Source: Ancylobacter novellus DSM 506 | GTDB taxonomy: Bacteria; Pseudomonadota; Alphaproteobacteria; Rhizobiales; Xanthobacteraceae | Direction: 5' to 3' | Length of the DNA stretch: 64,000 bases | Assembly (NCBI RefSeq): GCF_000092925.1 | Contig: NC_014217.1 | Coordinates: 1,736,001-1,800,000 of the forward strand | Part shown: positions 1 to 64,000 of the stretch, one piece after another | Numbering within the stretch: the first letter of the stretch is position 1 | Layout: each line of letters begins with the position of its first letter | The notes under the pieces: model-generated | Seen by the model: only the letters and a program-made list of their open reading frames with translations | Told to the model about the DNA's origin: nothing | The model's database searches: none | Program-made: the position numbers and the translations under genes

Positions 1-184
1 GCTGGCCCTCGGCATAGATGGTGTCGAAGGCGAGCGACGACTTTCCCGAGCCGGAAAGCCCGGTGAACACGACGAGGCTGTCGCGCGGGATCTCGAGGTC
101 GACATTCTTCAGATTGTGCTCGCGCGCGCCCCGTATCGTGATCGAACGGGCATCGCGGCGCGGCAGGTCCACGCGGTCCTTCAT
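1..184 (-). CDS. uvrA: UvrABC excinuclease subunit A, N-terminal part (runs off the left edge)
   Basis: First 61 codons of UvrA, the damage-recognition ATPase of nucleotide excision repair. The visible residues hold the typical opening ([20 protein letters not shown]) and the first Walker A loop GLSGSGKSS at residues 42-50, followed by the FDTIYAEGQ motif of the family. The rest of the gene lies to the left of the window. It is divergent from ssb. A LexA-type box lies between the two genes, but 369 bases and one small open frame separate it from this start codon. UvrA is normally SOS-induced in alphaproteobacteria. Confidence 0.96.
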
Positions 185-283
185 TCCGTGTCTTCTCGCC
201 GGTCTTTCGTCTGCGGGCGGCTACGCCAGTTGCTTCAATTCCGGGGCGGCACAATCCCAGGCAACGTCCGCCCGGCGAGGGGA

Positions 284-439
284 TTACATCCCGACGCCGT
301 GAAGCGCTACCGCAAGGCCGGCCGCCGCGATGATCCCGCCGGTGATGGCGAGAAACGTACGGCGAAGGAATGCCTGGCGGGCATCCTCGGCACGCAGGGC
401 GATGGCGCGGGCGCGCGGGCGGTGGCGCAGTTGGGTCAT
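284..439 (-). CDS. possible small single-span membrane protein, 51 aa
   Basis: A 51-codon frame starting at ATG (437-439) and ending in TAA. Residues 1-27 are strongly basic (many Arg); residues 28-49 form one hydrophobic Gly/Ala-rich span starting [13 protein letters not shown], so a single-pass inner-membrane protein is predicted. An AGGGAG purine stretch (452-457 on the complementary strand) precedes the start with a rather long 12-base spacing. It lies in the gap between the LexA box (553-567) and uvrA, reading in the same direction as uvrA. I do not recognise the family. The weak ribosome site and short length leave real doubt that it is expressed. Confidence 0.42.
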
Positions 440-552
440 GATGGGACGAAGCTCCCTGATAATCGCATGGTTAACATAGTCGCGCTCCGCCGCGGTGCAA
501 TGAGCGACTCGCTCACAACGCTGCTCTTGCGCAAGACTAGCCGCAATGCTAG

Positions 553-567
553 GAACATAACAAGAAC
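553..567. promoter_or_regulatory. LexA (SOS) box, GAAC-N7-GAAC
   Basis: GAAC ATAACAA GAAC, which is GTTC-N7-GTTC on the other strand, matches the direct-repeat operator known for alphaproteobacterial LexA without mismatch. It sits between divergent uvrA and ssb, both classic SOS genes, in a locally AT-rich stretch (about 540-590). It should control ssb on the right and the small ORF plus uvrA on the left. Confidence 0.88.
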
Positions 568-738
568 ATATTTATGGTTAATGTTGGGCAGCGCGGAAGC
601 GATCGGCGTGCCCGGCTGCACCCGCAAGATGTGGACAGGGTGCCGGCGAGGGGCGCGTCTCCCCGCTGGCTGGTCTAGGATGCGTTTCTTTGGCGAGCGC
701 GCCGCCGCGGCGGGCGTCCGGCTTTTTCGGAGGACAAG

Positions 739-1296
739 ATGGCGGGCAGCGTCAACAAGGTGATCCTGATCGGCAATCTCGGCCGCGATCCGGAGGTGCG
801 CACGTTCCAGAACGGCGGACGCGTGTGCAATCTGCGCATCGCCACCTCCGAGACCTGGCGCGACAAGGCCACCGGCGAGCGCAAGGAGCGCACCGAGTGG
901 CACAGTGTGGTGATCTTCAACGAGAACCTGCTGCGCGTGGCCGAGCAGTATCTGCGCAAGGGCACCAAGGTCTATATCGAGGGCCAGCTGGAGACCCGCA
1001 AGGCGACCGACCAGTCCGGCGGCGAGCGCTATTTCACCGAGGTCGTGCTGCGCCCGTTCCGCGGCGAGCTGACCATCCTCGACAGCCGCGGCGGTGGTTC
1101 CTCCGAGAGCGGCGAGGAATATAGCTCCGGCAGCAGCGATTTCGGCTCGGGCGGCGGTTTTGGTGGTGGCTCGGGCGGTGGTTCGGGCGGCGGCCGCTCC
1201 TTCGGCGGCGGCGACCGCAAGCCGGCCGCGGTCGGCGGTGGCGGCGGCGGCAAGTTCGGCGGGGGCGGGGACCTCGACGACGAGATCCCGTTCTGA
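739..1296 (+). CDS. ssb: single-stranded DNA-binding protein SSB
   Basis: 185 residues. The N-terminal OB fold (about 1-110) starts [19 protein letters not shown] and contains the family motif [16 protein letters not shown] long Gly/Ser-rich disordered linker (about 118-175) is followed by the conserved acidic tip DLDDEIPF (178-185), which docks repair and replication partners such as RecG, RecQ and PriA homologues. The start has an AGGA-like site just upstream. The upstream LexA box suggests SOS induction. Length and architecture are normal for the order. Confidence 0.97.
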
Positions 1297-1386
1297 GCGC
1301 GGCCGGGCCAGGGACAACGAGCGAGAGATGGCTAGCCAGAGACTGGGGCCGGCAATCGTCCGGGCTGGTCGTAGCCGTCCCGCCGG

Positions 1387-2013
1387 TCAGGCGAGGAACG
1401 AGGCGCGCACGCCGTCGATGACGAACTGAACGGCGAGTGCCGCCAGCACCACGCCCAGCAGGCGCGACAGGATAGCGTTGCCGGTCACGCCTAGCAGCTT
1501 GTCCATGCGCCGGGCGGCGAGGAAGACCAAGAGGCAGCTGGCGACCACCAGCACGGTGATGGCGAACAGCGCCGCAAGCCGCGCCGGATCGCCCTTTGCT
1601 TCGCCGGCGAGCAGCAGCATGGCGGTGATGGCGCCTGGTCCGGCCATGAGCGGGATGGCGAGCGGGAACACCGCCAGCGTGCGCAGCAGATGCTCGCGCT
1701 GCGCCACTTCGGAAGCGTCGAACTTGCGCTCGGTGCGGCGGCCGAACACCATCTCGAAGGAGATGGTGAACAAGAGCAGCCCGCCGGCGATGCGGAAGGC
1801 GGGCAGGGTGATGCCGAGCGCGTGCAGCAGCGGCGCGCCGATCACGCCGAACACGACCAGTATGGCCAGGGCGATGGCGGAGGAGCGCCACGCCACCAGC
1901 CGACGCTCGGCCGCGGTGAGGTCGGAGGTGACGGCGAGGAAGAGCGGTGCGAGGCCGATCGGGTCGATCACCACGCCCATGGTGACCACGGCGGAGAAGA
2001 CATAGTCCAGCAC
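1387..2013 (-). CDS. MarC-family (UPF0056) integral membrane protein
   Basis: 208 residues, almost wholly hydrophobic, with about six membrane spans. The family signature is visible: an N-terminal PIGLAPLFLA, then FPLAIPLMAGPGAIT in the second half, as in MarC/YhgN proteins. The transport substrate of this family is unknown; the old link to multiple antibiotic resistance is not supported. I chose a GTG start at 2013 because a GGGGGG purine run lies 8 bases upstream. The frame stays open to 2085, but that extension is not membrane-like. It converges on ssb. Confidence 0.85.
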   Translation of the reverse strand: MLDYVFSAVVTMGVVIDPIGLAPLFLAVTSDLTAAERRLVAWRSSAIALAILVVFGVIGAPLLHALGITLPAFRIAGGLLLFTISFEMVFGRRTERKFDASEVAQREHLLRTLAVFPLAIPLMAGPGAITAMLLLAGEAKGDPARLAALFAITVLVVASCLLVFLAARRMDKLLGVTGNAILSRLLGVVLAALAVQFVIDGVRASFLA

Positions 2014-2210
2014 GCCCACTTCCCCCCTGCCGCCGCCTACCTTCGACGACCAAACGTAGCACGCGCGGCGGCCGCTCGCCGGCATCGCCGCAGGCCTCTC
2101 GCAAGGCCGGCGGGCGAGGGGGTTCCGACCGTCGCGGGAGGCCCCGTCGCCATGCTTCCGCCATGTTCCGCCGACGCTGTGGAAATCCCCTTATAACGCA
2201 TTGAATTCAA

Positions 2211-2238
2211 AGGCGTTTTAAGGTCGTCAAAAACGCCT
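2211..2238. promoter_or_regulatory. inverted repeat in the gyrA leader
   Basis: AGGCGTTTT (2211-2219) and AAAACGCCT (2230-2238) form a perfect 9-bp inverted repeat with a 10-base loop, about 72 bases before the gyrA start and just after an AT-rich TTATAAC stretch (2191-2197). No U-tract follows, so it is not a plain terminator. It could be an operator or a structured leader; the sequence does not tell which. Confidence 0.4.
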
Positions 2239-2309
2239 CTCGGCTGGCGCCCGCCGCCGGAATCGGCTACACAGGGACACCTGTTCCGCAACCACGGAAA
2301 GACGCTTCC

Positions 2310-5066
<2,757 letters not shown>

Positions 5067-5154
5067 GCCGCCGCCGTTCCGTAAGGTCCATCATCGAGGG
5101 AGCGGCGCCGCATGGCGCCGTTTCCGTCTCTGAGACCCGCCAGGGAGGAAAGCC

Positions 5155-5736
5155 ATGCGCCGCATCTGCGTGTTTCTCGGCTCCAATGCCGGCAACCGGC
5201 CCGAATACAGGGAAGCCGCGGTCGCCTTCGGCACCCGGCTGGCGCGCGAGGGGATCGGCCTCGTCTATGGCGGCGCCTCGGTCGGCCTGATGGGCGCGCT
5301 GGCCGATGCCGCGCTCGCCGCCGGCGGCGAGGTCATCGGCGTCATCCCGCGCGGCATCCTCGAGCGCGAGGTGGCGCATAAGGGGCTGGGAGACCTGCGC
5401 ATCGTCGGCTCCATGCATGAGCGCAAGGCGCTGATGGCCGAGCTCGCCGACGGCTTCGTCGCGCTGCCGGGCGGCATCGGCACGCTGGAGGAACTGTTCG
5501 AGGTGTGGACCTGGGCGCAGCTCGGCAGCCACGAGAAGCCCTGCGCCCTCTTCGACATCGACGGCTATTACGAGCGCCTCCTCGCCTTCGTCGACCATGT
5601 GGTGGAGGAGGGCTTCATGCGACCGGCGCATCGCGACATGCTGCTCGTCGCCGACGACCCGGAAAAACTGCTGGCGCTGCTGCGCGGCTACCGGCCGCCT
5701 TCCGTCACCAAATGGATCGGCCGCGGCGAGCGGTGA
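5155..5736 (+). CDS. LOG-family (TIGR00730) nucleotide 5'-monophosphate phosphoribohydrolase
   Basis: 193 residues with the Rossmann-like LOG fold often mis-named lysine decarboxylase. The opening ICVFLGSNAGN, the SMHERKALM stretch (86-94) and the signature PGGIGTLEE (105-113) are the family's nucleotide-binding and catalytic elements. Members cleave the base from nucleoside monophosphates (cytokinin-type LOG activity, or AMP/CMP nucleosidase-like). Substrate cannot be told from sequence. GGGAGGAAAGCC precedes the ATG. It lies between gyrA and coaD, all on the plus strand with short gaps. Confidence 0.88.
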   Translation: MRRICVFLGSNAGNRPEYREAAVAFGTRLAREGIGLVYGGASVGLMGALADAALAAGGEVIGVIPRGILEREVAHKGLGDLRIVGSMHERKALMAELADGFVALPGGIGTLEELFEVWTWAQLGSHEKPCALFDIDGYYERLLAFVDHVVEEGFMRPAHRDMLLVADDPEKLLALLRGYRPPSVTKWIGRGER

Positions 5737-5807
5737 GCCTGCCGCCCGTCTCGCTTGCGTCGCAGGCGGGAGACAGCTAACGCTTGCCCCGCACCGAGAG
5801 GCCCTGC

Positions 5808-6317
5808 ATGAGCGCCAAGCGCATCGCCTTCTATCCCGGCTCGTTCGATCCGCCGACCAACGGCCATGCCGAGGTCGCCCGCGCGGCGGCGCGGCTGGTG
5901 GACAAGCTGATCGTCGGCGTCGGCATCCATCCCGGCAAGTCGCCGCTGTTCACCGCGAGCGAGCGGCTGGAGATGCTGCATGAGGTGTTCGAGCCGATCG
6001 TCGCCGCCGAGGGCGCGAGCCTCGACTGCATCACCTTCGACAATCTCGTGGTGGACGCCGCCGAGGCGGAAGGCGCGCAGCTGCTGATCCGCGGCCTGCG
6101 CGACGGCACCGATCTCGACTACGAGATGCAGATGGCCGGCATGAACGCGGTGCTGAAGCCGCGCGTGCAGACGGTTTTCCTGCCGGCCTCCCCCATCGCC
6201 CGCCCCATCACCGCCACTCTGGTCAGGCAAATCGCCGCCATGGGCGGTGACGTGTCCGCCTTCGTGCCGCCGGCCGTGCTGGTCCGGCTCAAGGCCCGGT
6301 TCGGCCGCACCGGCTAG
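5808..6317 (+). CDS. coaD: phosphopantetheine adenylyltransferase
   Basis: 169 residues. Converts 4'-phosphopantetheine and ATP to dephospho-CoA, the fourth step of coenzyme A synthesis from pantothenate. The nucleotidyltransferase motif TNGH is at residues 17-20 within [10 protein letters not shown]; the [14 protein letters not shown] stretch and a C-terminal [15 protein letters not shown] replace the usual ISSTxVR region. The ATG at 5808 is preceded by GAGAGG; an in-frame TTG 24 bases earlier is less likely because it adds non-conserved residues before the beta-strand. Normal length. Confidence 0.95.
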
Positions 6318-6358
6318 AATTCGCGCCCGTTCCGCCTCGCTCAACGGAGTTCCCATCC

Positions 6359-6913
6359 ATGATCCGCAGCCTAACCGCCGCCTTCGCCATCGTCTGCGCG
6401 CTCGTGCTGCCCGCCGCGGCGCAGAGCGTGAAGCTGCCGCCGAATGTCGACCGGCAGAACACCATCATCATGCAGACCACCAAGGGTCCGGTGGTGTTCG
6501 TGCTGCGCGCCGACCTCGCGCCCCAGCACGCCGAGCGCATCAAGACCCTGGCGCGCGAAGGCTATTACGACAACGTGCCGTTCCACCGCGTGATCGAAGG
6601 CTTCATGGCGCAGACCGGCGACGGCCAGTACGGCAACGGCACCGGCGGCTCGCGCTACCCCAACCTGCCGGCCGAGTTCTCCAACGTGCCCTTTACGCGC
6701 GGCACGGTGGGCATGGCCCGCGCCTCCAGCCCGAACAGCGCCAATTCGCAGTTCTTCATCACCTTCGGCGACGCCTCGTTCCTGAACGGCCAGTACACGG
6801 TGATCGGCCAGGTCGTCTCCGGCATGGAGAACGTCGACAAGATCAAGCGCGGCGAGCCGGTGGCGAACCCGGACAAGATCGTTTCGATGAAGGTCGCCGC
6901 CGACGTGAAGTGA
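6359..6913 (+). CDS. peptidyl-prolyl cis-trans isomerase, cyclophilin type, exported
   Basis: 184 residues. A Sec signal peptide is visible (Arg near the start, hydrophobic core 5-18, cleavage after PAAA near residue 21), so the enzyme should act in the periplasm. The cyclophilin core carries VPFHRVIEGFMAQTGD, NSANSQFFITFGDASFLNGQ and a C-terminal GMENVDKIKRGEPV. The catalytic Arg (FHR) and the QFF motif are kept. It is followed 39 bases later by a paralogue that lacks the signal peptide, apparently the product of a tandem duplication. Confidence 0.93.
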   Translation: MIRSLTAAFAIVCALVLPAAAQSVKLPPNVDRQNTIIMQTTKGPVVFVLRADLAPQHAERIKTLAREGYYDNVPFHRVIEGFMAQTGDGQYGNGTGGSRYPNLPAEFSNVPFTRGTVGMARASSPNSANSQFFITFGDASFLNGQYTVIGQVVSGMENVDKIKRGEPVANPDKIVSMKVAADVK

Positions 6914-6952
6914 TGGCGCGGCGCGCTAGAAGCATTTTTCAAGGAGAGTGAA

Positions 6953-7411
6953 ATGACCGACACCGCCGAGACCACGCTGCTGCTCGAGACCACGCAGGGG
7001 CCGGTCAAGATCCGCCTGCGCCCCGACCTCGCGCCGGGCCATGTCGCCCGCATCAGCGAGCTCGCCAAGGAAGGCTTCTATGACGGCGTGCCGTTCCACC
7101 GCGTCATCGAGGGCTTCATGGCCCAGACCGGCGATCCGACCGGCACCGGCCGCGGCGGCTCCGGCCAGAAGCTGAAGGCCGAGTTCAACAAGGGCCGGCA
7201 TGTGCGCGGCACGGTCTCCATGGCCCGTGCCCAGCACCCGGATTCGGGCGACAGCCAGTTCTTCATCTGCTTTGCCGACGCCTCCTTCCTCGACGGCCAG
7301 TACACCGTCTGGGGCGAGGTCATCGAGGGCATGGAGAACGTCGACAAGATCAAGCGCGGCGAGCCGGTGATGAACCCGGACAAGATCGTCAAGGCGTCCG
7401 TCTCCGCCTGA
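6953..7411 (+). CDS. ppiB: peptidyl-prolyl cis-trans isomerase B, cytoplasmic cyclophilin
   Basis: 152 residues with no signal peptide; starts directly with the cyclophilin beta-barrel (LLLETTQGPVKIRLRPD). It shares FHRVIEGFMAQTGD, SQFFICFADASFLDGQ and GMENVDKIKRGEPV with the exported cyclophilin just upstream. AAGGAGAG lies 4-5 bases before the ATG. Likely accelerates proline isomerisation during cytoplasmic folding. The pair is probably one transcription unit. Confidence 0.94.
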   Translation: MTDTAETTLLLETTQGPVKIRLRPDLAPGHVARISELAKEGFYDGVPFHRVIEGFMAQTGDPTGTGRGGSGQKLKAEFNKGRHVRGTVSMARAQHPDSGDSQFFICFADASFLDGQYTVWGEVIEGMENVDKIKRGEPVMNPDKIVKASVSA

Positions 7412-7436
7412 TCGCGCCCATATAAGACAAGGCGTC

Positions 7437-7465
7437 ATCCCGGCCGCGCCCGCGCGAGCCGGGAT
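7437..7465. repeat. small palindrome between ppiB and queA
   Basis: ATCCCGGC (7437-7444) and GCCGGGAT (7458-7465) pair across a GC-rich 13-base loop. It ends about 30 bases before the queA start and has no U-tract. It resembles short dispersed palindromes of this order, but only this one copy is seen in the window. Confidence 0.4.
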
Positions 7466-7495
7466 CGCTGTTTCTAGGACGACGTTTCGAAGCCC

Positions 7496-8590
7496 ATGCG
7501 TGTCGACCTGTTCGATTTCGATCTGCCGCCCGAGCGGATCGCGCTGCGTCCCGTCTCGCCGCGCGATGCCGCGCGCATGCTCGTCGTGCGGCCCGGTGCG
7601 ACGCCGGAGCTGGCGGACGCGCATGTCCATGACCTGGCGAACCTTCTCCAGCCCGGTGACGCGCTGGTGGTGAACGACACCCGCGTCGTGCCGGCGCGGC
7701 TCGACGGCATCCGCCGCCGCGAGACTTCGCAGGGCGAAGGCGTGCGGGTCGAGGCCATGCTGCACAAGCGCGTCGCGCCCGACCGCTGGCTGGCGCTGGC
7801 GCGCCCCGCCAAGCGCCTCGCGCCGGGCGACCGCATCGCCTTCGGTGGCGAGGGCAATGCCTGCCTGCTCGGCACGCTCGACGCCACGGTGGAGGGCAAG
7901 GGCGAGGCCGGCGAGATCGAGCTGCGCTTCGATCTCGCCGGCGCCGCGCTGGACGAGGCCATCGCCGCCGTCGGCCATATCCCGCTGCCGCCCTACATCG
8001 CCGCCAAGCGGCCGGACGATGCGCAGGACCGCGCCGACTACCAGACCATGTTCGCCGCCCATGAGGGCTCGGTCGCCGCGCCAACCGCCGGGCTGCACTT
8101 CACGCCGGAGCTGATCGCCCGGCTGGAAGAGCGCGGCGTCGAGACCCATCGCGTCACCCTGCATGTCGGCGCCGGCACCTTCCTGCCGGTGAAGGCGGAC
8201 GACACCACCGGCCACCGCATGCACGCCGAATGGGGCGAGGTCTCCGCCGAGACCGCGGTTGCACTCAACGCAGTGAAGGCGCGCGGGGGGCGGGTGATCA
8301 CCATCGGCACCACGGCGACGCGCCTCATCGAGAGCGCCGCCTCGGAAGGCGGCCGGCTCGACGCCTGGCGCGGCGAGACCGACATCTTCATCACGCCCGG
8401 CTACCGCTTCCGCTTCATCGACGGCATGCTCACCAACTTCCATCTGCCGCGCTCGACGCTGGTGATGCTGGTGGCGGCCTTCATCGGCCACGAGGTGCAG
8501 AAGCGCGCCTATGCCCATGCGATCGCGAGCGGCTACCGCTTCTATTCCTATGGCGACGCCTGCCTTTTGCTGCCAAAAGCCAGCGCATGA
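7496..8590 (+). CDS. queA: S-adenosylmethionine:tRNA ribosyltransferase-isomerase
   Basis: 364 residues. Transfers and isomerises the ribose of SAM onto preQ1 at tRNA position 34, giving epoxyqueuosine. Typical blocks are seen: the opening [16 protein letters not shown], the [16 protein letters not shown] block, a central [13 protein letters not shown], and the C-terminal [21 protein letters not shown]. It overlaps tgt by four bases (ATGA), so the two queuosine genes are translationally coupled, as is common in this order. A complete, normal-length gene. Confidence 0.97.
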
Positions 8591-9735
8591 TGCACCAGCC
8601 GCTCGCCGACGAATTCCGCTACCGCCTGCACGCTACCGACGGCGCCGCCCGCCTCGGCGAGGTCGTCACCCCGCGCGGCGTCATCCGCACGCCGGCCTTC
8701 ATGCCGGTCGGCACCGCCGCGACGGTGAAGGGCATGTACCCGGAACAGGTGCGCGCGCTCGGCGCCGACATCCTGCTTGGCAACACCTATCATTTGATGC
8801 TGCGCCCCGGCGCGGAGCGCGTCGCCGCGCTCGGCGGGCTGCACGAGTTCATGCGCTGGCCGCACCCGATCCTCACCGATTCCGGCGGCTTCCAGGTCAT
8901 GTCGCTGGCGGCGCTGCGCAAGATGACCGAGAAGGGCGTCACCTTCCGCTCGCATATCGACGGCACCTATTACGAGCTCACCCCCGAGCGCTCGGTGGAG
9001 ATACAGGGCCTGCTCGGCTCCGACATCCAGATGCAGCTCGACGAATGCGTGCGCCTACCGGCGAGCGGCGAGGAGATCGCCCGCGCGCTGCGCCTGTCGC
9101 TGCGCTGGGCCGAGCGCTCCAAGAAGGCGTTTGAATTACAGCCGAAGGGCAGGGCGCTGTTCGGCATCGTGCAGGGCGGCGACGCCCCGGAGCTGCGCGA
9201 GGAATCCGCCCGCGGGCTCGTCGACATCGGCTTTCCCGGCTACTCCATCGGCGGCCTCGCGGTCGGCGAGCCGCAGGAGGTGATGCTGCGGATGCTGGAG
9301 GTGGTGAACCCGATCCTGCCGACGGACCGGCCGCGCTACCTGATGGGCGTCGGCACGCCCGACGACATTATCGAAAGCGTGGCGCGCGGCGTCGACATGT
9401 TCGACTGCGTGATGCCGACCCGCTCCGGCCGGCACGCGCTGGCCTTCACCCGCTTCGGCCGCATCAATCTGAAGAATGCCCGCCACGCCGACGACCCGCG
9501 CCCGCTGGACGAGGAGAGCGACTGCCCGGCGGCGCGCGACTACAGCCGCGCCTATCTCCACCACCTCGTCCGCTGCGACGAGATGCTCGGCTCGATGCTG
9601 CTGACCTGGGTGAACCTCGCCTATTACCAGCACCTGATGGCCGGCATCCGCGCCGCCATCGCCGAGGGCCGGTTCAAGGCGTTCAAGGCCGAGGTGAAGG
9701 AAGGCTGGGCGCGCGGGGACATTCCGGCTCGGTGA
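8587..9735 (+). CDS. tgt: tRNA-guanine transglycosylase, with depleted zinc site
   Basis: 382 residues. Exchanges guanine-34 for the queuine precursor in Asp, Asn, His and Tyr tRNAs. The two catalytic aspartates are kept: D98 in ILTDSGGFQ and D273 in [15 protein letters not shown]. The usual structural zinc site (CxCxxC plus a His about 26 residues later) is not intact: the aligned positions read S311, C313, A316 and V342 (SDCPAA; TWVN where E. coli has TIHN). The fold around it, YSRAYLHHL, is well conserved, so the gene is unlikely to be dead. Start ATG overlaps the queA stop; a second ATG follows at once. Confidence 0.95.
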
Positions 9736-9756
9736 CTACCCTCACGAAGAGCAGAC

Positions 9757-9861
9757 CGTCATCCTGAGGTGCGAGCGAAGCGAGCCTCGAAGGATGCTCG
9801 CCTCGCGCGCCCGGATAACATCCTTCGAGGCCCGGCTTGCGCCGGGCACCTCAGGATGACG
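9757..9861. repeat. dispersed palindromic repeat, family A, copy 1
   Basis: Long imperfect inverted repeat: outer arms GTCATCCTGAGGTGC and GCACCTCAGGATGAC, inner arms CCTCGAAGGATG and CATCCTTCGAGG. It fills the gap between convergent tgt and wrbA and can fold into a long hairpin, so it may end transcription from both sides. Relatives occur at 39694-39800 and 41338-41444. Confidence 0.85.
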
Positions 9862-9882
9862 TTGCACAGGAACGGGATGCAC

Positions 9883-10482
9883 TCACCCGTGCAGCTTGGC
9901 GGCGATGCCGGCCACGTGGCGGCCCTGGTAACGGGCGCCCTCAAGCTCCACCGCCGAGGGGAAGCGGGCACCGTCGCCGCCGGTGATCGTCGAGGCGCCA
10001 TAGGGCGAGCCCCCCTTGATCTCGTCGAGGCCGGTCTGGCCCTGGAAGGCATAGGGCAGGCCGACCACCACCATGCCGTGATGCAGCAGGGTCGGGATGA
10101 AGCTGAGGATAGTCGATTCCTGCCCGCCATGCTGGGTGGCCGACGAGGTGAACACCGAGCCGACCTTGCCGACCAGCGCGCCGGTGAACCAGAGGCCGCC
10201 GGTCTGGTCCATGAAGCTGCGGAGCTGCGAGGTCACGTTGCCGAAGCGGGTGCCCGAGCCGAAGATGATTGCGTCATAGTCCTTCAACTCGTCGACGGTC
10301 GCCACCGGCGCCTTCTGGTCGAGCTTGAAGCCGGCCTTCTGCGCCACTTCGAGCGGCGCGGTCTCCGGCACGCGCTTGATCGTCACCTCGGCCCCTGCCT
10401 CGCGGGCGCCCTCGGCGACGGCCTCGGCCATGGCCTCGATGTGGCCGTAGGACGAGTAGTAGAGAACAAGAACTTTGGCCAT
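9883..10482 (-). CDS. wrbA: NAD(P)H:quinone oxidoreductase, WrbA type (type IV)
   Basis: 199 residues. FMN-dependent two-electron quinone reductase with a flavodoxin-like fold. The FMN loop [10 protein letters not shown] opens the protein; the [21 protein letters not shown] and [12 protein letters not shown] blocks are diagnostic of WrbA. The ATG at 10482 is preceded by AGGAG nine bases upstream; the frame stays open further upstream, but those residues do not look like this family. It stands alone between a palindromic repeat and the tRNA-Lys gene. Likely role: protection against quinone redox cycling. Confidence 0.96.
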
Positions 10483-10717
10483 GTCACCAACTCCTGGATC
10501 GGTTCGCCGGGCCGGTCCTCGGCCCCGCCAAATGGGATGGCGCAAAGTTAGGGTCGTCGCCGCTGCATCGGAAGCGGTATGATCGACAGGGCGGTCTTGC
10601 GGGAATGCAATCAGAAAACACTCACCGCTGCCAAGTTGCCATCTTCGCAAGGTCGTGGGCGATCGGGACGGGCGGCTTGCCTTCGGCGGGCGAAACCCTT
10701 AAGCCCCCTCACCGTGG

Positions 10718-10793
10718 GAGCCCGTAGCTCAGCCGGTAGAGCACGTGACTTTTAATCATGGGGTCCTGGGTTCGAGTCCCAGCGGGCTCACCA
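10718..10793 (+). tRNA. tRNA-Lys, anticodon TTT
   Basis: 76 bases including an encoded CCA end. Acceptor GAGCCCG pairs with CGGGCTC; the D arm is TAGCTCAG...; the anticodon loop CTTTTAA (749-755 of this 10-kb block) gives anticodon TTT at 10751-10753; the T arm is CTGGGTTCGAGTCCCAG. All stems close. Confidence 0.97.
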
Positions 10794-10861
10794 CTTCCCG
10801 AACAGCAGTGATCTTCGGCTTGCCCCGTGGTTGCGGGAGGCGCCGCAGATGCCGCGCAGGT

Positions 10862-11077
10862 CTAGCCGCGCCGGGCGCGGTATTCGCGCAAGGCGTTCGA
10901 CAAGATGCCCTCGGCGAGGCGCACATGTCCCTTACGCAAGGTCTCCAAGGCGCTCTCCGCCGCCGCATGAAGATAATCGTCTTCCGTCCCTCTCGACGGG
11001 GAAAAACGATTCTGACCTTCAAACCTGGCCATCAGACCCAGCACGATGGCGATGAAGGCGCCTTTCAGCTCCAACAC
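10862..11077 (-). CDS. hypothetical small protein, 71 aa
   Basis: Open frame from GTG at 11077, with GGAG seven bases upstream. The N-terminus has a short hydrophobic stretch (GAFIAIVLGLMA); the rest is a charged, Ala/Glu/Arg-rich segment likely to be helical (AAAESALETLRKGHVRLAEG). I do not recognise a family. It lies downstream of the tRNA-Lys gene and reads toward it. Codon use is in keeping with the genome, and the ribosome site supports it, but the shortness keeps confidence moderate. Confidence 0.5.
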   Translation of the reverse strand: MLELKGAFIAIVLGLMARFEGQNRFSPSRGTEDDYLHAAAESALETLRKGHVRLAEGILSNALREYRARRG

Positions 11078-11401
11078 GACTCATCTCCGCGATAATTCTA
11101 TTTTAATTATATTCACGTCCGCGCCTGAACGTGTCGAGTCTCAATTTGCCGCGGCCGGCTAACGAAGGCGCGGGAACGGCGAGCCGGTACGCCGGTATCG
11201 GAACCGGATTGCGCCCGGCGACGCAGCCTCGATGTTCGAAGTCCCATACCGTACGATTTCTTGATTAAATTCGTGCTATATACTTCCCACTCGCTTGTGA
11301 TGTCTTCCGTATTATAATGCCGACCAATAATGGCGAGGTTGACCCTTGCGGCATCTCCACTAGAATCAAGGCTGCGGGAGGTCGAACCGGGAGATCTCGC
11401 A
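11078..11401. other. AT-rich intergenic stretch
   Basis: No convincing gene. It holds AT-rich runs unlike the rest of the window (about 11095-11115 and 11255-11330) and a perfect TATAAT at 11313-11318 without a clear -35 partner. An open frame crosses it on the minus strand (11113-11427), but it is Arg/Ser-rich and has no ribosome site. It may serve as the promoter region of the 27-codon ORF to its right. Confidence 0.4.
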
Positions 11402-11485
11402 ATGGGGGAAGGATCGCTTCTGTTCAAGGCGGCGCTGCTCGTCTTCGTCGCCTTCCTCGTGCTCTTCGTCTTTCGCGTCGTCTGA
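11402..11485 (+). CDS. possible 27-residue single-span membrane peptide
   Basis: ATG to TGA, 27 residues: a short polar start (MGEGSLLFK) followed by one very hydrophobic Val/Leu/Phe/Ala stretch ending in Arg-Val-Val. GGGAG lies eight bases upstream and a second GGGAGG somewhat further up. A TATAAT sits 84 bases upstream. Size and layout resemble the small inner-membrane peptides of bacteria (stress peptides or small regulators), but no specific family can be named. Confidence 0.5.
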   Translation: MGEGSLLFKAALLVFVAFLVLFVFRVV

Positions 11486-11511
11486 CGGTGTGACCACCGG
11501 CGGTCGCCGCC

Positions 11512-12132
11512 TCACTTGCTGGTCATGCTTTCCAGCCGCGTGATCACTTCCTGGTGGAACGGCTCCATCGCATCGATGGTGGTGTGGTCGATGCCGGGCT
11601 GGTCGGAGAGATCGACATTCTGGAGGTCGCCGGCATAGCCGGGCACCGCGCTTACCGGCACGCCGAAGCCGTCCTGCGCCCAGAAATTGATGAACACGGC
11701 GACGTTCGCGGGCACCTGCCCGGGGTCGGTGGCGTCGAAGGTGACGCCGAGATCGACCGGAATGTTCTGCTGTTGAATGCTCGTCGCCACCGAGATCACG
11801 GCATTGGCGCCGAGCGAATGGCCGATAAGCACCACCGGGCCGGTGTGGCCGCCCTCGGCGCGCTGGTTGATCAGGTCGATCACCTTCTGCGCCTCGTCCC
11901 AGCCATAGATCTCCGAATGGTAGCCCTGCGCGACCAGCTCCTTCATCAGATCGTCGAGGCCGAGCGAGAACACGCCGAACAGGCCGCGGATCAGATAGAC
12001 ATGGGTGTCCGCGCGCGAGGGCAGGGCGGGCGCTGGCCGGCCATGCAGCGGCTGGTGTGCCGTGTTGGCGAGGGCCAGACCCGCCGGGAGAAGAAGAGGC
12101 GACAGCACGATCAGGCGGCGCGGCAGTTTCAT
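11512..12132 (-). CDS. exported alpha/beta-hydrolase, lipase-like
   Basis: 206 residues. A signal peptide is likely at 1-22 (basic MKLPRR, hydrophobic core). The nucleophile elbow is GHSLGAN with S106; the Asp candidate is D133 in TFDATDP and the His candidate H183 in IDHTTID, so a full triad is in the right order. A GLFGVFSLGLDDL block after the first strand fits a lid-less small hydrolase. Natural substrate unknown. A second exported hydrolase of the same layout occurs at 43450-44253. It converges on the 27-residue ORF. Confidence 0.75.
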   Translation of the reverse strand: MKLPRRLIVLSPLLLPAGLALANTAHQPLHGRPAPALPSRADTHVYLIRGLFGVFSLGLDDLMKELVAQGYHSEIYGWDEAQKVIDLINQRAEGGHTGPVVLIGHSLGANAVISVATSIQQQNIPVDLGVTFDATDPGQVPANVAVFINFWAQDGFGVPVSAVPGYAGDLQNVDLSDQPGIDHTTIDAMEPFHQEVITRLESMTSK

Positions 12133-12252
12133 TCCCTTCCCCCGAGACGTAACAAAGCCGCCAGTTGCGGCGCGTCCGCTTTATCCATGGCCGACATGCC
12201 GGTATCAAGACGCCGGCGTCGCGCCGCCGCGCCTCGATCTGTGAGGATATTC

Positions 12253-12543
12253 ATGCCCGCCACCAGCGCCCTTGTCCCGACCGCCCATGCCAGCCGCTAT
12301 CTGCAGCAGCTCTGCAAGCATTGGGCGCACAAGCTCGAGGTATCCTTCACGCCCGAGCATGGCACCGTGAAGCTGCCGGACGGCGCGATGGCGACCATGG
12401 ACGCCGGGCCGGAGGCGCTCGACGTGTGCATCCAAGCGAGCGATGCCGAGACGTTGGAGCGGATGAAGGACGTGGTGGCACGCCATCTCGACCGCTTCGC
12501 CTTCCGCGAGGCGCCGCTCCCCTTCGACTGGAAGGATGTTTGA
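12253..12543 (+). CDS. DUF2218-family protein
   Basis: 96 residues. Matches the DUF2218 pattern: VPTAHASRYLQQLCKHWAHK at the start, a central TPEHGTVKLPDG, and HLDRFAFREAP near the end. DUF2218 proteins are often found beside siderophore or iron-uptake genes in proteobacteria, but no such genes are seen here. GAGG lies six bases before the chosen ATG. The function is unknown; a cytoplasmic protein is predicted. Confidence 0.82.
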   Translation: MPATSALVPTAHASRYLQQLCKHWAHKLEVSFTPEHGTVKLPDGAMATMDAGPEALDVCIQASDAETLERMKDVVARHLDRFAFREAPLPFDWKDV

Positions 12544-12605
12544 GGGACGTCCTACAAACCTCCCCCGGCTGGTGGTATTGTGGCACAGCTTGCGGGGAGG
12601 CTTGA

Positions 12606-13100
12606 ATGCTGAGGTCGGTTTTCGCTGTTGTCTTGCTACTTGCGTTATCGGCTCCGGCGGCGGCGCAATGGGTCTACCAAAGCGACGGTGGTGAATTTGA
12701 CGATGATCCGCTGCATCTCGCAGTCACAGCAGCGGGAAAATACGCATTCGGTCTTCGGTGCCGTAAGGATTCGACAGAAATCGTGTTTCTGACTCCCGAG
12801 CGAATTTCCGATGACAACATTGTCGAGCCGATGAACGCTCTCGAACCGAAACTTCGTGTGCGAATAGACAAAGGTGAGATACGTTCCTTTGATGCCAGCA
12901 TCGACGATGCTGATGGAAAGCTCGCCGTCATCGCGGATGTGGATGTTGATTTTTACGAGTCGGTGAGGGATGCGAAATCGTCCGTATCCGTTGTTCTCAC
13001 CAGCTTAGGAAAGAACTACCACGAGACGAAATTCAATGTGCGCGGCTCGAAAGCGGCAATAGCCAAGCTTATCAAGGGATGCGCGTTGCCCGCCAGCTAG
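12606..13100 (+). CDS. hypothetical exported protein, AT-richer than its neighbours
   Basis: 164 residues with a clear Sec signal peptide (cleavage near APAAA-Q, residue 20). The mature part is a small, mostly beta-like domain with two cysteines (C52 and C159) that could form a disulfide. I do not recognise the family. Base composition is about 52% GC in a counted line (12781-12840), well below the flanking genes, and codon choice includes rarer A/T-ending codons, so recent acquisition is possible. Confidence 0.68.
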   Translation: MLRSVFAVVLLLALSAPAAAQWVYQSDGGEFDDDPLHLAVTAAGKYAFGLRCRKDSTEIVFLTPERISDDNIVEPMNALEPKLRVRIDKGEIRSFDASIDDADGKLAVIADVDVDFYESVRDAKSSVSVVLTSLGKNYHETKFNVRGSKAAIAKLIKGCALPAS

Positions 13101-13113
13101 GCTGGTATCCTCA

Positions 13114-13353
13114 CTAGCCCGCCTTGCGCAGGCGGAAGACCAGCACGTCGCCCTCCGTCTCCTGCCCGTCGAGCAGATGACCGTCCTGCCGCACCATGTG
13201 GGGGATGTCGATCACCGCCATCGGGTCGGTGCACTCGACGATGATGGCCGCGCCCGGCGCGGCGCGCTCCAGCGCCCGGCGGGCATGCAGCGCCGGCAGG
13301 GGGCATTTCAGCCCCCTCAGGTCGAGCCGCAGCGGCACGGTGCGTTCATCCAT
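13114..13353 (-). CDS. TusA/SirA-family sulfur-carrier protein
   Basis: 79 residues. The sulfurtransferase motif CPLP (C17-P20, in RGLKCPLPALHARRAL) provides the persulfide cysteine. The rest, TDPMAVIDIPHMVRQDGH, follows the TusA alpha/beta fold. Such proteins pass sulfur to tRNA thiolation, molybdenum cofactor enzymes or sulfur oxidation pathways. The divergent neighbour is mobB (molybdenum cofactor), which hints at a link to cofactor sulfuration, but this is inference only. Confidence 0.9.
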   Translation of the reverse strand: MDERTVPLRLDLRGLKCPLPALHARRALERAAPGAAIIVECTDPMAVIDIPHMVRQDGHLLDGQETEGDVLVFRLRKAG

Positions 13354-13484
13354 CGGACAACTCCTCGCCTTCGCGTAGGATGAAGCCGGCCGGCGGGCAA
13401 GCGCAAAGCCGCTTCGGCTGCCTTGACAGCCGGCGGCGCAGCGCCGAAGGGCGAAGTGCCGGGCGTGAACAGAGGGAGACGAAG

Positions 13485-14024
13485 ATGCGGCTGATCGGCT
13501 TTGCGGGATGGAGCGGTGCGGGCAAGACCACGCTGCTGGCGCGGCTGATCCCGGTACTGGTCGGGCGCGGCCATCGCGTCTCCACCATCAAGCACGCGCA
13601 TCACAATTTCGATGTCGACCAGCCGGGCAAGGATTCGCACACGCACCGCGTGGTCGGCGCCACCGAGGTCCTGGTTTCCTCCGCCAATCGCTGGGCGCTG
13701 ATGCACGAATTGCGCGGCGCGCCGGAGCCGGACCTGCCGGAATTGCTCGCGCATCTGGCGCCGGTGGACCTGGTGCTGGTCGAGGGCTTCAAGCGCGACC
13801 ACCATCCCAAGATCGAGATCCATCGCGCCGAGGTGGGCAAGCCCTTCCTGCACCCGGAGGACCCCTACATCGTCGCCATCGCCTCGGATGCGCCGCTGGC
13901 CGATGCGCCGCTGCCGGTGCTGGATCTCGACGATGTCGAGGCGGTCGCCGATTTCGTCGACCAGCACGCGGCGCCGATCGACGGCATCGGCTGGCGGCCC
14001 AGTGCGGATCAGAGCGCCGGATAG
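13485..14024 (+). CDS. mobB: molybdopterin-guanine dinucleotide biosynthesis adaptor MobB
   Basis: 179 residues. P-loop GTPase that assists MobA in forming MGD. Walker A GWSGAGKT at 8-15; the STIKHAHHNFDVDQPGKDS block and LVLVEGFKRDHHPKIEIHR are typical of MobB. GGGAG lies seven bases before the ATG. Its 3' end overlaps the 3' end of mobA on the opposite strand by 16 bases, so the two MGD genes are convergent and not an operon. Confidence 0.95.
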   Translation: MRLIGFAGWSGAGKTTLLARLIPVLVGRGHRVSTIKHAHHNFDVDQPGKDSHTHRVVGATEVLVSSANRWALMHELRGAPEPDLPELLAHLAPVDLVLVEGFKRDHHPKIEIHRAEVGKPFLHPEDPYIVAIASDAPLADAPLPVLDLDDVEAVADFVDQHAAPIDGIGWRPSADQSAG

Positions 14025-14617
14025 GCCGCGAGGAGGCGCTCGGCCTCGGCGAGGTCGTCCGGCGTGTTGACGTTGAAGAACGGATCGAAGGGCTCGGCCG
14101 GCCATTCGACCGCGACGGCGCCGACACGTTCGGTCCAGCGGTCGACGCGGCGCTCACCGTCCGCCAGCAGCCGGCGCAGCTCGTCGCGTGCTGCCACCGG
14201 CCACAGCCCGACCACCGGATGCGTCCGCCCTCCGGAGGCGGCATAGGCGGCGCCCGCCCTCTCCGCAGCTTCGCCGAGGCGGGTGGCGAGGTCGGCCGGC
14301 AGGAAGGGGCAGTCGGCCGGCACGGTGAGCAGGTATCGAGCGCCGGGGAAAGCCGCCGCCACATGGTCGAGCCCGGCGAGGATGCCGGCCAGCGGCCCCG
14401 GCGTGTCGGGCAGGCTGTCCGGCACCACCGGCAACTCCACGCCGAAGCGTTCCGCCGGGCCGTTGGCGTTGAGCAGCAGCATGCTCACCTGCGGCCCGAT
14501 CCGCCGCACGATGCGCGCGAGGATGGCCTCGCCGCCGAGGGCGCGCAGTGCCTTGTCGCCGCCGCCCATGCGCCGCGACAGGCCGCCGGCGAGGATGAGC
14601 CCGACCGGCTTGTCCAT
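14009..14617 (-). CDS. mobA: molybdenum cofactor guanylyltransferase MobA
   Basis: 202 residues. Transfers GMP from GTP to molybdopterin to make the MGD cofactor for DMSO-reductase-family enzymes. The nucleotidyltransferase signature LILAGGLSRRMGGGDKAL is at 7-24; DSLPDTPGPLAGILAGLD and VPADCPFLPADL follow in the expected order. The ATG overlaps the ybaN stop (TGATG), so translation is coupled to the upstream membrane protein gene. Confidence 0.95.
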   Translation of the reverse strand: MDKPVGLILAGGLSRRMGGGDKALRALGGEAILARIVRRIGPQVSMLLLNANGPAERFGVELPVVPDSLPDTPGPLAGILAGLDHVAAAFPGARYLLTVPADCPFLPADLATRLGEAAERAGAAYAASGGRTHPVVGLWPVAARDELRRLLADGERRVDRWTERVGAVAVEWPAEPFDPFFNVNTPDDLAEAERLLAAYPAL

Positions 14618-15057
14618 CACTCGGTCGGCCGGGTGAGCATATAGGCGGAGACGCCGACGAAGATCGTGCCGATGATCGCCAGCACCGGCGTCGAGAGGCC
14701 GATGACGACCAGCAGCACGAAGCTGCCGGCCATGCTGCCCGTGGCGACCAGCTGCGCCCAGCGCGGGATGGCGCCGTTCTCGCGCCACGCTACCACCGAC
14801 GGGCCGAGCCGCGGATGGGTCAGCAGCCAGTTCTCGAAGCGCGGCGAGGAGCGGGCGAACAGCCAGGCGGCGAGGATGAGGAACACCGTTCCCGGCATCA
14901 CCGGGGTGACGATGCCGACGACGCCGAGCGCCACGCACACCCAGGCCAGCGCAAACATCAGCCAGCGCCCCGGTGCCGTAACGGAATATAGCTTCGACGG
15001 TCGTTCGGTCATCGCGGCCAGCAGGATCGCTCGGTCAAGTCGTTCGACCATACTCAT
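14617..15057 (-). CDS. YbaN-family (DUF454) membrane protein
   Basis: 146 residues. The DUF454 signature GIVTPVMPGTVFLILAAWLF and ARSSPRFENWLLTHPRLGP is clear; about three to four membrane spans. In this order YbaN-like genes are often linked to heme or iron genes; here it is between recG and mobA on one strand. The start is ambiguous: ATG at 15057, seven bases after the recG stop, with only a weak GGA upstream; in-frame ATGs at residues 3 and 16 are alternatives. Confidence 0.85.
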   Translation of the reverse strand: MSMVERLDRAILLAAMTERPSKLYSVTAPGRWLMFALAWVCVALGVVGIVTPVMPGTVFLILAAWLFARSSPRFENWLLTHPRLGPSVVAWRENGAIPRWAQLVATGSMAGSFVLLVVIGLSTPVLAIIGTIFVGVSAYMLTRPTE

Positions 15058-15064
15058 ATAATAT

Positions 15065-17149
15065 TCATCCGGCGTTTAGGAGCTTCACTGCGACATCGCG
15101 TTCAAAAATGTGCAAGAGCAGACGCAGGGAAGGGCCGTTTGGCCCGATGAGATCAGAATCGTTCTTAACTGTTGCTGTCGCCTCCCGCCGCGCACGTTCC
15201 AGAAGATCGCCATGAACCTCAAGCCGTGCAAGGCGAAAGCCGGGAAAGCCGCTCTGCCGCGTGCCCAGCACGTCGCCCTCGCCGCGCAGCTTCAGATCCT
15301 GCTCGGCGAGGAAGAAGCCGTCCTCCGACTCCCGCAAGGCCTCGATCCGCTGGCGGGCGATCTCGCCGAGCGGGCGGCGGTAGAGCAGCAGGCAGGTCGA
15401 GGCGGCATCGCCCCGCCCGACGCGCCCGCGCAGCTGGTGCAGCTGGGCGAGGCCGAAGCGCTCGGCGTGCTCGATGACGATGATGCTCGCCTCCGGCACG
15501 TCGACGCCGACCTCCACCACCGTGGTCGCCACCAATATCTGCGTCTCGCCGGCGGCGAAGGCGGCCATGGCGGCGTCCTTCTCCGCGCCCTTCATCTTGC
15601 CGTGGACGAGGCCGACGCGGTTGCCGAACCAGGCCCGCAATTCGCCCGCGCGGGCCTCGGCGGCGGCGAGGTCGGAATTCTCCGATTCCTCGACCAGCGG
15701 GCAGATCCAGTAGGCGCGCCGTCCCTCGGCCAGTGCGCGGCCAAGGCTCGCCACCACCTCGTCGATGCGGTCGAGGGGGATGGCGCGGGTGTCGATCGGC
15801 TTGCGGCCGGCCGGCTTCTCGCGCAGCTCGCTGGAGTCCATGTCGCCGAAATAGGTCAGCACCAGCGTGCGGGGAATGGGCGTCGCGGTCATCACCAGCA
15901 CGTCGACCGCCTCGCCCTTGGCGGCGAGCGCGAGGCGCTGGTGCACGCCGAAGCGGTGCTGCTCGTCGACGATGGCGAGCGCAAGGTCGCGGAAGGCGAC
16001 ACCTTCCTGGAACAGCGCGTGGGTGCCGATGACGAGGTCGATCTCGCCATTGGCGAGGGCGGTCAGAAGGGCCTCGCGGGCGCGCCCCTTCTCGCGGCCG
16101 GTGAGCAGAGCCAGCCGCAATCCGGCGGCCTGCGCCAGCGGCTCGATGGTCTTCATGTGCTGGCGGGCGAGGATCTCGGTCGGCGCCATCAGCGCCGCCT
16201 GCCGCCCGGTCTCGATCACGCTCGCCGCCGCCAGCAGGGCGACCACCGTCTTGCCGGAGCCGACATCGCCCTGCAGCAGCCGCAGCATGCGGTCCTGCGA
16301 GGCGATATCCGCACGGATCGCCTTCAGCGCCTCCACCTGCGAGCCGGTGAGCGAAAAGGGCAGGGCGGCCTCGATGCGGCGCGACAGCGACCCGTCGCCC
16401 ACGCTCGGCCGCCCGACCTGCTTGGTCGTGCGCGCCCGCACCAGAGCGAGCGCCAGCTGGCCGGCCAGCAATTCGTCATAGGCGAGCCGCCGCCATGCCG
16501 GGCCGGCGGGGCTGGCGTCGAGCGTATCCTGCGGCTGGTGCACCTTGCGCAAAGCGGCGTGGAAGCCGATGCCGGGCGCCTCGCCTTGCCATTCCGGCAG
16601 CTCGGCGGTCTGGGCGAGGGCCGCCTCGACGGCGCGCCGCACATGGCCGTGGCCGAGGCCCTCCACCAGCGGATAGACGGGCTCGATCGGCGGCAACTTT
16701 GCGAGCCCGGCCGCATCGACCACGCGGTCGGGATGCGTCATCTGCGCCATGCCGTCATAGAGCGTGACGGTGCCGGATATCCACCGCGTCTCGCCGACGG
16801 GCAGCAGGCGCTCCATCCAGCTGCGATCGGCCTTGAAATAAGCGAGCATGATGTCGCCGGTCTCGTCATGCGCATAGACGCGGTAGGGCGCGCGCGAGCC
16901 GCGCGGCGTCGGCACATGCCGGTCGACGACGATCTCCAGCGTCACTACCGTGTCGGGCACCACCTGCGACAAGGTCGGGCGCGCCCGCCGGTCGATGGTG
17001 GAGGCGGGCAGGTGCATCAGCAGGTCGAGCACCCGCGCCTCGCCCTCTCGGCCGAGCAGCCGGTTGAACGGCTTCGCCAGCTTCGGGCCGATGCCCGGAA
17101 GGCCGGTGATCGAGGCGAAATAGGGATTGAGCAGGTCGGGCCGCAGCAT
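15065..17149 (-). CDS. recG: ATP-dependent DNA helicase RecG
   Basis: 694 residues from the ATG at 17149 (the frame stays open to 17242 but that part is not RecG-like). Branch-migration helicase that reverses stalled forks. The wedge domain (about 1-165) contains an OB fold; Walker A GDVGSGKT is at 294-301 and the DEQH box lies in IVDEQHRFGVHQRLAL. Helicase motifs V-VI are in VVEVGVDVPEAS and QLRGRVGRG, and the TRG motif region GTRQSGFPGF is present. Divergent from sdhE-mfd, so three repair genes (uvrA, recG, mfd) lie within 20 kb. Confidence 0.97.
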   Translation of the reverse strand: MLRPDLLNPYFASITGLPGIGPKLAKPFNRLLGREGEARVLDLLMHLPASTIDRRARPTLSQVVPDTVVTLEIVVDRHVPTPRGSRAPYRVYAHDETGDIMLAYFKADRSWMERLLPVGETRWISGTVTLYDGMAQMTHPDRVVDAAGLAKLPPIEPVYPLVEGLGHGHVRRAVEAALAQTAELPEWQGEAPGIGFHAALRKVHQPQDTLDASPAGPAWRRLAYDELLAGQLALALVRARTTKQVGRPSVGDGSLSRRIEAALPFSLTGSQVEALKAIRADIASQDRMLRLLQGDVGSGKTVVALLAAASVIETGRQAALMAPTEILARQHMKTIEPLAQAAGLRLALLTGREKGRAREALLTALANGEIDLVIGTHALFQEGVAFRDLALAIVDEQHRFGVHQRLALAAKGEAVDVLVMTATPIPRTLVLTYFGDMDSSELREKPAGRKPIDTRAIPLDRIDEVVASLGRALAEGRRAYWICPLVEESENSDLAAAEARAGELRAWFGNRVGLVHGKMKGAEKDAAMAAFAAGETQILVATTVVEVGVDVPEASIIVIEHAERFGLAQLHQLRGRVGRGDAASTCLLLYRRPLGEIARQRIEALRESEDGFFLAEQDLKLRGEGDVLGTRQSGFPGFRLARLEVHGDLLERARREATATVKNDSDLIGPNGPSLRLLLHIFERDVAVKLLNAG

Positions 17150-17306
17150 GATGGCGCGAAGGTGGACGAAGGCGGGGCCGCGCGCAATGTAGCCATGACG
17201 GCGCAGCTCTTTCCGAGACGCCGACCTTCGCCTACCTGACATCGGCCGCTTGCCGCGCTAAACACACCGCCTTCCACGCCTTGAGCCATCGGCGCACAGG
17301 ACCCAT

Positions 17307-17603
17307 ATGACCGGAACCACCCGTTCGAGCGCCGGCCTCGATGCCCGTCGCCGCCGCATCCTCTACCGCTCCTGGCATCGCGGCACGCGCGAGATGGACC
17401 TGTTGATGGGCCGTTTCGCCGACAAGCTGATCGCCGACATGTCGGACGAGGACGTGGCCGATTTCGAGCAGCTCATCGAGGTGGAGGACCCGGATCTGTT
17501 CGGCTGGCTCGCCAGCGGCATTCCGGCGCCGGAATACGACACACCGATCTTTCACCGCTTCCGGCAGTTCCAGATGTCGGGCGAGGGCGTTCCCGATCTA
17601 TGA
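17307..17603 (+). CDS. sdhE: FAD assembly factor SdhE (succinate dehydrogenase assembly factor 2 family)
   Basis: 98 residues. Chaperones covalent FAD attachment to SdhA. The family core RRRILYRSWHRGTREMDLLM includes the RGxxE motif that contacts the flavoprotein; the downstream YDTPIFHRFR stretch also fits. It overlaps mfd by four bases (ATGA). The sdhE-mfd linkage is common in alphaproteobacteria, so the pair is likely one transcript. Confidence 0.93.
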   Translation: MTGTTRSSAGLDARRRRILYRSWHRGTREMDLLMGRFADKLIADMSDEDVADFEQLIEVEDPDLFGWLASGIPAPEYDTPIFHRFRQFQMSGEGVPDL

Positions 17604-20600
17604 AGACCCCGCTTATCCCCATCACCTCGCGCCTCGCGCCGGGCCGCACGCTGACCCTCGCCAATGTCCCCGGCGGCATGGAGGGGCTGGTCATCGCCGA
17701 CCTCGCGCGCGCCCTCGCGGCGCAGGACGACGCGGCATGGCCGACGCTGTTCGTCATCTGCCGCGACGCCGAGCGCATGGCGGAGCTGGAGCGCGCGCTG
17801 CCTTTCTTCGCGCCCGGCGTCGAGGTGCTGTCCTTCCCGGCGTGGGACTGCCTGCCCTATGACCGCGCCTCGCCGCATGGCGACATCGTCGCCCGCCGCA
17901 TGACGACGCTCGCCCGCCTCGCGCGGGTGAAGGGCCGCGAGGGCGGCTCCATCGTGCTGACCACGGTGAACGCCGCGCTTCAGCGCGTGCCGCGGCGCGA
18001 CCTCGTGGCGACGCAGTCCTTCTCGGCCGCGCCGGGCAACGCGCTCTCGCTCGACGAGGTGGTGGCCTGGGCGGAGATCAACGGCTATCTGCGCACCTCC
18101 ACCGTGCGCGACACCGGCGAATATGCGGTGCGCGGCGGCATCGTCGACCTGTTCCCGCCGGGCCTGCCGGCGCCGGTGCGGCTCGACTTCTTCGGCGACA
18201 CGTTGGAATCGATCCGCTCCTTCGATCCCGAGACGCAGCGCACGGCGATGCAGATGCGCTCGCTCGACCTCGTGCCGATGAGCGAGTTCCAGCTCACCAC
18301 CGAGACCATGCGCCGCTTCCGCATGGCCTATGTCGCCGCCTTCGGCGCCGCCCAGCGTGGCGACCTGCTCTATGAGGCGGTGAGCGAGGGGCGGCGCTAT
18401 CCCGGCATGGAGCACTGGCTGCCGCTGTTCCATGACGGGCTCGACACGCTGTTCGACTACGCCCCCGGCTCGCCCATCTTCATGGAAGCGCAGGGCGGGG
18501 AGGCGGCGGCTTCGCGGCTCGACCAGATCGCCGACTATTACGACGCCCGCAAGCACGGCATGGAGCATGGCGGCGGCGCGCCCTACAAGCCGCTGCCGCC
18601 CGAGAGGCTGTACCTCACCGCCGAGGAATGGGAGCGCCGGCGCGGCGAGGCGGCGAACATCGCGCTGTCCGGCTTCGCCCTGCCGGAATCGAAGGACGTC
18701 ATCGACCTCGACGGCCACGCGGCGCGGTCCTTCGCGCCGGAGCGCGCCGATCCAGAGGCACCGCTGTTCGACATCGCCGCCGAATATCTGCGCGACCTCG
18801 CCAAGAAGAAGCGCACGATCCTGGCCGCGTGGTCCGATGGCTCGCGCGACCGCCTTGCCACGGTGCTGTCCGATCATGGGCTGAAGGGCACGCAGACCAT
18901 CGGCTCGCGCGATGCGGCGGAGGCTCTCCCGAAGGGCACCATCGGCCTCGCCGTGCTTGGTATCGAAAGCGGCTTCGAGACCGACGCCCTCGCCCTCATC
19001 GGCGAGCAGGACATCCTCGGCGACCGCCTCGTGCGCCCCAAACGCAAGGCGCGCCGGCCGCAGGACGTCATCGCCGAACTCACCTCGCTCACCGCCGGCG
19101 ACCTTGTGGTGCATGTCGACCACGGCATCGGCCGCTTCATCGGCCTGAAGACCATCGAGGCGATGGGTGCGCCGCACGACTGCCTCGAAATCCATTACGC
19201 GGAAGGCTCCAAGCTCTTCCTGCCGGTGGAGAACCTCGAACTGCTCTCGCGCTACGGCTCGGAAGACACCGAGGCGCAGCTCGACCGGCTGGGCGGTGGC
19301 GGCTGGCAGGCGCGCAAGGCGCGGATGAAGAGCCGCATCCGCGAGATGGCGGCCGAGCTGATCAAGGTGGCGGCGCAGCGCCAGCTGCACGAGGCGCCGC
19401 GCCTTGTGCCCGCGGCGGGCCTTTATGACGAGTTCCGCGCCCGCTTCCCCTATGAGGAGACCGAGGACCAGGACGCCGCCATCGAGTCGGTGTTCGACGA
19501 TCTCGGCTCCGGCCACCCGATGGACCGGCTGGTGTGCGGCGACGTCGGCTTCGGCAAGACCGAGGTGGCGCTGCGCGCCGCCTTCGCCGTGGCGCTCGAC
19601 GGCAAGCAGGTGGCGGTGGTGGTGCCGACCACGCTGCTGGCACGCCAGCACTTCAAGACCTTCTCCGAGCGCTTCAAGGGGCTGCCGGTCGTGGTGCGGC
19701 AGGCCTCGCGCCTCGTCTCGTCCAAGGATATGTCCGAGACCAGGAAGGGCCTCGCCGACGGCACGGTCGACATCGTCGTCGGCACCCATGCACTGCTCGG
19801 CAAGACCATCTCCTTCAAGGATCTCGGCCTCGTCATCGTCGACGAGGAGCAGCATTTCGGCGTCGCCCACAAGGAGAAGCTGAAGCAGCTCCGGGCCGAC
19901 GTGCATGTGCTGACGCTGACGGCCACGCCCATTCCCCGCACCTTGCAGCTCGCAATGACCGGCGTGCGCGAGCTCTCCATCATCGCGTCGCCGCCGGTGG
20001 ATCGCCTGGCGGTGCGCAGCTTCGTGACGCCGTTCGATCCGCTGATCGTGCGCGAGGCGCTGCTGCGCGAGCGCTACCGCGGCGGGCAGAGCTTCTATGT
20101 CTGCCCGCGCATCGAGGACCTCGCCGAGGTGAAGGACTTCCTCGACCGGCAGGTGCCGGAGGTGAAGGTCGCGGTGGCGCATGGCCAGATGGCGGCGACG
20201 CAGCTCGAAGAGATCATGTCCGCCTTCTATGACGGGCAGTTCGACGTGCTGCTGTCGACCACCATCGTCGAATCCGGGCTCGACATCCCGACCGCCAACA
20301 CGCTGATCATCCACCGCGCCGACATGTTCGGCCTCGCCCAGCTCTACCAGCTGCGCGGGCGCGTCGGCCGGTCGAAGACCCGCGCCTATGCGATCTTCAC
20401 TTTGCCGGCGGAGAAGCAGGTGACGGCGCAGGCCGAGCGCCGGCTGAAGGTTCTGCAATCGCTCGACACGCTCGGCGCCGGCTTCCAGCTCGCCAGCCAC
20501 GACCTCGACATACGCGGCGCCGGCAATCTGCTGGGCGACGAGCAGTCCGGCCACATCAAGGAAGTCGGCTACGAGCTCTATCAGGAGATGCTGGAGGAGG

Positions 20601-21112
20601 CGATCGCCAACCTCAAGGCCGGCATCACCGCGCCGGTCGCCGACAAGTGGTCGCCGCAGATTTCCATCGGCATGCCGGTGCTGATCCCCGAGGATTACGT
20701 CGCCGACCTGCATGTGCGGCTGACGCTCTATCGCCGCCTCGCGGACCTTGAGACCGATGCCGAGATCGAGGCCATCGGCGCCGAGCTCGTCGACCGCTTC
20801 GGCCCGCTCCCCGAGGAAGTCGAGCAGTTGTTGAAGCTCGTCGCCATCAAGGCGCTGTGCCGCCGCGCCAATGTCGAGAAGGTCGATGCCGGCCCGCGCG
20901 GCGCGGTGCTCACCTTCCGCGACGGGCGCTTCCCCAACCCCGCCGGCTTTATCGCCTATGTCGGCAAGCCGCATGTGGTGGCGAAGATGCGCCCGGACGG
21001 CAAGGTGGTGTTCTCCGAGGATTGGCCGAACGCCAATGCCCGGCTCAAGGGCAGCGCCGGCATCCTGCGCCAGCTGGCGAAGATCGCCGAGCAGGGGGCG
21101 AAGGCGGCATAG
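17600..21112 (+). CDS. mfd: transcription-repair coupling factor Mfd
   Basis: 1170 residues, usual for Mfd. Displaces stalled RNA polymerase and recruits UvrA. The N-terminal UvrB-like region is followed by the RNAP-interaction (CarD-like) domain around 490-560 (GDLVVHVDHGIGRFIGL). The translocase has Walker A GDVGFGKT (about 647-654), DEEQ (about 748-751), and QLRGRVGRSKTRAYA. The C-terminal domain that holds UvrA-binding autoinhibition is complete. Starts within the sdhE stop. Confidence 0.98.
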   Translation: MKTPLIPITSRLAPGRTLTLANVPGGMEGLVIADLARALAAQDDAAWPTLFVICRDAERMAELERALPFFAPGVEVLSFPAWDCLPYDRASPHGDIVARRMTTLARLARVKGREGGSIVLTTVNAALQRVPRRDLVATQSFSAAPGNALSLDEVVAWAEINGYLRTSTVRDTGEYAVRGGIVDLFPPGLPAPVRLDFFGDTLESIRSFDPETQRTAMQMRSLDLVPMSEFQLTTETMRRFRMAYVAAFGAAQRGDLLYEAVSEGRRYPGMEHWLPLFHDGLDTLFDYAPGSPIFMEAQGGEAAASRLDQIADYYDARKHGMEHGGGAPYKPLPPERLYLTAEEWERRRGEAANIALSGFALPESKDVIDLDGHAARSFAPERADPEAPLFDIAAEYLRDLAKKKRTILAAWSDGSRDRLATVLSDHGLKGTQTIGSRDAAEALPKGTIGLAVLGIESGFETDALALIGEQDILGDRLVRPKRKARRPQDVIAELTSLTAGDLVVHVDHGIGRFIGLKTIEAMGAPHDCLEIHYAEGSKLFLPVENLELLSRYGSEDTEAQLDRLGGGGWQARKARMKSRIREMAAELIKVAAQRQLHEAPRLVPAAGLYDEFRARFPYEETEDQDAAIESVFDDLGSGHPMDRLVCGDVGFGKTEVALRAAFAVALDGKQVAVVVPTTLLARQHFKTFSERFKGLPVVVRQASRLVSSKDMSETRKGLADGTVDIVVGTHALLGKTISFKDLGLVIVDEEQHFGVAHKEKLKQLRADVHVLTLTATPIPRTLQLAMTGVRELSIIASPPVDRLAVRSFVTPFDPLIVREALLRERYRGGQSFYVCPRIEDLAEVKDFLDRQVPEVKVAVAHGQMAATQLEEIMSAFYDGQFDVLLSTTIVESGLDIPTANTLIIHRADMFGLAQLYQLRGRVGRSKTRAYAIFTLPAEKQVTAQAERRLKVLQSLDTLGAGFQLASHDLDIRGAGNLLGDEQSGHIKEVGYELYQEMLEEAIANLKAGITAPVADKWSPQISIGMPVLIPEDYVADLHVRLTLYRRLADLETDAEIEAIGAELVDRFGPLPEEVEQLLKLVAIKALCRRANVEKVDAGPRGAVLTFRDGRFPNPAGFIAYVGKPHVVAKMRPDGKVVFSEDWPNANARLKGSAGILRQLAKIAEQGAKAA

Positions 21113-21129
21113 GCCGCCCGCCCGTCACC

Positions 21130-21456
21130 TCAGAACGGCGTGCCGGGGATCGGGCCGTCATAGGCGCCGTCGCTGTCGGGCAGCAGGTCGGCATAGTTGT
21201 CCGAACCGGGACCGGAATCGCCCATCGAGTCGCCGCCGGCCTGGTTCATGTAGTCCTGGCTGTGGTCGGCGCCGGGATGGTCGCGCAGCGGGCCGTAGTC
21301 GAGATAGTTCGGGTTATTGATCGGCGGGATGGTGATCTCCAGCCCGCCATTCGCGCCGGCCCGCGGCTGCGGACGCACCGTGATCGACTGCTGTGCGGCG
21401 GCAGGGAACGCCCCGAGCATCAGGACGGCGGCGGAAAGAACGGCGGCGTAACGCAT
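21130..21456 (-). CDS. hypothetical small exported protein, Gly/Asp/Asn-rich
   Basis: 108 residues from the ATG at 21456. A signal peptide (1-22, ending FPAAA-Q) leads into a low-complexity mature part rich in Pro, Asn, Gly and Asp (ITIPPINNPNYLDYGP; GDSMGDSGPGSDNYADLLPD). No cysteine or catalytic motif is seen in the mature part, and I do not recognise a family. It converges on mfd. Possibly an exported, disordered or Ca-binding-like protein, but this is a guess. Confidence 0.6.
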   Translation of the reverse strand: MRYAAVLSAAVLMLGAFPAAAQQSITVRPQPRAGANGGLEITIPPINNPNYLDYGPLRDHPGADHSQDYMNQAGGDSMGDSGPGSDNYADLLPDSDGAYDGPIPGTPF

Positions 21457-21607
21457 GACCCGGCTCCAGCACATCGACGGCGGCGCCGCTATCTCGACCA
21501 TGCGGCGCCTTCCCCTAAGGACCGTGTTCCGGCGGCGCTGTCCAGAGCTTCCTTGATCCGCGCGGCAGATTCCGCCCGCTGTGGCCGCCGGGCATGCCGG
21601 TAAACCG

Positions 21608-23482
21608 TCAGGGCGCGCCCGGCGCCTGCCACCAACTCTCCGCCAGTGTGCCGGATAGCGACACCTGTTCCGGCCGCTCGACCTTGCGCCAGCGCGCCAC
21701 CCACTGGCCGGGCGTGTAGAACAGCGGCACCGAGAAGCGCGCGGACATCAGCACCCGGTCGAGCGCCCGCACGGCCGAGACGAAGTCGCTCCGCTCGCGC
21801 GCCGCGAGCAGCGCCTCGATCATCGCGTCCGCCGCCTTGCTCTTCAGCCCCATGAAGTTGCGCGTGCCCGGCGTGTCGGCCGCGCCCGAGCCGAAATAGA
21901 AGGCCTGCTCGTTGCCGGGCGAGAGCGACTGGTCCCAGATATAGGGCACCATGTCGTAGTCGTAGGTCTGCTTGCGCGCCTCGAACTGGACGTTGTCGAC
22001 GAGCCGGATGTTCAGCGTCACCCCGGCCCGCCGCAGCATGTTCTGATAGGCGAGGGAGAGGCGCTCCTGGTCCTTGCTGCCGACGATCAGCTCCGGCGCG
22101 AAGGGCTTGCCGGTGGCCTTGGAGACCAGCGCGCCGCCCTTCAATTCCCAGCCCGCCTGCGCGAACAGGTCGAGCGCCTTGCGCAGCCGCTCGCGGTCGC
22201 GGCCCGAGCCGTCCGAGCGCGGCGGACGCCAGGTGCCGTCCATCACCGCCGGCAGCACGTCGTCGGGGAAGGGCTTGAGCAGCTCCTGCTCGCGCGCCTC
22301 CGCCGGCCGGCCGAGCGCGGAGAGCTCGGAGCCGTCATAGAAGCTGCCATTGCGCCGGTAGAGGCCGAAATAGAGGTTGTCATTGGCCCATTCGAAGTCG
22401 AACAGCTCGACCATGGCCTGGCGCACCCGCACATCGGCGAACAGGTCGCGGCGCATGTTGAAGATCAGCGCCGAATAGGGCTTCGGCATGCCGGTCTCGA
22501 TCTCCTCGGTGACGATGCGCCCGTCGCGCACGGCGGGGAAGTCGTAGCCAGTCTTCCAGCGGCCGGGGTCGGTCTCGAAGCGTATGTCGTAGAGTCCGCG
22601 CTTGAAGGCTTCGAACTGCGCATTAATATCCCGGTAGAAGTCGTAGCGAAGGCTATCGAAATTGAAATTCCCGCGATTGACCGGCAGGTCGCGGCCCCAA
22701 TAGTCGGCGTTGCGCGTGAGGACCACGCTCTCGCCCGGCTTCACCTCCGCCTGCACATAGGGTCCGCTGCCGAGCGGGGCGGTGAAGGTGGTCTCCTCGA
22801 AGGTCTTCGGATTGATCGCATGGCGCGCCAGCACCGGCATCAGCGCCAGGATCAGCGGCAGTTCGCGGTCGACCACGCCGAAGGTGAAGCGGATCGACAG
22901 CGGCCCGGTCACCTCCGCCTTCGCCACCTTGCCGTAATAGGTGCGGTGATTCGGCCTGCCCTTCAGGCGCAGCAGCTCATAGGAGAACAGCACGTCTTCC
23001 GCCGTCACCGGGCGTCCGTCGGAGAAGCGGGCGCGCTCGTCGATCTCGAAGGCGACATAAGAGCGCGCATCGTCCGTCGCGACGCTGCGGGCGAGCAGCG
23101 CGTAGCAGGTGAAGGCCTCGTCGGGCGAGCGCGCCATCAGGCTCTCGACGATGTTCCAGCGCACGAAGGGCGGGGCGGTGCCGCGCACGATGAAGGGGTT
23201 GAGGCTGTCGAAGGCGCCGACCGCCCCCTGCACCAGCCGACCGCCCCTGGGAGCATTGGGATTGACGCTCCTGTAATGGGTGAAATCCGCCGGGTAGAGC
23301 GGGTCGCCATGCATGGCGATGCCGTGCACGGGCACGCCATCCGGCGCCGGGTTGCCCTGTGCCAGGTTGCCCTGCGCTCTTGCCGCCGGTACAAGCGGGT
23401 AGCCAAGTGCCGCCCCGCACATGGCGCCGCCGCCCGCGATTAAGACATTGCGCGCGAAAGCGCGCCGGGTGATATCGGTCAC
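21608..23482 (-). CDS. extracellular solute-binding protein, family 5 (YejA-like)
   Basis: 624 residues. Periplasmic binding protein of the oligopeptide/YejA class: FSDGRPVTAEDVLFSYELL and the GSGPYVQAEVKPGESVVLTRN block are typical, as is the C-terminal SLPFYTP-like region. The N-terminus TRRAFARN... has twin arginines followed by a hydrophobic stretch, so Tat export is possible. No permease or ATPase genes are beside it, so it is an orphan binding protein, unlike the usual yejABEF set. Ligand probably peptide. Confidence 0.9.
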   Translation of the reverse strand: MTDITRRAFARNVLIAGGGAMCGAALGYPLVPAARAQGNLAQGNPAPDGVPVHGIAMHGDPLYPADFTHYRSVNPNAPRGGRLVQGAVGAFDSLNPFIVRGTAPPFVRWNIVESLMARSPDEAFTCYALLARSVATDDARSYVAFEIDERARFSDGRPVTAEDVLFSYELLRLKGRPNHRTYYGKVAKAEVTGPLSIRFTFGVVDRELPLILALMPVLARHAINPKTFEETTFTAPLGSGPYVQAEVKPGESVVLTRNADYWGRDLPVNRGNFNFDSLRYDFYRDINAQFEAFKRGLYDIRFETDPGRWKTGYDFPAVRDGRIVTEEIETGMPKPYSALIFNMRRDLFADVRVRQAMVELFDFEWANDNLYFGLYRRNGSFYDGSELSALGRPAEAREQELLKPFPDDVLPAVMDGTWRPPRSDGSGRDRERLRKALDLFAQAGWELKGGALVSKATGKPFAPELIVGSKDQERLSLAYQNMLRRAGVTLNIRLVDNVQFEARKQTYDYDMVPYIWDQSLSPGNEQAFYFGSGAADTPGTRNFMGLKSKAADAMIEALLAARERSDFVSAVRALDRVLMSARFSVPLFYTPGQWVARWRKVERPEQVSLSGTLAESWWQAPGAP

Positions 23483-23669
23483 GCCTCGGCCCCCTGGTCA
23501 AAGATTCGGCTCGCGCACACGCCAGTGTATGTAGCATGAACAGGACACCGAAATTCCTGAGGGTCACTCTGTCGCCTCATTTGAACGGGAGACAGCCCCT
23601 CATTCCCGATATGGCGCCGAGGCGTCCGCTAGCTCGCTTACGTTGCGGTTCGCACGACAGGAACTCGAT

Positions 23670-24449
23670 ATGATCATACGCTCCACTCTCGCGCGCAGCT
23701 TCGCCGCAGCCGCTCTGGCGCTCGCCATGGCCGGATCCGCCGCGATGGCCCAGTCGCAGCCGGCCAAACCGGCGGCGAACGCGCAGGCCAAGCCTGCTGC
23801 CAAGCCTGCCGCGAATGGCCAGCAGCCTGCCGCGAACGGCCAGCAGGCCAACGCGCCGCAGCAGATCCCGGCGATCCCGATCCCGTGGGTCAAGCACTGC
23901 CGCCAGGAGGCGTCGATCGGCAAGGAGGTCTGCGAGATGGAGCAGACCATCATCACCGACACCGGGCAGTTCCTCGTCCGCTTCGGTGTGTTCGAGGTGA
24001 AGGACGACCCGAAGAAGGCCTTCACCGTCGCCTTCCCGACCGGCCTGCTGCTGCGCAACGGTTTCCGCATCGCGCTTGCCAACGAGCAGCCCATGCTCGG
24101 CACCTTCGTCATGTGCGACGAGCGCGTCTGCCGCGGCGATCTCCAGGTCGATCAGGGCTTCGTCGACCGCATGAAGAAGGCCCCCGGCCTGACGCTGCAG
24201 GTCGCCAATGCCGTCGGCCGGCTGATCTCCTACCCGATCGGCCTTGGCGACTTCGCCAAGGTCTATGACGGCAAGCCGACCGATCCGAAGGCGTTCGACG
24301 AGCAGCTCAAGAAGATCCAGGAGCAGGTCAAGGCCCGCCAGGAGGCGCTCAAGGCCGAGGCCGCCGAGCGCGAGCAGCAGACCAAGGCCGGTCTCGAGAA
24401 GCTCGGCGCCGAGAAGCTGAAGAACGCGCAGCCCGCGCCCGCGCAGTGA
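23670..24449 (+). CDS. invasion-associated locus B (IalB) family protein
   Basis: 259 residues. Signal peptide 1-27; then a Pro/Ala/Lys/Gln-rich low-complexity stretch (about 30-68). The IalB domain follows with four cysteines: C78 and C89 (HCRQEASIGKEVC) and C150 and C155 (MCDERVC), the usual disulfide pattern. A Gln/Lys/Glu-rich C-terminal helix (about 215-250) is likely a coiled coil. AGGA lies eight bases before the ATG. Divergent from the solute-binding protein gene; ends at a strong terminator. Confidence 0.88.
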   Translation: MIIRSTLARSFAAAALALAMAGSAAMAQSQPAKPAANAQAKPAAKPAANGQQPAANGQQANAPQQIPAIPIPWVKHCRQEASIGKEVCEMEQTIITDTGQFLVRFGVFEVKDDPKKAFTVAFPTGLLLRNGFRIALANEQPMLGTFVMCDERVCRGDLQVDQGFVDRMKKAPGLTLQVANAVGRLISYPIGLGDFAKVYDGKPTDPKAFDEQLKKIQEQVKARQEALKAEAAEREQQTKAGLEKLGAEKLKNAQPAPAQ

Positions 24450-24468
24450 GCGCGCGATAAGCCGAAAA

Positions 24469-24503
24469 CGAAACGCCCGGCCAAAAGCCGGGCGTTTTCA
24501 TTT
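24469..24503 (+). terminator. intrinsic terminator after the ialB-family gene
   Basis: AAACGCCCGGC (24471-24481) pairs perfectly with GCCGGGCGTTT (24487-24497) around the loop CAAAA; a T-rich tail follows (TTTTCATTT). A textbook rho-independent terminator, symmetrical enough to act on the minus strand too, for hspQ. Confidence 0.92.
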
Positions 24504-24545
24504 CGAGGTCGCCATTATCGGCTGCCATGCAGCCCGCAGTGCTGC

Positions 24546-24878
24546 CTATTGCAGCCGCTCGCCGCGCATCCGCCAGCCGCCGTCGCCGTCCGCCGTCAGC
24601 ATCTCCTCGACCTGGGGATGGCGCACCGGCTCGCCCGAGGTGTCGGGCTCCAGATTCTGCTCCGAGACATAGGCGACGTATTCCGTCTCCGCGTTCTCGG
24701 CGAGCAGGTGGTAGAAGGGCTGGTCCTTGGTCGGCCGGATGTGCTCCGGGATCGACTCCCACCATTCGTCGGTATTGGCGAATTCCGGGTCGACGTCGAA
24801 GACCACGCCACGGAAGGGATAGTGGCGGTGCCGGACGATCTGCCCGATGCGGTATTTTGCGTTCCGCTCTTTGATCAT
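24546..24878 (-). CDS. hspQ: heat shock protein HspQ
   Basis: 110 residues. Starts with the family motif AKYRIGQIVRHRHYPFRGVV and continues DVDPEFANTDEWWESIPEH and QPFYHLLAEN, all diagnostic of HspQ (YccV). In E. coli it is a hemimethylated-DNA-binding, Lon-specificity factor that tunes DnaA and other substrates. Usual length. Ends against the bidirectional terminator on its left; divergent from the AEC transporter gene. A mild acidic C-terminal tail follows the core. Confidence 0.95.
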   Translation of the reverse strand: MIKERNAKYRIGQIVRHRHYPFRGVVFDVDPEFANTDEWWESIPEHIRPTKDQPFYHLLAENAETEYVAYVSEQNLEPDTSGEPVRHPQVEEMLTADGDGGWRMRGERLQ

Positions 24879-25024
24879 GATGCCGACGGCCTTCCTGCGG
24901 GCGACCCGTTACGGGCGCGGCCGCTTCCTGTCAACTCATCCGCAATGCAACGAGCGTGCCCGATGCGCGCATGGCGGCGGAAAGTCTGATTGACCGGCAC
25001 AGGGCGAGCCGATAGCCAGCCGCC

Positions 25025-25987
25025 ATGGCCGAAGTCCTGGCGCTGGCGCTTCCCTTTTTCGGTGTGATCTTCCTGGGGCTGGGATGCGGCCGGCTGGCGC
25101 GCATCCCGGAGAGCGGCCTCGCCTGGCTCAGCTTCTTCATCATCTATGTGGCGCTGCCGGCGCTGTTCTTCTCGCTGGTGGCGCGCACGCCCTTCCACGA
25201 ATTGACCAATGGCAGCTTCATCCTCGCCACCACGCTGACGACCGCGACCTGCTTCGCGCTGTCGCTGCTGGTGGGGCTGTGGCGGCGGCACGGCAACCTT
25301 CCCGAGGCGACGATTGCCGCCATCGTCGGCTCCTATTCCAATGTCGGCTATATGGGCCCGGGCCTGACGCTGGGCGCGCTGGGGGCGGCCGCCTCGGTGC
25401 CGACGGCACTGATCTTCGTCTTCGACAGCCTGTTCTTCTTCACCATCGTGCCGGTGCTGATGGCGGTGAGCGGGCGGGACAAGCACAGCCTCAGTGCGAC
25501 GCTGCTCCTCGTCGTGCAGCGGGTGGTGACGCACCCGTTCAACGTCGCGACCTTCCTCGGCGTGCTCGCCGCCTATGTCGAGTTCCACCCGCCGGCAGCG
25601 ATCGAGAAGACGCTGGAATTCCTGCGCAATGCCGCCGCGCCCTGCGCGCTGTTCACCCTTGGCGTCTCGGTGGCGCTGCGGCCGATGGAGCGCATGCAGA
25701 GCGAGGTGCCCTGGCTGCTCGCCATCAAGCTGGTCGTCCACCCGGCGCTGGTCTGGCTGGTGCTGACCATGGTGGGCGGCTTCGAGCCGGTGTGGATCGC
25801 CACCGCCGTGCTGATGGCGAGCCTGCCGCCGGCGCTGAACGCCTTCATCATGGCCAAGCAGTACGACACCTATGTCGCCGGTGCCTCGGGCGGCATCCTC
25901 GTCGGCACGGTGGTCTCGGTCGCCACCGTCACCGCCATGCTCTACGCCGTGCAGCACGACATGCTGCCGCACGGCCTGCTGCAGTAG
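25025..25987 (+). CDS. AEC-family (auxin efflux carrier) transporter
   Basis: 320 residues, about ten membrane spans in two repeated halves. Family landmarks: the Gly-rich GLGCGRLARIPESGLAWL near the start, the GSYSNVGYMGPGL motif in the centre and SLPPALNAFIMAKQYD in the second half. AEC proteins in bacteria export or exchange malate, malonate or similar acids. The substrate here is unknown. Convergent with the UbiH-type gene, with three bases between the ends. Confidence 0.9.
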   Translation: MAEVLALALPFFGVIFLGLGCGRLARIPESGLAWLSFFIIYVALPALFFSLVARTPFHELTNGSFILATTLTTATCFALSLLVGLWRRHGNLPEATIAAIVGSYSNVGYMGPGLTLGALGAAASVPTALIFVFDSLFFFTIVPVLMAVSGRDKHSLSATLLLVVQRVVTHPFNVATFLGVLAAYVEFHPPAAIEKTLEFLRNAAAPCALFTLGVSVALRPMERMQSEVPWLLAIKLVVHPALVWLVLTMVGGFEPVWIATAVLMASLPPALNAFIMAKQYDTYVAGASGGILVGTVVSVATVTAMLYAVQHDMLPHGLLQ

Positions 25988-25990
25988 GGC

Positions 25991-27202
25991 CTAGAGCGGC
26001 GTCCCGGCGAGCAGGCGCGGCACGTCGCGCGTCGGTCCGACACCCTCGCGCATCACCGCCTTGCGCAGCATGGGCGAGCGGCCCATCAGCCAGAGGCCGA
26101 GCCCGCGCAGACCGGCGACGGGCACGAGGTCCGACAGCAGCGAGCGATTGAATAGGTCGACCGCGAAGCCGCGGCTCGCCACATCCGCCCGGCGGCGGCG
26201 CTCATAGGCGTCGGTGACGCCCGCGCCGCCGATGTCCTCGCCGGCCTGCACCGCGTCGACCACCAGCTCCGCCAGCGTCGCCGCGTCGCGCAGGCCGAGG
26301 TTCAGCCCCTGCGCGCCGATGGGCGGGATGATGTGCGCGGCTTCGCCGATCAGCGCGATGCGCCCCTTGGCGAAACGCTCGGCGGTGCGCTGGCTCAAGG
26401 GGAAGCTGCCGCGCGGCGAGACAAGGCTCATGCGCCCGAGGATGGAGCGCGCCTTGCGCTCCATGACACGGGCGAACGCGTCTTCACTGAGCGCCAGCAA
26501 TTCCTCCGCCTCACGCGCCGAGACCACGCAGACGACGCTCGAGCGATCCCCCGGCAGCGGCACCAGGGTGAACGGGCCGGTCTCGGTGTGGAATTCGGTG
26601 GAAACGTCGTGGTGCGGGCGGCTATGCGCCAGCGTCGCGGTGACCGCCACCTGCGGATAGTCGCGCACCTTCACGCCGATGCCGGCGGCGCGCCGGCAGG
26701 GCGAGTTGCGCCCGTCCGCCGCCGCGACGAGCGCGGCCGCGATGGTGCGGCCGTCGTCGAGCTCGACCACGACCTGCTCCGTGCCGTCCGCCACGCTGCG
26801 CACCGCGCCGCTCACGCGCTCGATGCCGGCCGCCTCCGCCACCGCATCGTCCAGCGCCGCCAGCAGCACCTCGTTCTCGAGGTTCCAGGCGAAGCCTTCC
26901 AGCCCCAGCTCGCCGGCGCGGAACTCCACCTCCGGCGCCCGCAGCAGGCGCTGCGTGCCGTCGACGAGGCGCATGACGCGCAGCGGCGAGGCGTCCTTGC
27001 GCAGCCGCTCCCACAGGCCGAGCGCCTCCAGCGCCCGCACCGAGCCGTCCATAAGCGCGGTCGTGCGCGGATCCGGCGCGCGGGGAGGGGCGACGAGGGT
27101 GACGGGGAGGCCGCCCGAGGCGAGGGCCAGCGCGGCGATGAGCCCGCTCGGCCCGCCGCCGACCACGGTGACGGCCTGCGCCTTATCCGATCGAGGTGAC
27201 AT
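25991..27202 (-). CDS. UbiH/UbiF-type FAD-dependent monooxygenase
   Basis: 403 residues from the ATG at 27202, which has AAGGA seven bases upstream. The FAD-binding GGGPSGL opens the protein, the second motif AADGRNS lies near residue 165, and the third, RIALIGEAAHIIPPIGAQGLN, near 290. Catalyses a ring hydroxylation in ubiquinone synthesis, or a related aromatic hydroxylation; the position specificity (UbiH/F/I/L/M) cannot be told. The frame on this strand stays open far upstream across the next two genes, but that part is antisense noise. Confidence 0.88.
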   Translation of the reverse strand: MSPRSDKAQAVTVVGGGPSGLIAALALASGGLPVTLVAPPRAPDPRTTALMDGSVRALEALGLWERLRKDASPLRVMRLVDGTQRLLRAPEVEFRAGELGLEGFAWNLENEVLLAALDDAVAEAAGIERVSGAVRSVADGTEQVVVELDDGRTIAAALVAAADGRNSPCRRAAGIGVKVRDYPQVAVTATLAHSRPHHDVSTEFHTETGPFTLVPLPGDRSSVVCVVSAREAEELLALSEDAFARVMERKARSILGRMSLVSPRGSFPLSQRTAERFAKGRIALIGEAAHIIPPIGAQGLNLGLRDAATLAELVVDAVQAGEDIGGAGVTDAYERRRRADVASRGFAVDLFNRSLLSDLVPVAGLRGLGLWLMGRSPMLRKAVMREGVGPTRDVPRLLAGTPL

Positions 27203-27364
27203 GCGTGTGTCCTTCGGCATCACCGGGGCTGTAAGCCGGCGCGCGAGTGTGGGATAAGCGAGGAGCGCGCGGTCTGGCAATTGGGATAAGCGCGGGCATG
27301 CTATATGCGTAACGTCGAAGAAGCCGGCGGCAAGCGATCCGATGCCGTTGCGGGAGGAGGTCCG

Positions 27365-28105
27365 GTGGCGATCACGTCCAAGTCGCTCGATGAGCGCCCG
27401 GCGCGCCGGCGCACGCTCGCCTTCGCCGTCCATCTCTTCACGGCGTCCGGCGCGGTCTGCGGCCTGCTGGCGCTGATGGCGGCGGTCGAAGGCCATTGGG
27501 CGATCATGTTCGCCTGGCTCGGCGTGGCGCTGTTCGTCGACGGCATCGACGGCACCATGGCGCGGCGCGCCCATGTCGGCGAGGTCCTGCCGCGCTGGTC
27601 GGGCGAGACGCTGGACCTCGTGGTCGACTACCTCACCTATGTGCTGGTCCCCGCCTTTGCCGTGGCGAGCGGCGGGCTGATGCCGTTCTGGCTGGCGATC
27701 CCGGCCAGCGCGGCGATCCTGCTCACCAGCGCGCTCTATTTCGCCGACACCTCGATGAAGACCGAGGACCTGTATTTCCAGGGCTTCCCGGCGGTGTGGA
27801 ACCTCGTCGTGTTCTACTTCTTCCTGTTGCCGCTGAACGCCTGGGTGGTCGCGGCGGTGATCGCGGGGCTCTCGGCCGCCACCTTCCTGCCGATCAAGTT
27901 CGTGCACCCGTTCCGGGTGGTGCGGCTGCGCCTCCTGACCATCGCGCTGCTGGCGCTGTGGGCGGTGCTGGCGGTGGTCGCCGTGCTGAACGACCTGCGG
28001 CCCGACCTGTGGGTCACGGTCGGCCTCATCGTCTGCGCGGTCTATTTCTTGTTGTTCGGCCTCATCCCGTCGCGCCGGGCGACGTCGGCCGGACGGCCCG
28101 GCTGA
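27365..28105 (+). CDS. pcs: phosphatidylcholine synthase
   Basis: 246 residues from the GTG at 27365, chosen because GGAGGAGGT ends just four bases upstream; an ATG at 27305 has no ribosome site. Condenses CDP-diacylglycerol with choline directly to phosphatidylcholine at the membrane, an enzyme typical of rhizobia and relatives. The CDP-alcohol phosphotransferase core DGIDGTMARR, then GETLDLVVDYLTY, holds the metal-binding Asp residues. About eight membrane spans. Followed 21 bases later by the quinone oxidoreductase gene. Confidence 0.93.
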   Translation: MAITSKSLDERPARRRTLAFAVHLFTASGAVCGLLALMAAVEGHWAIMFAWLGVALFVDGIDGTMARRAHVGEVLPRWSGETLDLVVDYLTYVLVPAFAVASGGLMPFWLAIPASAAILLTSALYFADTSMKTEDLYFQGFPAVWNLVVFYFFLLPLNAWVVAAVIAGLSAATFLPIKFVHPFRVVRLRLLTIALLALWAVLAVVAVLNDLRPDLWVTVGLIVCAVYFLLFGLIPSRRATSAGRPG

Positions 28106-28126
28106 ACTCCCGGCGGGAGAGTGACG

Positions 28127-29104
28127 ATGGCGTTCGCGATTCGCGTCCACGAGTTCGGCGGCCCGGAGGTACTTAAGTACGAGGAAGTCACCGTCGGCCC
28201 GCCCGGACCCGGCGAGGCGAAGATCCGCCACACCGCCATCGGCCTCAACTTCATCGACACCTATTTCCGTACCGGCCTCTACCAGCCCGCCGGCGGACTG
28301 CCCTTCATCCCCGGCAACGAGGCGGCAGGCGTCGTGGTCGAGGTCGGCGAGGGCGTGAGCGACCTCCGCCCCGGCGACCGCGTCGCCTATGGCGCCTCCA
28401 CCGGCTCCTACTGCACGGAGCGGCGCATACCGGCGGCGGCGCTGGTCAAGCTGCCGAACACGATCCCGGACGAGACGGCGGCGGCGATGATGCTCAAGGG
28501 CATGACCGCGCGCTATCTGCTGCGCCAGACCCACAAGGTGAAGCCGGGCGACACCATCCTCGTCCACGCCGCAGCCGGCGGAGTCGGGCTGATCCTGTGC
28601 CAGTGGGCCTCGCATATCGGCGCCACCGTCATCGGCACCGCCGGCTCGCCCGAGAAGGTCGCGCTCGCCAAGGCCAACGGCGCCGCCTACGTCATCGACT
28701 ACTCGAAGGACGATTTCGTCGCGCAGGTGAAGGAGATCACCGACGGCGCGCTGTGCGACGTGGTCTATGACGGGGTGGGGCAGGCGACCTATCCGGGCTC
28801 GCTCGACTGCATCAGGCCGCGCGGGCTGTTCGTCAGCTTCGGCAACGCCTCGGGCCCGATCACCAATTTCAACCTGCTGAGCCTGTCGCAGAAGGGGTCG
28901 CTCTACGCCACGCGCCCGACGCTCAACACCCACATCGCCACCCGCGAGACGCTGCTGGCGACCGCGAACGACCTGTTCGACGTGGTCGGCTCCGGCGTGG
29001 TGAAGATCGCTGTCGAGCAGCGCTACAGGCTCCCCGACGCGGCGCAGGCACATCGCGACCTCGAGGCGCGGCGTACCACCGGCTCCACCGTGCTGCTGCC
29101 GTGA
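28127..29104 (+). CDS. NADPH:quinone oxidoreductase, zinc-free MDR type
   Basis: 325 residues. Medium-chain dehydrogenase/reductase without the catalytic or structural zinc ligands. Landmarks: IGLNFIDTYFRTGLY, the quinone-reductase HAAAGGVGLILCQWA NADPH loop, and DGVGQATY. GGGAG lies seven bases before the ATG at 28127, which decides it over a GTG six bases upstream. Probably one-electron reduction of quinones. Likely co-transcribed with pcs. Confidence 0.93.
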   Translation: MAFAIRVHEFGGPEVLKYEEVTVGPPGPGEAKIRHTAIGLNFIDTYFRTGLYQPAGGLPFIPGNEAAGVVVEVGEGVSDLRPGDRVAYGASTGSYCTERRIPAAALVKLPNTIPDETAAAMMLKGMTARYLLRQTHKVKPGDTILVHAAAGGVGLILCQWASHIGATVIGTAGSPEKVALAKANGAAYVIDYSKDDFVAQVKEITDGALCDVVYDGVGQATYPGSLDCIRPRGLFVSFGNASGPITNFNLLSLSQKGSLYATRPTLNTHIATRETLLATANDLFDVVGSGVVKIAVEQRYRLPDAAQAHRDLEARRTTGSTVLLP

Positions 29105-29134
29105 TCCTGATTGAGCGCCGGGCCACTCCCGTAA

Positions 29135-29248
29135 TTCCTCTCCCCGTTGGGGAGAGGTGGCCCGCGAAGCGGGTCGGTGAGGGGAGACGCGGCTGCGGAG
29201 TGGTGAAGACCCCTCACCCCAACCCTCTCCCCGTCGGGGATAGGGAGC
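29135..29248. repeat. palindromic repeat, family B
   Basis: CCTCTCCCCGTTGGGGAGAGG (29137-29157) is a near-perfect palindrome; a second related arm CCCTCTCCCCGTCGGGG lies at about 29223-29239, with GCGAAGCGGG and CCCCTCACCCC elements between them. It occupies most of the gap between the quinone reductase and the ABC importer. This kind of element recurs widely in proteobacterial genomes; one copy is seen here. Confidence 0.75.
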
Positions 29249-29486
29249 TTGCCGCTCTCTCGGCAATTACAACCCAGCCCCCGAGCGTGCTCCGAAATCT
29301 GACGTAAAACGCGCCAGAGTCCGGACCGGCTGGACCAGACTTTAGGCTTGCTCCCCCGACCGGCCATGCCATGCTGGCCGCAAATGTCCTCCACGCAGAA
29401 GCGCATGATCCGCGAGCCGCAGCAACAGCCTCTCCCGCCATGCGCCGTGCGCGTCTGCGCCATCCGGCGGCTGAAAGGCCGGCGCC

Positions 29487-31038
<1,552 letters not shown>

Positions 31039-31049
<11 letters not shown>

Positions 31050-32115
31050 GTTCGAGCGGCAGGAGAACGTCTCCGCGCTGCGGCTCGCCGCCGCGCCGCT
31101 GCTGGCGCTCGTCTTCACGCTGGTCGTCGGCGCGATCATGTTCGTGGCGCTGGGCCACGACCCCATCCGCGCCTTCTCGATCTATTTCATCGAGCCGCTC
31201 GGCGACGTCTACACGCTGCAGGAGCTGGTGGTGAAGGCCTGCCCGCTGCTGATCATCGGCGTCGGCCTCGCCTTCTGCTACCGCGCCAATCGCTGGAACA
31301 TCGGCGCCGAGGGGCAGTATGTCGCCGGCGCCGTGCTCGGCTCCGGGCTGGCGCTCGCCACCCAGGGCACCGAGGCCGGCCCCTGGGTGCTGCCGGCCAT
31401 GCTGGTGCTCGGCGCCCTAGGCGGCGCGCTGTGGGGGCTGATCCCGGCCTTCCTGCGCGTGCGCTTCGGCGCCAGCGAGATCCTCACCAGCCTGATGCTG
31501 GTCTATGTCGCCCAGCTCGGCCTCGACTATCTCGTGCGCGGCCCGTGGCGCGACCCGGCCGGCTTCAACTTCCCGCAGAGCGTGACCTTCGACCCTGTGG
31601 CGGTGATGCCGCTCTTGATGGAGGAGGGCCGCCTGCATGCCGGCATCATCATCGCGCTGGTCGCCGTGGCGGTGGCGACCTTCGTGCTGGGGCGCACGCT
31701 GACCGGCTTCTCCATCGAGCTTGCAGGGACGGCTCCCCGCGCGGCGGCCTTCGCCGGCTTCGACGAGAAGCGCGTCACCTACGGCGTCTTCGCCGTCTCC
31801 GGCGCGCTGGCGGGGCTCGCCGGCATCATCGAGGTGGCCGGGCCGATCGGCAATTTGCAGCCCTCCATCTCGCCCGGCTATGGCTTCACCGCCATCATCG
31901 CCGCCATGCTCGGCCGGCTGCACCCGGTGGGCATCCTCGTCGCCAGCCTGGTGCTGGCGCTGACCTATATCGGCGGCGAGGCGGCGCAGATCTCCATGCG
32001 CCTGCCCTTCGACGTCACCCGCGTGTTCCAGGGGACGCTGCTCATCGCCATCCTGGCGGCCGACGTGCTGGTGCGCTACCGCATCCGCCGGGTGGAGGGG
32101 ACGAGCCATGCTTGA
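31039..32115 (+). CDS. BMP-type ABC importer, permease 1
   Basis: 358 residues, about ten membrane spans. Branched-chain-type permease fold: ANRWNIGAEGQYVAGA, RVRFGASEILTSLMLVYVA and TGFSIELAGTAPRAA are typical of the YufP/NupB class. GGAGG-rich sequence precedes the ATG, inside the end of the ATPase gene. It overlaps the second permease by eight bases. Channels the substrate across the inner membrane. Confidence 0.92.
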
Positions 32116-33031
32116 TGCGGCGATACTCGGCGCGGTGCTCGCCAGCGTCGTCGCGGCGGCGACCACGCTGCTGCTCGCCTCGCTCGGCGAACTGGTGGCC
32201 GAGCGCGCCGGCACGCTCAATCTCGGCGTCGAGGGCATGATGATCGTCGGCGCGGCGGTCGGCTACGCCACCGCCTATTCCACGGGTAGCCTGCTGCTCG
32301 GCACGCTCGCCGCCATCCTCGCCGGCGTCGCACTGTCGCTGGTCTTCGCGGGGCTGGCCGTGTGGCTCGCCACCAACCAGGTCGCCTCGGGCCTCGCCAC
32401 GACGATCCTCGGCCTCGGCCTCGCCGGGCTGATCGGCTCCGGCTTCGTCGGCACCCGCATCGACGCCGCGCCGGCACTGCGCGTGCCTGGCCTCACCGAT
32501 CTGCCGGTGGTCGGCCCGGTGCTGTTCGGGCAGGACGCCTTCGTCTATGCCTCGATCCTCCTGCTGATCGCCGTCGCCTACGGCCTCGCCCGCACCCGCG
32601 CCGGGCTTGTGCTGCGCGCGGTCGGCGAGAACCATGCGGCGGCGCATGCGCTCGGCCATCCGGTGCGCCGCATCCGCACGCTGGCGGTGATGTTCGGCGG
32701 CGCCTGCGCCGGGCTCGCGGGGGCGCATCTCTCGCTCGCCTACACCCCGTTCTGGGCCAGCGACATGACCGCCGGGCGCGGCTGGATCGCGCTGGCGCTC
32801 GTCGTGTTCTCGGCCTGGCGACCGCTCTGGCTATTGGCCGGCGCGTATCTGTTCGGCGCGGTATCGATCTTGCAGCTTCACGTGCAGGGCTTCGGCCTCG
32901 GCATCCCCTCGCAGCTGCTGTCGTCGCTACCCTATCTTGCGACCATCGCCGCGCTCGTGGTGATCTCGGCGCTGAAGCGCGGGCAGGGCGCGCCGGCCTC
33001 GCTGGGCGTGCCCTTCGTGCCCGACCGCTGA
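32108..33031 (+). CDS. BMP-type ABC importer, permease 2
   Basis: 307 residues. YufQ/NupC-class permease: AERAGTLNLGVEGMMIVGAA at the start and GLATTILGLGLAGLIGSG in the middle are family signatures, as is the AVGENHAAAHALG loop. Overlap of eight bases with permease 1 indicates translational coupling. With permease 1 it should form the heterodimeric channel. Confidence 0.92.
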   Translation: MLDAAILGAVLASVVAAATTLLLASLGELVAERAGTLNLGVEGMMIVGAAVGYATAYSTGSLLLGTLAAILAGVALSLVFAGLAVWLATNQVASGLATTILGLGLAGLIGSGFVGTRIDAAPALRVPGLTDLPVVGPVLFGQDAFVYASILLLIAVAYGLARTRAGLVLRAVGENHAAAHALGHPVRRIRTLAVMFGGACAGLAGAHLSLAYTPFWASDMTAGRGWIALALVVFSAWRPLWLLAGAYLFGAVSILQLHVQGFGLGIPSQLLSSLPYLATIAALVVISALKRGQGAPASLGVPFVPDR

Positions 33032-33127
33032 CGCCTTAAGCTTCCGGTCGCGAAGGCGACCTCCCGCCTGCGCCGCGGCCGCGCAGGATGGTGACGATCC
33101 GGCCGCGCTATGGGAGCGGAGACGTTC

Positions 33128-34207
33128 ATGCGCAAGATTCTGTCACTGGCGGTCGCCGTCACCGCCGGCCTCGCGCTCGCCGGCATCGGACAGGCCAGCG
33201 CGCAGGAGAAGCTCAAGGCCGCCTGGGTCTATATCGGCCCGGTCGGCGATTTCGGCTGGACCTATCAGCACGACCAGGGCCGCAAGGCGGTGGAGGCGGC
33301 CTTCGGCGACAAGGTCGAGACCACCTATGTCGAGAGCGTGCCGGAAGGCCCCGACGCCGAGCGCGTGATCGAGCAGCTCGCCCGCGCCGGCAACAAGATC
33401 ATCTTCACCACCTCCTTCGGCTACATGGAGCCGACGCTGAAGGTGGCCAAGCGCCACCCCAAGGTGTTCTTCGAGCACGCCACCGGCTACAAGCGCGACA
33501 AGAACCTCGCCACCTACAACGCGAAGTTCCACGAGGGCCGCTACGTCCTCGGCCAGATCGCCGCGAAGATGTCGAAGACCGGCACCATCGGCTACATCGC
33601 CTCCTTCCCGATCCCCGAGGTCATCTCCGGCATCAATTCGCTGATGCTCGGCGCGCAGTCGGTGAACCCGGACATGAAGATCAAGGTGGTCTGGGTGAAC
33701 TCCTGGTTCGACCCGGCCAAGGAAGCCGACGCCGGCAAGGCGCTGATCGACCAGGGCGCCGACGTGATCTCCCAGCACACCGACAGCCCCGCCGCCATGC
33801 AGGCCGCCGAGGCGCGCGGCGTGAAGGCCTTCGGCCAGGCCTCCGACATGATCACCTTCGGCCCGAAGGCGCAGCTCACCTCCATCGTCGACAATTGGGG
33901 GCCCTACTATGTCGAGCGCGTGAAGGCGGCGATGGACGGCACCTGGAAGCCGACCGACACCTGGGCCGGCATGAAGGACGGCGAGGTGGTGATGGCGCCC
34001 TACACCAACATGCCCGACGACGTGAAGGCGATGGCGCAGGCGACGCAGGCCAAGATCACGTCCGGCGAGCTGAACCCCTTCAAGGGCCCGATCTATAACC
34101 AGAAGGGCGAGCTGGTGGTGAAGGAGGGCGAGGTGCTGGCCGACAAGGACATCCTGTCGATGAACTGGTACGTCAAGGGCATCGACGACAAGGTGCCGGG
34201 GCAGTAG
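33128..34207 (+). CDS. BMP-family ABC substrate-binding protein
   Basis: 359 residues. A Sec signal peptide (1-24) precedes a PF02608-type domain: WVYIGPVGDFGWTYQHDQGR, IIFTTSFGYMEPTLKVAKR, and SQHTDSPAAMQAAEARG. No lipobox cysteine, so it is a soluble periplasmic protein. GGAG lies six bases before the ATG. Relatives bind purine nucleosides, xanthine-type compounds or autoinducers. The nearby allantoate-amidohydrolase-like gene would fit purine breakdown, but a foreign insertion lies between them. Confidence 0.92.
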   Translation: MRKILSLAVAVTAGLALAGIGQASAQEKLKAAWVYIGPVGDFGWTYQHDQGRKAVEAAFGDKVETTYVESVPEGPDAERVIEQLARAGNKIIFTTSFGYMEPTLKVAKRHPKVFFEHATGYKRDKNLATYNAKFHEGRYVLGQIAAKMSKTGTIGYIASFPIPEVISGINSLMLGAQSVNPDMKIKVVWVNSWFDPAKEADAGKALIDQGADVISQHTDSPAAMQAAEARGVKAFGQASDMITFGPKAQLTSIVDNWGPYYVERVKAAMDGTWKPTDTWAGMKDGEVVMAPYTNMPDDVKAMAQATQAKITSGELNPFKGPIYNQKGELVVKEGEVLADKDILSMNWYVKGIDDKVPGQ

Positions 34208-34449
34208 GGGCTGGCGCTCAGAGCGACATGGCGGCTCCCGAGTGGGGCCGCCGCCCAATAAGTGAAGATATAGCTAGGCGCCAGATGCAGAAGTTCGCTG
34301 CGGCGACGATGAATGGTCGCTTCGGGAGCGTATCTAGACGGTCCGGTCTTGGGTGCCGAGGGTCGAATAGCTTCCATTGAAGGCGGCTTGATCTCGACGA
34401 CGGCTTAGGACCTCGAAGCGGACATTTGATCGGACGAGGATTCTACAAC
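34208..34449. other. left flank of the low-GC insertion
   Basis: 242 bases without a gene, between the importer and the ATPase-TOPRIM gene. A short GGCGGC/GCCGCC hairpin (about 34230-34252) may end the importer transcript. Composition drops from high GC to mixed along it. I see no direct repeat, tRNA or transposase that would mark an insertion end. Confidence 0.35.
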
Positions 34450-36111
34450 CTATGCCGCATAAGGCTTCGGTAGCACAGCCTCGATTGCCACTCGCAGCCT
34501 GTCATCTTCCTTGCTCTGAATGGCCCGCGTGACCCAGGCAGTGAATTCGTTGACGCTGCCAGCACGCAGCCGCGCGGCGAGCGCCAGCAGCGGCTTCTTG
34601 CGGTCGTAGATCGCAAGAAGTGCAGGTAGGTCGTCGCCGGCTACTGCGTCGGTTATCATCTTTTGGATCCCGGCGGCGATCGCGGCGACGTCGAGCGCAC
34701 CCGTTTGGGTGACGTAGCTGGTAGCGAGGTCGACGACTGACTTGTCGGCCGAGAAGTCGATCCGCTTCAGCATCTGATCGATCCGCCGGCGGCAATAGCC
34801 GAGCACCACCTCATTAACGTTGTCCGGCACCGTTGCGTCAGCGAATACTGCCGCCTTCACCTCGGCTAGCTTGGTCTCCAACTCAGCGCCGCTGAAATCG
34901 TTCTTCGCCAGAATGACTTGCGACACCGCGGGCAACAACAACAGATTCTCGATCTCAGCGACAGGTAACACCGACACGCCGATGCCGGCGAGATGCGCCC
35001 GGTCGTCCGCGTCGCGTCCATCCGCGTCGACCAGACCGGCGCAGGTAATGCGGGTGAAGGCCGCATTGCGCCGCATCGTAGCGACTGAGTGAATGACACT
35101 CTCGCATCCGCCTCGCGGGATCACTGTCCAATCTGGATAGCAGGCACGGTAGAAGGCGATGTCGAGACTACCCTGTTCGCCCTCAACGAATAGCACTGGC
35201 TTCCGGCTGCCGAGAATTAGCGTGACCAGTTCCTCGCTGAATCCTTCCGCCTCCGGCACGTCCTCAATCATCCAACCAGTCGTAGGCGCATAGCTCCGTA
35301 CAACGTACTTTCGACCTGCTCTTGCAGCAGCAAATTCTAGGTCGTGCGTGATAAGGAGAAACGCACAGTCAGGTCGAGCTGCCTCCAACTCGTCCCACAA
35401 TCGACCTAGAATTGAACGATGAACGTGAATCTCAGGTTCGTCCATAATGAAGGCAGAGTCAAAATCTGCGACTAACACCTGTCCAATAATGTAGAAAACG
35501 GCCTTCTCTCCGTCGCTCATCTGCGTGATGTTGTACGGGTCACTCATAGTGCCTTCAGGATTATGGGCTATTACATTGATATCGTCTGCTGTAGTTGCTA
35601 GGCTGCGGGTCGGTAGCACTCGGTGAAAAATTGCCTTCAATTTGCGTAGTACGGTTTCGCGGCCTAGCACGGGCATTCCTGCTTCGGCCGCATCGTTCAC
35701 TGCTACTCCGACGTTTGCTTGCTCCGCGAAAAGCACTTGAAGCAATGATCCAGCGTCATTGAGAATGAAACGAGGCTGCGCTTGACCCCATCGATGTACG
35801 TCACGCGAGTGTTGGACTCCGCCGTATTGCTGTGGATCGTTGTATCCGTATCGCAATTGATTGCGAGCCGTTTGCTCGCTGATTTTCTCGATAGAGGGGT
35901 CAAGCGCGAGCATCCGTTGCGCTGAAATCCGGTGAGCGGTTGCACCAGCCTGCCGTTCACATTCCATTGCGAGACGTGTCTTCCCGCTGCCGTTCGCTCC
36001 AACGATGATCGTCGACATACCGGCACGCAATTGGACGGGTACGCTCGCGCCGGTTAACCGGAGATCAATAGGAAGTGGCAATGCAAACTCCTTCGAGAAT
36101 CGATAAACCAT
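34450..36111 (-). CDS. ABC-type ATPase fused to DUF4435/TOPRIM domain (OLD/PARIS-like, candidate defence protein)
   Basis: 553 residues in two parts. The ATPase part has Walker A GANGSGKT (38-45), an ABC signature MSDGEK (198-203), Walker B IMDEPEIHVH (D224, E225) and a switch His in ITHD (H256). From about 300 a TOPRIM-like DUF4435 domain follows: VLFVEGEQGSLD with E310 and D317, then the DxD pair D362/D364 in LVDADGRD, then EIENLLLLP, common in DUF4435. This order matches OLD-family nucleases and merged AriA-AriB (PARIS) anti-phage proteins. It is shorter than usual PARIS and has no partner gene. GC is about 50% in a counted line (35701-35760) against 80% just to the right, so it is probably acquired. 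No ribosome site is seen at the ATG. Confidence 0.82.
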   Translation of the reverse strand: MVYRFSKEFALPLPIDLRLTGASVPVQLRAGMSTIIVGANGSGKTRLAMECERQAGATAHRISAQRMLALDPSIEKISEQTARNQLRYGYNDPQQYGGVQHSRDVHRWGQAQPRFILNDAGSLLQVLFAEQANVGVAVNDAAEAGMPVLGRETVLRKLKAIFHRVLPTRSLATTADDINVIAHNPEGTMSDPYNITQMSDGEKAVFYIIGQVLVADFDSAFIMDEPEIHVHRSILGRLWDELEAARPDCAFLLITHDLEFAAARAGRKYVVRSYAPTTGWMIEDVPEAEGFSEELVTLILGSRKPVLFVEGEQGSLDIAFYRACYPDWTVIPRGGCESVIHSVATMRRNAAFTRITCAGLVDADGRDADDRAHLAGIGVSVLPVAEIENLLLLPAVSQVILAKNDFSGAELETKLAEVKAAVFADATVPDNVNEVVLGYCRRRIDQMLKRIDFSADKSVVDLATSYVTQTGALDVAAIAAGIQKMITDAVAGDDLPALLAIYDRKKPLLALAARLRAGSVNEFTAWVTRAIQSKEDDRLRVAIEAVLPKPYAA

Positions 36112-36342
36112 ATTAATAGCTGAATGATTGTTTTCACGACTACCAAGTACAGCTAGTCAGCGGCAGTTTTAAGCATCAGACCCACCGAAAGCTGCCGTTC
36201 CGCTTTCCACCCCCAAAGCGGAGGTCCCTATAAGGCAGTTGTGGGGGCAGCTATGGGTCAATCGATAACGTCCTCGAACCCATCTGCCCTTTGCGCATTT
36301 CCCTGACGCCAACCACGCTGTCGCGCACCCAAAGGACACCCC
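36112..36342. other. right flank of the insertion, with small inverted repeat
   Basis: 231 bases without a gene. CCGCTTT (36200-36206) and AAAGCGG (36215-36221) form a small hairpin in a stretch that looks unlike native intergenic DNA. GC rises again toward the GST gene. No integrase, tRNA end or clear attachment repeat is seen, so how the insertion arrived is unknown. Confidence 0.35.
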
Positions 36343-37044
36343 ATGGCCGATTACGACCTCACCTACTGGCCGGTGCCGTTCCGCGGGCAGTTCATCCGCG
36401 CCATCCTGGCTTATGCCGGCAAGAGCTGGGACGAGCACGATTCCGGCGAGATCGGCGAGCTGATGGACCTCGACCCCGCCGACCAGCCGATCGGCTTCAT
36501 GGGCCCGCCGGTGCTGATCGACACGCGCTCCGGCTTCGCCCTGTCGCAGATGCCGGCGATCGCGCTCTATCTCGGCGACAGCCTCGGCCTTATCCCCGAT
36601 GAGCCGGCGCAGCGGGCGCTGACCGCCAAGGTGGTGAACGACGCCAATGACGTGATCGACGAGATCACGCTCGACGGCGGCCGGGAGATGTGGACCGAGG
36701 CCAAGTGGCAGGAGTTCGTCCCGCGGCTCAAGCGCTGGATGGGCATATGGGAGGCGCTGGCCGCGCGCCATGGCGTGACGGCTGAGGGCGGACACCTGCT
36801 CGGCACGGCGCAGGCGGGCGTGGCGGATATCGTGACCAGCACGCTGTGGTCGACGATGGGCGACCGCTTCCCGCCGCTCCAGGCGCTGCTGGACGAGACC
36901 GCGCCGCTCACTGCCGCCCTGACGCGGCGCCTGCAGGCGACGCCCGCCCTCGTCGCCTTGAGGGAGGCCTCGTTCCGGCAGTACGGGCAGTCCTATTGCG
37001 GCGGGCAGATCGAGAAATCGCTGCGGCGCGTGCTTGGCGGGTAG
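36343..37044 (+). CDS. glutathione S-transferase family protein
   Basis: 233 residues. Thioredoxin-like N-terminal domain (DLTYWPVPFRGQFIRAILAYAG) with the GSH-binding GPPVLID and ALSQMPAIALYLGD, followed by an all-helical C-terminal domain. The typical catalytic Ser/Cys/Tyr near the start is not obvious; Tyr8 is a candidate. Substrate unknown; detoxification or thiol metabolism is likely. High GC again, unlike the insertion to its left. Confidence 0.85.
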   Translation: MADYDLTYWPVPFRGQFIRAILAYAGKSWDEHDSGEIGELMDLDPADQPIGFMGPPVLIDTRSGFALSQMPAIALYLGDSLGLIPDEPAQRALTAKVVNDANDVIDEITLDGGREMWTEAKWQEFVPRLKRWMGIWEALAARHGVTAEGGHLLGTAQAGVADIVTSTLWSTMGDRFPPLQALLDETAPLTAALTRRLQATPALVALREASFRQYGQSYCGGQIEKSLRRVLGG

Positions 37045-37164
37045 GGCGGAAGCGGTCCCGGCCGCGCGCATAATTGCCAAAGCCGCCATCCTGTGCGATG
37101 GCGCAGGGCAGGCGGGGCAAGGGATCACCGGCCTGCGCAGGGCCGGAGGCGTCGGGTTGGGATC

Positions 37165-38445
37165 ATGAGCGTCGCGCTGGACATCGCCGCGCTGGGTGCG
37201 CGCGCGCAAGCGATGATCGAGGAGCTCGGCGCCATTTCCGCCAGCCCCGATCACCTCACCCGCTTCTTCCTCACGCCGGAGCACCGCCGCGCCGCCGACC
37301 TCGTCGGCAGATGGATGCGCGAGGCCGGGCTGGAGGTGAGCGAGGACGCGCTCGGCACGGTGCGCGGGCACTGGCACCCGGCCGGCCCCGACGCGCCGCG
37401 GCTGCTGATCGGCTCGCACATCGACACCGTCGCCGACGCCGGCAAGTATGACGGCGCGATGGGCGTCGTGCTCGGCATCCTCGCGCTGCAGGAGATCGTC
37501 CGCGCGGGGCTGAGCCGGCCCTACGGCATCGACGTGCTCGCCTTCGGCGACGAGGAGGGCACGCGCTTCCCCACCACGCTGTCCTCCTCCGCCGCCTGCG
37601 CGGGGGTGTTCCAGACCGCGAGCCTGAATGCCACAGATGCGCAGGGTGTGACACTGCGGGAGGCCATTTTGGCCTATGGCAATGCCACCGATGACATCCC
37701 CAAGGCCGCCTATGCCACCGGTGGCGTCATCGCCTATGTGGAGGCGCATATCGAGCAGGGGCCGGTACTTGAGGCGGAAGGCGAGCCCCTGGGGGTTGTC
37801 ACCGCCATTGCCGGTGCCTCACGCCTCTCCGTGACGGTGACAGGCGAGGCCGGCCACGCCGGCACCGTGCCGATGCGCATGCGCCGCGACGCCTTGCCGG
37901 GAGCCGCGGAGATGGCCCTCGCGGTGGAGAGGATCGCCAAGGCGGACCGTCACGGCATGGTGGCGACGGTGGGGCGCATGCACATCGATCCGGGGTCGAT
38001 CAATGTCATCCCTGCGCGTGTCACCTTCACCGTGGACCTGCGCTCCGGCTCGGACATGTCGCGGCGCGAAGCGTTGGAACGCTTCGAACGCGAGGCGCAT
38101 CGCATCGCCGATCAGCGCCATCTCGGGGTGGTGATTTCCGCCTTCCACGAGGTGACAACGGTGCCGTGCTATCGCGACCTGCAGCTGCGCCTGCGCAACG
38201 CCGTCGCCGACCTCGGCCACCGCGCGCCGTTGCTGCCTTCCGGCGCCGGCCATGACGGCCAGGCGATGGTGAATCTCTGCCCGGTCGGCATGCTGTTCGT
38301 GCGCTGCAAGGGCGGCATCAGCCACAACCCGGCCGAATATGCCTCGCCGGAAGATATGGGATTGGCGGCCGCGGCGCTGATAAGGTTCATCGAGCGCTTC
38401 CAGCTGCCCCAGCTCGACGGCGCCACAGACGGAGCACAGAATTGA
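37165..38445 (+). CDS. M20-family amidohydrolase, allantoate amidohydrolase / N-carbamoylase type
   Basis: 426 residues. Zinc-dependent M20 enzyme. Metal-site motifs: GSHIDTVADAGKYDGAMG and FGDEEGTRFPTT (Glu-Glu pair), and a late SGAGHDGQAM. The dimerisation domain lies around 210-325 (GEAGHAGTVPMRMRRDAL). The HIEQGPVLE stretch is typical of AllC and of hydantoinase-type N-carbamoyl amino acid hydrolases. The two cannot be told apart by eye. It overlaps the next M20 gene by four bases (TTGA). Confidence 0.85.
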   Translation: MSVALDIAALGARAQAMIEELGAISASPDHLTRFFLTPEHRRAADLVGRWMREAGLEVSEDALGTVRGHWHPAGPDAPRLLIGSHIDTVADAGKYDGAMGVVLGILALQEIVRAGLSRPYGIDVLAFGDEEGTRFPTTLSSSAACAGVFQTASLNATDAQGVTLREAILAYGNATDDIPKAAYATGGVIAYVEAHIEQGPVLEAEGEPLGVVTAIAGASRLSVTVTGEAGHAGTVPMRMRRDALPGAAEMALAVERIAKADRHGMVATVGRMHIDPGSINVIPARVTFTVDLRSGSDMSRREALERFEREAHRIADQRHLGVVISAFHEVTTVPCYRDLQLRLRNAVADLGHRAPLLPSGAGHDGQAMVNLCPVGMLFVRCKGGISHNPAEYASPEDMGLAAAALIRFIERFQLPQLDGATDGAQN

Positions 38446-39677
38446 GCATTCCCGGCGACGACAGCGAGAGGCTGGACGCCACACAGGCGTTGCAGGTCGA
38501 GTTCCTGAAGGCGCTGGTGCGCGTGCCGAGCGACAATCCGCCGGGCGATTGCGCGCCGCATGCCGAGGTCGCCGCCCGGCTCTTGGAGGAACTGGGATTC
38601 ACGGTGGAGCGCCACCCGGTACCCGAGCCCTTCGTGAAGACCTACGGCATGAAGTCCGTGGTCAATCTCGTGGTGCGCGAACGCTTTGGAACCGGCAAGG
38701 GGCCGGTGATCGCGCTCAACGCCCATGGCGACGTGGTACCGCCCGGCGAGGGCTGGACCTTCGACCCCTATGGTGCCGAGGAAAAGGGCGGGGCGATCTA
38801 TGGCCGCGGCGCGGCGGTGTCGAAGTCCGACTTCGCCACCTATGCCTTCGCCCTGCTCGGCCTGAAGCAGCGGCCCGAGGGCCTCGACGGCACGGTCGAG
38901 CTGCACTTCACCTATGACGAGGAGGCGGGCGGCTTCGTCGGGCCGAAATGGCTGATCGAGCACGACCTGACCAAGCCGGACTACGCCATCTCCGCCGGCT
39001 TCTCCTATGCCGTGGTGGTGGCGCATAACGGCGCGCTGCATCTCGAGATCGTCGTGCGCGGCAAGCAGGCGCACGCCGCCATGCCGGAGACCGGCGCCGA
39101 TGCGTTGGAGGCGGCGACGGCCATCCTCTCCGCCATCTATGGGGAGCGCCGGCGGCTCACCGGCATCGTCAGCGCCACGCCGGGCATCGGCTCGCCGAAG
39201 ATCACGGTGGGCCTCATCTCCGGTGGCATCAACACCAATGTCGTGCCCGACCGCATCGTCATGCGCGTCGACCGCCGGCTCACCCCGGAGGAGGACGGCA
39301 CCAGCGTCGAGGCCGGGCTGAACGCGCTGGTCGAGGCGGCCGTCGGCGGAATGCCCGGGATCGACATCGAGTGCCGCCGCATCATCCTCGCCGAGCCGCT
39401 GCGCACCCTGCCGGGCACGGAAAAGCTGGTCGAGACCATACAGAAGCACGCCTCGGAAGTGCTGGGCGAGACGCCGCCGGCGACCGCCGTGCCGCTCTAC
39501 ACCGATGCCCGCCACTACACGGCGGCCGGCGTGCCCACCGTGCTCTACGGCGCCGGCCCGCGTTCCATTCTGGAAGCCAATGCCCACGCCGCCGACGAGC
39601 ATGTGCAGATCCGTGACCTCAAGGCGGCGACGCAGGTGATCGAGGCGACGCTGCGGGATCTGCTGAGGGCGGAATAG
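38442..39677 (+). CDS. M20-family deacylase, ArgE/DapE type
   Basis: 411 residues. Starts at TTG within the stop of the preceding gene, supported by GGAG eight bases upstream. Metal-site motifs NAHGDVVPPGEGW and YDEEAGG, and the TDARHY block near the C-terminus; GLISGGINTNVVPDR is typical of the group. Likely removes an acyl or carbamoyl group from an amino-acid-like product of the upstream amidohydrolase. Substrate unknown. Confidence 0.85.
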   Translation: MSIPGDDSERLDATQALQVEFLKALVRVPSDNPPGDCAPHAEVAARLLEELGFTVERHPVPEPFVKTYGMKSVVNLVVRERFGTGKGPVIALNAHGDVVPPGEGWTFDPYGAEEKGGAIYGRGAAVSKSDFATYAFALLGLKQRPEGLDGTVELHFTYDEEAGGFVGPKWLIEHDLTKPDYAISAGFSYAVVVAHNGALHLEIVVRGKQAHAAMPETGADALEAATAILSAIYGERRRLTGIVSATPGIGSPKITVGLISGGINTNVVPDRIVMRVDRRLTPEEDGTSVEAGLNALVEAAVGGMPGIDIECRRIILAEPLRTLPGTEKLVETIQKHASEVLGETPPATAVPLYTDARHYTAAGVPTVLYGAGPRSILEANAHAADEHVQIRDLKAATQVIEATLRDLLRAE

Positions 39678-39693
39678 CAGCTCGCGCCTGCGT

Positions 39694-39800
39694 GCTTCGA
39701 GGCTCGCTGGCGCTCGCACCTCAGCATGAGGATCGTTTCTGCAAGAGAGCGGACAACCTCATCCTGAGGTGCCCGGGCATGGCCCGGGCCTCGAAGGACG
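39694..39800. repeat. dispersed palindromic repeat, family A, copy 2 (rearranged)
   Basis: Shares CATCCTGAGGTGC and CCTCGAAGGA with copy 1 (9757-9861), but the two halves are in swapped order with a 35-base spacer. It fills the gap between the convergent M20 gene and rimO. Confidence 0.75.
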
Positions 39801-39838
39801 CAGACGGCTGATGCAGCCTTGCATGCCGGTCGCAGGCC

Positions 39839-41197
39839 TCAGAACCCCACCGCCATGCCGTGCAGGTCATAGGCGTCGGCGCGCTCGATCTTCACCGTGA
39901 CGATCTCGCCGACGCGCAGCGGGCGGCGCGAGGCGACGTGGACGCTGCCGTCGATCTCCGGCGCATCGGCCTTGGAGCGGCCGACGGCGACCGTCGGGCC
40001 GACGCTGTCGATGATCACCTGCTGGCGGGTACCCACCTTGCGCTTGAGGCGGCGGGCGGAGACGCGCTGCTGCACCTCCATGAAGCGCTTCCAGCGCTCC
40101 TCCTTCACCTCGTCGGGGATCGCCGCACCGAGATCGTTGGCCGGCGCGCCGGCGACCGGCTCGTATTTGAAGCAGCCGACGCGGTCGAGTTCGGCCTCGT
40201 CGAGGAAGTCGATCAGCTCTTCGAATTCGGCCTCGGTCTCGCCGGGGAAGCCGACGATGAAGGTCGAACGCAGGGTGAGGTCCGGGCAGTCCTGCCGCCA
40301 CTTCTGGATTCGCGCCAGCGTCTTCTCCTGCGCGGCCGGGCGCTTCATGCGCTTCAGCACGGTCGGGGAGGCGTGCTGGAAGGGGATGTCGAGATAGGGA
40401 AGGATCACCCCGTCCGACATCAGGCCGATGACCTCGTCGACATGGGGGTAGGGGTAGACATAGTGCATGCGCACCCAGGCCCCGAGCGTGCCGAGCTCGC
40501 GGGCAAGGTCGAGGAAGCGTGCGCGCACCTCGCGGTCCTTCCACTTGCTCGCCGCATATTTCACGTCGATGCCATAGGCGGAGGTGTCCTGCGAGATGAC
40601 CAGCAGCTCCTTCACCCCCGCCGCGACCAGCCGCTCGGCCTCGCGGAGCACGTCGGCGGCGGGACGGCTGACCAGGTCGCCGCGCAGCTTGGGGATGATG
40701 CAGAAGGTGCACCGATTATTGCAACCTTCTGAAATCTTTAGATAAGCGTAGTGGCGCGGGGTGAGCTTGATGCCTTGCGGCGGAACGAGGTCGACGAAGG
40801 GATCATGGCTCGGCGGCACCGCCTGATGCACCGCCGCCAGCACGCTTTCATATTGCTGCGGCCCGGTGACGGCGAGCACGCCGGGATGCACGTCGCGGAT
40901 ATGCTCGGGCTCGGCGCCCATGCAGCCGGTGACGATGACCTTGCCGTTCTCCTTCAGCGCGTCGCCGATGGCCGCCAGACTCTCCGCCTTGGCGCTGTCG
41001 AGGAAGCCGCAGGTGTTGACGATGACAAGGTCGGCGCCCTCATGGCGGCGGGACAGCTCGTAGCCTTCCGAACGCAGGCTGGTGATGATGCGCTCACTGT
41101 CCACCAGCGCCTTCGGGCAACCCAGCGAGACGAAGGAGATGCGCGGCGCGTCCGCGCGCACGGAAGAAAGGGCGTCGGTCGACGCGATATCGGCCAT
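39839..41197 (-). CDS. rimO: ribosomal protein S12 methylthiotransferase RimO
   Basis: 452 residues. Radical-SAM enzyme that adds a methylthio group to Asp88/89 of ribosomal protein S12. The N-terminal cluster domain has C27 ([12 protein letters not shown]), C63 (NTCGF) and C92; the radical-SAM CxxxCxxC is C159-C163-C166 in [16 protein letters not shown]-terminal TRAM domain (about 385-450) follows. Usual length for the family. Confidence 0.97.
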
Positions 41198-41337
41198 GAT
41201 CGGTGCGGCACCCGGATTTCAAGGATCGCGAGCGGTTAAGCCACGTCGATGCGTACGTCAACTCCGGCACCCGCTGCCCGGTCTTGCATGACCCGTATGT
41301 GAAGGCCGCGTTGGTCAGGCGCAGCTCAGCAAAGCAA

Positions 41338-41444
41338 CCCTCATCCTGAGATGCGAGCGCAGCGAGCCTCGAAGGATGATCGTGAAGGTGCACCGTACGG
41401 GCATCCTTCGAGGCCCGGCCGATGGCCGGGCACCTCAGGATGAG
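41338..41444. repeat. dispersed palindromic repeat, family A, copy 3
   Basis: Outer arms CTCATCCTGAGATGC and GCACCTCAGGATGAG, inner arms CCTCGAAGGATG and CATCCTTCGAGG, as in copy 1. It lies between rimO and the ABM-domain gene. Confidence 0.82.
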
Positions 41445-41462
41445 GCCGATTTGCGCGGGGGG

Positions 41463-41792
41463 CTACGCCGCGGCGTCGCCGGCCTTCTGGGCGATGACGC
41501 TGTCGAACAGCTCGAGCTCGGGATGTCCAAGATAGAGCGGCTTGTTGCCGCCGGCGCTGCGATGGGCGTTGCGGAACGCTTCCGAGCGCGTCCACGCCTC
41601 GAAATCCTCACGCGAGCGCCAGATCGAATGCGAGGCGTAGAGCGTGTGGTCGTCCTTCGAGGCACCGCGCAGCAGGCTGAACGAGACGAAGCCCGGCACG
41701 CTCGACAGGTAGCTATCGCGCTCGCGCCAGACGGTCTCGAAATCGGCTTCCGATCCGAGCTTCACCTTGAAGCGGTTCATGGCGAGGAACAT
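41463..41792 (-). CDS. antibiotic biosynthesis monooxygenase (ABM) domain protein, heme-degradase-like
   Basis: 109 residues, one ferredoxin-like ABM domain. NRFKVKLGSEADFETVWRER and SIWRSREDFEAWTRSEAF are typical of HmoA/IsdG-like proteins, and FVSFSLLRG lies in the central strand. AGGAGA precedes the ATG at 41792 by six bases. Some relatives break down heme; others act on quinones. No heme-uptake gene is nearby. Confidence 0.8.
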   Translation of the reverse strand: MFLAMNRFKVKLGSEADFETVWRERDSYLSSVPGFVSFSLLRGASKDDHTLYASHSIWRSREDFEAWTRSEAFRNAHRSAGGNKPLYLGHPELELFDSVIAQKAGDAAA

Positions 41793-41888
41793 GGCGGTCT
41801 CCTGAAGCTGCCCGGCCGGCAAGGCTTAACGCAAGCTGCCGCGATGGTCGATGCGCGACGTGCGCGCAGGCGTTCAAAGACCGGGGAC

Positions 41889-41916
41889 AAAAAAGGGGGC
41901 GGCGCGCGCCGCCCCC
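41889..41916 (-). terminator. intrinsic terminator for the PDC-sensor gene
   Basis: A perfect 22-base palindrome of G/C (41895-41916) followed, on the minus strand, by six T residues (41889-41894). It lies 33 bases after the stop of the minus-strand gene that begins at 42519. Confidence 0.9.
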
Positions 41917-41949
41917 GCCGATACCCGGGAGAGACGTCCGGTATCGGGC

Positions 41950-42519
41950 TTACTTGAGCTTGTCGACGTCGATGCCGAAGGTGACCGCGCCGATGGCGAC
42001 GTCCTTGTCGACGATGGTCACGCTGACCTGGGTGATCTTCTTGCCGCCGTCCTCCTCGACCTTGTCGACGAAGATGGCGCCCGGGCCCGCGCCGTAGGAC
42101 TTCTGCCACTTGGCCTCGTCCGCCTGCCACAAGTCGGAGGTGCCGTCGGTCTGGCCGACATTGAGGCCGCGATTGTCCATGACGAAGGCTTCGGTGATGA
42201 CGCCGCCCGACGCTTCCTTCTTCGCGATGAGGAATTCGGAGAGCTTGTTCTTGCGGATGCTGTCGATCAGCGCCTGGTCCTTGGCGATCCACGCCTTGTC
42301 CATTTTGATGATCTCGTCCTGCATCAGCTTGGCGTGCGCCTTGTTGGAATCCTTGACGGCGACGATGATCACCTTGTCGTCCAGCCAGGGCAGGATGTTC
42401 TTCTGCACATAGGCCGTCGCCGGCTTCACATGCGGGGCTTCCTCCTGCGCGAAGGCCGGAGCGGCGACGAGAATTCCGGCCACCGTGGCGAGCGCGGCGA
42501 TCCCATAACGGATGTTCAT
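41950..42519 (-). CDS. exported PDC/Cache-like sensor domain protein
   Basis: 189 residues. Signal peptide 1-24 (ending PAFA-Q). The mature part has the pattern FVMDNRGLNVGQTDGTSDLW followed by GPGAIFVDKVEEDGG and IVDKDVAIGAVTFGIDV, typical of small periplasmic PDC (Cache) sensor domains that bind small ligands. No kinase, cyclase or receptor domain is attached, so it is a stand-alone binding protein. GGAGGA lies seven bases before the ATG. A strong terminator follows. Confidence 0.78.
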   Translation of the reverse strand: MNIRYGIAALATVAGILVAAPAFAQEEAPHVKPATAYVQKNILPWLDDKVIIVAVKDSNKAHAKLMQDEIIKMDKAWIAKDQALIDSIRKNKLSEFLIAKKEASGGVITEAFVMDNRGLNVGQTDGTSDLWQADEAKWQKSYGAGPGAIFVDKVEEDGGKKITQVSVTIVDKDVAIGAVTFGIDVDKLK

Positions 42520-43079
42520 TGGCGTTTCCTCCTTCAGGGCGGTCTTTGAGCCGCCAAGAGGCAGCGTAGCATGATGTAACGACCCGTCCGCAAGAGGTAT
42601 TTGATGCTGCATAGCAGCACAAACAATGCATTCAATTCGCACGAGCGAAATATTCATTAGATAACTAGTATTTCATCAACTTAAATGTCTGGACTCTATG
42701 TTTTTATCAAACCATCTGAACCAACAAAACGACGTCTGATGCGCGGCGAACGTCATTCTTGCTGACGCAGCGTCGCCTTGACGCGGGCAACGACAAACTA
42801 AGCATTCGCATAGCAGGAAGGGGAAGACGGTAAACATTGGCAACCGCCTGGAATGCCAAATTCCATGTACGATGTGCCATATTCTTCATGTCGGACATCA
42901 CCGATCACTGAAAGGTGTTTCTAATAAGAAGTGAAACCGGGTGATTTGAGCGATAGCTTGGTCGATCTTTCTTGACTGCGTCATTTCGGCGCCAAATTGG
43001 TATGTCAAAGAATGAGCGGCGGCGGAATCGGCTCCGTCCACCGGACTTTCCAAAAAGCCGAGCACAGGGAGGTTTCAAG
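42520..43079. other. 560-base AT-rich intergenic region
   Basis: No convincing gene. A palindrome TGCTGC-ATA-GCAGCA lies at 42605-42619, about 90 bases before the PDC-sensor start, and could be an operator. The middle (42650-42960) is AT-rich with stops in all frames at short intervals; a 64-codon minus-strand frame (42707-42901) has no ribosome site. The right end holds the GGGAGG ribosome site of the next gene. Confidence 0.45.
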
Positions 43080-43352
43080 ATGACGAACGCGATTGACCGC
43101 GCCGCCTTTCTGCCCCAACCGCTCCATGTGCGTGTGGGGCGGGAGGATCTCGAGATCGCATCGCTGGACAGCGCGATCCATTTCATCCGCTCGCTGCGTC
43201 ATGACCATCTCGGCCGTTACGCCGAGATGCTGTTGACGCAAATGGAAGCCGCCCGCCTGCCCGAGCAGCAGAACGATGCCTGGGTCGCCTTCGCGACCTG
43301 GACCGATGCCTGCCATTTGCGTGCCGACAGCCGCTGGGACCAGGCTGCCTGA
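43080..43352 (+). CDS. small DUF982-like protein
   Basis: 90 residues. Layout resembles DUF982, a family common in Hyphomicrobiales: a short PQPLHVRVG strand, then IASLDSAIHFIRSLR and a helical HLGRYAEMLLTQMEAARL. The match is by pattern only. GGGAGG lies nine bases before the ATG. No signal peptide or metal site; function unknown. It stands alone between the long AT-rich gap and the exported hydrolase. Confidence 0.62.
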   Translation: MTNAIDRAAFLPQPLHVRVGREDLEIASLDSAIHFIRSLRHDHLGRYAEMLLTQMEAARLPEQQNDAWVAFATWTDACHLRADSRWDQAA

Positions 43353-43449
43353 GCACGCCACAAGGGAGGCGGGGCCGGGCGCCCTGCCTGTCCGGTAACG
43401 CTAACATCTTCTCACAGCTAGCCGTCGCGCGGGCGATCGGATAAGTCTC

Positions 43450-44253
43450 TTGGCGGGGGCCAGGAAACTTGCCGAGCGAGCGACCGCGTTGAAGCTTGTT
43501 AAGATCGCCCTTGCCGCGCTGCCTGCCGCGTTGCTCTTGGGTTCGGCGTCCGTATGGGCGCAGACGCCGGCTGTGCCGCCCGCCAGCCCTCCCGCCGCCG
43601 AGGCGCCGGCGCCCAAGCCGCCGCTGGTGCTGCTGCTCGACGGGCTCGGGGTCTATGTCGAAAGCCCCTATATCGGCGTCTCCCGACTGGCCCGCCCGCT
43701 GCAGCAGCAGGGGTTCCAGACCCGCACCGACTCCCATCTGATGTACGGCACGCGCGGGCTGGTCCCCGACGTCATCATTGGCCACTCGATGGGCGGAGAG
43801 GCCGCATTGCGCTATGCGCGCCAGCTGGTGAAGTCCGGCTACCCGGCGCCGCTCGTCATCACCATCGATGCCGCACCAACCCAGCCCGCCTGCGCCGTGC
43901 CGCGCTGCGTGAACATCGCCGGGCCCGGCTTCTTCAAGGTGCCAGGGGCGGTGAACATCAGCGCCTGGGCATCCGGCGCACGCTTCGTCGGTCATGCCCA
44001 GCTGCCGACCCATCCGGCCGTGCAGCGGCTCATCCTGCAGGAGACGGGCGCCTGGATGGCCGCGCGACGGGCGAAGCTGGCCCGCGTCGCCGCCGCGCCC
44101 AAGCCGGCAGAGAAGCCGACCGGAAAGCCAGCCGCCAGCCCGCCGCAGACGGCCTCGCCCGCGCGCGCCTATAGCTGGCCGCAGATGTGGCCCGCCCCGA
44201 GCTGGACCGTGCCGGGGGCATCCCAGCCGGGCACGGCGCGCAACGGCGGATAA
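43450..44253 (+). CDS. exported alpha/beta-hydrolase with Pro/Ala-rich ends
   Basis: 267 residues from a TTG at 43450; the start is unsure (TTG at 43489 is an alternative and no good ribosome site is seen). A signal peptide is likely (cleavage near VWAQ, residue 38). A Pro/Ala-rich spacer leads to the hydrolase core: nucleophile S113 in IIGHSMGGE, Asp candidate D140 in ITIDAAP, His candidates H182/H188 in GHAQLPTHP, and a Cys pair C148/C153. The C-terminal 70 residues are Pro/Ala/Lys-rich. Layout matches the hydrolase at 11512-12132, so they may be distant paralogues. Confidence 0.7.
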   Translation: MAGARKLAERATALKLVKIALAALPAALLLGSASVWAQTPAVPPASPPAAEAPAPKPPLVLLLDGLGVYVESPYIGVSRLARPLQQQGFQTRTDSHLMYGTRGLVPDVIIGHSMGGEAALRYARQLVKSGYPAPLVITIDAAPTQPACAVPRCVNIAGPGFFKVPGAVNISAWASGARFVGHAQLPTHPAVQRLILQETGAWMAARRAKLARVAAAPKPAEKPTGKPAASPPQTASPARAYSWPQMWPAPSWTVPGASQPGTARNGG

Positions 44254-44322
44254 GCCCCGCCCGCCCGACCGACACTTGCCAAAGCCGCGGAGTTTCGAAA
44301 CAAGGGCGCTCGGCACGCGCCG

Positions 44323-44412
44323 GGAAGGGTGGCCGAGTGGTTTAAGGCAGCGGTCTTGAAAACCGCCGTGGGGGCAACTCCACCGTGGGTTCGAATCCCA
44401 CCCCTTCCGCCA
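44323..44412 (+). tRNA. tRNA-Ser, anticodon TGA
   Basis: 90 bases with encoded CCA. Acceptor GGAAGGG pairs with CCCTTCC; the anticodon loop CTTGAAA gives TGA; a long variable arm (GTGGGGGCAACTCCAC) marks a class II tRNA; the T arm GTGGGTTCGAATCCCAC closes. All stems are intact. Confidence 0.97.
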
Positions 44413-44495
44413 ATTCCTCTTCTGCTCCACAAGTCGGCGACCGGGCAGGTCAGCGTGACCCGAGGCGGGCGCAGCGTTTCGACCGTTAAGGAACT

Positions 44496-45572
44496 GTGCT
44501 AGACAGCGGCGTGGAATGGCGAGCAACACAGCGATGGATCGGCGGAAGGCCTCGTGCGGTCGCGGTGCTCGCGCTGAGATCGCTAATCGTCTGCGCCCTG
44601 TTTCCCGGCACATCGGCGGCTTGGGCTGCGGCTGAGCCCAAGCCGGCGCCGCCAACCAGTGCTGTGAAGCCATCCGCGTCGGCTCGCCAGTTCGTCTGGC
44701 CATCCTTCGACGGCGCCATGGCGGTTATGCTTCCTTCGCCCGCTCAAAATTCCGCAGGTTTTGTCGCGCCTTCCTACGCCGGATGGTTGACCGACCCGCC
44801 GCACGGGGCGCCGCTCGGCGGAAGGTTCGTCGCCCGCGGGAAGGCCATCTCCGAGGTCGAGCTCCTTCGGCAGGAGAATGCGGCTCCACCATCCGGCACA
44901 TCGGTCCCATCCGCCACGATCCCTTCCCCCGTTCCCCTGCCGCCAAAGCGACTCGTCGAGCAGCGCGGGATCGTCCTGGCATCGCTGGCGCCGCTACCGC
45001 CCAGGCGCCCCAACGCGCCGATGCCGAGCGTTCCGCAGGCGACGGCCTACCTCGAGGAGCCCCCGTCGGACGCGGCTGCTCCGCCGCCCGACGATACGCT
45101 CGGCGAGGACCAGGCCGCACCCCAGGAGGACGCCGCGGAGGATGCCGCGCGGGCCATCGACGACACTCCCGCGCCTGTCGCGGGCAGGCTCACATCCGAT
45201 CGGGCACCGCCGCATATCGAAGTGCTGATCGAGCGGCATGCCAAGCGCTTCGATGTGCCAGCGCGGCTTGTCCGCCGCGTCGCCTGGCGGGAGAGCAAAT
45301 TCGACCCGAGCAGGCGCCACGGCCCCTATTGGGGGTTGATGCAGATCCGCGTCGACACCGCGCGGGCCCTCGGCTTCCGTGGCGAGCCGCGCGATCTCCT
45401 CGACGCCGATGTCAACATGTCCTACGCGGTGGCCTATCTCGCCAACGCCTACCGGGTCGCCGGCCGCGATGAGAAGCGGGCGGTGATGCTCTATGCCAGA
45501 GGCTATTACTACGAGGCCAAGCGCAAGGGCATGCTCGGTTCGCTGATACGCACCGCCACGACCGAGGAATGA
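44496..45572 (+). CDS. lytic transglycosylase (SLT domain), exported
   Basis: 358 residues from a GTG at 44496; the exact start is unsure, as AAGGA is only three bases away. A hydrophobic segment (about 22-44) probably is the signal anchor. A long Pro/Ala/Asp/Glu-rich, low-complexity region (about 46-235) precedes the SLT domain at the C-terminus: HAKRFDVPARLVRRVAWRES with catalytic E266, and YWGLMQIRVDTARALGF. Cleaves the MurNAc-GlcNAc bond in peptidoglycan. The long acidic spacer is unusual and may hold the enzyme away from the membrane. Confidence 0.83.
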   Translation: MLDSGVEWRATQRWIGGRPRAVAVLALRSLIVCALFPGTSAAWAAAEPKPAPPTSAVKPSASARQFVWPSFDGAMAVMLPSPAQNSAGFVAPSYAGWLTDPPHGAPLGGRFVARGKAISEVELLRQENAAPPSGTSVPSATIPSPVPLPPKRLVEQRGIVLASLAPLPPRRPNAPMPSVPQATAYLEEPPSDAAAPPPDDTLGEDQAAPQEDAAEDAARAIDDTPAPVAGRLTSDRAPPHIEVLIERHAKRFDVPARLVRRVAWRESKFDPSRRHGPYWGLMQIRVDTARALGFRGEPRDLLDADVNMSYAVAYLANAYRVAGRDEKRAVMLYARGYYYEAKRKGMLGSLIRTATTEE

Positions 45573-45606
45573 CCGCGCCGGCGTGCGGTCACTCGCTCCA
45601 ACTGAT

Positions 45607-47196
45607 CTAGAATCCCATCGCACAGCCATCGCTGCGCGGATCGCCGGCGCCTTCCAGCCGGCCGTCGCCATGACGCGCAATGGCGCCGGCGTGCCCCATC
45701 ATCGCGTCGAAGGGCGGCACGATTTCCACATCGTGTCCGGCTGCCCGCAACGCGGCGACGAGGTCCGGCGGGAAGCGGTCCTCGAGCTTGAGCGTGACGG
45801 TCTCGGCGCCCCAGGTGCGGCCGAGCAGCCAGCGCGGGGCGGTGATCGCCGCCTGCAGTTCCTGGCCGAACAGCCCGTACCGTGAGAACAAGGCCGCCTG
45901 CGTCTGCGGCTGGCCCTCTCCGCCCATGGTGCCATAGACCATGTGCCGGCCATCCGCGAAGCTCGCCATGGCCGGATTGAGCGTATGGAACGGCTTGCGG
46001 CCCGGAGCCAGCACGCGCGGGCCGTCGCCGGCGAGCTCGAAGCTCGATCCCCGGTTCTGCCAGACGATGCCGGTCTGCGGCAGCACGACACCGGAGCCGA
46101 ACTCGAAATAGATGCTCTGGATGAAGCTCGCCGCCAGCCCGTTGCCGTCGATGGCGCCGAGCCAGACCGTGTCGCCCGCCGAAGGCGGGGCCGGCCAGGG
46201 CAGGGCCAGCGCGGGATCGATTCGGGCGGCGAGGCGGTCGAGCACCTCCGCGGTCAGGAAGTCGCGCGGGTCCTCGCGCATGGCATCCGCATCGCCGACC
46301 ACGCGGTCGCGCACCAGGAACGCCTGCTTGGTCGCCTCGATGAGCCCGTGCAGATGCTCGAAGCCCTCCGCTTGCACGACACCCAGGCGGCTGAACAAAG
46401 CGAGGATCATCAACGACGCCAGCCCCTGCGTCGGCGGCGGGAAGTTGAAGAGCCGCACGCCGGGAAGATCAACATGGAGCGGGGTGACGCGCGTGGCGCG
46501 GCAGGCGGCAAGATCGCCCGCCGTCACCGGCGTGCCGGCGGCGGCGAGATCATGGGCGATCTCGCGCGCCAGCGGTCCGCGGTAGAAGCTCTCCGTGCCT
46601 TCCCGCCCGATCCGCTCGAGCGTGTCGCCCAGCGCGGGCAGCGCCATCGTCGACCCAGTCGCCGGCGCCGCGCCATTCACGAGGAAAGCGTCGGCGAAGC
46701 CGGAGATGTCGGCGAGTTCCGGCAGCTTCTGGGCGGTGAGGTCGTTCTGGCTGGCGGTGACGGCAAAGCCGTTGCGGGCATGCCAGACCGCATCCTCGAG
46801 CAGCCGCGACAATGGCAGCCGTCCACCGCGCTCGGTGCTGAGCGCCAGCGCCTCGCCCCAACCGGCGACCGTGCCGGCCGTGGTGTTGGCCGCCAGCCCC
46901 CCCCGGCGGGGAATGGCGTCCAGTCCCGCCCGCGCATAGAGTTCGGGCGTAGCGGCCGCCGCGGCGCGGCTGCAGGCGTCGATGCCGACGGGCATTTCGC
47001 CCGGCGCGCCGACGAGCCAGAAGCCGTCGCCGCCGATCGCCGTCATGTGCGGGTACACCACCGCCAGCGCAGCGGCCATGGCGACGGTAGCCTCCACGGC
47101 ATTGCCGCCCTCGCGCAGCACGCGCAGCCCCGCCTCGCTCGCCAGATGATGCGGCGAGGTCACCATGCCCCGGCGGGCACGAACCGTGTTCAGCAT
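45607..47196 (-). CDS. gamma-glutamyltransferase-family Ntn-hydrolase
   Basis: 529 residues from the ATG at 47196. Family features: GMVTSPHHLASEAGLRVLREGG at the start, the GGDGFWLVG block, and GDTVWLGAIDGNG, where the Thr after GD fits the self-cleavage nucleophile of the group. FADGRHMVYGTMGGEGQPQ is typical near the end. No clear signal peptide, unlike the E. coli enzyme. It follows dctM with 13 bases between, so it belongs to the TRAP operon and may act on the imported compound or a glutamyl amide. True substrate unknown. Confidence 0.88.
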   Translation of the reverse strand: MLNTVRARRGMVTSPHHLASEAGLRVLREGGNAVEATVAMAAALAVVYPHMTAIGGDGFWLVGAPGEMPVGIDACSRAAAAATPELYARAGLDAIPRRGGLAANTTAGTVAGWGEALALSTERGGRLPLSRLLEDAVWHARNGFAVTASQNDLTAQKLPELADISGFADAFLVNGAAPATGSTMALPALGDTLERIGREGTESFYRGPLAREIAHDLAAAGTPVTAGDLAACRATRVTPLHVDLPGVRLFNFPPPTQGLASLMILALFSRLGVVQAEGFEHLHGLIEATKQAFLVRDRVVGDADAMREDPRDFLTAEVLDRLAARIDPALALPWPAPPSAGDTVWLGAIDGNGLAASFIQSIYFEFGSGVVLPQTGIVWQNRGSSFELAGDGPRVLAPGRKPFHTLNPAMASFADGRHMVYGTMGGEGQPQTQAALFSRYGLFGQELQAAITAPRWLLGRTWGAETVTLKLEDRFPPDLVAALRAAGHDVEIVPPFDAMMGHAGAIARHGDGRLEGAGDPRSDGCAMGF

Positions 47197-47209
47197 GTCA
47201 GGTGCGCTC

Positions 47210-48535
47210 CTACCAGCCGATGGCCTTGGGAAGCCAGGTCGCCACCTCGGGGAAGGCGAACACGAAAGCGACAGCAATCAGTTGCAGCGCGATGAAGGGA
47301 ATGACGCCCCGATAGATGTCGGCGGTTTTCACCTCCGGCGGCGCGACGCCGCGCAGATAGAACAGCGCCCAGCCGAAAGGCGGCGTGAGGAAGGAGGTCT
47401 GCAGCACCGTGGCGATCAGCGCCGCTGCCCACACCAGGTCGACCCCGGCGTTCTGCATCAGCGGCAGGAACATCGGCACCACGATGTAGCTGATCTCGAT
47501 CCACTCGATGAAGAAGCCGAGCACGAAGATGATCAGCAGCATGAAGATGAGGATGCCGTCCGTGCCACCCGGCACCAGCGCAAAGGCGTCATGCACCAGC
47601 CGCTCGCCGCCGAGCCCGCGGAAGGCCAGCGCGAAGACCTGCGAGCAGATCAGCACGAAGAACATCATCGCCGTGATGCGGGCCGTCGACTGCACCGTGT
47701 CGACCAGCGTCTTCAGGGTGAAGCGGCCGGCGACCGCCGCAACGAGGATGGAGCCAAGCGCGCCCATGCTGGCGGCCTCGGTGGGCGCGGCGATGCCGCC
47801 GATGATGGAGCCGAGCACGGCGAGAACCAGCCCGATGGGCGGCAGGCCGACCTTGAGCGCCTTGAGCCACAACTCCTTGCGCGGCATGGCGCGGCGCTCT
47901 TCCAGCGGAATAGCGGGGACCTTCTCCGGCCAGATGATGCCGACGAGGATCATGTAGATGCAGAAGATGCCGGTCAGCAGCAGTCCGGGCATCAGCGCGG
48001 CGGCGAACAGCGTGCCGACGGACTCGCCGAGGATGTCGGCCAGCAGGATGAGGATGGTGCTGGGCGGGATGAGCTGCCCGAGCGTGCCGGAGGCGCAGAT
48101 CGCTCCGCAGGACAGGCTCTTGTCGTAGCCTCGCCGCAGCAGCGTCGGCAGGGTGAGAAGGCCGAGCGTGACGATGGTGGCGCCGACGATGCCGGTGGTC
48201 GCTCCCATCATCATCCCCACCAGGATGATGCCAAGCCCCATGCCGCCGCGCAGGCCGCCGGACAGATGGCCGATCACTTCCATCAGTTCGTCGGCGAGGC
48301 GCGACTTCTCCAGCATCACGCCCATGAAGACGAAGAGCGGGATGGCGATCAGCGTGTAATTGGCGGTGACGCCGTAGATGCGCGCCGGAAGCAAGCCGAA
48401 CAGCGTCGTGCCGAAGCCAAGCCAGCCAAAGAAGAAGCCGCTGATCGCCAGGGTGAGCGCGACCGGCACGCCGACGAACAGCATGACGAAGAAGGAGGCG
48501 ATACAGGCGATCGCCAGAATTTCATTGAGGGGCAT
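47210..48535 (-). CDS. dctM: TRAP transporter large permease (DctM family)
   Basis: 441 residues, about twelve membrane spans. Family motifs are clear: VTANYTLIAIPLFVFMGVML, GAICASGTLGQLIPPSTIL and FLTPPFGWALFYLRG. Start ATG (MPLNEIL) overlaps the dctQ stop region by 14 bases; the frame is open a little further upstream, inside dctQ. Forms the ion-coupled channel of the TRAP importer. Confidence 0.94.
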   Translation of the reverse strand: MPLNEILAIACIASFFVMLFVGVPVALTLAISGFFFGWLGFGTTLFGLLPARIYGVTANYTLIAIPLFVFMGVMLEKSRLADELMEVIGHLSGGLRGGMGLGIILVGMMMGATTGIVGATIVTLGLLTLPTLLRRGYDKSLSCGAICASGTLGQLIPPSTILILLADILGESVGTLFAAALMPGLLLTGIFCIYMILVGIIWPEKVPAIPLEERRAMPRKELWLKALKVGLPPIGLVLAVLGSIIGGIAAPTEAASMGALGSILVAAVAGRFTLKTLVDTVQSTARITAMMFFVLICSQVFALAFRGLGGERLVHDAFALVPGGTDGILIFMLLIIFVLGFFIEWIEISYIVVPMFLPLMQNAGVDLVWAAALIATVLQTSFLTPPFGWALFYLRGVAPPEVKTADIYRGVIPFIALQLIAVAFVFAFPEVATWLPKAIGW

Positions 48536-49070
48536 CGAGGGGCACTCGGGCGGGGGGCTCGGCCGCGCCGCCAAGGAAAGGAATGAGCGCGCGCAGCGTC
48601 GCCGCGAGGCTCTGCAGCAGCAGCAGCGCGAAGCCGGCCGGAATCAACGCCTTGAGGATGAAGCGGTAGGGCAGGCCGCCCGGGTCGGGCGAACCTTCGC
48701 TGATGCGATAGGACTGCATCACATAGGGCCAGGACAGCAGGATCACGATGATCGACAACGCCACCACGCTGACGGCGGAGAACAGGTCGATCGACTGCTG
48801 CATGCGCTTCGGCAGATGTGCGTAGAGTATGTCTACCCGTACATGGCCTTCATGCTTGATGGTGTAGGCGATGCACAGCAGGGTGAGCGGAGACATCAGG
48901 TGCCATTCGAGCTCCTGCATCGCCACCGAGCCGGTATTGAAGGCGTAGCGCATCAGTACGTTGCCCGCCATGACGAGGACGAGCGCGAGACCCGTCCACG
49001 CCGCGACCCAGCCGCAGGCCTCGACGATCGCGTCGAGGCCGCGGGCACATCTTTCGAGAACTGAGGTCAT
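48522..49070 (-). CDS. dctQ: TRAP transporter small permease (DctQ family)
   Basis: 182 residues, four membrane spans. ALVLVMAGNVLMRYAFNTGS and the QELEWHLMSPLTLLCIAY block with HEGHVRVDI are typical of DctQ. The ATG overlaps the dctP stop (ATGA). The reading frame stays open upstream across dctP, but that part is not protein-like. Works with DctM to import the ligand caught by DctP. Confidence 0.93.
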   Translation of the reverse strand: MTSVLERCARGLDAIVEACGWVAAWTGLALVLVMAGNVLMRYAFNTGSVAMQELEWHLMSPLTLLCIAYTIKHEGHVRVDILYAHLPKRMQQSIDLFSAVSVVALSIIVILLSWPYVMQSYRISEGSPDPGGLPYRFILKALIPAGFALLLLQSLAATLRALIPFLGGAAEPPARVPLDAPQ

Positions 49071-50161
49071 GCGCCCCTGCGGATCTGGGTCTGGTACACG
49101 GCCTCCGATAGGCCCGCCCACTGGCTGTGCTCGGCCGCGAACTTCGTGAAGGACTCGTAGACCTTCTTGATCTTGGGGTCGGAGTCCGCGAGTTGCTGCA
49201 GCGTCGTCGCGGTAACCTCGCGCAGCTTGTCGACCACCGCCGCGGGATAGGGCCCGGCGACGACGCCCTGGTTCTTGACAAGGTCGGTCATCGCCTCGCC
49301 ATTGGTCGCCTCGCACCAGGTATGGCTGAGCACGTTGCAGGCCATGGCGGCGGCGCGCACGATCTCCTTGAGGTCGTCCGGCAGGCTCTCCCAGGCGGTC
49401 TTGTTGATGACCAGCTCGGTGACGTTGTTCGGCTCGTGCCAGCCGGTCGTGTAGTAGTATTTGGCCGCCTTCTGCAGGCCCAGGCGGCGATCCTGATAGG
49501 GGCCGACGAACTCGGCGGCGTCGATCACGCCGCGTTCCAGCGCCGGGAAAATCTCGCCGCCGGGCAGCAGCTTCACGTCGACGCCGAGCTGCGCATAGAC
49601 CTTTCCGGCGAGGCCGGGGATGCGCATCTTCAGGCCCTTGAAGTCCTCGACCTTCTCGATCGGCTTGCGGAACCAGCCGGACATCTGCACGCCGGTATTG
49701 CCGAGCGGCATGGGCACCAGGTTGAAGGGCTCGTAGAGCTCTTCCCAGAGCTTGAGGCCGCCACCGTGATAGATCCAGGCGTTCTGGCCCTGGAAGTTCA
49801 AGCCGAAGGGCACGCAGGTGAAGAACTGCGCGGCCGGCACCTTGCCGGCCCAGAAATAGGAGTTTGCGGCGTTCATCTCGACCGTGCCGGAGGACACCGC
49901 GTCGAAGCCTTCCAGCGCCGGGATCAGCTCGCCGGCGGCGAAGTGCTGGATCTTGAGGCGACCGCCGGACATCTTGTCGACCAGCTCGCAGAAATAGGTC
50001 GGGCTGCCCGGACCGGCGACGTAGAACGGCGCACCCGGCCCATAGGCATTGGTCATCTTCCAGCTGAAGCTCTGCTGGGCGCGCGCGACATGCGGCGCGG
50101 CGACGGTGGCGACGGCGGCGGTTCCCGCCAGACCGGCGCCCAGGAATCCACGGCGATCCAT
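49067..50161 (-). CDS. dctP: TRAP transporter substrate-binding protein (DctP family)
   Basis: 364 residues. Twin-arginine type start MDRRGFLGAGLAG with a hydrophobic stretch and ARAQ cleavage near 30, so export by Tat is likely. The ligand-binding core has KGLKMRIPGLAGKVYAQLGV, whose Arg is the usual carboxylate anchor in DctP proteins, and GVIDAAEFVGPYQDRRLG. Looks nearest to 2-oxo-acid or amino-acid-like TRAP binders. It is divergent from the AraC-amidase gene. Confidence 0.93.
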   Translation of the reverse strand: MDRRGFLGAGLAGTAAVATVAAPHVARAQQSFSWKMTNAYGPGAPFYVAGPGSPTYFCELVDKMSGGRLKIQHFAAGELIPALEGFDAVSSGTVEMNAANSYFWAGKVPAAQFFTCVPFGLNFQGQNAWIYHGGGLKLWEELYEPFNLVPMPLGNTGVQMSGWFRKPIEKVEDFKGLKMRIPGLAGKVYAQLGVDVKLLPGGEIFPALERGVIDAAEFVGPYQDRRLGLQKAAKYYYTTGWHEPNNVTELVINKTAWESLPDDLKEIVRAAAMACNVLSHTWCEATNGEAMTDLVKNQGVVAGPYPAAVVDKLREVTATTLQQLADSDPKIKKVYESFTKFAAEHSQWAGLSEAVYQTQIRRGA

Positions 50162-50334
50162 TGCTGTTCCCCTTGTCCGAATGGCGCCACGCGCGACGCC
50201 GCTCTCTGCATGGGGCTACTAAGCCGGTGCAGCGCGGCCTGGGCAATGCCCCAAAAAGGGCAAGTCGATATCGGTAGGGGTACGGAGATAGAGGCCAATC
50301 TCAGAAAATATGATTTATTTACAGCTATTTATGT

Positions 50335-52791
50335 ATGAATGGCGAGGATTTGTGCACATCCCGACCGAGACGGCGCGACAAGTTTTTGTGCGCCGTTCGT
50401 CAAAGTGCTTCACTGGCGGCCGAGCCCCTGCCGCGCGATGACATGGCCGCCATGAATCGAGCCGTCCCCATTTCCATCAATGCCTTTCCCGCCAGCAAGC
50501 AGGAGGCGGCGTGGCGCGAGACGCTGGCCTCCCTCGGGCTCGCCGCGCAGCTCGCGAGCGCGGGCACCTTCCACTTCGGCGAGGTCTCCATCAAGCGTTC
50601 GCCGACGCAGGCGACCTTCGCCCTGCTGCGCTCCAGCGCGCAGAACCTCGCCGCCCTGCCGAAGAGCGAGCCGCAGGTCCTCGTCGGCTTCGTCACCTAT
50701 GGCCGCGGTCACCTCACCGATTCCGGGCGGCGAGCGGCCGAGTTCGCCGATGGCGACGTCTGGGTGTGCGATCCGGCGACCCCTTTCTCGGTGCAGTTCC
50801 GCAACGATTTCGAGCTCCTGCTGCTGCGCCTTCCACGCGAGCGGCTGGTGGGGCGGCTCGGTCGCGCCGCCACCGTGCCGACGCTGGTGGTGGGAGAGAC
50901 CGTCTCAGCGGCTGCCGCTCGCCCGCTGATGCGGGCTCTGGCGGCGCATTTCGCCGAGATGGAGGACGGCGACGTGATGGCCGCCGAGCCGGCGATCACC
51001 GAGCTGGTGCTCTCCGCGCTCCTCGCCGAGGCCCGCCCGGAAGAGGACAACGCCACGCAGGTCCAGGCAGCGCACTTCGCCCGTGTCTGCGCGCAGATCG
51101 AGGCGCGGCTGCGCGAGCCGGAACTCTCGGTCGGCGACGTCGCCGGCGCTGAGGGACTGTCGGCCCGCTACATCCAGCGCCTGTTCGAGGGGCAGGATCG
51201 CTCCTTCTCCGACTATGTACGCCACCGCCGGCTGGAGCGTTGCCGGCTCGACCTCGTCAATCCCCAGCACGCCGACCGCTCCATCGCCGAAATCGGCTTT
51301 CGCTGGGGCTTCGCCGACCAGGCGCATTTCAGCCGCGTATTCAGCGCCGCCTACGGCATCTCGCCGCGCGACTATCGCAAGTCCTCCGGCGCCACCGTCG
51401 AAACACGCTGGACCCGCGGCCGCCCCATGCATTCGGGCTCGCGGCCCGTGCGTCCAGGTCCCGCGCCGGCATTGGTGCCGGCTTCGGAGAGCGGCGGCCT
51501 GCCCGCTCCGGTGCCGCGGGAGGTGGGGGAGCCCGGCCACCATCATCTGCCGGTGTCGCGCGACACCGTGCATTGGGGCTATCTCTCCCGCACCATTCCG
51601 CCGGTGCTTCGCGTGCGCTCCGGTGCCCGCGTCACCGTCGAGACCCTGACCCAGCACGCCTATGACGATCATGAGCGCATGATCGCGGGCGATCCCGGCG
51701 CGGAGAGCGTGTTCCGCTGGACGGGCGACTACAAGGCCGTGGACCGGCGCGGGGCTGGCCCGGTCAACGCCTCCATCTTCGGGCGCGGCGCGGGGGAGGG
51801 CTTCGGCGTCCACATCTGCACGGGGCCGATCTTCGTTCACGGCGCCGAGCCGGGCGATGTGCTGGAGGTCGAGATCCTCGCTCTCAAGCCGCGCCCCAGC
51901 GCCAACCCGGCCCATGCCGGCTCTGCCTTCGGCTCCAACGCGGCGGCGGCCTGGGGCTTCCACCACGACGACATTCTCGACGAGCCGCACAAGCGCGAGG
52001 TCATCACCGTCTACCGCACCGACGCCGCCGGCGAGAGCGGCTATGCGGAAGCGGTCTACTCCTTCCGCTGGGCGCCGCAGACCGACCCGTTCGGCGTCGT
52101 CCACGAAACCATCGACTATCCCGGCGTTCCCGTCGACCACGCGCGGATCGAGAAACGCGAAGCGGTGCTCGCCGGCGCGCGCATCCCCGTGCGCCCGCAT
52201 TTCGGCTTCATCGCCGTGGCGCCACGCGAGACGGACATCGTGGATTCGGTGCCACCGGGCTATTTCGGCGGCAACATCGACAATTGGCGCGCCGGCAAGG
52301 GCGCCTCGGTCTATCTGCCCGTCGCCGTTCCGGGAGCGCTGCTCTCCGTCGGCGACCCGCATCTGGCGCAGGGTGACGGGGAGATCAGCGGCACGGCGCT
52401 GGAATGCTCGCTCACGGGCGAGATCCGGCTTGTCCTGCACAAGCGCGGCGAAACTGACAAGAGCTTCCTCAACGGCCTCGGGGCGCCGCTCATCGAGACG
52501 CCGGATGCCTGGCTGCTGCACGGTTTCAGCTACACCAACTATTTGCGCGAACTCGGCCGCAACGCGCAGTCCGAGGTGTTCAAGCGCTCCTCGCTCAGCA
52601 AGGCTCTGCGCAGCGCGTTTCGCGCCACGCGCAAGTTCCTGATGGAGCGCTACGGGCTCGACGAGGACGAAGCCATCTCGCTGATATCGGTGGCGGTGGA
52701 TTTCGGCGTCACGCAGGTGGCGGACGGCAATTGGGGCGTCCACGCCCGGATCGACAAGGCGATATTCGCGGCACGGCAGCAGGGCCGGTAG
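50335..52791 (+). CDS. AraC-type regulator fused to acetamidase/formamidase (single 818-residue protein)
   Basis: One unbroken frame holds two normally separate proteins. Residues about 45-235 form an AraC-binding-like sensor domain; 247-350 are an AraC HTH pair (LSARYIQRLFEGQDRSFSDY; IGFRWGFADQAHFSRVFSAA). A Pro-rich linker (351-400) leads into a full acetamidase/formamidase at 401-815: SRDTVHWGYLSRTIPPVL, GVHICTGPIFVHGAEPGD, PHFGFIAVAP and VDFGVTQVADG. The enzyme opens amides to acid and ammonia; here it may also sense them. Linker codons show no internal ribosome site, so two products are unlikely. The start is unsure: ATG at 50335 has no good ribosome site; ATGs at 50443 and 50452 are alternatives. 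Confidence 0.88.
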   Translation: MNGEDLCTSRPRRRDKFLCAVRQSASLAAEPLPRDDMAAMNRAVPISINAFPASKQEAAWRETLASLGLAAQLASAGTFHFGEVSIKRSPTQATFALLRSSAQNLAALPKSEPQVLVGFVTYGRGHLTDSGRRAAEFADGDVWVCDPATPFSVQFRNDFELLLLRLPRERLVGRLGRAATVPTLVVGETVSAAAARPLMRALAAHFAEMEDGDVMAAEPAITELVLSALLAEARPEEDNATQVQAAHFARVCAQIEARLREPELSVGDVAGAEGLSARYIQRLFEGQDRSFSDYVRHRRLERCRLDLVNPQHADRSIAEIGFRWGFADQAHFSRVFSAAYGISPRDYRKSSGATVETRWTRGRPMHSGSRPVRPGPAPALVPASESGGLPAPVPREVGEPGHHHLPVSRDTVHWGYLSRTIPPVLRVRSGARVTVETLTQHAYDDHERMIAGDPGAESVFRWTGDYKAVDRRGAGPVNASIFGRGAGEGFGVHICTGPIFVHGAEPGDVLEVEILALKPRPSANPAHAGSAFGSNAAAAWGFHHDDILDEPHKREVITVYRTDAAGESGYAEAVYSFRWAPQTDPFGVVHETIDYPGVPVDHARIEKREAVLAGARIPVRPHFGFIAVAPRETDIVDSVPPGYFGGNIDNWRAGKGASVYLPVAVPGALLSVGDPHLAQGDGEISGTALECSLTGEIRLVLHKRGETDKSFLNGLGAPLIETPDAWLLHGFSYTNYLRELGRNAQSEVFKRSSLSKALRSAFRATRKFLMERYGLDEDEAISLISVAVDFGVTQVADGNWGVHARIDKAIFAARQQGR

Positions 52792-52827
52792 CGACCCAAC
52801 GATCCGCGCCAGTCCAGGCTGCGCCCG

Positions 52828-53733
52828 TCAGTCATCCTGTTCGGATTTCGACACCAGGCGCTGCAGCGTGCTGTGCAGCGTCGGAATGGCCGGATTGGCA
52901 TTGGCCGGCCGCCAGATCGCGTGCAACTCGACGGTCGGCGAGGTCCCTAGCGCCAGAGGGCGCAGCACCACGCCCTCGAAGCCCAGATTGCGGGCGGCGC
53001 GCGGCACCAGCGCCAGCCCGATGCCGGCCTTCACCAGGCCCAGGATGGAATGCACCTGGCTGATATGCTGGACATAGCGCGGCGTTATTCCCGCCGTGGC
53101 GAAAAGCGTCGCCAGAAGGTCGTAGAAATAGCGGGCCTCGTAGGGCGAATAGGTGACCATCGGCTGCCGGTCGAGGTCCGCGAGTTGCACCTCCGGCGCG
53201 TTGGTCAGCGGATGACCGCTTGGGGCCGCCAGCAGCAGCGGCTCGCGGACTACGCAGAGCGAGACGACCTCGCGCCGGTTGAAGGTCGGCCTTACTAGGC
53301 CGACATCGATGAGCCCGGATGTCAGCGACTCGAACTGGTCCGTCGACACCATTTCCTTGAGCACCAAATCGATGCCCGGCGCCGCGGATCGGAAATGGGT
53401 GATGAGGCGCGGCAGGAAATCGTAGCCGGATGCGGCGGTGAAACCGAGCGTGATGGAGCCGACGTCGCCGCTCGCCGTCCGCCTTGCGGCCAGCGCCGCG
53501 CCTTCTGCCAGCCGCAGCAGCCGCCGCGCTTCCGGCAGGAAGCTGTGGCCCGCGCGGGTCAGGCTCACCGAGCGGCTGGTACGCTCCAGCAGCCGAACGT
53601 CGAGCGTATGTTCCAGAAGCTGGATCTGCCGGCTGAGAGGGGGCTGGGTCAGGTTCAGGCGCGCGGCCGCCCGGCCGAAATGCAGCTCTTCGGCGACGGC
53701 AACGAAGCAGCGGAGATGGCTGAGCTCGAACAT
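52828..53733 (-). CDS. LysR-family transcriptional regulator, for tctCBA copy 1
   Basis: 301 residues from the ATG at 53733 (the frame runs on to 53769, without family match). N-terminal HTH: FVAVAEELHFGRAAARLNLTQPPLSRQIQLLE; the ligand-binding half has GFTAASGYDFLPRL and SGLIDVGLVRP. The Q at the end of the HTH (QPPLSRQI) is typical of CatM/BenM-like, acid-sensing LysR proteins. Divergent from tctC with a 144-base gap, so it most likely controls that operon. Confidence 0.92.
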   Translation of the reverse strand: MFELSHLRCFVAVAEELHFGRAAARLNLTQPPLSRQIQLLEHTLDVRLLERTSRSVSLTRAGHSFLPEARRLLRLAEGAALAARRTASGDVGSITLGFTAASGYDFLPRLITHFRSAAPGIDLVLKEMVSTDQFESLTSGLIDVGLVRPTFNRREVVSLCVVREPLLLAAPSGHPLTNAPEVQLADLDRQPMVTYSPYEARYFYDLLATLFATAGITPRYVQHISQVHSILGLVKAGIGLALVPRAARNLGFEGVVLRPLALGTSPTVELHAIWRPANANPAIPTLHSTLQRLVSKSEQDD

Positions 53734-53877
53734 CGATCCAAAAGTGGCATTGATCGATGCTAAGAACAACTCATTGGAGCATAGAATAGCACCTAGATTG
53801 GCGAAGGAGGCAGCGACGCCTCACAATCGCGAAAAGAGGCGCAACGTCGCCATCGCCATTATCTGGAGGTAACGCCA

Positions 53878-54864
53878 ATGAGCCTTCGCCTTCTCAAGGC
53901 GGCCGCGGCCGCTCTCACCCTTTGCGCCTTCGCGCCCGCCATGGCTCCCGGCCCCGCCGCCGCGCAGAGCTTCGATCGCCCGGTGCGCATCGTGGTGCCC
54001 TTCGCGCCCGGCGGCACGTCCGACATTCTCGCCCGCCTCATCGCGCCGAAGCTCTCCGAGGCCGTCGGCCAGCCGGTGGTCGTCGAGAACAAGCCCGGCG
54101 CCGCCGGCAATATCGGCGCCGACGCGGTCGCCAAGGCCCGCCCGGACGGGCACACGCTGCTGCTGATGGATATCGGCTCGCTCGCCATCGCGCCCAGCCT
54201 GTTCTCCGACCTCTCCTATAATGTCGAGACCGACCTCGCCCCGGTCGGCATGGTCATGTTCGGCCCCTATGTGCTGGCGGTGAACCCCTCGGTGCCGGCC
54301 AAGAACGTGTCCGAGCTCGTTGCCTACGCCAAGGCCAATCCGGGCAAGCTGGCAGTCGCGAACTCCGGCGTCGGCGCGCTCAACCACATCACCGCCGTGG
54401 CGCTGGCGCGCGATCTCGGCATCGACTGGAAGAACGTCCCGTATAAGGGCGGCTCGGCCGCCTCGCGCGCCGTCGTCTCCGGCGAGAGCACCGTGATCAT
54501 CAACGGCGCGACCGCGACGCTGCCCTTCGTCACCAACGGCCAGTTGGTCGGCATCGCCGTCACCGGCGACGAGCGGCTGAAAGCGCTGCCGAACGTCGAG
54601 ACGTTCAAGGAGGCGAAGCTGCCGCTGGACGACGCGGGCACCTGGCAGGGCCTGCTCACCAGCGGCAAGACGCCTCCGGAGGTCGTCGCCAAGCTGAATG
54701 CGGAACTGAACAAGATCCTCGCCATGCCGGAGATCCAGTCCAAGATCGCCGAGCAGGGCGGCTCGGTGCGCCCCGGCACGCCGGACGCGGTGAAGACCTG
54801 GCTCACCACCAACATCAAGAGCTGGGGCGACATCGTGCGCGCAGCCGACATCAAGACCAACTGA
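53878..54864 (+). CDS. tctC: tripartite tricarboxylate transporter binding protein TctC, copy 1
   Basis: 328 residues. Signal peptide 1-29. TctC/BugT landmarks: RIVVPFAPGGTSDILARLI, VVENKPGAAGNIGADAVAKA with the conserved Gly-Asn, and a C-terminal GTPDAVKTWLTTNIKSW. GGAGG is eight bases before the ATG. Binds a carboxylic acid in the periplasm and hands it to the TctA-TctB membrane pair. Starts the tctCBA-aldolase operon. Confidence 0.93.
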   Translation: MSLRLLKAAAAALTLCAFAPAMAPGPAAAQSFDRPVRIVVPFAPGGTSDILARLIAPKLSEAVGQPVVVENKPGAAGNIGADAVAKARPDGHTLLLMDIGSLAIAPSLFSDLSYNVETDLAPVGMVMFGPYVLAVNPSVPAKNVSELVAYAKANPGKLAVANSGVGALNHITAVALARDLGIDWKNVPYKGGSAASRAVVSGESTVIINGATATLPFVTNGQLVGIAVTGDERLKALPNVETFKEAKLPLDDAGTWQGLLTSGKTPPEVVAKLNAELNKILAMPEIQSKIAEQGGSVRPGTPDAVKTWLTTNIKSWGDIVRAADIKTN

Positions 54865-54870
54865 CCGCCG

Positions 54871-55329
54871 GTGCGCATCGTGACCCGCCGTCGCTTCGGC
54901 TGGCCGGACCTGCTGTTCGGCGGTTTCCTGATCGTGGTGGCGGCGGGCACTCTCGTCGCCACTCGTAACCTCGTCGGCGGCACGGCCGCCGACATGGGGC
55001 CCGGCTACATGCCGCGGGCCATCGCGCTGATGCTGCTCGCCTTCGGCGTCTTCTTCGCTGTCCGTGGTGTGCTGCGCGGTCCCGTCGGCATCGAGACGGT
55101 GCAGTTGCGGCCGATCCTCGGGGTCGGCGCCGCGGTGGGGGTCTTCGCCCTGCTGATCGAGAGCGGTGGCCTGGCGCTCGCCTCCTTCGCCGCCATCCTC
55201 ATCGCCGCCGTGGCCAGCCGCGAGAGCCGCTTCTTCGAGGTGATCCTCTTCGGGCTCGGCGTCACCGCCGCAGCGGTGCTGCTCTTCGTCAAGGCACTGG
55301 CGCTGCCCGTGTCCATCTGGCCCTGGTGA
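54871..55329 (+). CDS. tctB: tripartite tricarboxylate transporter small subunit TctB, copy 1
   Basis: 152 residues with four membrane spans. GTG start six bases after the tctC stop. ADMGPGYMPRAIALMLLAFGV is the TctB family core. Small membrane partner of TctA. The short gaps to tctC and tctA point to one transcript. Confidence 0.88.
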   Translation: MRIVTRRRFGWPDLLFGGFLIVVAAGTLVATRNLVGGTAADMGPGYMPRAIALMLLAFGVFFAVRGVLRGPVGIETVQLRPILGVGAAVGVFALLIESGGLALASFAAILIAAVASRESRFFEVILFGLGVTAAAVLLFVKALALPVSIWPW

Positions 55330-55345
55330 GCATCGCAGGCGCGCC

Positions 55346-56845
55346 ATGGAACTCTTCGACAATCTTCTCCTCGGCCTTTCGACGGCCCTGCAGCTGAACA
55401 ACCTGATCTACTGCCTGATCGGCGTGGTCATCGGCACGGCGATCGGCGTGCTGCCGGGCATCGGGCCGATCCCGACCGTGGCGCTGCTGCTGCCCTTCAC
55501 CTTCGGGCTCGCGCCGGCCTCGGCGCTGATCATGCTCGCCGGCATCTTCTACGGCGCGCAGTATGGCGGCTCGACCACGGCCATCCTGGTCAACGTGCCC
55601 GGCGAGACCTCCTCGGTCGTCACCTGCCTCGACGGGCACGAAATGGCCAAGCGCGGCCGCGCCGGCCCGGCGCTCGCCATCGCGGCGATCTCCTCCTTCT
55701 TCGCGGGCACGGTCGCCACGGTGGTGATCGCGGTGCTCAGCCTGCCGCTGGCGGCGCTGGCGCTGAAATTCACCGCGGTCGAATATTTCAGCCTGCTGGT
55801 GCTCGGCCTGTTCGCCGCCGTCATCCTCGCCCACGGTTCGGTGGCGAAGTCGCTCGCCATGGTCTTCCTCGGGCTGCTGATCGGCACGGTCGGCATCGAC
55901 GTGAATTCCGGCGTCGCCCGGATGACCTTCGGCATTCCGGCGCTGTCGGACGGGCTGGATTTCGTGCCCGTCGCCATGGGCATGTTCGGCCTCGCCGAGA
56001 TCATCGCCAATCTCGAACGACCGGCGGTCCGGCAGGTGGTGAGCCAGAAGCTGCGCGACCTCATTCCCTCACGCGCCGACCTCCGGGCGGCCTTCCCGGC
56101 CATGCTCCGCGGCACCGTCATCGGCTCGGCTCTCGGCGTGCTGCCGGGCGGCGGTGCGGCGCTGCCGCCCTTCACCGCCTATGCGCTGGAGAAGAAGGTC
56201 GCCAAGGACCCCTCGCGCTTCGGCAAGGGCGCCATCGAGGGCGTCGCCGGGCCGGAGGCGGCCAACAATGCCGGCGCGCAGACCAGCTTCATTCCGCTGC
56301 TCACGCTCGGCATTCCCGCCAACGCCCTGATGGCGCTGATGATCGGCGCGCTGATGATGCAGGGCATCCAGCCCGGCCCGCAGGTGATGACCGAGCAGCC
56401 CGAGCTGGTCTGGGGTGTCATCGCCTCCATGTGGACCGGCAACCTGATGCTGCTCGTCATCAACCTGCCGCTGGTGGGCCTGTGGGTGTCGATGCTGAAG
56501 ATTCCCTACCGGCTGCTCTTCCCCGCCATCGTGCTGTTCTGCTGCATCGGCACCTACGGCATCTCCAACAGCGCCTTTAATGTCTGGCTGATGCTGGGCT
56601 GCGCCGTGGTCGGCTACTTCTTCATCAAGGTCGGCGTCGAGCCGGCGCCGCTGCTGCTTGGGCTCGTGCTCGGGCCGCAGTTGGAGGAGAACTTCCGCCG
56701 CGCCATGCAGCTCTCCGACGGCGACCCGTCGGTGTTCGTCACTCGGCCGATCAGCGCGCTGCTGCTCCTCGTCGTCGCGGTCATGCTGCTCGCCATGCTC
56801 TCGCCCGCCGTGCTGAAGACCCGCGAGCGGGCCCTGGCCGAATAG
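55346..56845 (+). CDS. tctA: tripartite tricarboxylate transporter large subunit TctA, copy 1
   Basis: 499 residues, about ten to twelve membrane spans. Signatures: GVLPGIGPIPTVALLLPFTF near the start and its mirror GVLPGGGAALPPFTAYALEK in the middle, plus YGAQYGGSTTAILVNVPGE. Large, ion-coupled subunit. A second, diverged TctA lies at 61512-63020, facing the other way. Confidence 0.95.
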   Translation: MELFDNLLLGLSTALQLNNLIYCLIGVVIGTAIGVLPGIGPIPTVALLLPFTFGLAPASALIMLAGIFYGAQYGGSTTAILVNVPGETSSVVTCLDGHEMAKRGRAGPALAIAAISSFFAGTVATVVIAVLSLPLAALALKFTAVEYFSLLVLGLFAAVILAHGSVAKSLAMVFLGLLIGTVGIDVNSGVARMTFGIPALSDGLDFVPVAMGMFGLAEIIANLERPAVRQVVSQKLRDLIPSRADLRAAFPAMLRGTVIGSALGVLPGGGAALPPFTAYALEKKVAKDPSRFGKGAIEGVAGPEAANNAGAQTSFIPLLTLGIPANALMALMIGALMMQGIQPGPQVMTEQPELVWGVIASMWTGNLMLLVINLPLVGLWVSMLKIPYRLLFPAIVLFCCIGTYGISNSAFNVWLMLGCAVVGYFFIKVGVEPAPLLLGLVLGPQLEENFRRAMQLSDGDPSVFVTRPISALLLLVVAVMLLAMLSPAVLKTRERALAE

Positions 56846-56896
56846 CGACGCCCGCCTCCCACCCTGTCGTCACTGCCCATTACAAGGACCCTGCCC

Positions 56897-57661
56897 GTGG
56901 ACCTGCCCGTTAACAGCTTCAAGCGCGCCCTGGTGGCCGGCCGTCAGCAGATCGGCTTCTGGAACAGCATGACGAGCCCGACCGCCACCGAGATCCTCGC
57001 CGGCTCCGGCTTCGACTGGCTGATCATCGACGGCGAGCACGCGCCGAACGACGTTCCGGGCGTGCTGTCGCAGATCCACGCCATGATGGAGAACACGACG
57101 CACCCGATCGTGCGCATCCCCGTCAACGACCCCATCGTCTTCAAGCGCTTCCTCGACATCGGCACGCAGACCTTCCTCGTGCCGATGGTCGAGACCGTCG
57201 AGCAGGCGCAGGCGGCGGTGGCGGCGACGCGCTTTCCCCCGCACGGCATACGCGGCTTTGCCGGCGCCGCGCGCGCCTCGCGCTATGGCCGCGTGGCGAA
57301 CTACCATTCCCGCGCGCACGAGGAGCTCTGCATCCTCGTGCAGATCGAGACCCAGCAGGCGCTCGACAACATCGAGGCGATCGCCGCGGTGGAGGGCATA
57401 GACGGGCTCTTCGTCGGGCCGGGCGACCTCTCTTCCGACCTCGGCTATCTCGGCGACCAGGGCAATCCCTACATCGTCGAGCTGATCGAGCGGACGCTGC
57501 ACCGCATCGTCGCCACCGGCAAGCCGGCGGGCATCCTCACCGGCGACGAGGCGCTGGCGCGCCGCTACATGGCGGCCGGCAGCACCTTCACCGCCGTGGG
57601 CATCGACACCGGCACGCTGGCACGCAGCACCGAGGCGATCGCGAAGAAGTTCAAGGCCTGA
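56897..57661 (+). CDS. HpcH/HpaI-family aldolase
   Basis: 254 residues. Class II aldolase of the HpaI/GarL group: GFWNSMTSPTATEILAGSGFDWLIIDGEHAPND, with the Glu/Asp metal region, PMVETVEQAQAAVAATR, and VQIETQQALDNIEAIAAV. Cleaves 4-hydroxy-2-oxo acids to pyruvate plus an aldehyde. GTG start with AAGGA eight bases upstream. Last gene of the tctCBA operon; it probably handles a compound brought in by the transporter. Confidence 0.9.
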   Translation: MDLPVNSFKRALVAGRQQIGFWNSMTSPTATEILAGSGFDWLIIDGEHAPNDVPGVLSQIHAMMENTTHPIVRIPVNDPIVFKRFLDIGTQTFLVPMVETVEQAQAAVAATRFPPHGIRGFAGAARASRYGRVANYHSRAHEELCILVQIETQQALDNIEAIAAVEGIDGLFVGPGDLSSDLGYLGDQGNPYIVELIERTLHRIVATGKPAGILTGDEALARRYMAAGSTFTAVGIDTGTLARSTEAIAKKFKA

Positions 57662-57695
57662 GAGAGGCGGCGCGCGCTCGTGGCGTGAGCGCGCG

Positions 57696-58565
57696 CTACG
57701 CGGCCTTCCGGCCGAGCACCTCGATCAGCACCTCGACGAGGCGGCTGGTGGCGGAGTTCCGCGGCCAGAGCATGCCGATGCGGCGCGGCTCGGCGGGCAG
57801 CGGCAGGCTGAGGCGGACGATCTCGGCGGAATCCGGGGTCGTGCGCGCCCATTCCGGCACCAGCGCGATGCCGAGCCCGTTGGCGACCATCACCGCGATG
57901 GCCTCCAACGAATCCAGCTCCAGCCATTCGCGCGGGGCGATGCCGGCGTCCTGCAGATAGCGGTCGACGACGCGCCCGCCCCAATTGTTGCGGTCGTAGC
58001 GGATGAAGGGGCGCGTCGCGAGCAGCTCGTGCACGTCCTCATGCGCCCAGGCGCGCGGCGCCAGCAGCGTCGTCGCCTCCGAGCGCAGCAGCCGCCAGTC
58101 GAAGGTCTTGAGGATGGGGAAGGGCGGCTCCACCAGCAGCGCGGCGTCGATGCCGCCATCGACGAGCTGCTGGTAGAGCGCCGTCGAGGTGCCGGGCAGC
58201 AGGAACACTTCCACATTGGGCACGCTCTCGCGCAGCCGGCTGAGCGCCGGGGCGAGCAGGCCGGTCAGCGCCGTCGAGACCGCGCCGAGGCGCAGCTCGC
58301 CCGAGGGCGCGTCCTGGGTGGCAAGGATGCGCAGGTGCCGGACATCGGTGAGGATCTGCCGGCTGCGCTCGGCGATGGCGAGGCCCGCCGACGTCGCCTG
58401 CACCCGCCGTCCGGCACGCGCCAGCAGCGCCACGCCGATCTCGTCCTCCAGCGCCTGGATGCGCTGGGCGACGGCGGCCGGCGTGATGCCGAGCCGGCGC
58501 GAGGCCTCGGCCAGCGAGCCATGCTCGATCACGGTCAGGAAGGTCTCGAGGAAGCGGGTTTCCAT
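57696..58565 (-). CDS. LysR-family transcriptional regulator, for the SDR-rraA operon
   Basis: 289 residues from the ATG at 58565. HTH: FLTVIEHGSLAEASRRLGITPAAVAQRIQALEDE. The effector domain contains LGAVSTALTGLLAPAL and EAIAVMVANGLGIALVPEW. Lacks the QPPLS motif of the other LysR protein and is not closely similar to it. Divergent from the SDR gene with a 90-base gap, so it probably controls the SDR-rraA pair. Confidence 0.92.
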   Translation of the reverse strand: METRFLETFLTVIEHGSLAEASRRLGITPAAVAQRIQALEDEIGVALLARAGRRVQATSAGLAIAERSRQILTDVRHLRILATQDAPSGELRLGAVSTALTGLLAPALSRLRESVPNVEVFLLPGTSTALYQQLVDGGIDAALLVEPPFPILKTFDWRLLRSEATTLLAPRAWAHEDVHELLATRPFIRYDRNNWGGRVVDRYLQDAGIAPREWLELDSLEAIAVMVANGLGIALVPEWARTTPDSAEIVRLSLPLPAEPRRIGMLWPRNSATSRLVEVLIEVLGRKAA

Positions 58566-58655
58566 CGAAAGAAAAACTACTGCCTGAAACAAGGAAACGC
58601 CAGTTTCTCTATTCTAGCCATACGGGATAATCCTCCGGAAAAGGGAGGAGACCGC

Positions 58656-59441
58656 GTGGATTTCGGATTGCAGAACAGGACGGCGCTGGTGTTCGGCGCC
58701 GGCGGCGGGTTGGGCGGCGCCATCGCCCGCTCGCTCGCCAAGGAGGGCGCGCGCACCGTCGTCGCCGACATAGACGGGCCGGCGGCGGAGAAGACCGCGG
58801 CGGCGATCACCGAGGCCGGCGGGCAGGCGCTGGCGCTGACCTGGAACATCGCCGACCTCGCCGCCGCCAAGGCGCATCTGGCGGCGATCCGCGCGCACTT
58901 CGGCGAGGTCGACATCCTCGTCAACAATACCGGCGGCCCGCCGCCCACCCCGGCGAGCGGGCAGGGGCCTGAAGTCTGGTCGCGCTATTTCGAGGAAATG
59001 GTGCGCTCGGTGATCGCCGTCACCGACCTCGTCCTGCCCGGCATGCGCGCGCGCAAATGGGGTCGCATCATCACCTCCGCCTCCTCGGGCGTGATCTCGC
59101 CGATCCCCAATCTCGGCATGTCGAACGCGCTGCGGCTCGCTCTCGTCGGCTGGTCGAAGACGCTGGCGCGCGAGATCGGCCGCGACGGCGTCACCGCCAA
59201 CGTCATCGTGCCCGGCCGCATCGCCACCGGCCGCATCGTCTTCCTCGACGAGCAGAAGGCCAAGCGCGAGAACCGCCCGGTCGCCGAGGTGACGGCGGAG
59301 AGCACCGGCTCCATCCCGGTCGGCCGCTATGGCGACCCGCAGGAATATGGCGACACCGTCGCCTTTCTCGCCAGCGCGCGCGCCTCCTACATCACCGGCT
59401 CGGTGATCCGCGTCGACGGCGGCCTCATCCCGAGCATCTGA
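58656..59441 (+). CDS. short-chain dehydrogenase/reductase family protein without Tyr/Lys
   Basis: 261 residues from a GTG with GGGAGGAG upstream. Rossmann loop GAGGGLG (14-20) and NNTGG (90-94) are normal. The catalytic YxxxK is missing: the aligned stretch MSNALRLALVGWSK has S156 where Tyr is expected and R160 where Lys is expected; Ser144 is retained in SASSGV. A divergent SDR type with LSN-like motifs exists in proteobacteria. Either another residue works or the protein is not a classical oxidoreductase. First gene of the SDR-rraA unit. Confidence 0.85.
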   Translation: MDFGLQNRTALVFGAGGGLGGAIARSLAKEGARTVVADIDGPAAEKTAAAITEAGGQALALTWNIADLAAAKAHLAAIRAHFGEVDILVNNTGGPPPTPASGQGPEVWSRYFEEMVRSVIAVTDLVLPGMRARKWGRIITSASSGVISPIPNLGMSNALRLALVGWSKTLAREIGRDGVTANVIVPGRIATGRIVFLDEQKAKRENRPVAEVTAESTGSIPVGRYGDPQEYGDTVAFLASARASYITGSVIRVDGGLIPSI

Positions 59442-59483
59442 CCAAGCATCTGAAAACCAGTCTTCCAGCCAGGAACCGAACCC

Positions 59484-60191
59484 ATGAGCCTCGATCCCGC
59501 CGCCATAGACACCCTCAAGAAGGTGTCGACCGCCACCATCACCACCATCATGCTCAAGAAGGGGCTGCGGAACATCTGGCTGCGCGGCACGCGGCCGTTG
59601 CGCGAAGGGCAGGGGCGCCTGGTGGGCAAGGCCTTCACCCTGCGCTTCGTGCCCGCGCGCGAGGACCTCGCCACGCCGGAGAGCTGGTCGAAGCCGATCT
59701 CCACCCGCGGCGCCATCGAGGCGATGCCGGAGGGCGTCATCGTCGTCGCCGACGCCATGGGCGTCACCGATGCCGGCATCTTCGGCGACATCCTCTGCGC
59801 CCGCATGAAGAAGCGCGGCGTCGCCGGCCTCGTCACCGACGGGGTGATGCGCGACGGCGAGGGCTGCCTCGGCACCGGCCTGCCGATCTGGTGCGACGGC
59901 GTCGCCGCCCCGCCTTCCGTCGCCGGCCTGACCTTCGTCAACTGGCAGGAGCCGATCGCCTGCGGTGGCGTCGCGGTGTTCCCGGACGACATCATCGTCG
60001 TCGACGACGACGGCGCCGTGGTGATCCCCGCCGCCTATCTCGACGTGGTGCTGGCCGAGGCGCCGGAGCAGGAGCGCATGGAGGCGTGGATCATGTCGGA
60101 GGTCGAGAGCGGCGTGGCGCTGCCGGGCCTCTACCCGATGAACGCCGACACCAAGGCGCGCTACGAGGCCTACAAGGCCAGCCTGAAGTGA
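59484..60191 (+). CDS. RraA-family protein (4-hydroxy-4-methyl-2-oxoglutarate aldolase-like)
   Basis: 235 residues. RraA fold: FGDILCARMKKRGVAGLVTDGVMRD is the conserved active-site stretch with the Asp and Arg-Asp of HMG/CHA aldolases, followed by ACGGVAVFPDDIIVVDDDGAVVIP. The context with aldolases and organic-acid transporters favours a catabolic aldolase or oxaloacetate decarboxylase over a ribonuclease inhibitor. Its stop overlaps the start of the broken DapA-family gene. Confidence 0.87.
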   Translation: MSLDPAAIDTLKKVSTATITTIMLKKGLRNIWLRGTRPLREGQGRLVGKAFTLRFVPAREDLATPESWSKPISTRGAIEAMPEGVIVVADAMGVTDAGIFGDILCARMKKRGVAGLVTDGVMRDGEGCLGTGLPIWCDGVAAPPSVAGLTFVNWQEPIACGGVAVFPDDIIVVDDDGAVVIPAAYLDVVLAEAPEQERMEAWIMSEVESGVALPGLYPMNADTKARYEAYKASLK

Positions 60192-60307
60192 CGCTTCGCG
60201 CCGATGCGAGCGGCCTGTTCGCGATTGCGACCACGCCGTTCGCACCGGACGGGCCATCTCCTCAAAGATCTGGCGCGCAAGGACCCGCGCGCCGCCCTCT
60301 GACGTAG
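60188..60307 (+). pseudogene. truncated DapA-family (dihydrodipicolinate-synthase-like) gene, N-terminal remnant
   Basis: Starts at a GTG that overlaps the rraA stop (GTGA). Its first 25 residues, with SGLFAIATTPFAPDG at 9-23, match the N-terminus of DapA/KDG-aldolase proteins; homology stops after about residue 25 and the frame ends at TAG (60305-60307). A different frame from about 60246 to 60302 ends with LKDLARKDPRAAL, like a normal C-terminus. This suggests an internal deletion that joined the start of one gene to the end of it or of another gene. Usual length would be about 300 residues. Confidence 0.72.
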
Positions 60308-60308
60308 A

Positions 60309-61502
60309 TCACGCGGCCTCTTCCATCCGGTCGACGATCATCTTCGCGATCGGCATGGCCGAGGTCGCGGCCGGGGAGGGCGCGTTGCAGACGTGCAAGC
60401 TGCGCGGCGAGCCCAGGAACAGGAAATCCTGCACCAGCGTGCCGTCGTCGAGCACCGCCTGGGCGCGGATGCCGGCACCGGGCGTGCCAAGGTCGTCGAG
60501 CGTGAGGCTCGGGCAGTATTTGCGGCATTCCTCGAGATAGCGCCGGCGCAGCAGCGAGTTGCGGAACTCGGTGAGGCCGGAGCGCAGATTCCGCCGGGCC
60601 ATGGTCCAGAAGCCCAGCATGGAGCCGATGTCGGCCAGGTCGACGCTGCCGCGCGGATAGCCCTCACGCGAAAAGCCCAGCACCGCGTTTGGGCCGACGG
60701 TGACGCGCCCGTCGATCATGCGGGTGAGGTGGATACCGAGGAAGGGCAGTTCCGGATCGGGCACCGGATAGATGAGATGTCGCACGATGGCCGATTTCGC
60801 CGCCGGCAGCGTGTAGTACTCGCCACGGAACGGCACGATGCGGTGGCGCACCGGCAGGCCGGCGAGAAGGGCAAGGCGGTCCGACTGCAGGCCGGCGCAG
60901 GCGATGAGCTTCTCCGCCCGCAGAGTGTCGCCCGCATCGGTGGTGACGGTGACGCCGGTCTCGTCCTCGCGGATGGCGGTAACGCGCGTCGACAGGCGCA
61001 GCTCTGTGCCGGCCTCGCGCAGCCTGTCGGCCATCGCAACGCAGATGCGGCGATAGTCGACGATGCCGGTTGCCGGCACCAGCAGCGCCTCCAGGCCGCG
61101 TACATTCGGCTCGATGCGGGCGAGTTCCTCGCCGCCGACAGGACGGATCTCGATGCCGTTCTGTGCCGCCCGGCCGGCGAGCGCGTGCATGCGCTCGACC
61201 TCCAGCGGGCTGGTGGCGACGATCAGCTTGCCGCAGGTCTCGAAGGGAATCTGCGTCTCGCGGCAGAACTGCTTGGTGGCTTCCGCGCCCTTGCGGCAGA
61301 GCTTCGCCTTCAGCGAGCCGGGCTGGTAGTAGACGCCGGCGTGGATGACGCCGCTATTGTGCCCGGTCTGATGGAGGCCGACATCGGCCTCCTTCTCGAT
61401 CAGGACGATCCTCGCCGCCCGATCGCGCGCGATGAGCTCGCGCGCCGTGGCGAGGCCGACGATGCCGCCGCCGACGATGACATGGCTGAAAGTCTTGGAC
61501 GT
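60309..61502 (-). CDS. lhgO: L-2-hydroxyglutarate oxidase-like FAD protein (start codon not canonical)
   Basis: The frame codes for a full LhgO-like protein: HVIVGGGIVGLATA (FAD loop GGGIVG at 11-16), GHNSGVIHAGVYYQPGSLKA, YPVPDPELPFLGIHLT and VGPNAVLGFSREGY. No ATG, GTG or TTG lies between the tctA stop (61512-61514) and the FAD loop; the first ATG is at 61190, more than 100 residues in and inside the fold. An ACG at 61500-61502 with TAGGG seven bases upstream is the best start candidate. It follows tctA at once in the same frame. Oxidises L-2-hydroxyglutarate or a similar hydroxy acid to the oxo acid. Confidence 0.78.
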   Translation of the reverse strand, partial: TSKTFSHVIVGGGIVGLATARELIARDRAARIVLIEKEADVGLHQTGHNSGVIHAGVYYQPGSLKAKLCRKGAEATKQFCRETQIPFETCGKLIVATSPLEVERMHALAGRAAQNGIEIRPVGGEELARIEPNVRGLEALLVPATGIVDYRRICVAMADRLREAGTELRLSTRVTAIREDETGVTVTTDAGDTLRAEKLIACAGLQSDRLALLAGLPVRHRIVPFRGEYYTLPAAKSAIVRHLIYPVPDPELPFLGIHLTRMIDGRVTVGPNAVLGFSREGYPRGSVDLADIGSMLGFWTMARRNLRSGLTEFRNSLLRRRYLEECRKYCPSLTLDDLGTPGAGIRAQAVLDDGTLVQDFLFLGSPRSLHVCNAPSPAATSAMPIAKMIVDRMEEAA

Positions 61503-61511
61503 CGCGCGGCC

Positions 61512-63020
61512 CTAGATGTCCGCCTCGTCGGCGGGAATTTTCTTCTTGTTGAGCAGCTTCAGCATCACCGGGATCAGGAGCGCGGCGATGGTGAGCAGGA
61601 ACAGGATCAGCGCGATCGGGTGCTCGACGAAGATCAGCACGTCGCCCTGGCTCTGGATCAGGGTGCGGCGGATGTTGCGCTCCAGCATCGGGCCGAGCAC
61701 CAGCCCGAGGATCAGCGGCACCGCCGGGTAGTCGAGCTTGGTGAGGACCACGCCGACGACGCCGGCGAGCACGGCGATGAAGATGGAGGCGGTGGAATAT
61801 TCGATGGCGTAGACGCCGAAGGCCACCACGGCCAGCACCATCGGATAGAGCAGGGCGGTCGGCACGAAGAGGATCGCCGCGAGCGCCGGGGTCAGCAGCA
61901 GCGTCAGGAAGACGAGCGCGAGGTTGCCGACCCAGAAGCTGCCGAATACCGTCCAGACGAAATCGGGGTTGTTCACGAAGAGCAGCGGTCCCGGTTGCAG
62001 GCCGATCATCAGCAGCCCGCCCATCATCACCGCCGTCGTCGCCGATCCGGGGATACCCAGGGTGAAGAGTGGGATCATCGAGGCGTAGGAGGCCGAGTTG
62101 TTGGCTGCCTCCGGCGCCGCGATGCCCTGCACGATGCCGGTGCCGAACTTCTCCGGCTCGCGCGAGAAGCGCTTGGCCACCGCGTAGGACAGCATGGTCG
62201 CCGCGGTGGCGCCGACACCGGGCAGCACGCCGACAATGAAGCCGACCAGCGAGCCGGAGAACAGCTCCCAGCGCGAGGAGATGGCGTCGCGGACCTGCGG
62301 GAACAGCGACCGGAGCGAGAAGGAGGCGAGCTTCTTATCGATGGAGACGGTCAGCGTGGTGAACATCGCGGCAAGGCCGAACAGCCCGACGGCGACGACG
62401 GAGAAGTCGAGACCCTCGAACAGGTCCATCTGACCGAAAGTGAAGCGCGCGGGGCCGGCGATCGGATCTATGCCTATCATGCCGAGCCAGAAGCCGATGG
62501 CGAGCGCCACGAACGCCTTGATGACATTGCGCCCGCCGAGCACGCTCACCAACGAGAGCGCGAAACACATAAGCGCCGTCATCTCGGTCGGACCGAAGGC
62601 GAGGGCGGCGCGGGAGATCGGGACGGAGAGGGCGACGAGGCCGATAAGGCCGACGATGCCGCCGACGAAGGAGGCGAACACGCTCATGCCGAGCGCCCGC
62701 CCGGCCTCGCCCTTCTGTGCCATGGGATATCCGTCGAGCACCGTCATCACCGAGGGCGCGTCGCCGGGAATGCCGAGCAGGATCGAGGTGATGGCGCCGC
62801 CGAACATCGAGCCGTAATAGACGCCGGCGAGGCAGGCGATGGCAGCCGTGCCGCCGAGGCCCACCGCCACGGGCAGCATGATGGCCACGCCGGCGCTCGG
62901 GCCGAGGCCGGGCAGCGCGCCGATCAAGAGGCCGATGATGATGCCGAGGAAGGTTCCGGCCAGGATGCTCGGCGCCGCCGCCTGCACGATGCCGTCCCAG
63001 AGAAGGCCAAAGATTTCCAT
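61512..63020 (-). CDS. tctA: tripartite tricarboxylate transporter large subunit TctA, copy 2
   Basis: 502 residues. GALPGLGPSAGVAIMLPVAVG and its mirror GVLPGVGATAATMLSYAVAK, plus YYGSMFGGAITSILLGIPGD, are TctA signatures. It differs greatly in sequence from copy 1 (55346-56845), so the two are old paralogues and not a recent duplication. The downstream gene in the same frame is lhgO, only a few bases away, which points to uptake of a hydroxy- or oxo-dicarboxylate. Confidence 0.95.
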   Translation of the reverse strand: MEIFGLLWDGIVQAAAPSILAGTFLGIIIGLLIGALPGLGPSAGVAIMLPVAVGLGGTAAIACLAGVYYGSMFGGAITSILLGIPGDAPSVMTVLDGYPMAQKGEAGRALGMSVFASFVGGIVGLIGLVALSVPISRAALAFGPTEMTALMCFALSLVSVLGGRNVIKAFVALAIGFWLGMIGIDPIAGPARFTFGQMDLFEGLDFSVVAVGLFGLAAMFTTLTVSIDKKLASFSLRSLFPQVRDAISSRWELFSGSLVGFIVGVLPGVGATAATMLSYAVAKRFSREPEKFGTGIVQGIAAPEAANNSASYASMIPLFTLGIPGSATTAVMMGGLLMIGLQPGPLLFVNNPDFVWTVFGSFWVGNLALVFLTLLLTPALAAILFVPTALLYPMVLAVVAFGVYAIEYSTASIFIAVLAGVVGVVLTKLDYPAVPLILGLVLGPMLERNIRRTLIQSQGDVLIFVEHPIALILFLLTIAALLIPVMLKLLNKKKIPADEADI

Positions 63021-63059
63021 TGCGATTACATCCCGGACCGGTGCCGCAGGGCCGCCGCG

Positions 63060-63527
63060 TCAGAAGCCGAAGGGACCGACCAGCATCGGCACGCCGAGCA
63101 GGTTGCCGAATACCCACACGCAGACCAGCGAGAAGATGATCGAGACCAGCGCGAGCCGGACGAGGAAGCGGGGTTCCAGCGAGGGACGGATGATCAGGCC
63201 GGTCACGGCCATCAGCGCCATGGTGGACAGGGCGAGGCCGAGCAGCGGCGCCAGCCAGACATAGAGGAAGAGCGCGGCGGCGACCGCGGCGAAGCGGATC
63301 ACGTCGCCGGTGGTCATGGCGTCTTCCAGCACCTCGGCGCCGACGAGGCTGCGCACCAGATTGACCAGGCTGAGCACGGTGAGGGCGCCGCCGATCAGCA
63401 CCGGGAAGAAGCCGGCGCCCGGAGTCGTGCCCTGCATGAAGCCGTAGCCGAAACCGGCCCAGACGAGATAGACGCCGAACAGGCCGAGCGCGAGCGCGAC
63501 CGCCTGGTCGAGACGTTGCATGATCAT
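63060..63527 (-). CDS. tctB: tripartite tricarboxylate transporter small subunit TctB, copy 2
   Basis: 155 residues, about four membrane spans. LGLFGVYLVWAGFGYGFMQG and TPGAGFFPVLIGGALTVLSL are TctB family motifs. Small membrane partner of TctA. It is 39 bases upstream of tctA copy 2 and follows tctC across a small hairpin. Confidence 0.88.
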   Translation of the reverse strand: MIMQRLDQAVALALGLFGVYLVWAGFGYGFMQGTTPGAGFFPVLIGGALTVLSLVNLVRSLVGAEVLEDAMTTGDVIRFAAVAAALFLYVWLAPLLGLALSTMALMAVTGLIIRPSLEPRFLVRLALVSIIFSLVCVWVFGNLLGVPMLVGPFGF

Positions 63528-63556
63528 CGCATCATCCCCGATGGCGAAGCCGACGA

Positions 63557-63592
63557 TACATCCCGGCGCGCCTCGCGACCCGCCGGGATGTA
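63557..63592 (-). promoter_or_regulatory. intercistronic stem-loop between tctC and tctB
   Basis: TACATCCCGGCG (63557-63568) pairs perfectly with CGCCGGGATGTA (63581-63592); 12-base loop, no U-tract. Placed in the 78-base gap, it could protect the 3' end of the upstream tctC message, which is usually needed in excess, or attenuate read-through into tctB. Confidence 0.5.
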
Positions 63593-63605
63593 CGGAATTC
63601 CGGCA

Positions 63606-64000
63606 TCACTTGATGATGCCGAGCTCCTTCATCAGCGTCTCGTAGCGGTTGCTCGTCTCCACGATCGCGGCGCCGAACGCCTTGGAATCGAGGAATTGCG
63701 GGACGTCGTGGAAGCGGTCGACATACTGCTTCTTCCAGGCGTCGCTCTCGGCTACCTTCTTCAGCACGCCTTCCCAATAGGTGACGGCCTCGGCCGGCAC
63801 GTCCTTGGGCATGACCAGCCCGCGGATCTGGGTGTGGACGATGGGCGCGCCGAGCTCGGTGAAGGTCGGCACATCCTTCAGCGCCGGGACGCGTTGGGAG
63901 GAGGACACCGCCAGGGGACGCAGTGTGCCGGCCTGGATCTGCGGCAGCACCTCGCTCGGGTTGAAATAGGCGATGTTGACATGGCCGCCGAGCAGCGCCG
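63606..64000 (-). CDS. tctC: tripartite tricarboxylate transporter binding protein TctC, copy 2 (C-terminal part, cut by the window edge)
   Basis: About 130 C-terminal residues are visible. GGHVNIAYFNPSEVLPQI, AGTLRPLAVSSSQRVPALKD and VPTFTELG are standard TctC (Bug family) blocks, and the end NRYETLMKELGIIK is usual. The N-terminal two-thirds and signal peptide lie right of the window. First gene of the second tct operon. Confidence 0.93.
   Translation of the reverse strand, partial: ALLGGHVNIAYFNPSEVLPQIQAGTLRPLAVSSSQRVPALKDVPTFTELGAPIVHTQIRGLVMPKDVPAEAVTYWEGVLKKVAESDAWKKQYVDRFHDVPQFLDSKAFGAAIVETSNRYETLMKELGIIK

Follow-up and report, generated by a model that had tools for sequence, protein, structure and literature searches.

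In regulators of the GabR/MocR type, an aminotransferase-like domain serves as the effector sensor next to a GntR-type HTH, and the targets are of related chemistry. Ada joins an AraC-type HTH to a methyltransferase and senses DNA damage by irreversible self-alkylation, and PutA is a trigger enzyme, acting both as an enzyme and as a gene regulator. Enzymes of the acetamidase/formamidase family (PF03069, FmdA_AmdA) are represented by stand-alone structures such as 3b9t, 5ubu, 3tkk, 2ii1 and 2f4l, and by the gamma-lactamase 2wkn. We here describe a gene of Ancylobacter novellus DSM 506 in which an enzyme of this family is fused to the C-terminus of an AraC-type regulator. The gene lies in a 64,000-nucleotide stretch of contig NC_014217.1 (positions 1,736,001 to 1,800,000), referred to as the window, and coordinates without a locus name refer to it.

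The fusion has an HTH_18 domain and an AraC-type N-terminal domain in common with AraC/XylS activators, of which FeaR and CuxR are the nearest named; candidate operators, possibly direct repeats, lie before its putative target genes. It differs from these activators in the complete enzyme that comes after its DNA-binding part. The proposed likeness to GabR/MocR is that an enzyme-fold domain would act as effector sensor and genes of related chemistry would be regulated, but the fusion has an AraC HTH and an FmdA_AmdA domain (Pfam) instead of a GntR HTH and an aminotransferase fold. With Ada it shares the combination of an AraC-type HTH and an enzyme in one activating chain, whereas its signal is likely a small amide and not DNA damage. 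Its anatomy is also compatible with the double role of trigger enzymes such as PutA. No description of the AraC-amidase layout was found among the open-access papers listed, in agreement with the earlier note, which knew of no described function for it, and the term "AraC" is absent from the accessible text of a 2024 formamidase review (PMC10781810). Homologues do carry the database name "acetamidase/formamidase/AraC-like DNA-binding protein", and annotators had thus seen the layout.

Domain layout and family of the fusion

Homologues were collected at E <= 0.001, which gave 2271 among 8000 candidates scored. The earlier note had proposed a search for PF12833 and PF03069 in one chain, and both are carried by all of the best 120 of these homologues. 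Unfused AraC relatives (88, among the matches listed) are at most 39% identical over the full length. Family counts refer to 80 fusions, i.e. the window fusion, a second fusion from the same genome (locus L011) and those of 78 of 80 fetched loci; L067 and L081 were excluded because the simple gene caller gave no intact fusion, and the N-terminal end of L084 is cut off by a contig edge. Counts over 78 loci exclude the window and L011. Loci were assigned by hand to groups I-IV from neighbourhood and organism, with III comprising the rest; type I is the clade of the window fusion.

The open reading frame described in the earlier note spans 50335-52791, but its start at 50335 was rejected and the likely start is the ATG at 50452, giving a gene at 50452..52791 on the forward strand that encodes 779 aa. 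The initial 117 nt of the longer frame are probably non-coding, since an in-frame stop lies 12-15 nt upstream of the M40-aligned codon in 5 of 17 type-I sequences and a near-invariant DNA block of the type-I alignment falls within these 117 nt; in the remaining 12 sequences the frame upstream of this codon is open for at least 117 nt. Further features, all on the forward strand and in the numbering of the 818-aa frame, are the AraC_binding_2 N-terminal domain (PF14525; 50614..51021, residues 94-229), the HTH_18 DNA-binding domain (51142..51381, residues 270-349), the linker motif R361-G362-R363-P364 (51415..51426) and the acetamidase/formamidase-family domain (51547..52788, residues 405-818). 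The protein thus combines an AraC HTH (PF12833/PF00165) with an AraC-type N-domain, as AraC/XylS members do; its best NCBIfam model is FeaR, with 134.5 bits under a cut-off of 199. The PF03069 match scores 93.8 bits against a cut-off of 27, and the amidase domain is complete, with the conserved GGNxD and GDxHxxxGDxE motifs.

That AraC and amidase parts form one real chain, as claimed earlier, is borne out by the linker, which reads through without stop or frameshift in 80/80 fusions. Within the linker, R361, G362 and P364 are invariant in all 80 despite the variability around them, and 56 have RGRP. Among 89 unfused AraC sequences, RGxP occurs anywhere in six and in the tail after the HTH in one (P0156). 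It is hardly credible that the layout is an artefact, or that two proteins arise through an internal start. An in-frame ATG within or just after the linker is present in 29/80 sequences, and 14/80 have an ATG or GTG accompanied by a Shine-Dalgarno-like stretch. The position of these possible starts is not conserved, however, and those in the window all lack such a stretch; a separately made amidase was rejected.

RGRP is the core of the AT-hook, and the window linker matches it. An AT-rich tract was seen at about 50299-50339, with ~70% AT where the loci have 33%; it lies 40-80 nt upstream of the candidate operator described below. Such a tract near the candidate site is a feature of type I only, being weak in II and absent in III and IV, and an AT-hook function of RGxP is not supported family-wide.

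The amidase domains of the 80 fusions form a single clade (FastTree, 135 sequences, support 0.989), with 18 Tat-type stand-alone enzymes as sister (support 0.962); one of five "classical" sequences was excluded because of a wrong frame. An interim IQ-TREE topology, which is without support values, agrees. The amidase was accordingly fused to the AraC C-terminus by one origin in this sample. The distribution of the fusion is patchy: among 142 genomes sampled from the class two had a match at E <= 1e-150, and among 25 own-genus genomes examined 15 had an orthologue (at least 79% identity). The 16 type-I loci include a Rhizobium, another member of the Rhizobiaceae and two MAGs of the order, and fusions of different groups are ~45-60% identical. 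At L089:13646-15706 the next gene after a stand-alone amidase is an unfused AraC gene that lacks RGxP, which may represent the order before fusion.

Neighbouring genes in the window and in other loci

Divergent from the fusion lie the genes of a TRAP transporter and an acylase, all on the reverse strand: dctP for the solute-binding protein (49067..50161), dctQ for the small membrane subunit (48522..49070, start read from the translation), dctM for the large membrane subunit (47210..48574) and a GGT-family acylase (PF01019; 45607..47196, start chosen at 47196 although the frame runs to 47277). The earlier note had seen this operon as the likely target. All four genes adjoin the fusion in 16/16 type-I loci with 69-98% identity. 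The LysR and TctC genes on the other side of the window fusion were found within the flanks of 0/16 type-I loci.

DctP is TakP/keto-acid-receptor-like, its best PDB matches being 7ug8 (ketoacid-binding, 282.5 bits) and 2hzk (TakP, 264.4 bits). Among GGT-family structures the acylase is closest to the chains of 5hft (293.3 and 262.4 bits), followed by 2nlz (242.8 bits). We take 5hft to be HpxW, an oxamate amidohydrolase; oxamate is an analogue of pyruvate. Given these matches of DctP and the acylase, oxamate, oxamide or a similar 2-oxo-acid amide is plausible as signal or substrate, although we put this forward only tentatively. Beside DctP and the acylase, the amidase could release oxamate from oxamide. 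In TakP, the cation ligands are the side chains of Gln156, Glu214 and Glu240 and the main chain of Trp215 (PMC1839085); in the 2hzk alignment the window DctP keeps counterparts of the three side-chain ligands and has Phe at the Trp215 position. HpxW-like acylase genes also occur near the fusions of a Thiomonas (L066:13713-15296, 57%) and a Proteobacteria MAG (L079:22-999, 52%).

The earlier note had also advised looking at the neighbours of other fusions, and amidase genes proved frequent there, with candidate operators before amidases and transporters. The fusion has a stand-alone PF03069 gene no more than 7 kb away in 51/78 loci, and no more than 700 bp away in 34 of these; all 51 are loci of the other groups (51/62, vs 0/16 in type I). 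The stand-alone amidases counted are one sequence cluster with a few weak or partial members (L059, L071, L090). The second fusion of the same genome (L011:9073-11409) follows an SBP-type ABC transporter and a stand-alone amidase. It also lies beside TctCBA and HpcH genes (L011:691-11409), as does the window fusion (53878-57661).

In type II, 18/18 stand-alone amidases (e.g. L024:6139-7779) start with MC-x-GDD-x2-CP, followed in 17/18 by ERR[SGN]FL, a Tat-like signal, while a stricter twin-arginine pattern flagged none of them. The Tat-like start suggests that the free enzyme is probably exported, whereas the fusion must be cytosolic.

Loci of Novosphingobium, Parvibaculum and Asticcacaulis type contain varying sets of genes for a Rieske oxygenase, a LigB-type dioxygenase, a RutA-like monooxygenase, a RutB/biuret-hydrolase-like enzyme, a ribokinase and an amidohydrolase. 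This catabolic cluster, with fusion-type operators, was seen in part of L049-L091, and further members in varying sets are TRZ/ATZ amidohydrolase, TauD-like, SDR and MFS genes. Breakdown of riboflavin or lumichrome by the Novosphingobium-type clusters was considered and is not supported. In the accessible text of its description, that pathway has a Rieske and an extradiol dioxygenase, which the clusters share, plus a P450 and a xanthine oxidase (PMC12746152). The luciferase-like protein of the clusters is nearer to RutA than to riboflavin lyase (222.7 vs 73.6 bits).

A candidate operator shared among the fusions

Alignment of the 17 type-I sequences revealed a near-invariant intergenic block, in the window AAGTTTTTGTGCGCCGTTCGTCAA. 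It led to a new 26-bp candidate operator of the form CAAG-N3-TTGTGCGC-N7-CAAG, which in the window reads CAAGTTTTTGTGCGCCGTTCGTCAAA (50379..50404, forward strand) and ends 47 nt before the ATG at 50452; across the 17 sequences this distance is 44-61 nt. With 14 or more of the 16 fixed positions matched, 1.39 Mb of loci contain the pattern at 71 places and the reversed sequence at 1; with exactly 13 matched, the counts are 67 and 13. The candidate sites have a self-similarity peak at 22 bp (0.453 vs ~0.25), which stems partly from selecting CAAG twice.

For a leave-one-group-out test, a matrix was trained on three neighbourhood groups and applied to the fourth, and a site was counted if its top score exceeded the best reversed-control score of the group. 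This gave a site in 61/80 loci (I 16/16, II 16/19, III 13/22, IV 16/23), with none above the reversed control in the other 19. Of the 61 top sites, 53 face a gene or operon of one of four kinds: the fusion itself in 31 cases (15 in I, 15 in II, 1 in III), the SBP-ABC transporter operon in nine, a stand-alone amidase in three and catabolic genes (TauD-like, RutA-like monooxygenase, Rieske, LigB dioxygenase, ribokinase) in ten. Two of the remaining sites face an unclustered gene and six no assigned gene.

A scan of 30 own-genus genomes gave exactly one type-I site in each of 20 and none in the reversed control. An acylase orthologue (at least 81% identity) is present in exactly these 20, whereas the other ten have acylase homologues at only 54-57%; some GGT homologue at E <= 1e-160 is found in 30/30. 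The 15 genomes with a fusion orthologue are exactly those of the 25 that have the type-I site.

The site might instead belong to another regulator, with the fusion controlling a different target. Co-occurrence is not binding, the same genomes hold further AraC-type matches, and in genomes of the class the general pattern comes close to background and is a weak genome-wide marker: with at most one mismatch, 13 of 142 genomes had a match against 9 control hits, and the fusion genome G085 was missed. In the own genome, up to three mismatches gave 19 matches vs 26 in the control, and only the window site has fewer than three. However, the site travels with the fusion across groups with fusions of only ~45-60% identity, and in the own genus it occurs once per genome and only where the fusion was found. 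We therefore regard another regulator as very unlikely.

The single good site of the window is on the fusion side of the intergenic region, facing the fusion gene, ~217 nt from the dctP start. No good second operator facing dctP was found, and a search of 50100-50520 for sigma-70 promoters gave none. In the window clade the fusion would first activate itself, and the divergent TRAP-acylase operon may be a further target. Most Ancylobacter loci have another conserved block, GGCAATGCC with its neighbours (50241-50265), in the stretch that separates the operator from dctP; it could be part of the dctP promoter or a site of another regulator.

The amidase domain as a proposed signal input

The relatives of the window fusion have the same design, a shared candidate site and amide-handling neighbours, which suggests that an enzyme was recruited as a sensor; in many of them the fused PF03069 domain is the same enzyme type as the neighbour genes. 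We therefore favour, with moderate confidence, the reading that the fusion is a one-component AraC activator whose C-terminal amidase is the signal input and probably still hydrolyses its ligand. A dimer of the fusion would bind the putative 22-bp direct repeat near the -35 region, an amide occupying the amidase site would switch it to activation, and hydrolysis of the amide would lower the signal. In type I, where there is no stand-alone amidase in the surrounding 7 kb and the candidate site is directed at the fusion's own gene, the fusion may also be the working enzyme.

Conservation along the chain bears on which domain senses. Identity to the window protein has a median of 64% in the amidase and 56% in the HTH, against 26% in the AraC N-domain and 21% in the linker; the median dN/dS of 15 of the 17 type-I sequences is 0.131, 0.12, 0.215 and 0.381 for these four parts, respectively. 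The folded N-domain, which is CuxR/AraC-like, might itself be the sensor, a point against an amidase sensor. The amidase would then be tethered merely for co-production, as would suit a long and variable linker that is disordered in the structure model (residues 313-354 of 779) and a window-clade site that faces the fusion gene itself. Yet the N-domain is the least conserved folded part, and the 51 of 62 loci outside the window clade that have a stand-alone amidase are already supplied with the enzyme, and we consider this co-production reading improbable.

Alternatively, the amidase domain may bind the amide but have lost hydrolysis, as in a GabR/MocR-like sensor. Compared with the stand-alone PF03069 enzymes, the fused amidase is a cytosolic part of a regulator and has two specific replacements: L661, where 29/29 of the closest stand-alone enzymes have Y, and F644 in place of T or H. 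At 18 type-II loci it changes faster than the stand-alone enzyme of the same locus (0.67 vs 0.77 in median pairwise identity, higher for the fusion in 1/153 pairs), and such a pace would fit a sensor better than a full-time enzyme; at 11 loci with cytosolic stand-alone enzymes the two are about equal (0.84 vs 0.842, fusion higher in 10/55 pairs). The stand-alone enzymes near the fusion could do the chemistry. On the other hand, the earlier note's description of a complete amidase holds for the active-site-like residues as well: the GGNxD and GDxHxxxGDxE positions are kept and 22 D/E/H residues are invariant in 80/80 fusions. The domain is also strongly constrained in the window clade, where no stand-alone enzyme is near. 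A sensor without hydrolysis is thus rather unlikely, though it deserves some weight.

Within the favoured reading of the amidase as signal input, we hold a more specific version possible without expecting it: an activator that reads its own occupied and still working active site, induces itself and amide-uptake genes through the CAAG-TTGTGCGC-CAAG operator, and turns itself off by consuming the signal, with the invariant RGxP linker relaying the state of the active site to the DNA-binding part. If true, this self-limiting sensor-enzyme would be an undescribed class of AraC regulator that uses an enzyme as receptor. An amidase sensor would provide the AraC family with a receptor of enzyme type whose operator and regulon can be read, and the question of whether the enzyme is the sensor would become testable. 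The system also ties PF03069 enzymes without an assigned substrate to genes of transport and degradation in several proteobacterial groups, points to a route of amide scavenging through a TRAP receptor of keto-acid type and an acylase like HpxW, and offers a starting point for an amide biosensor.
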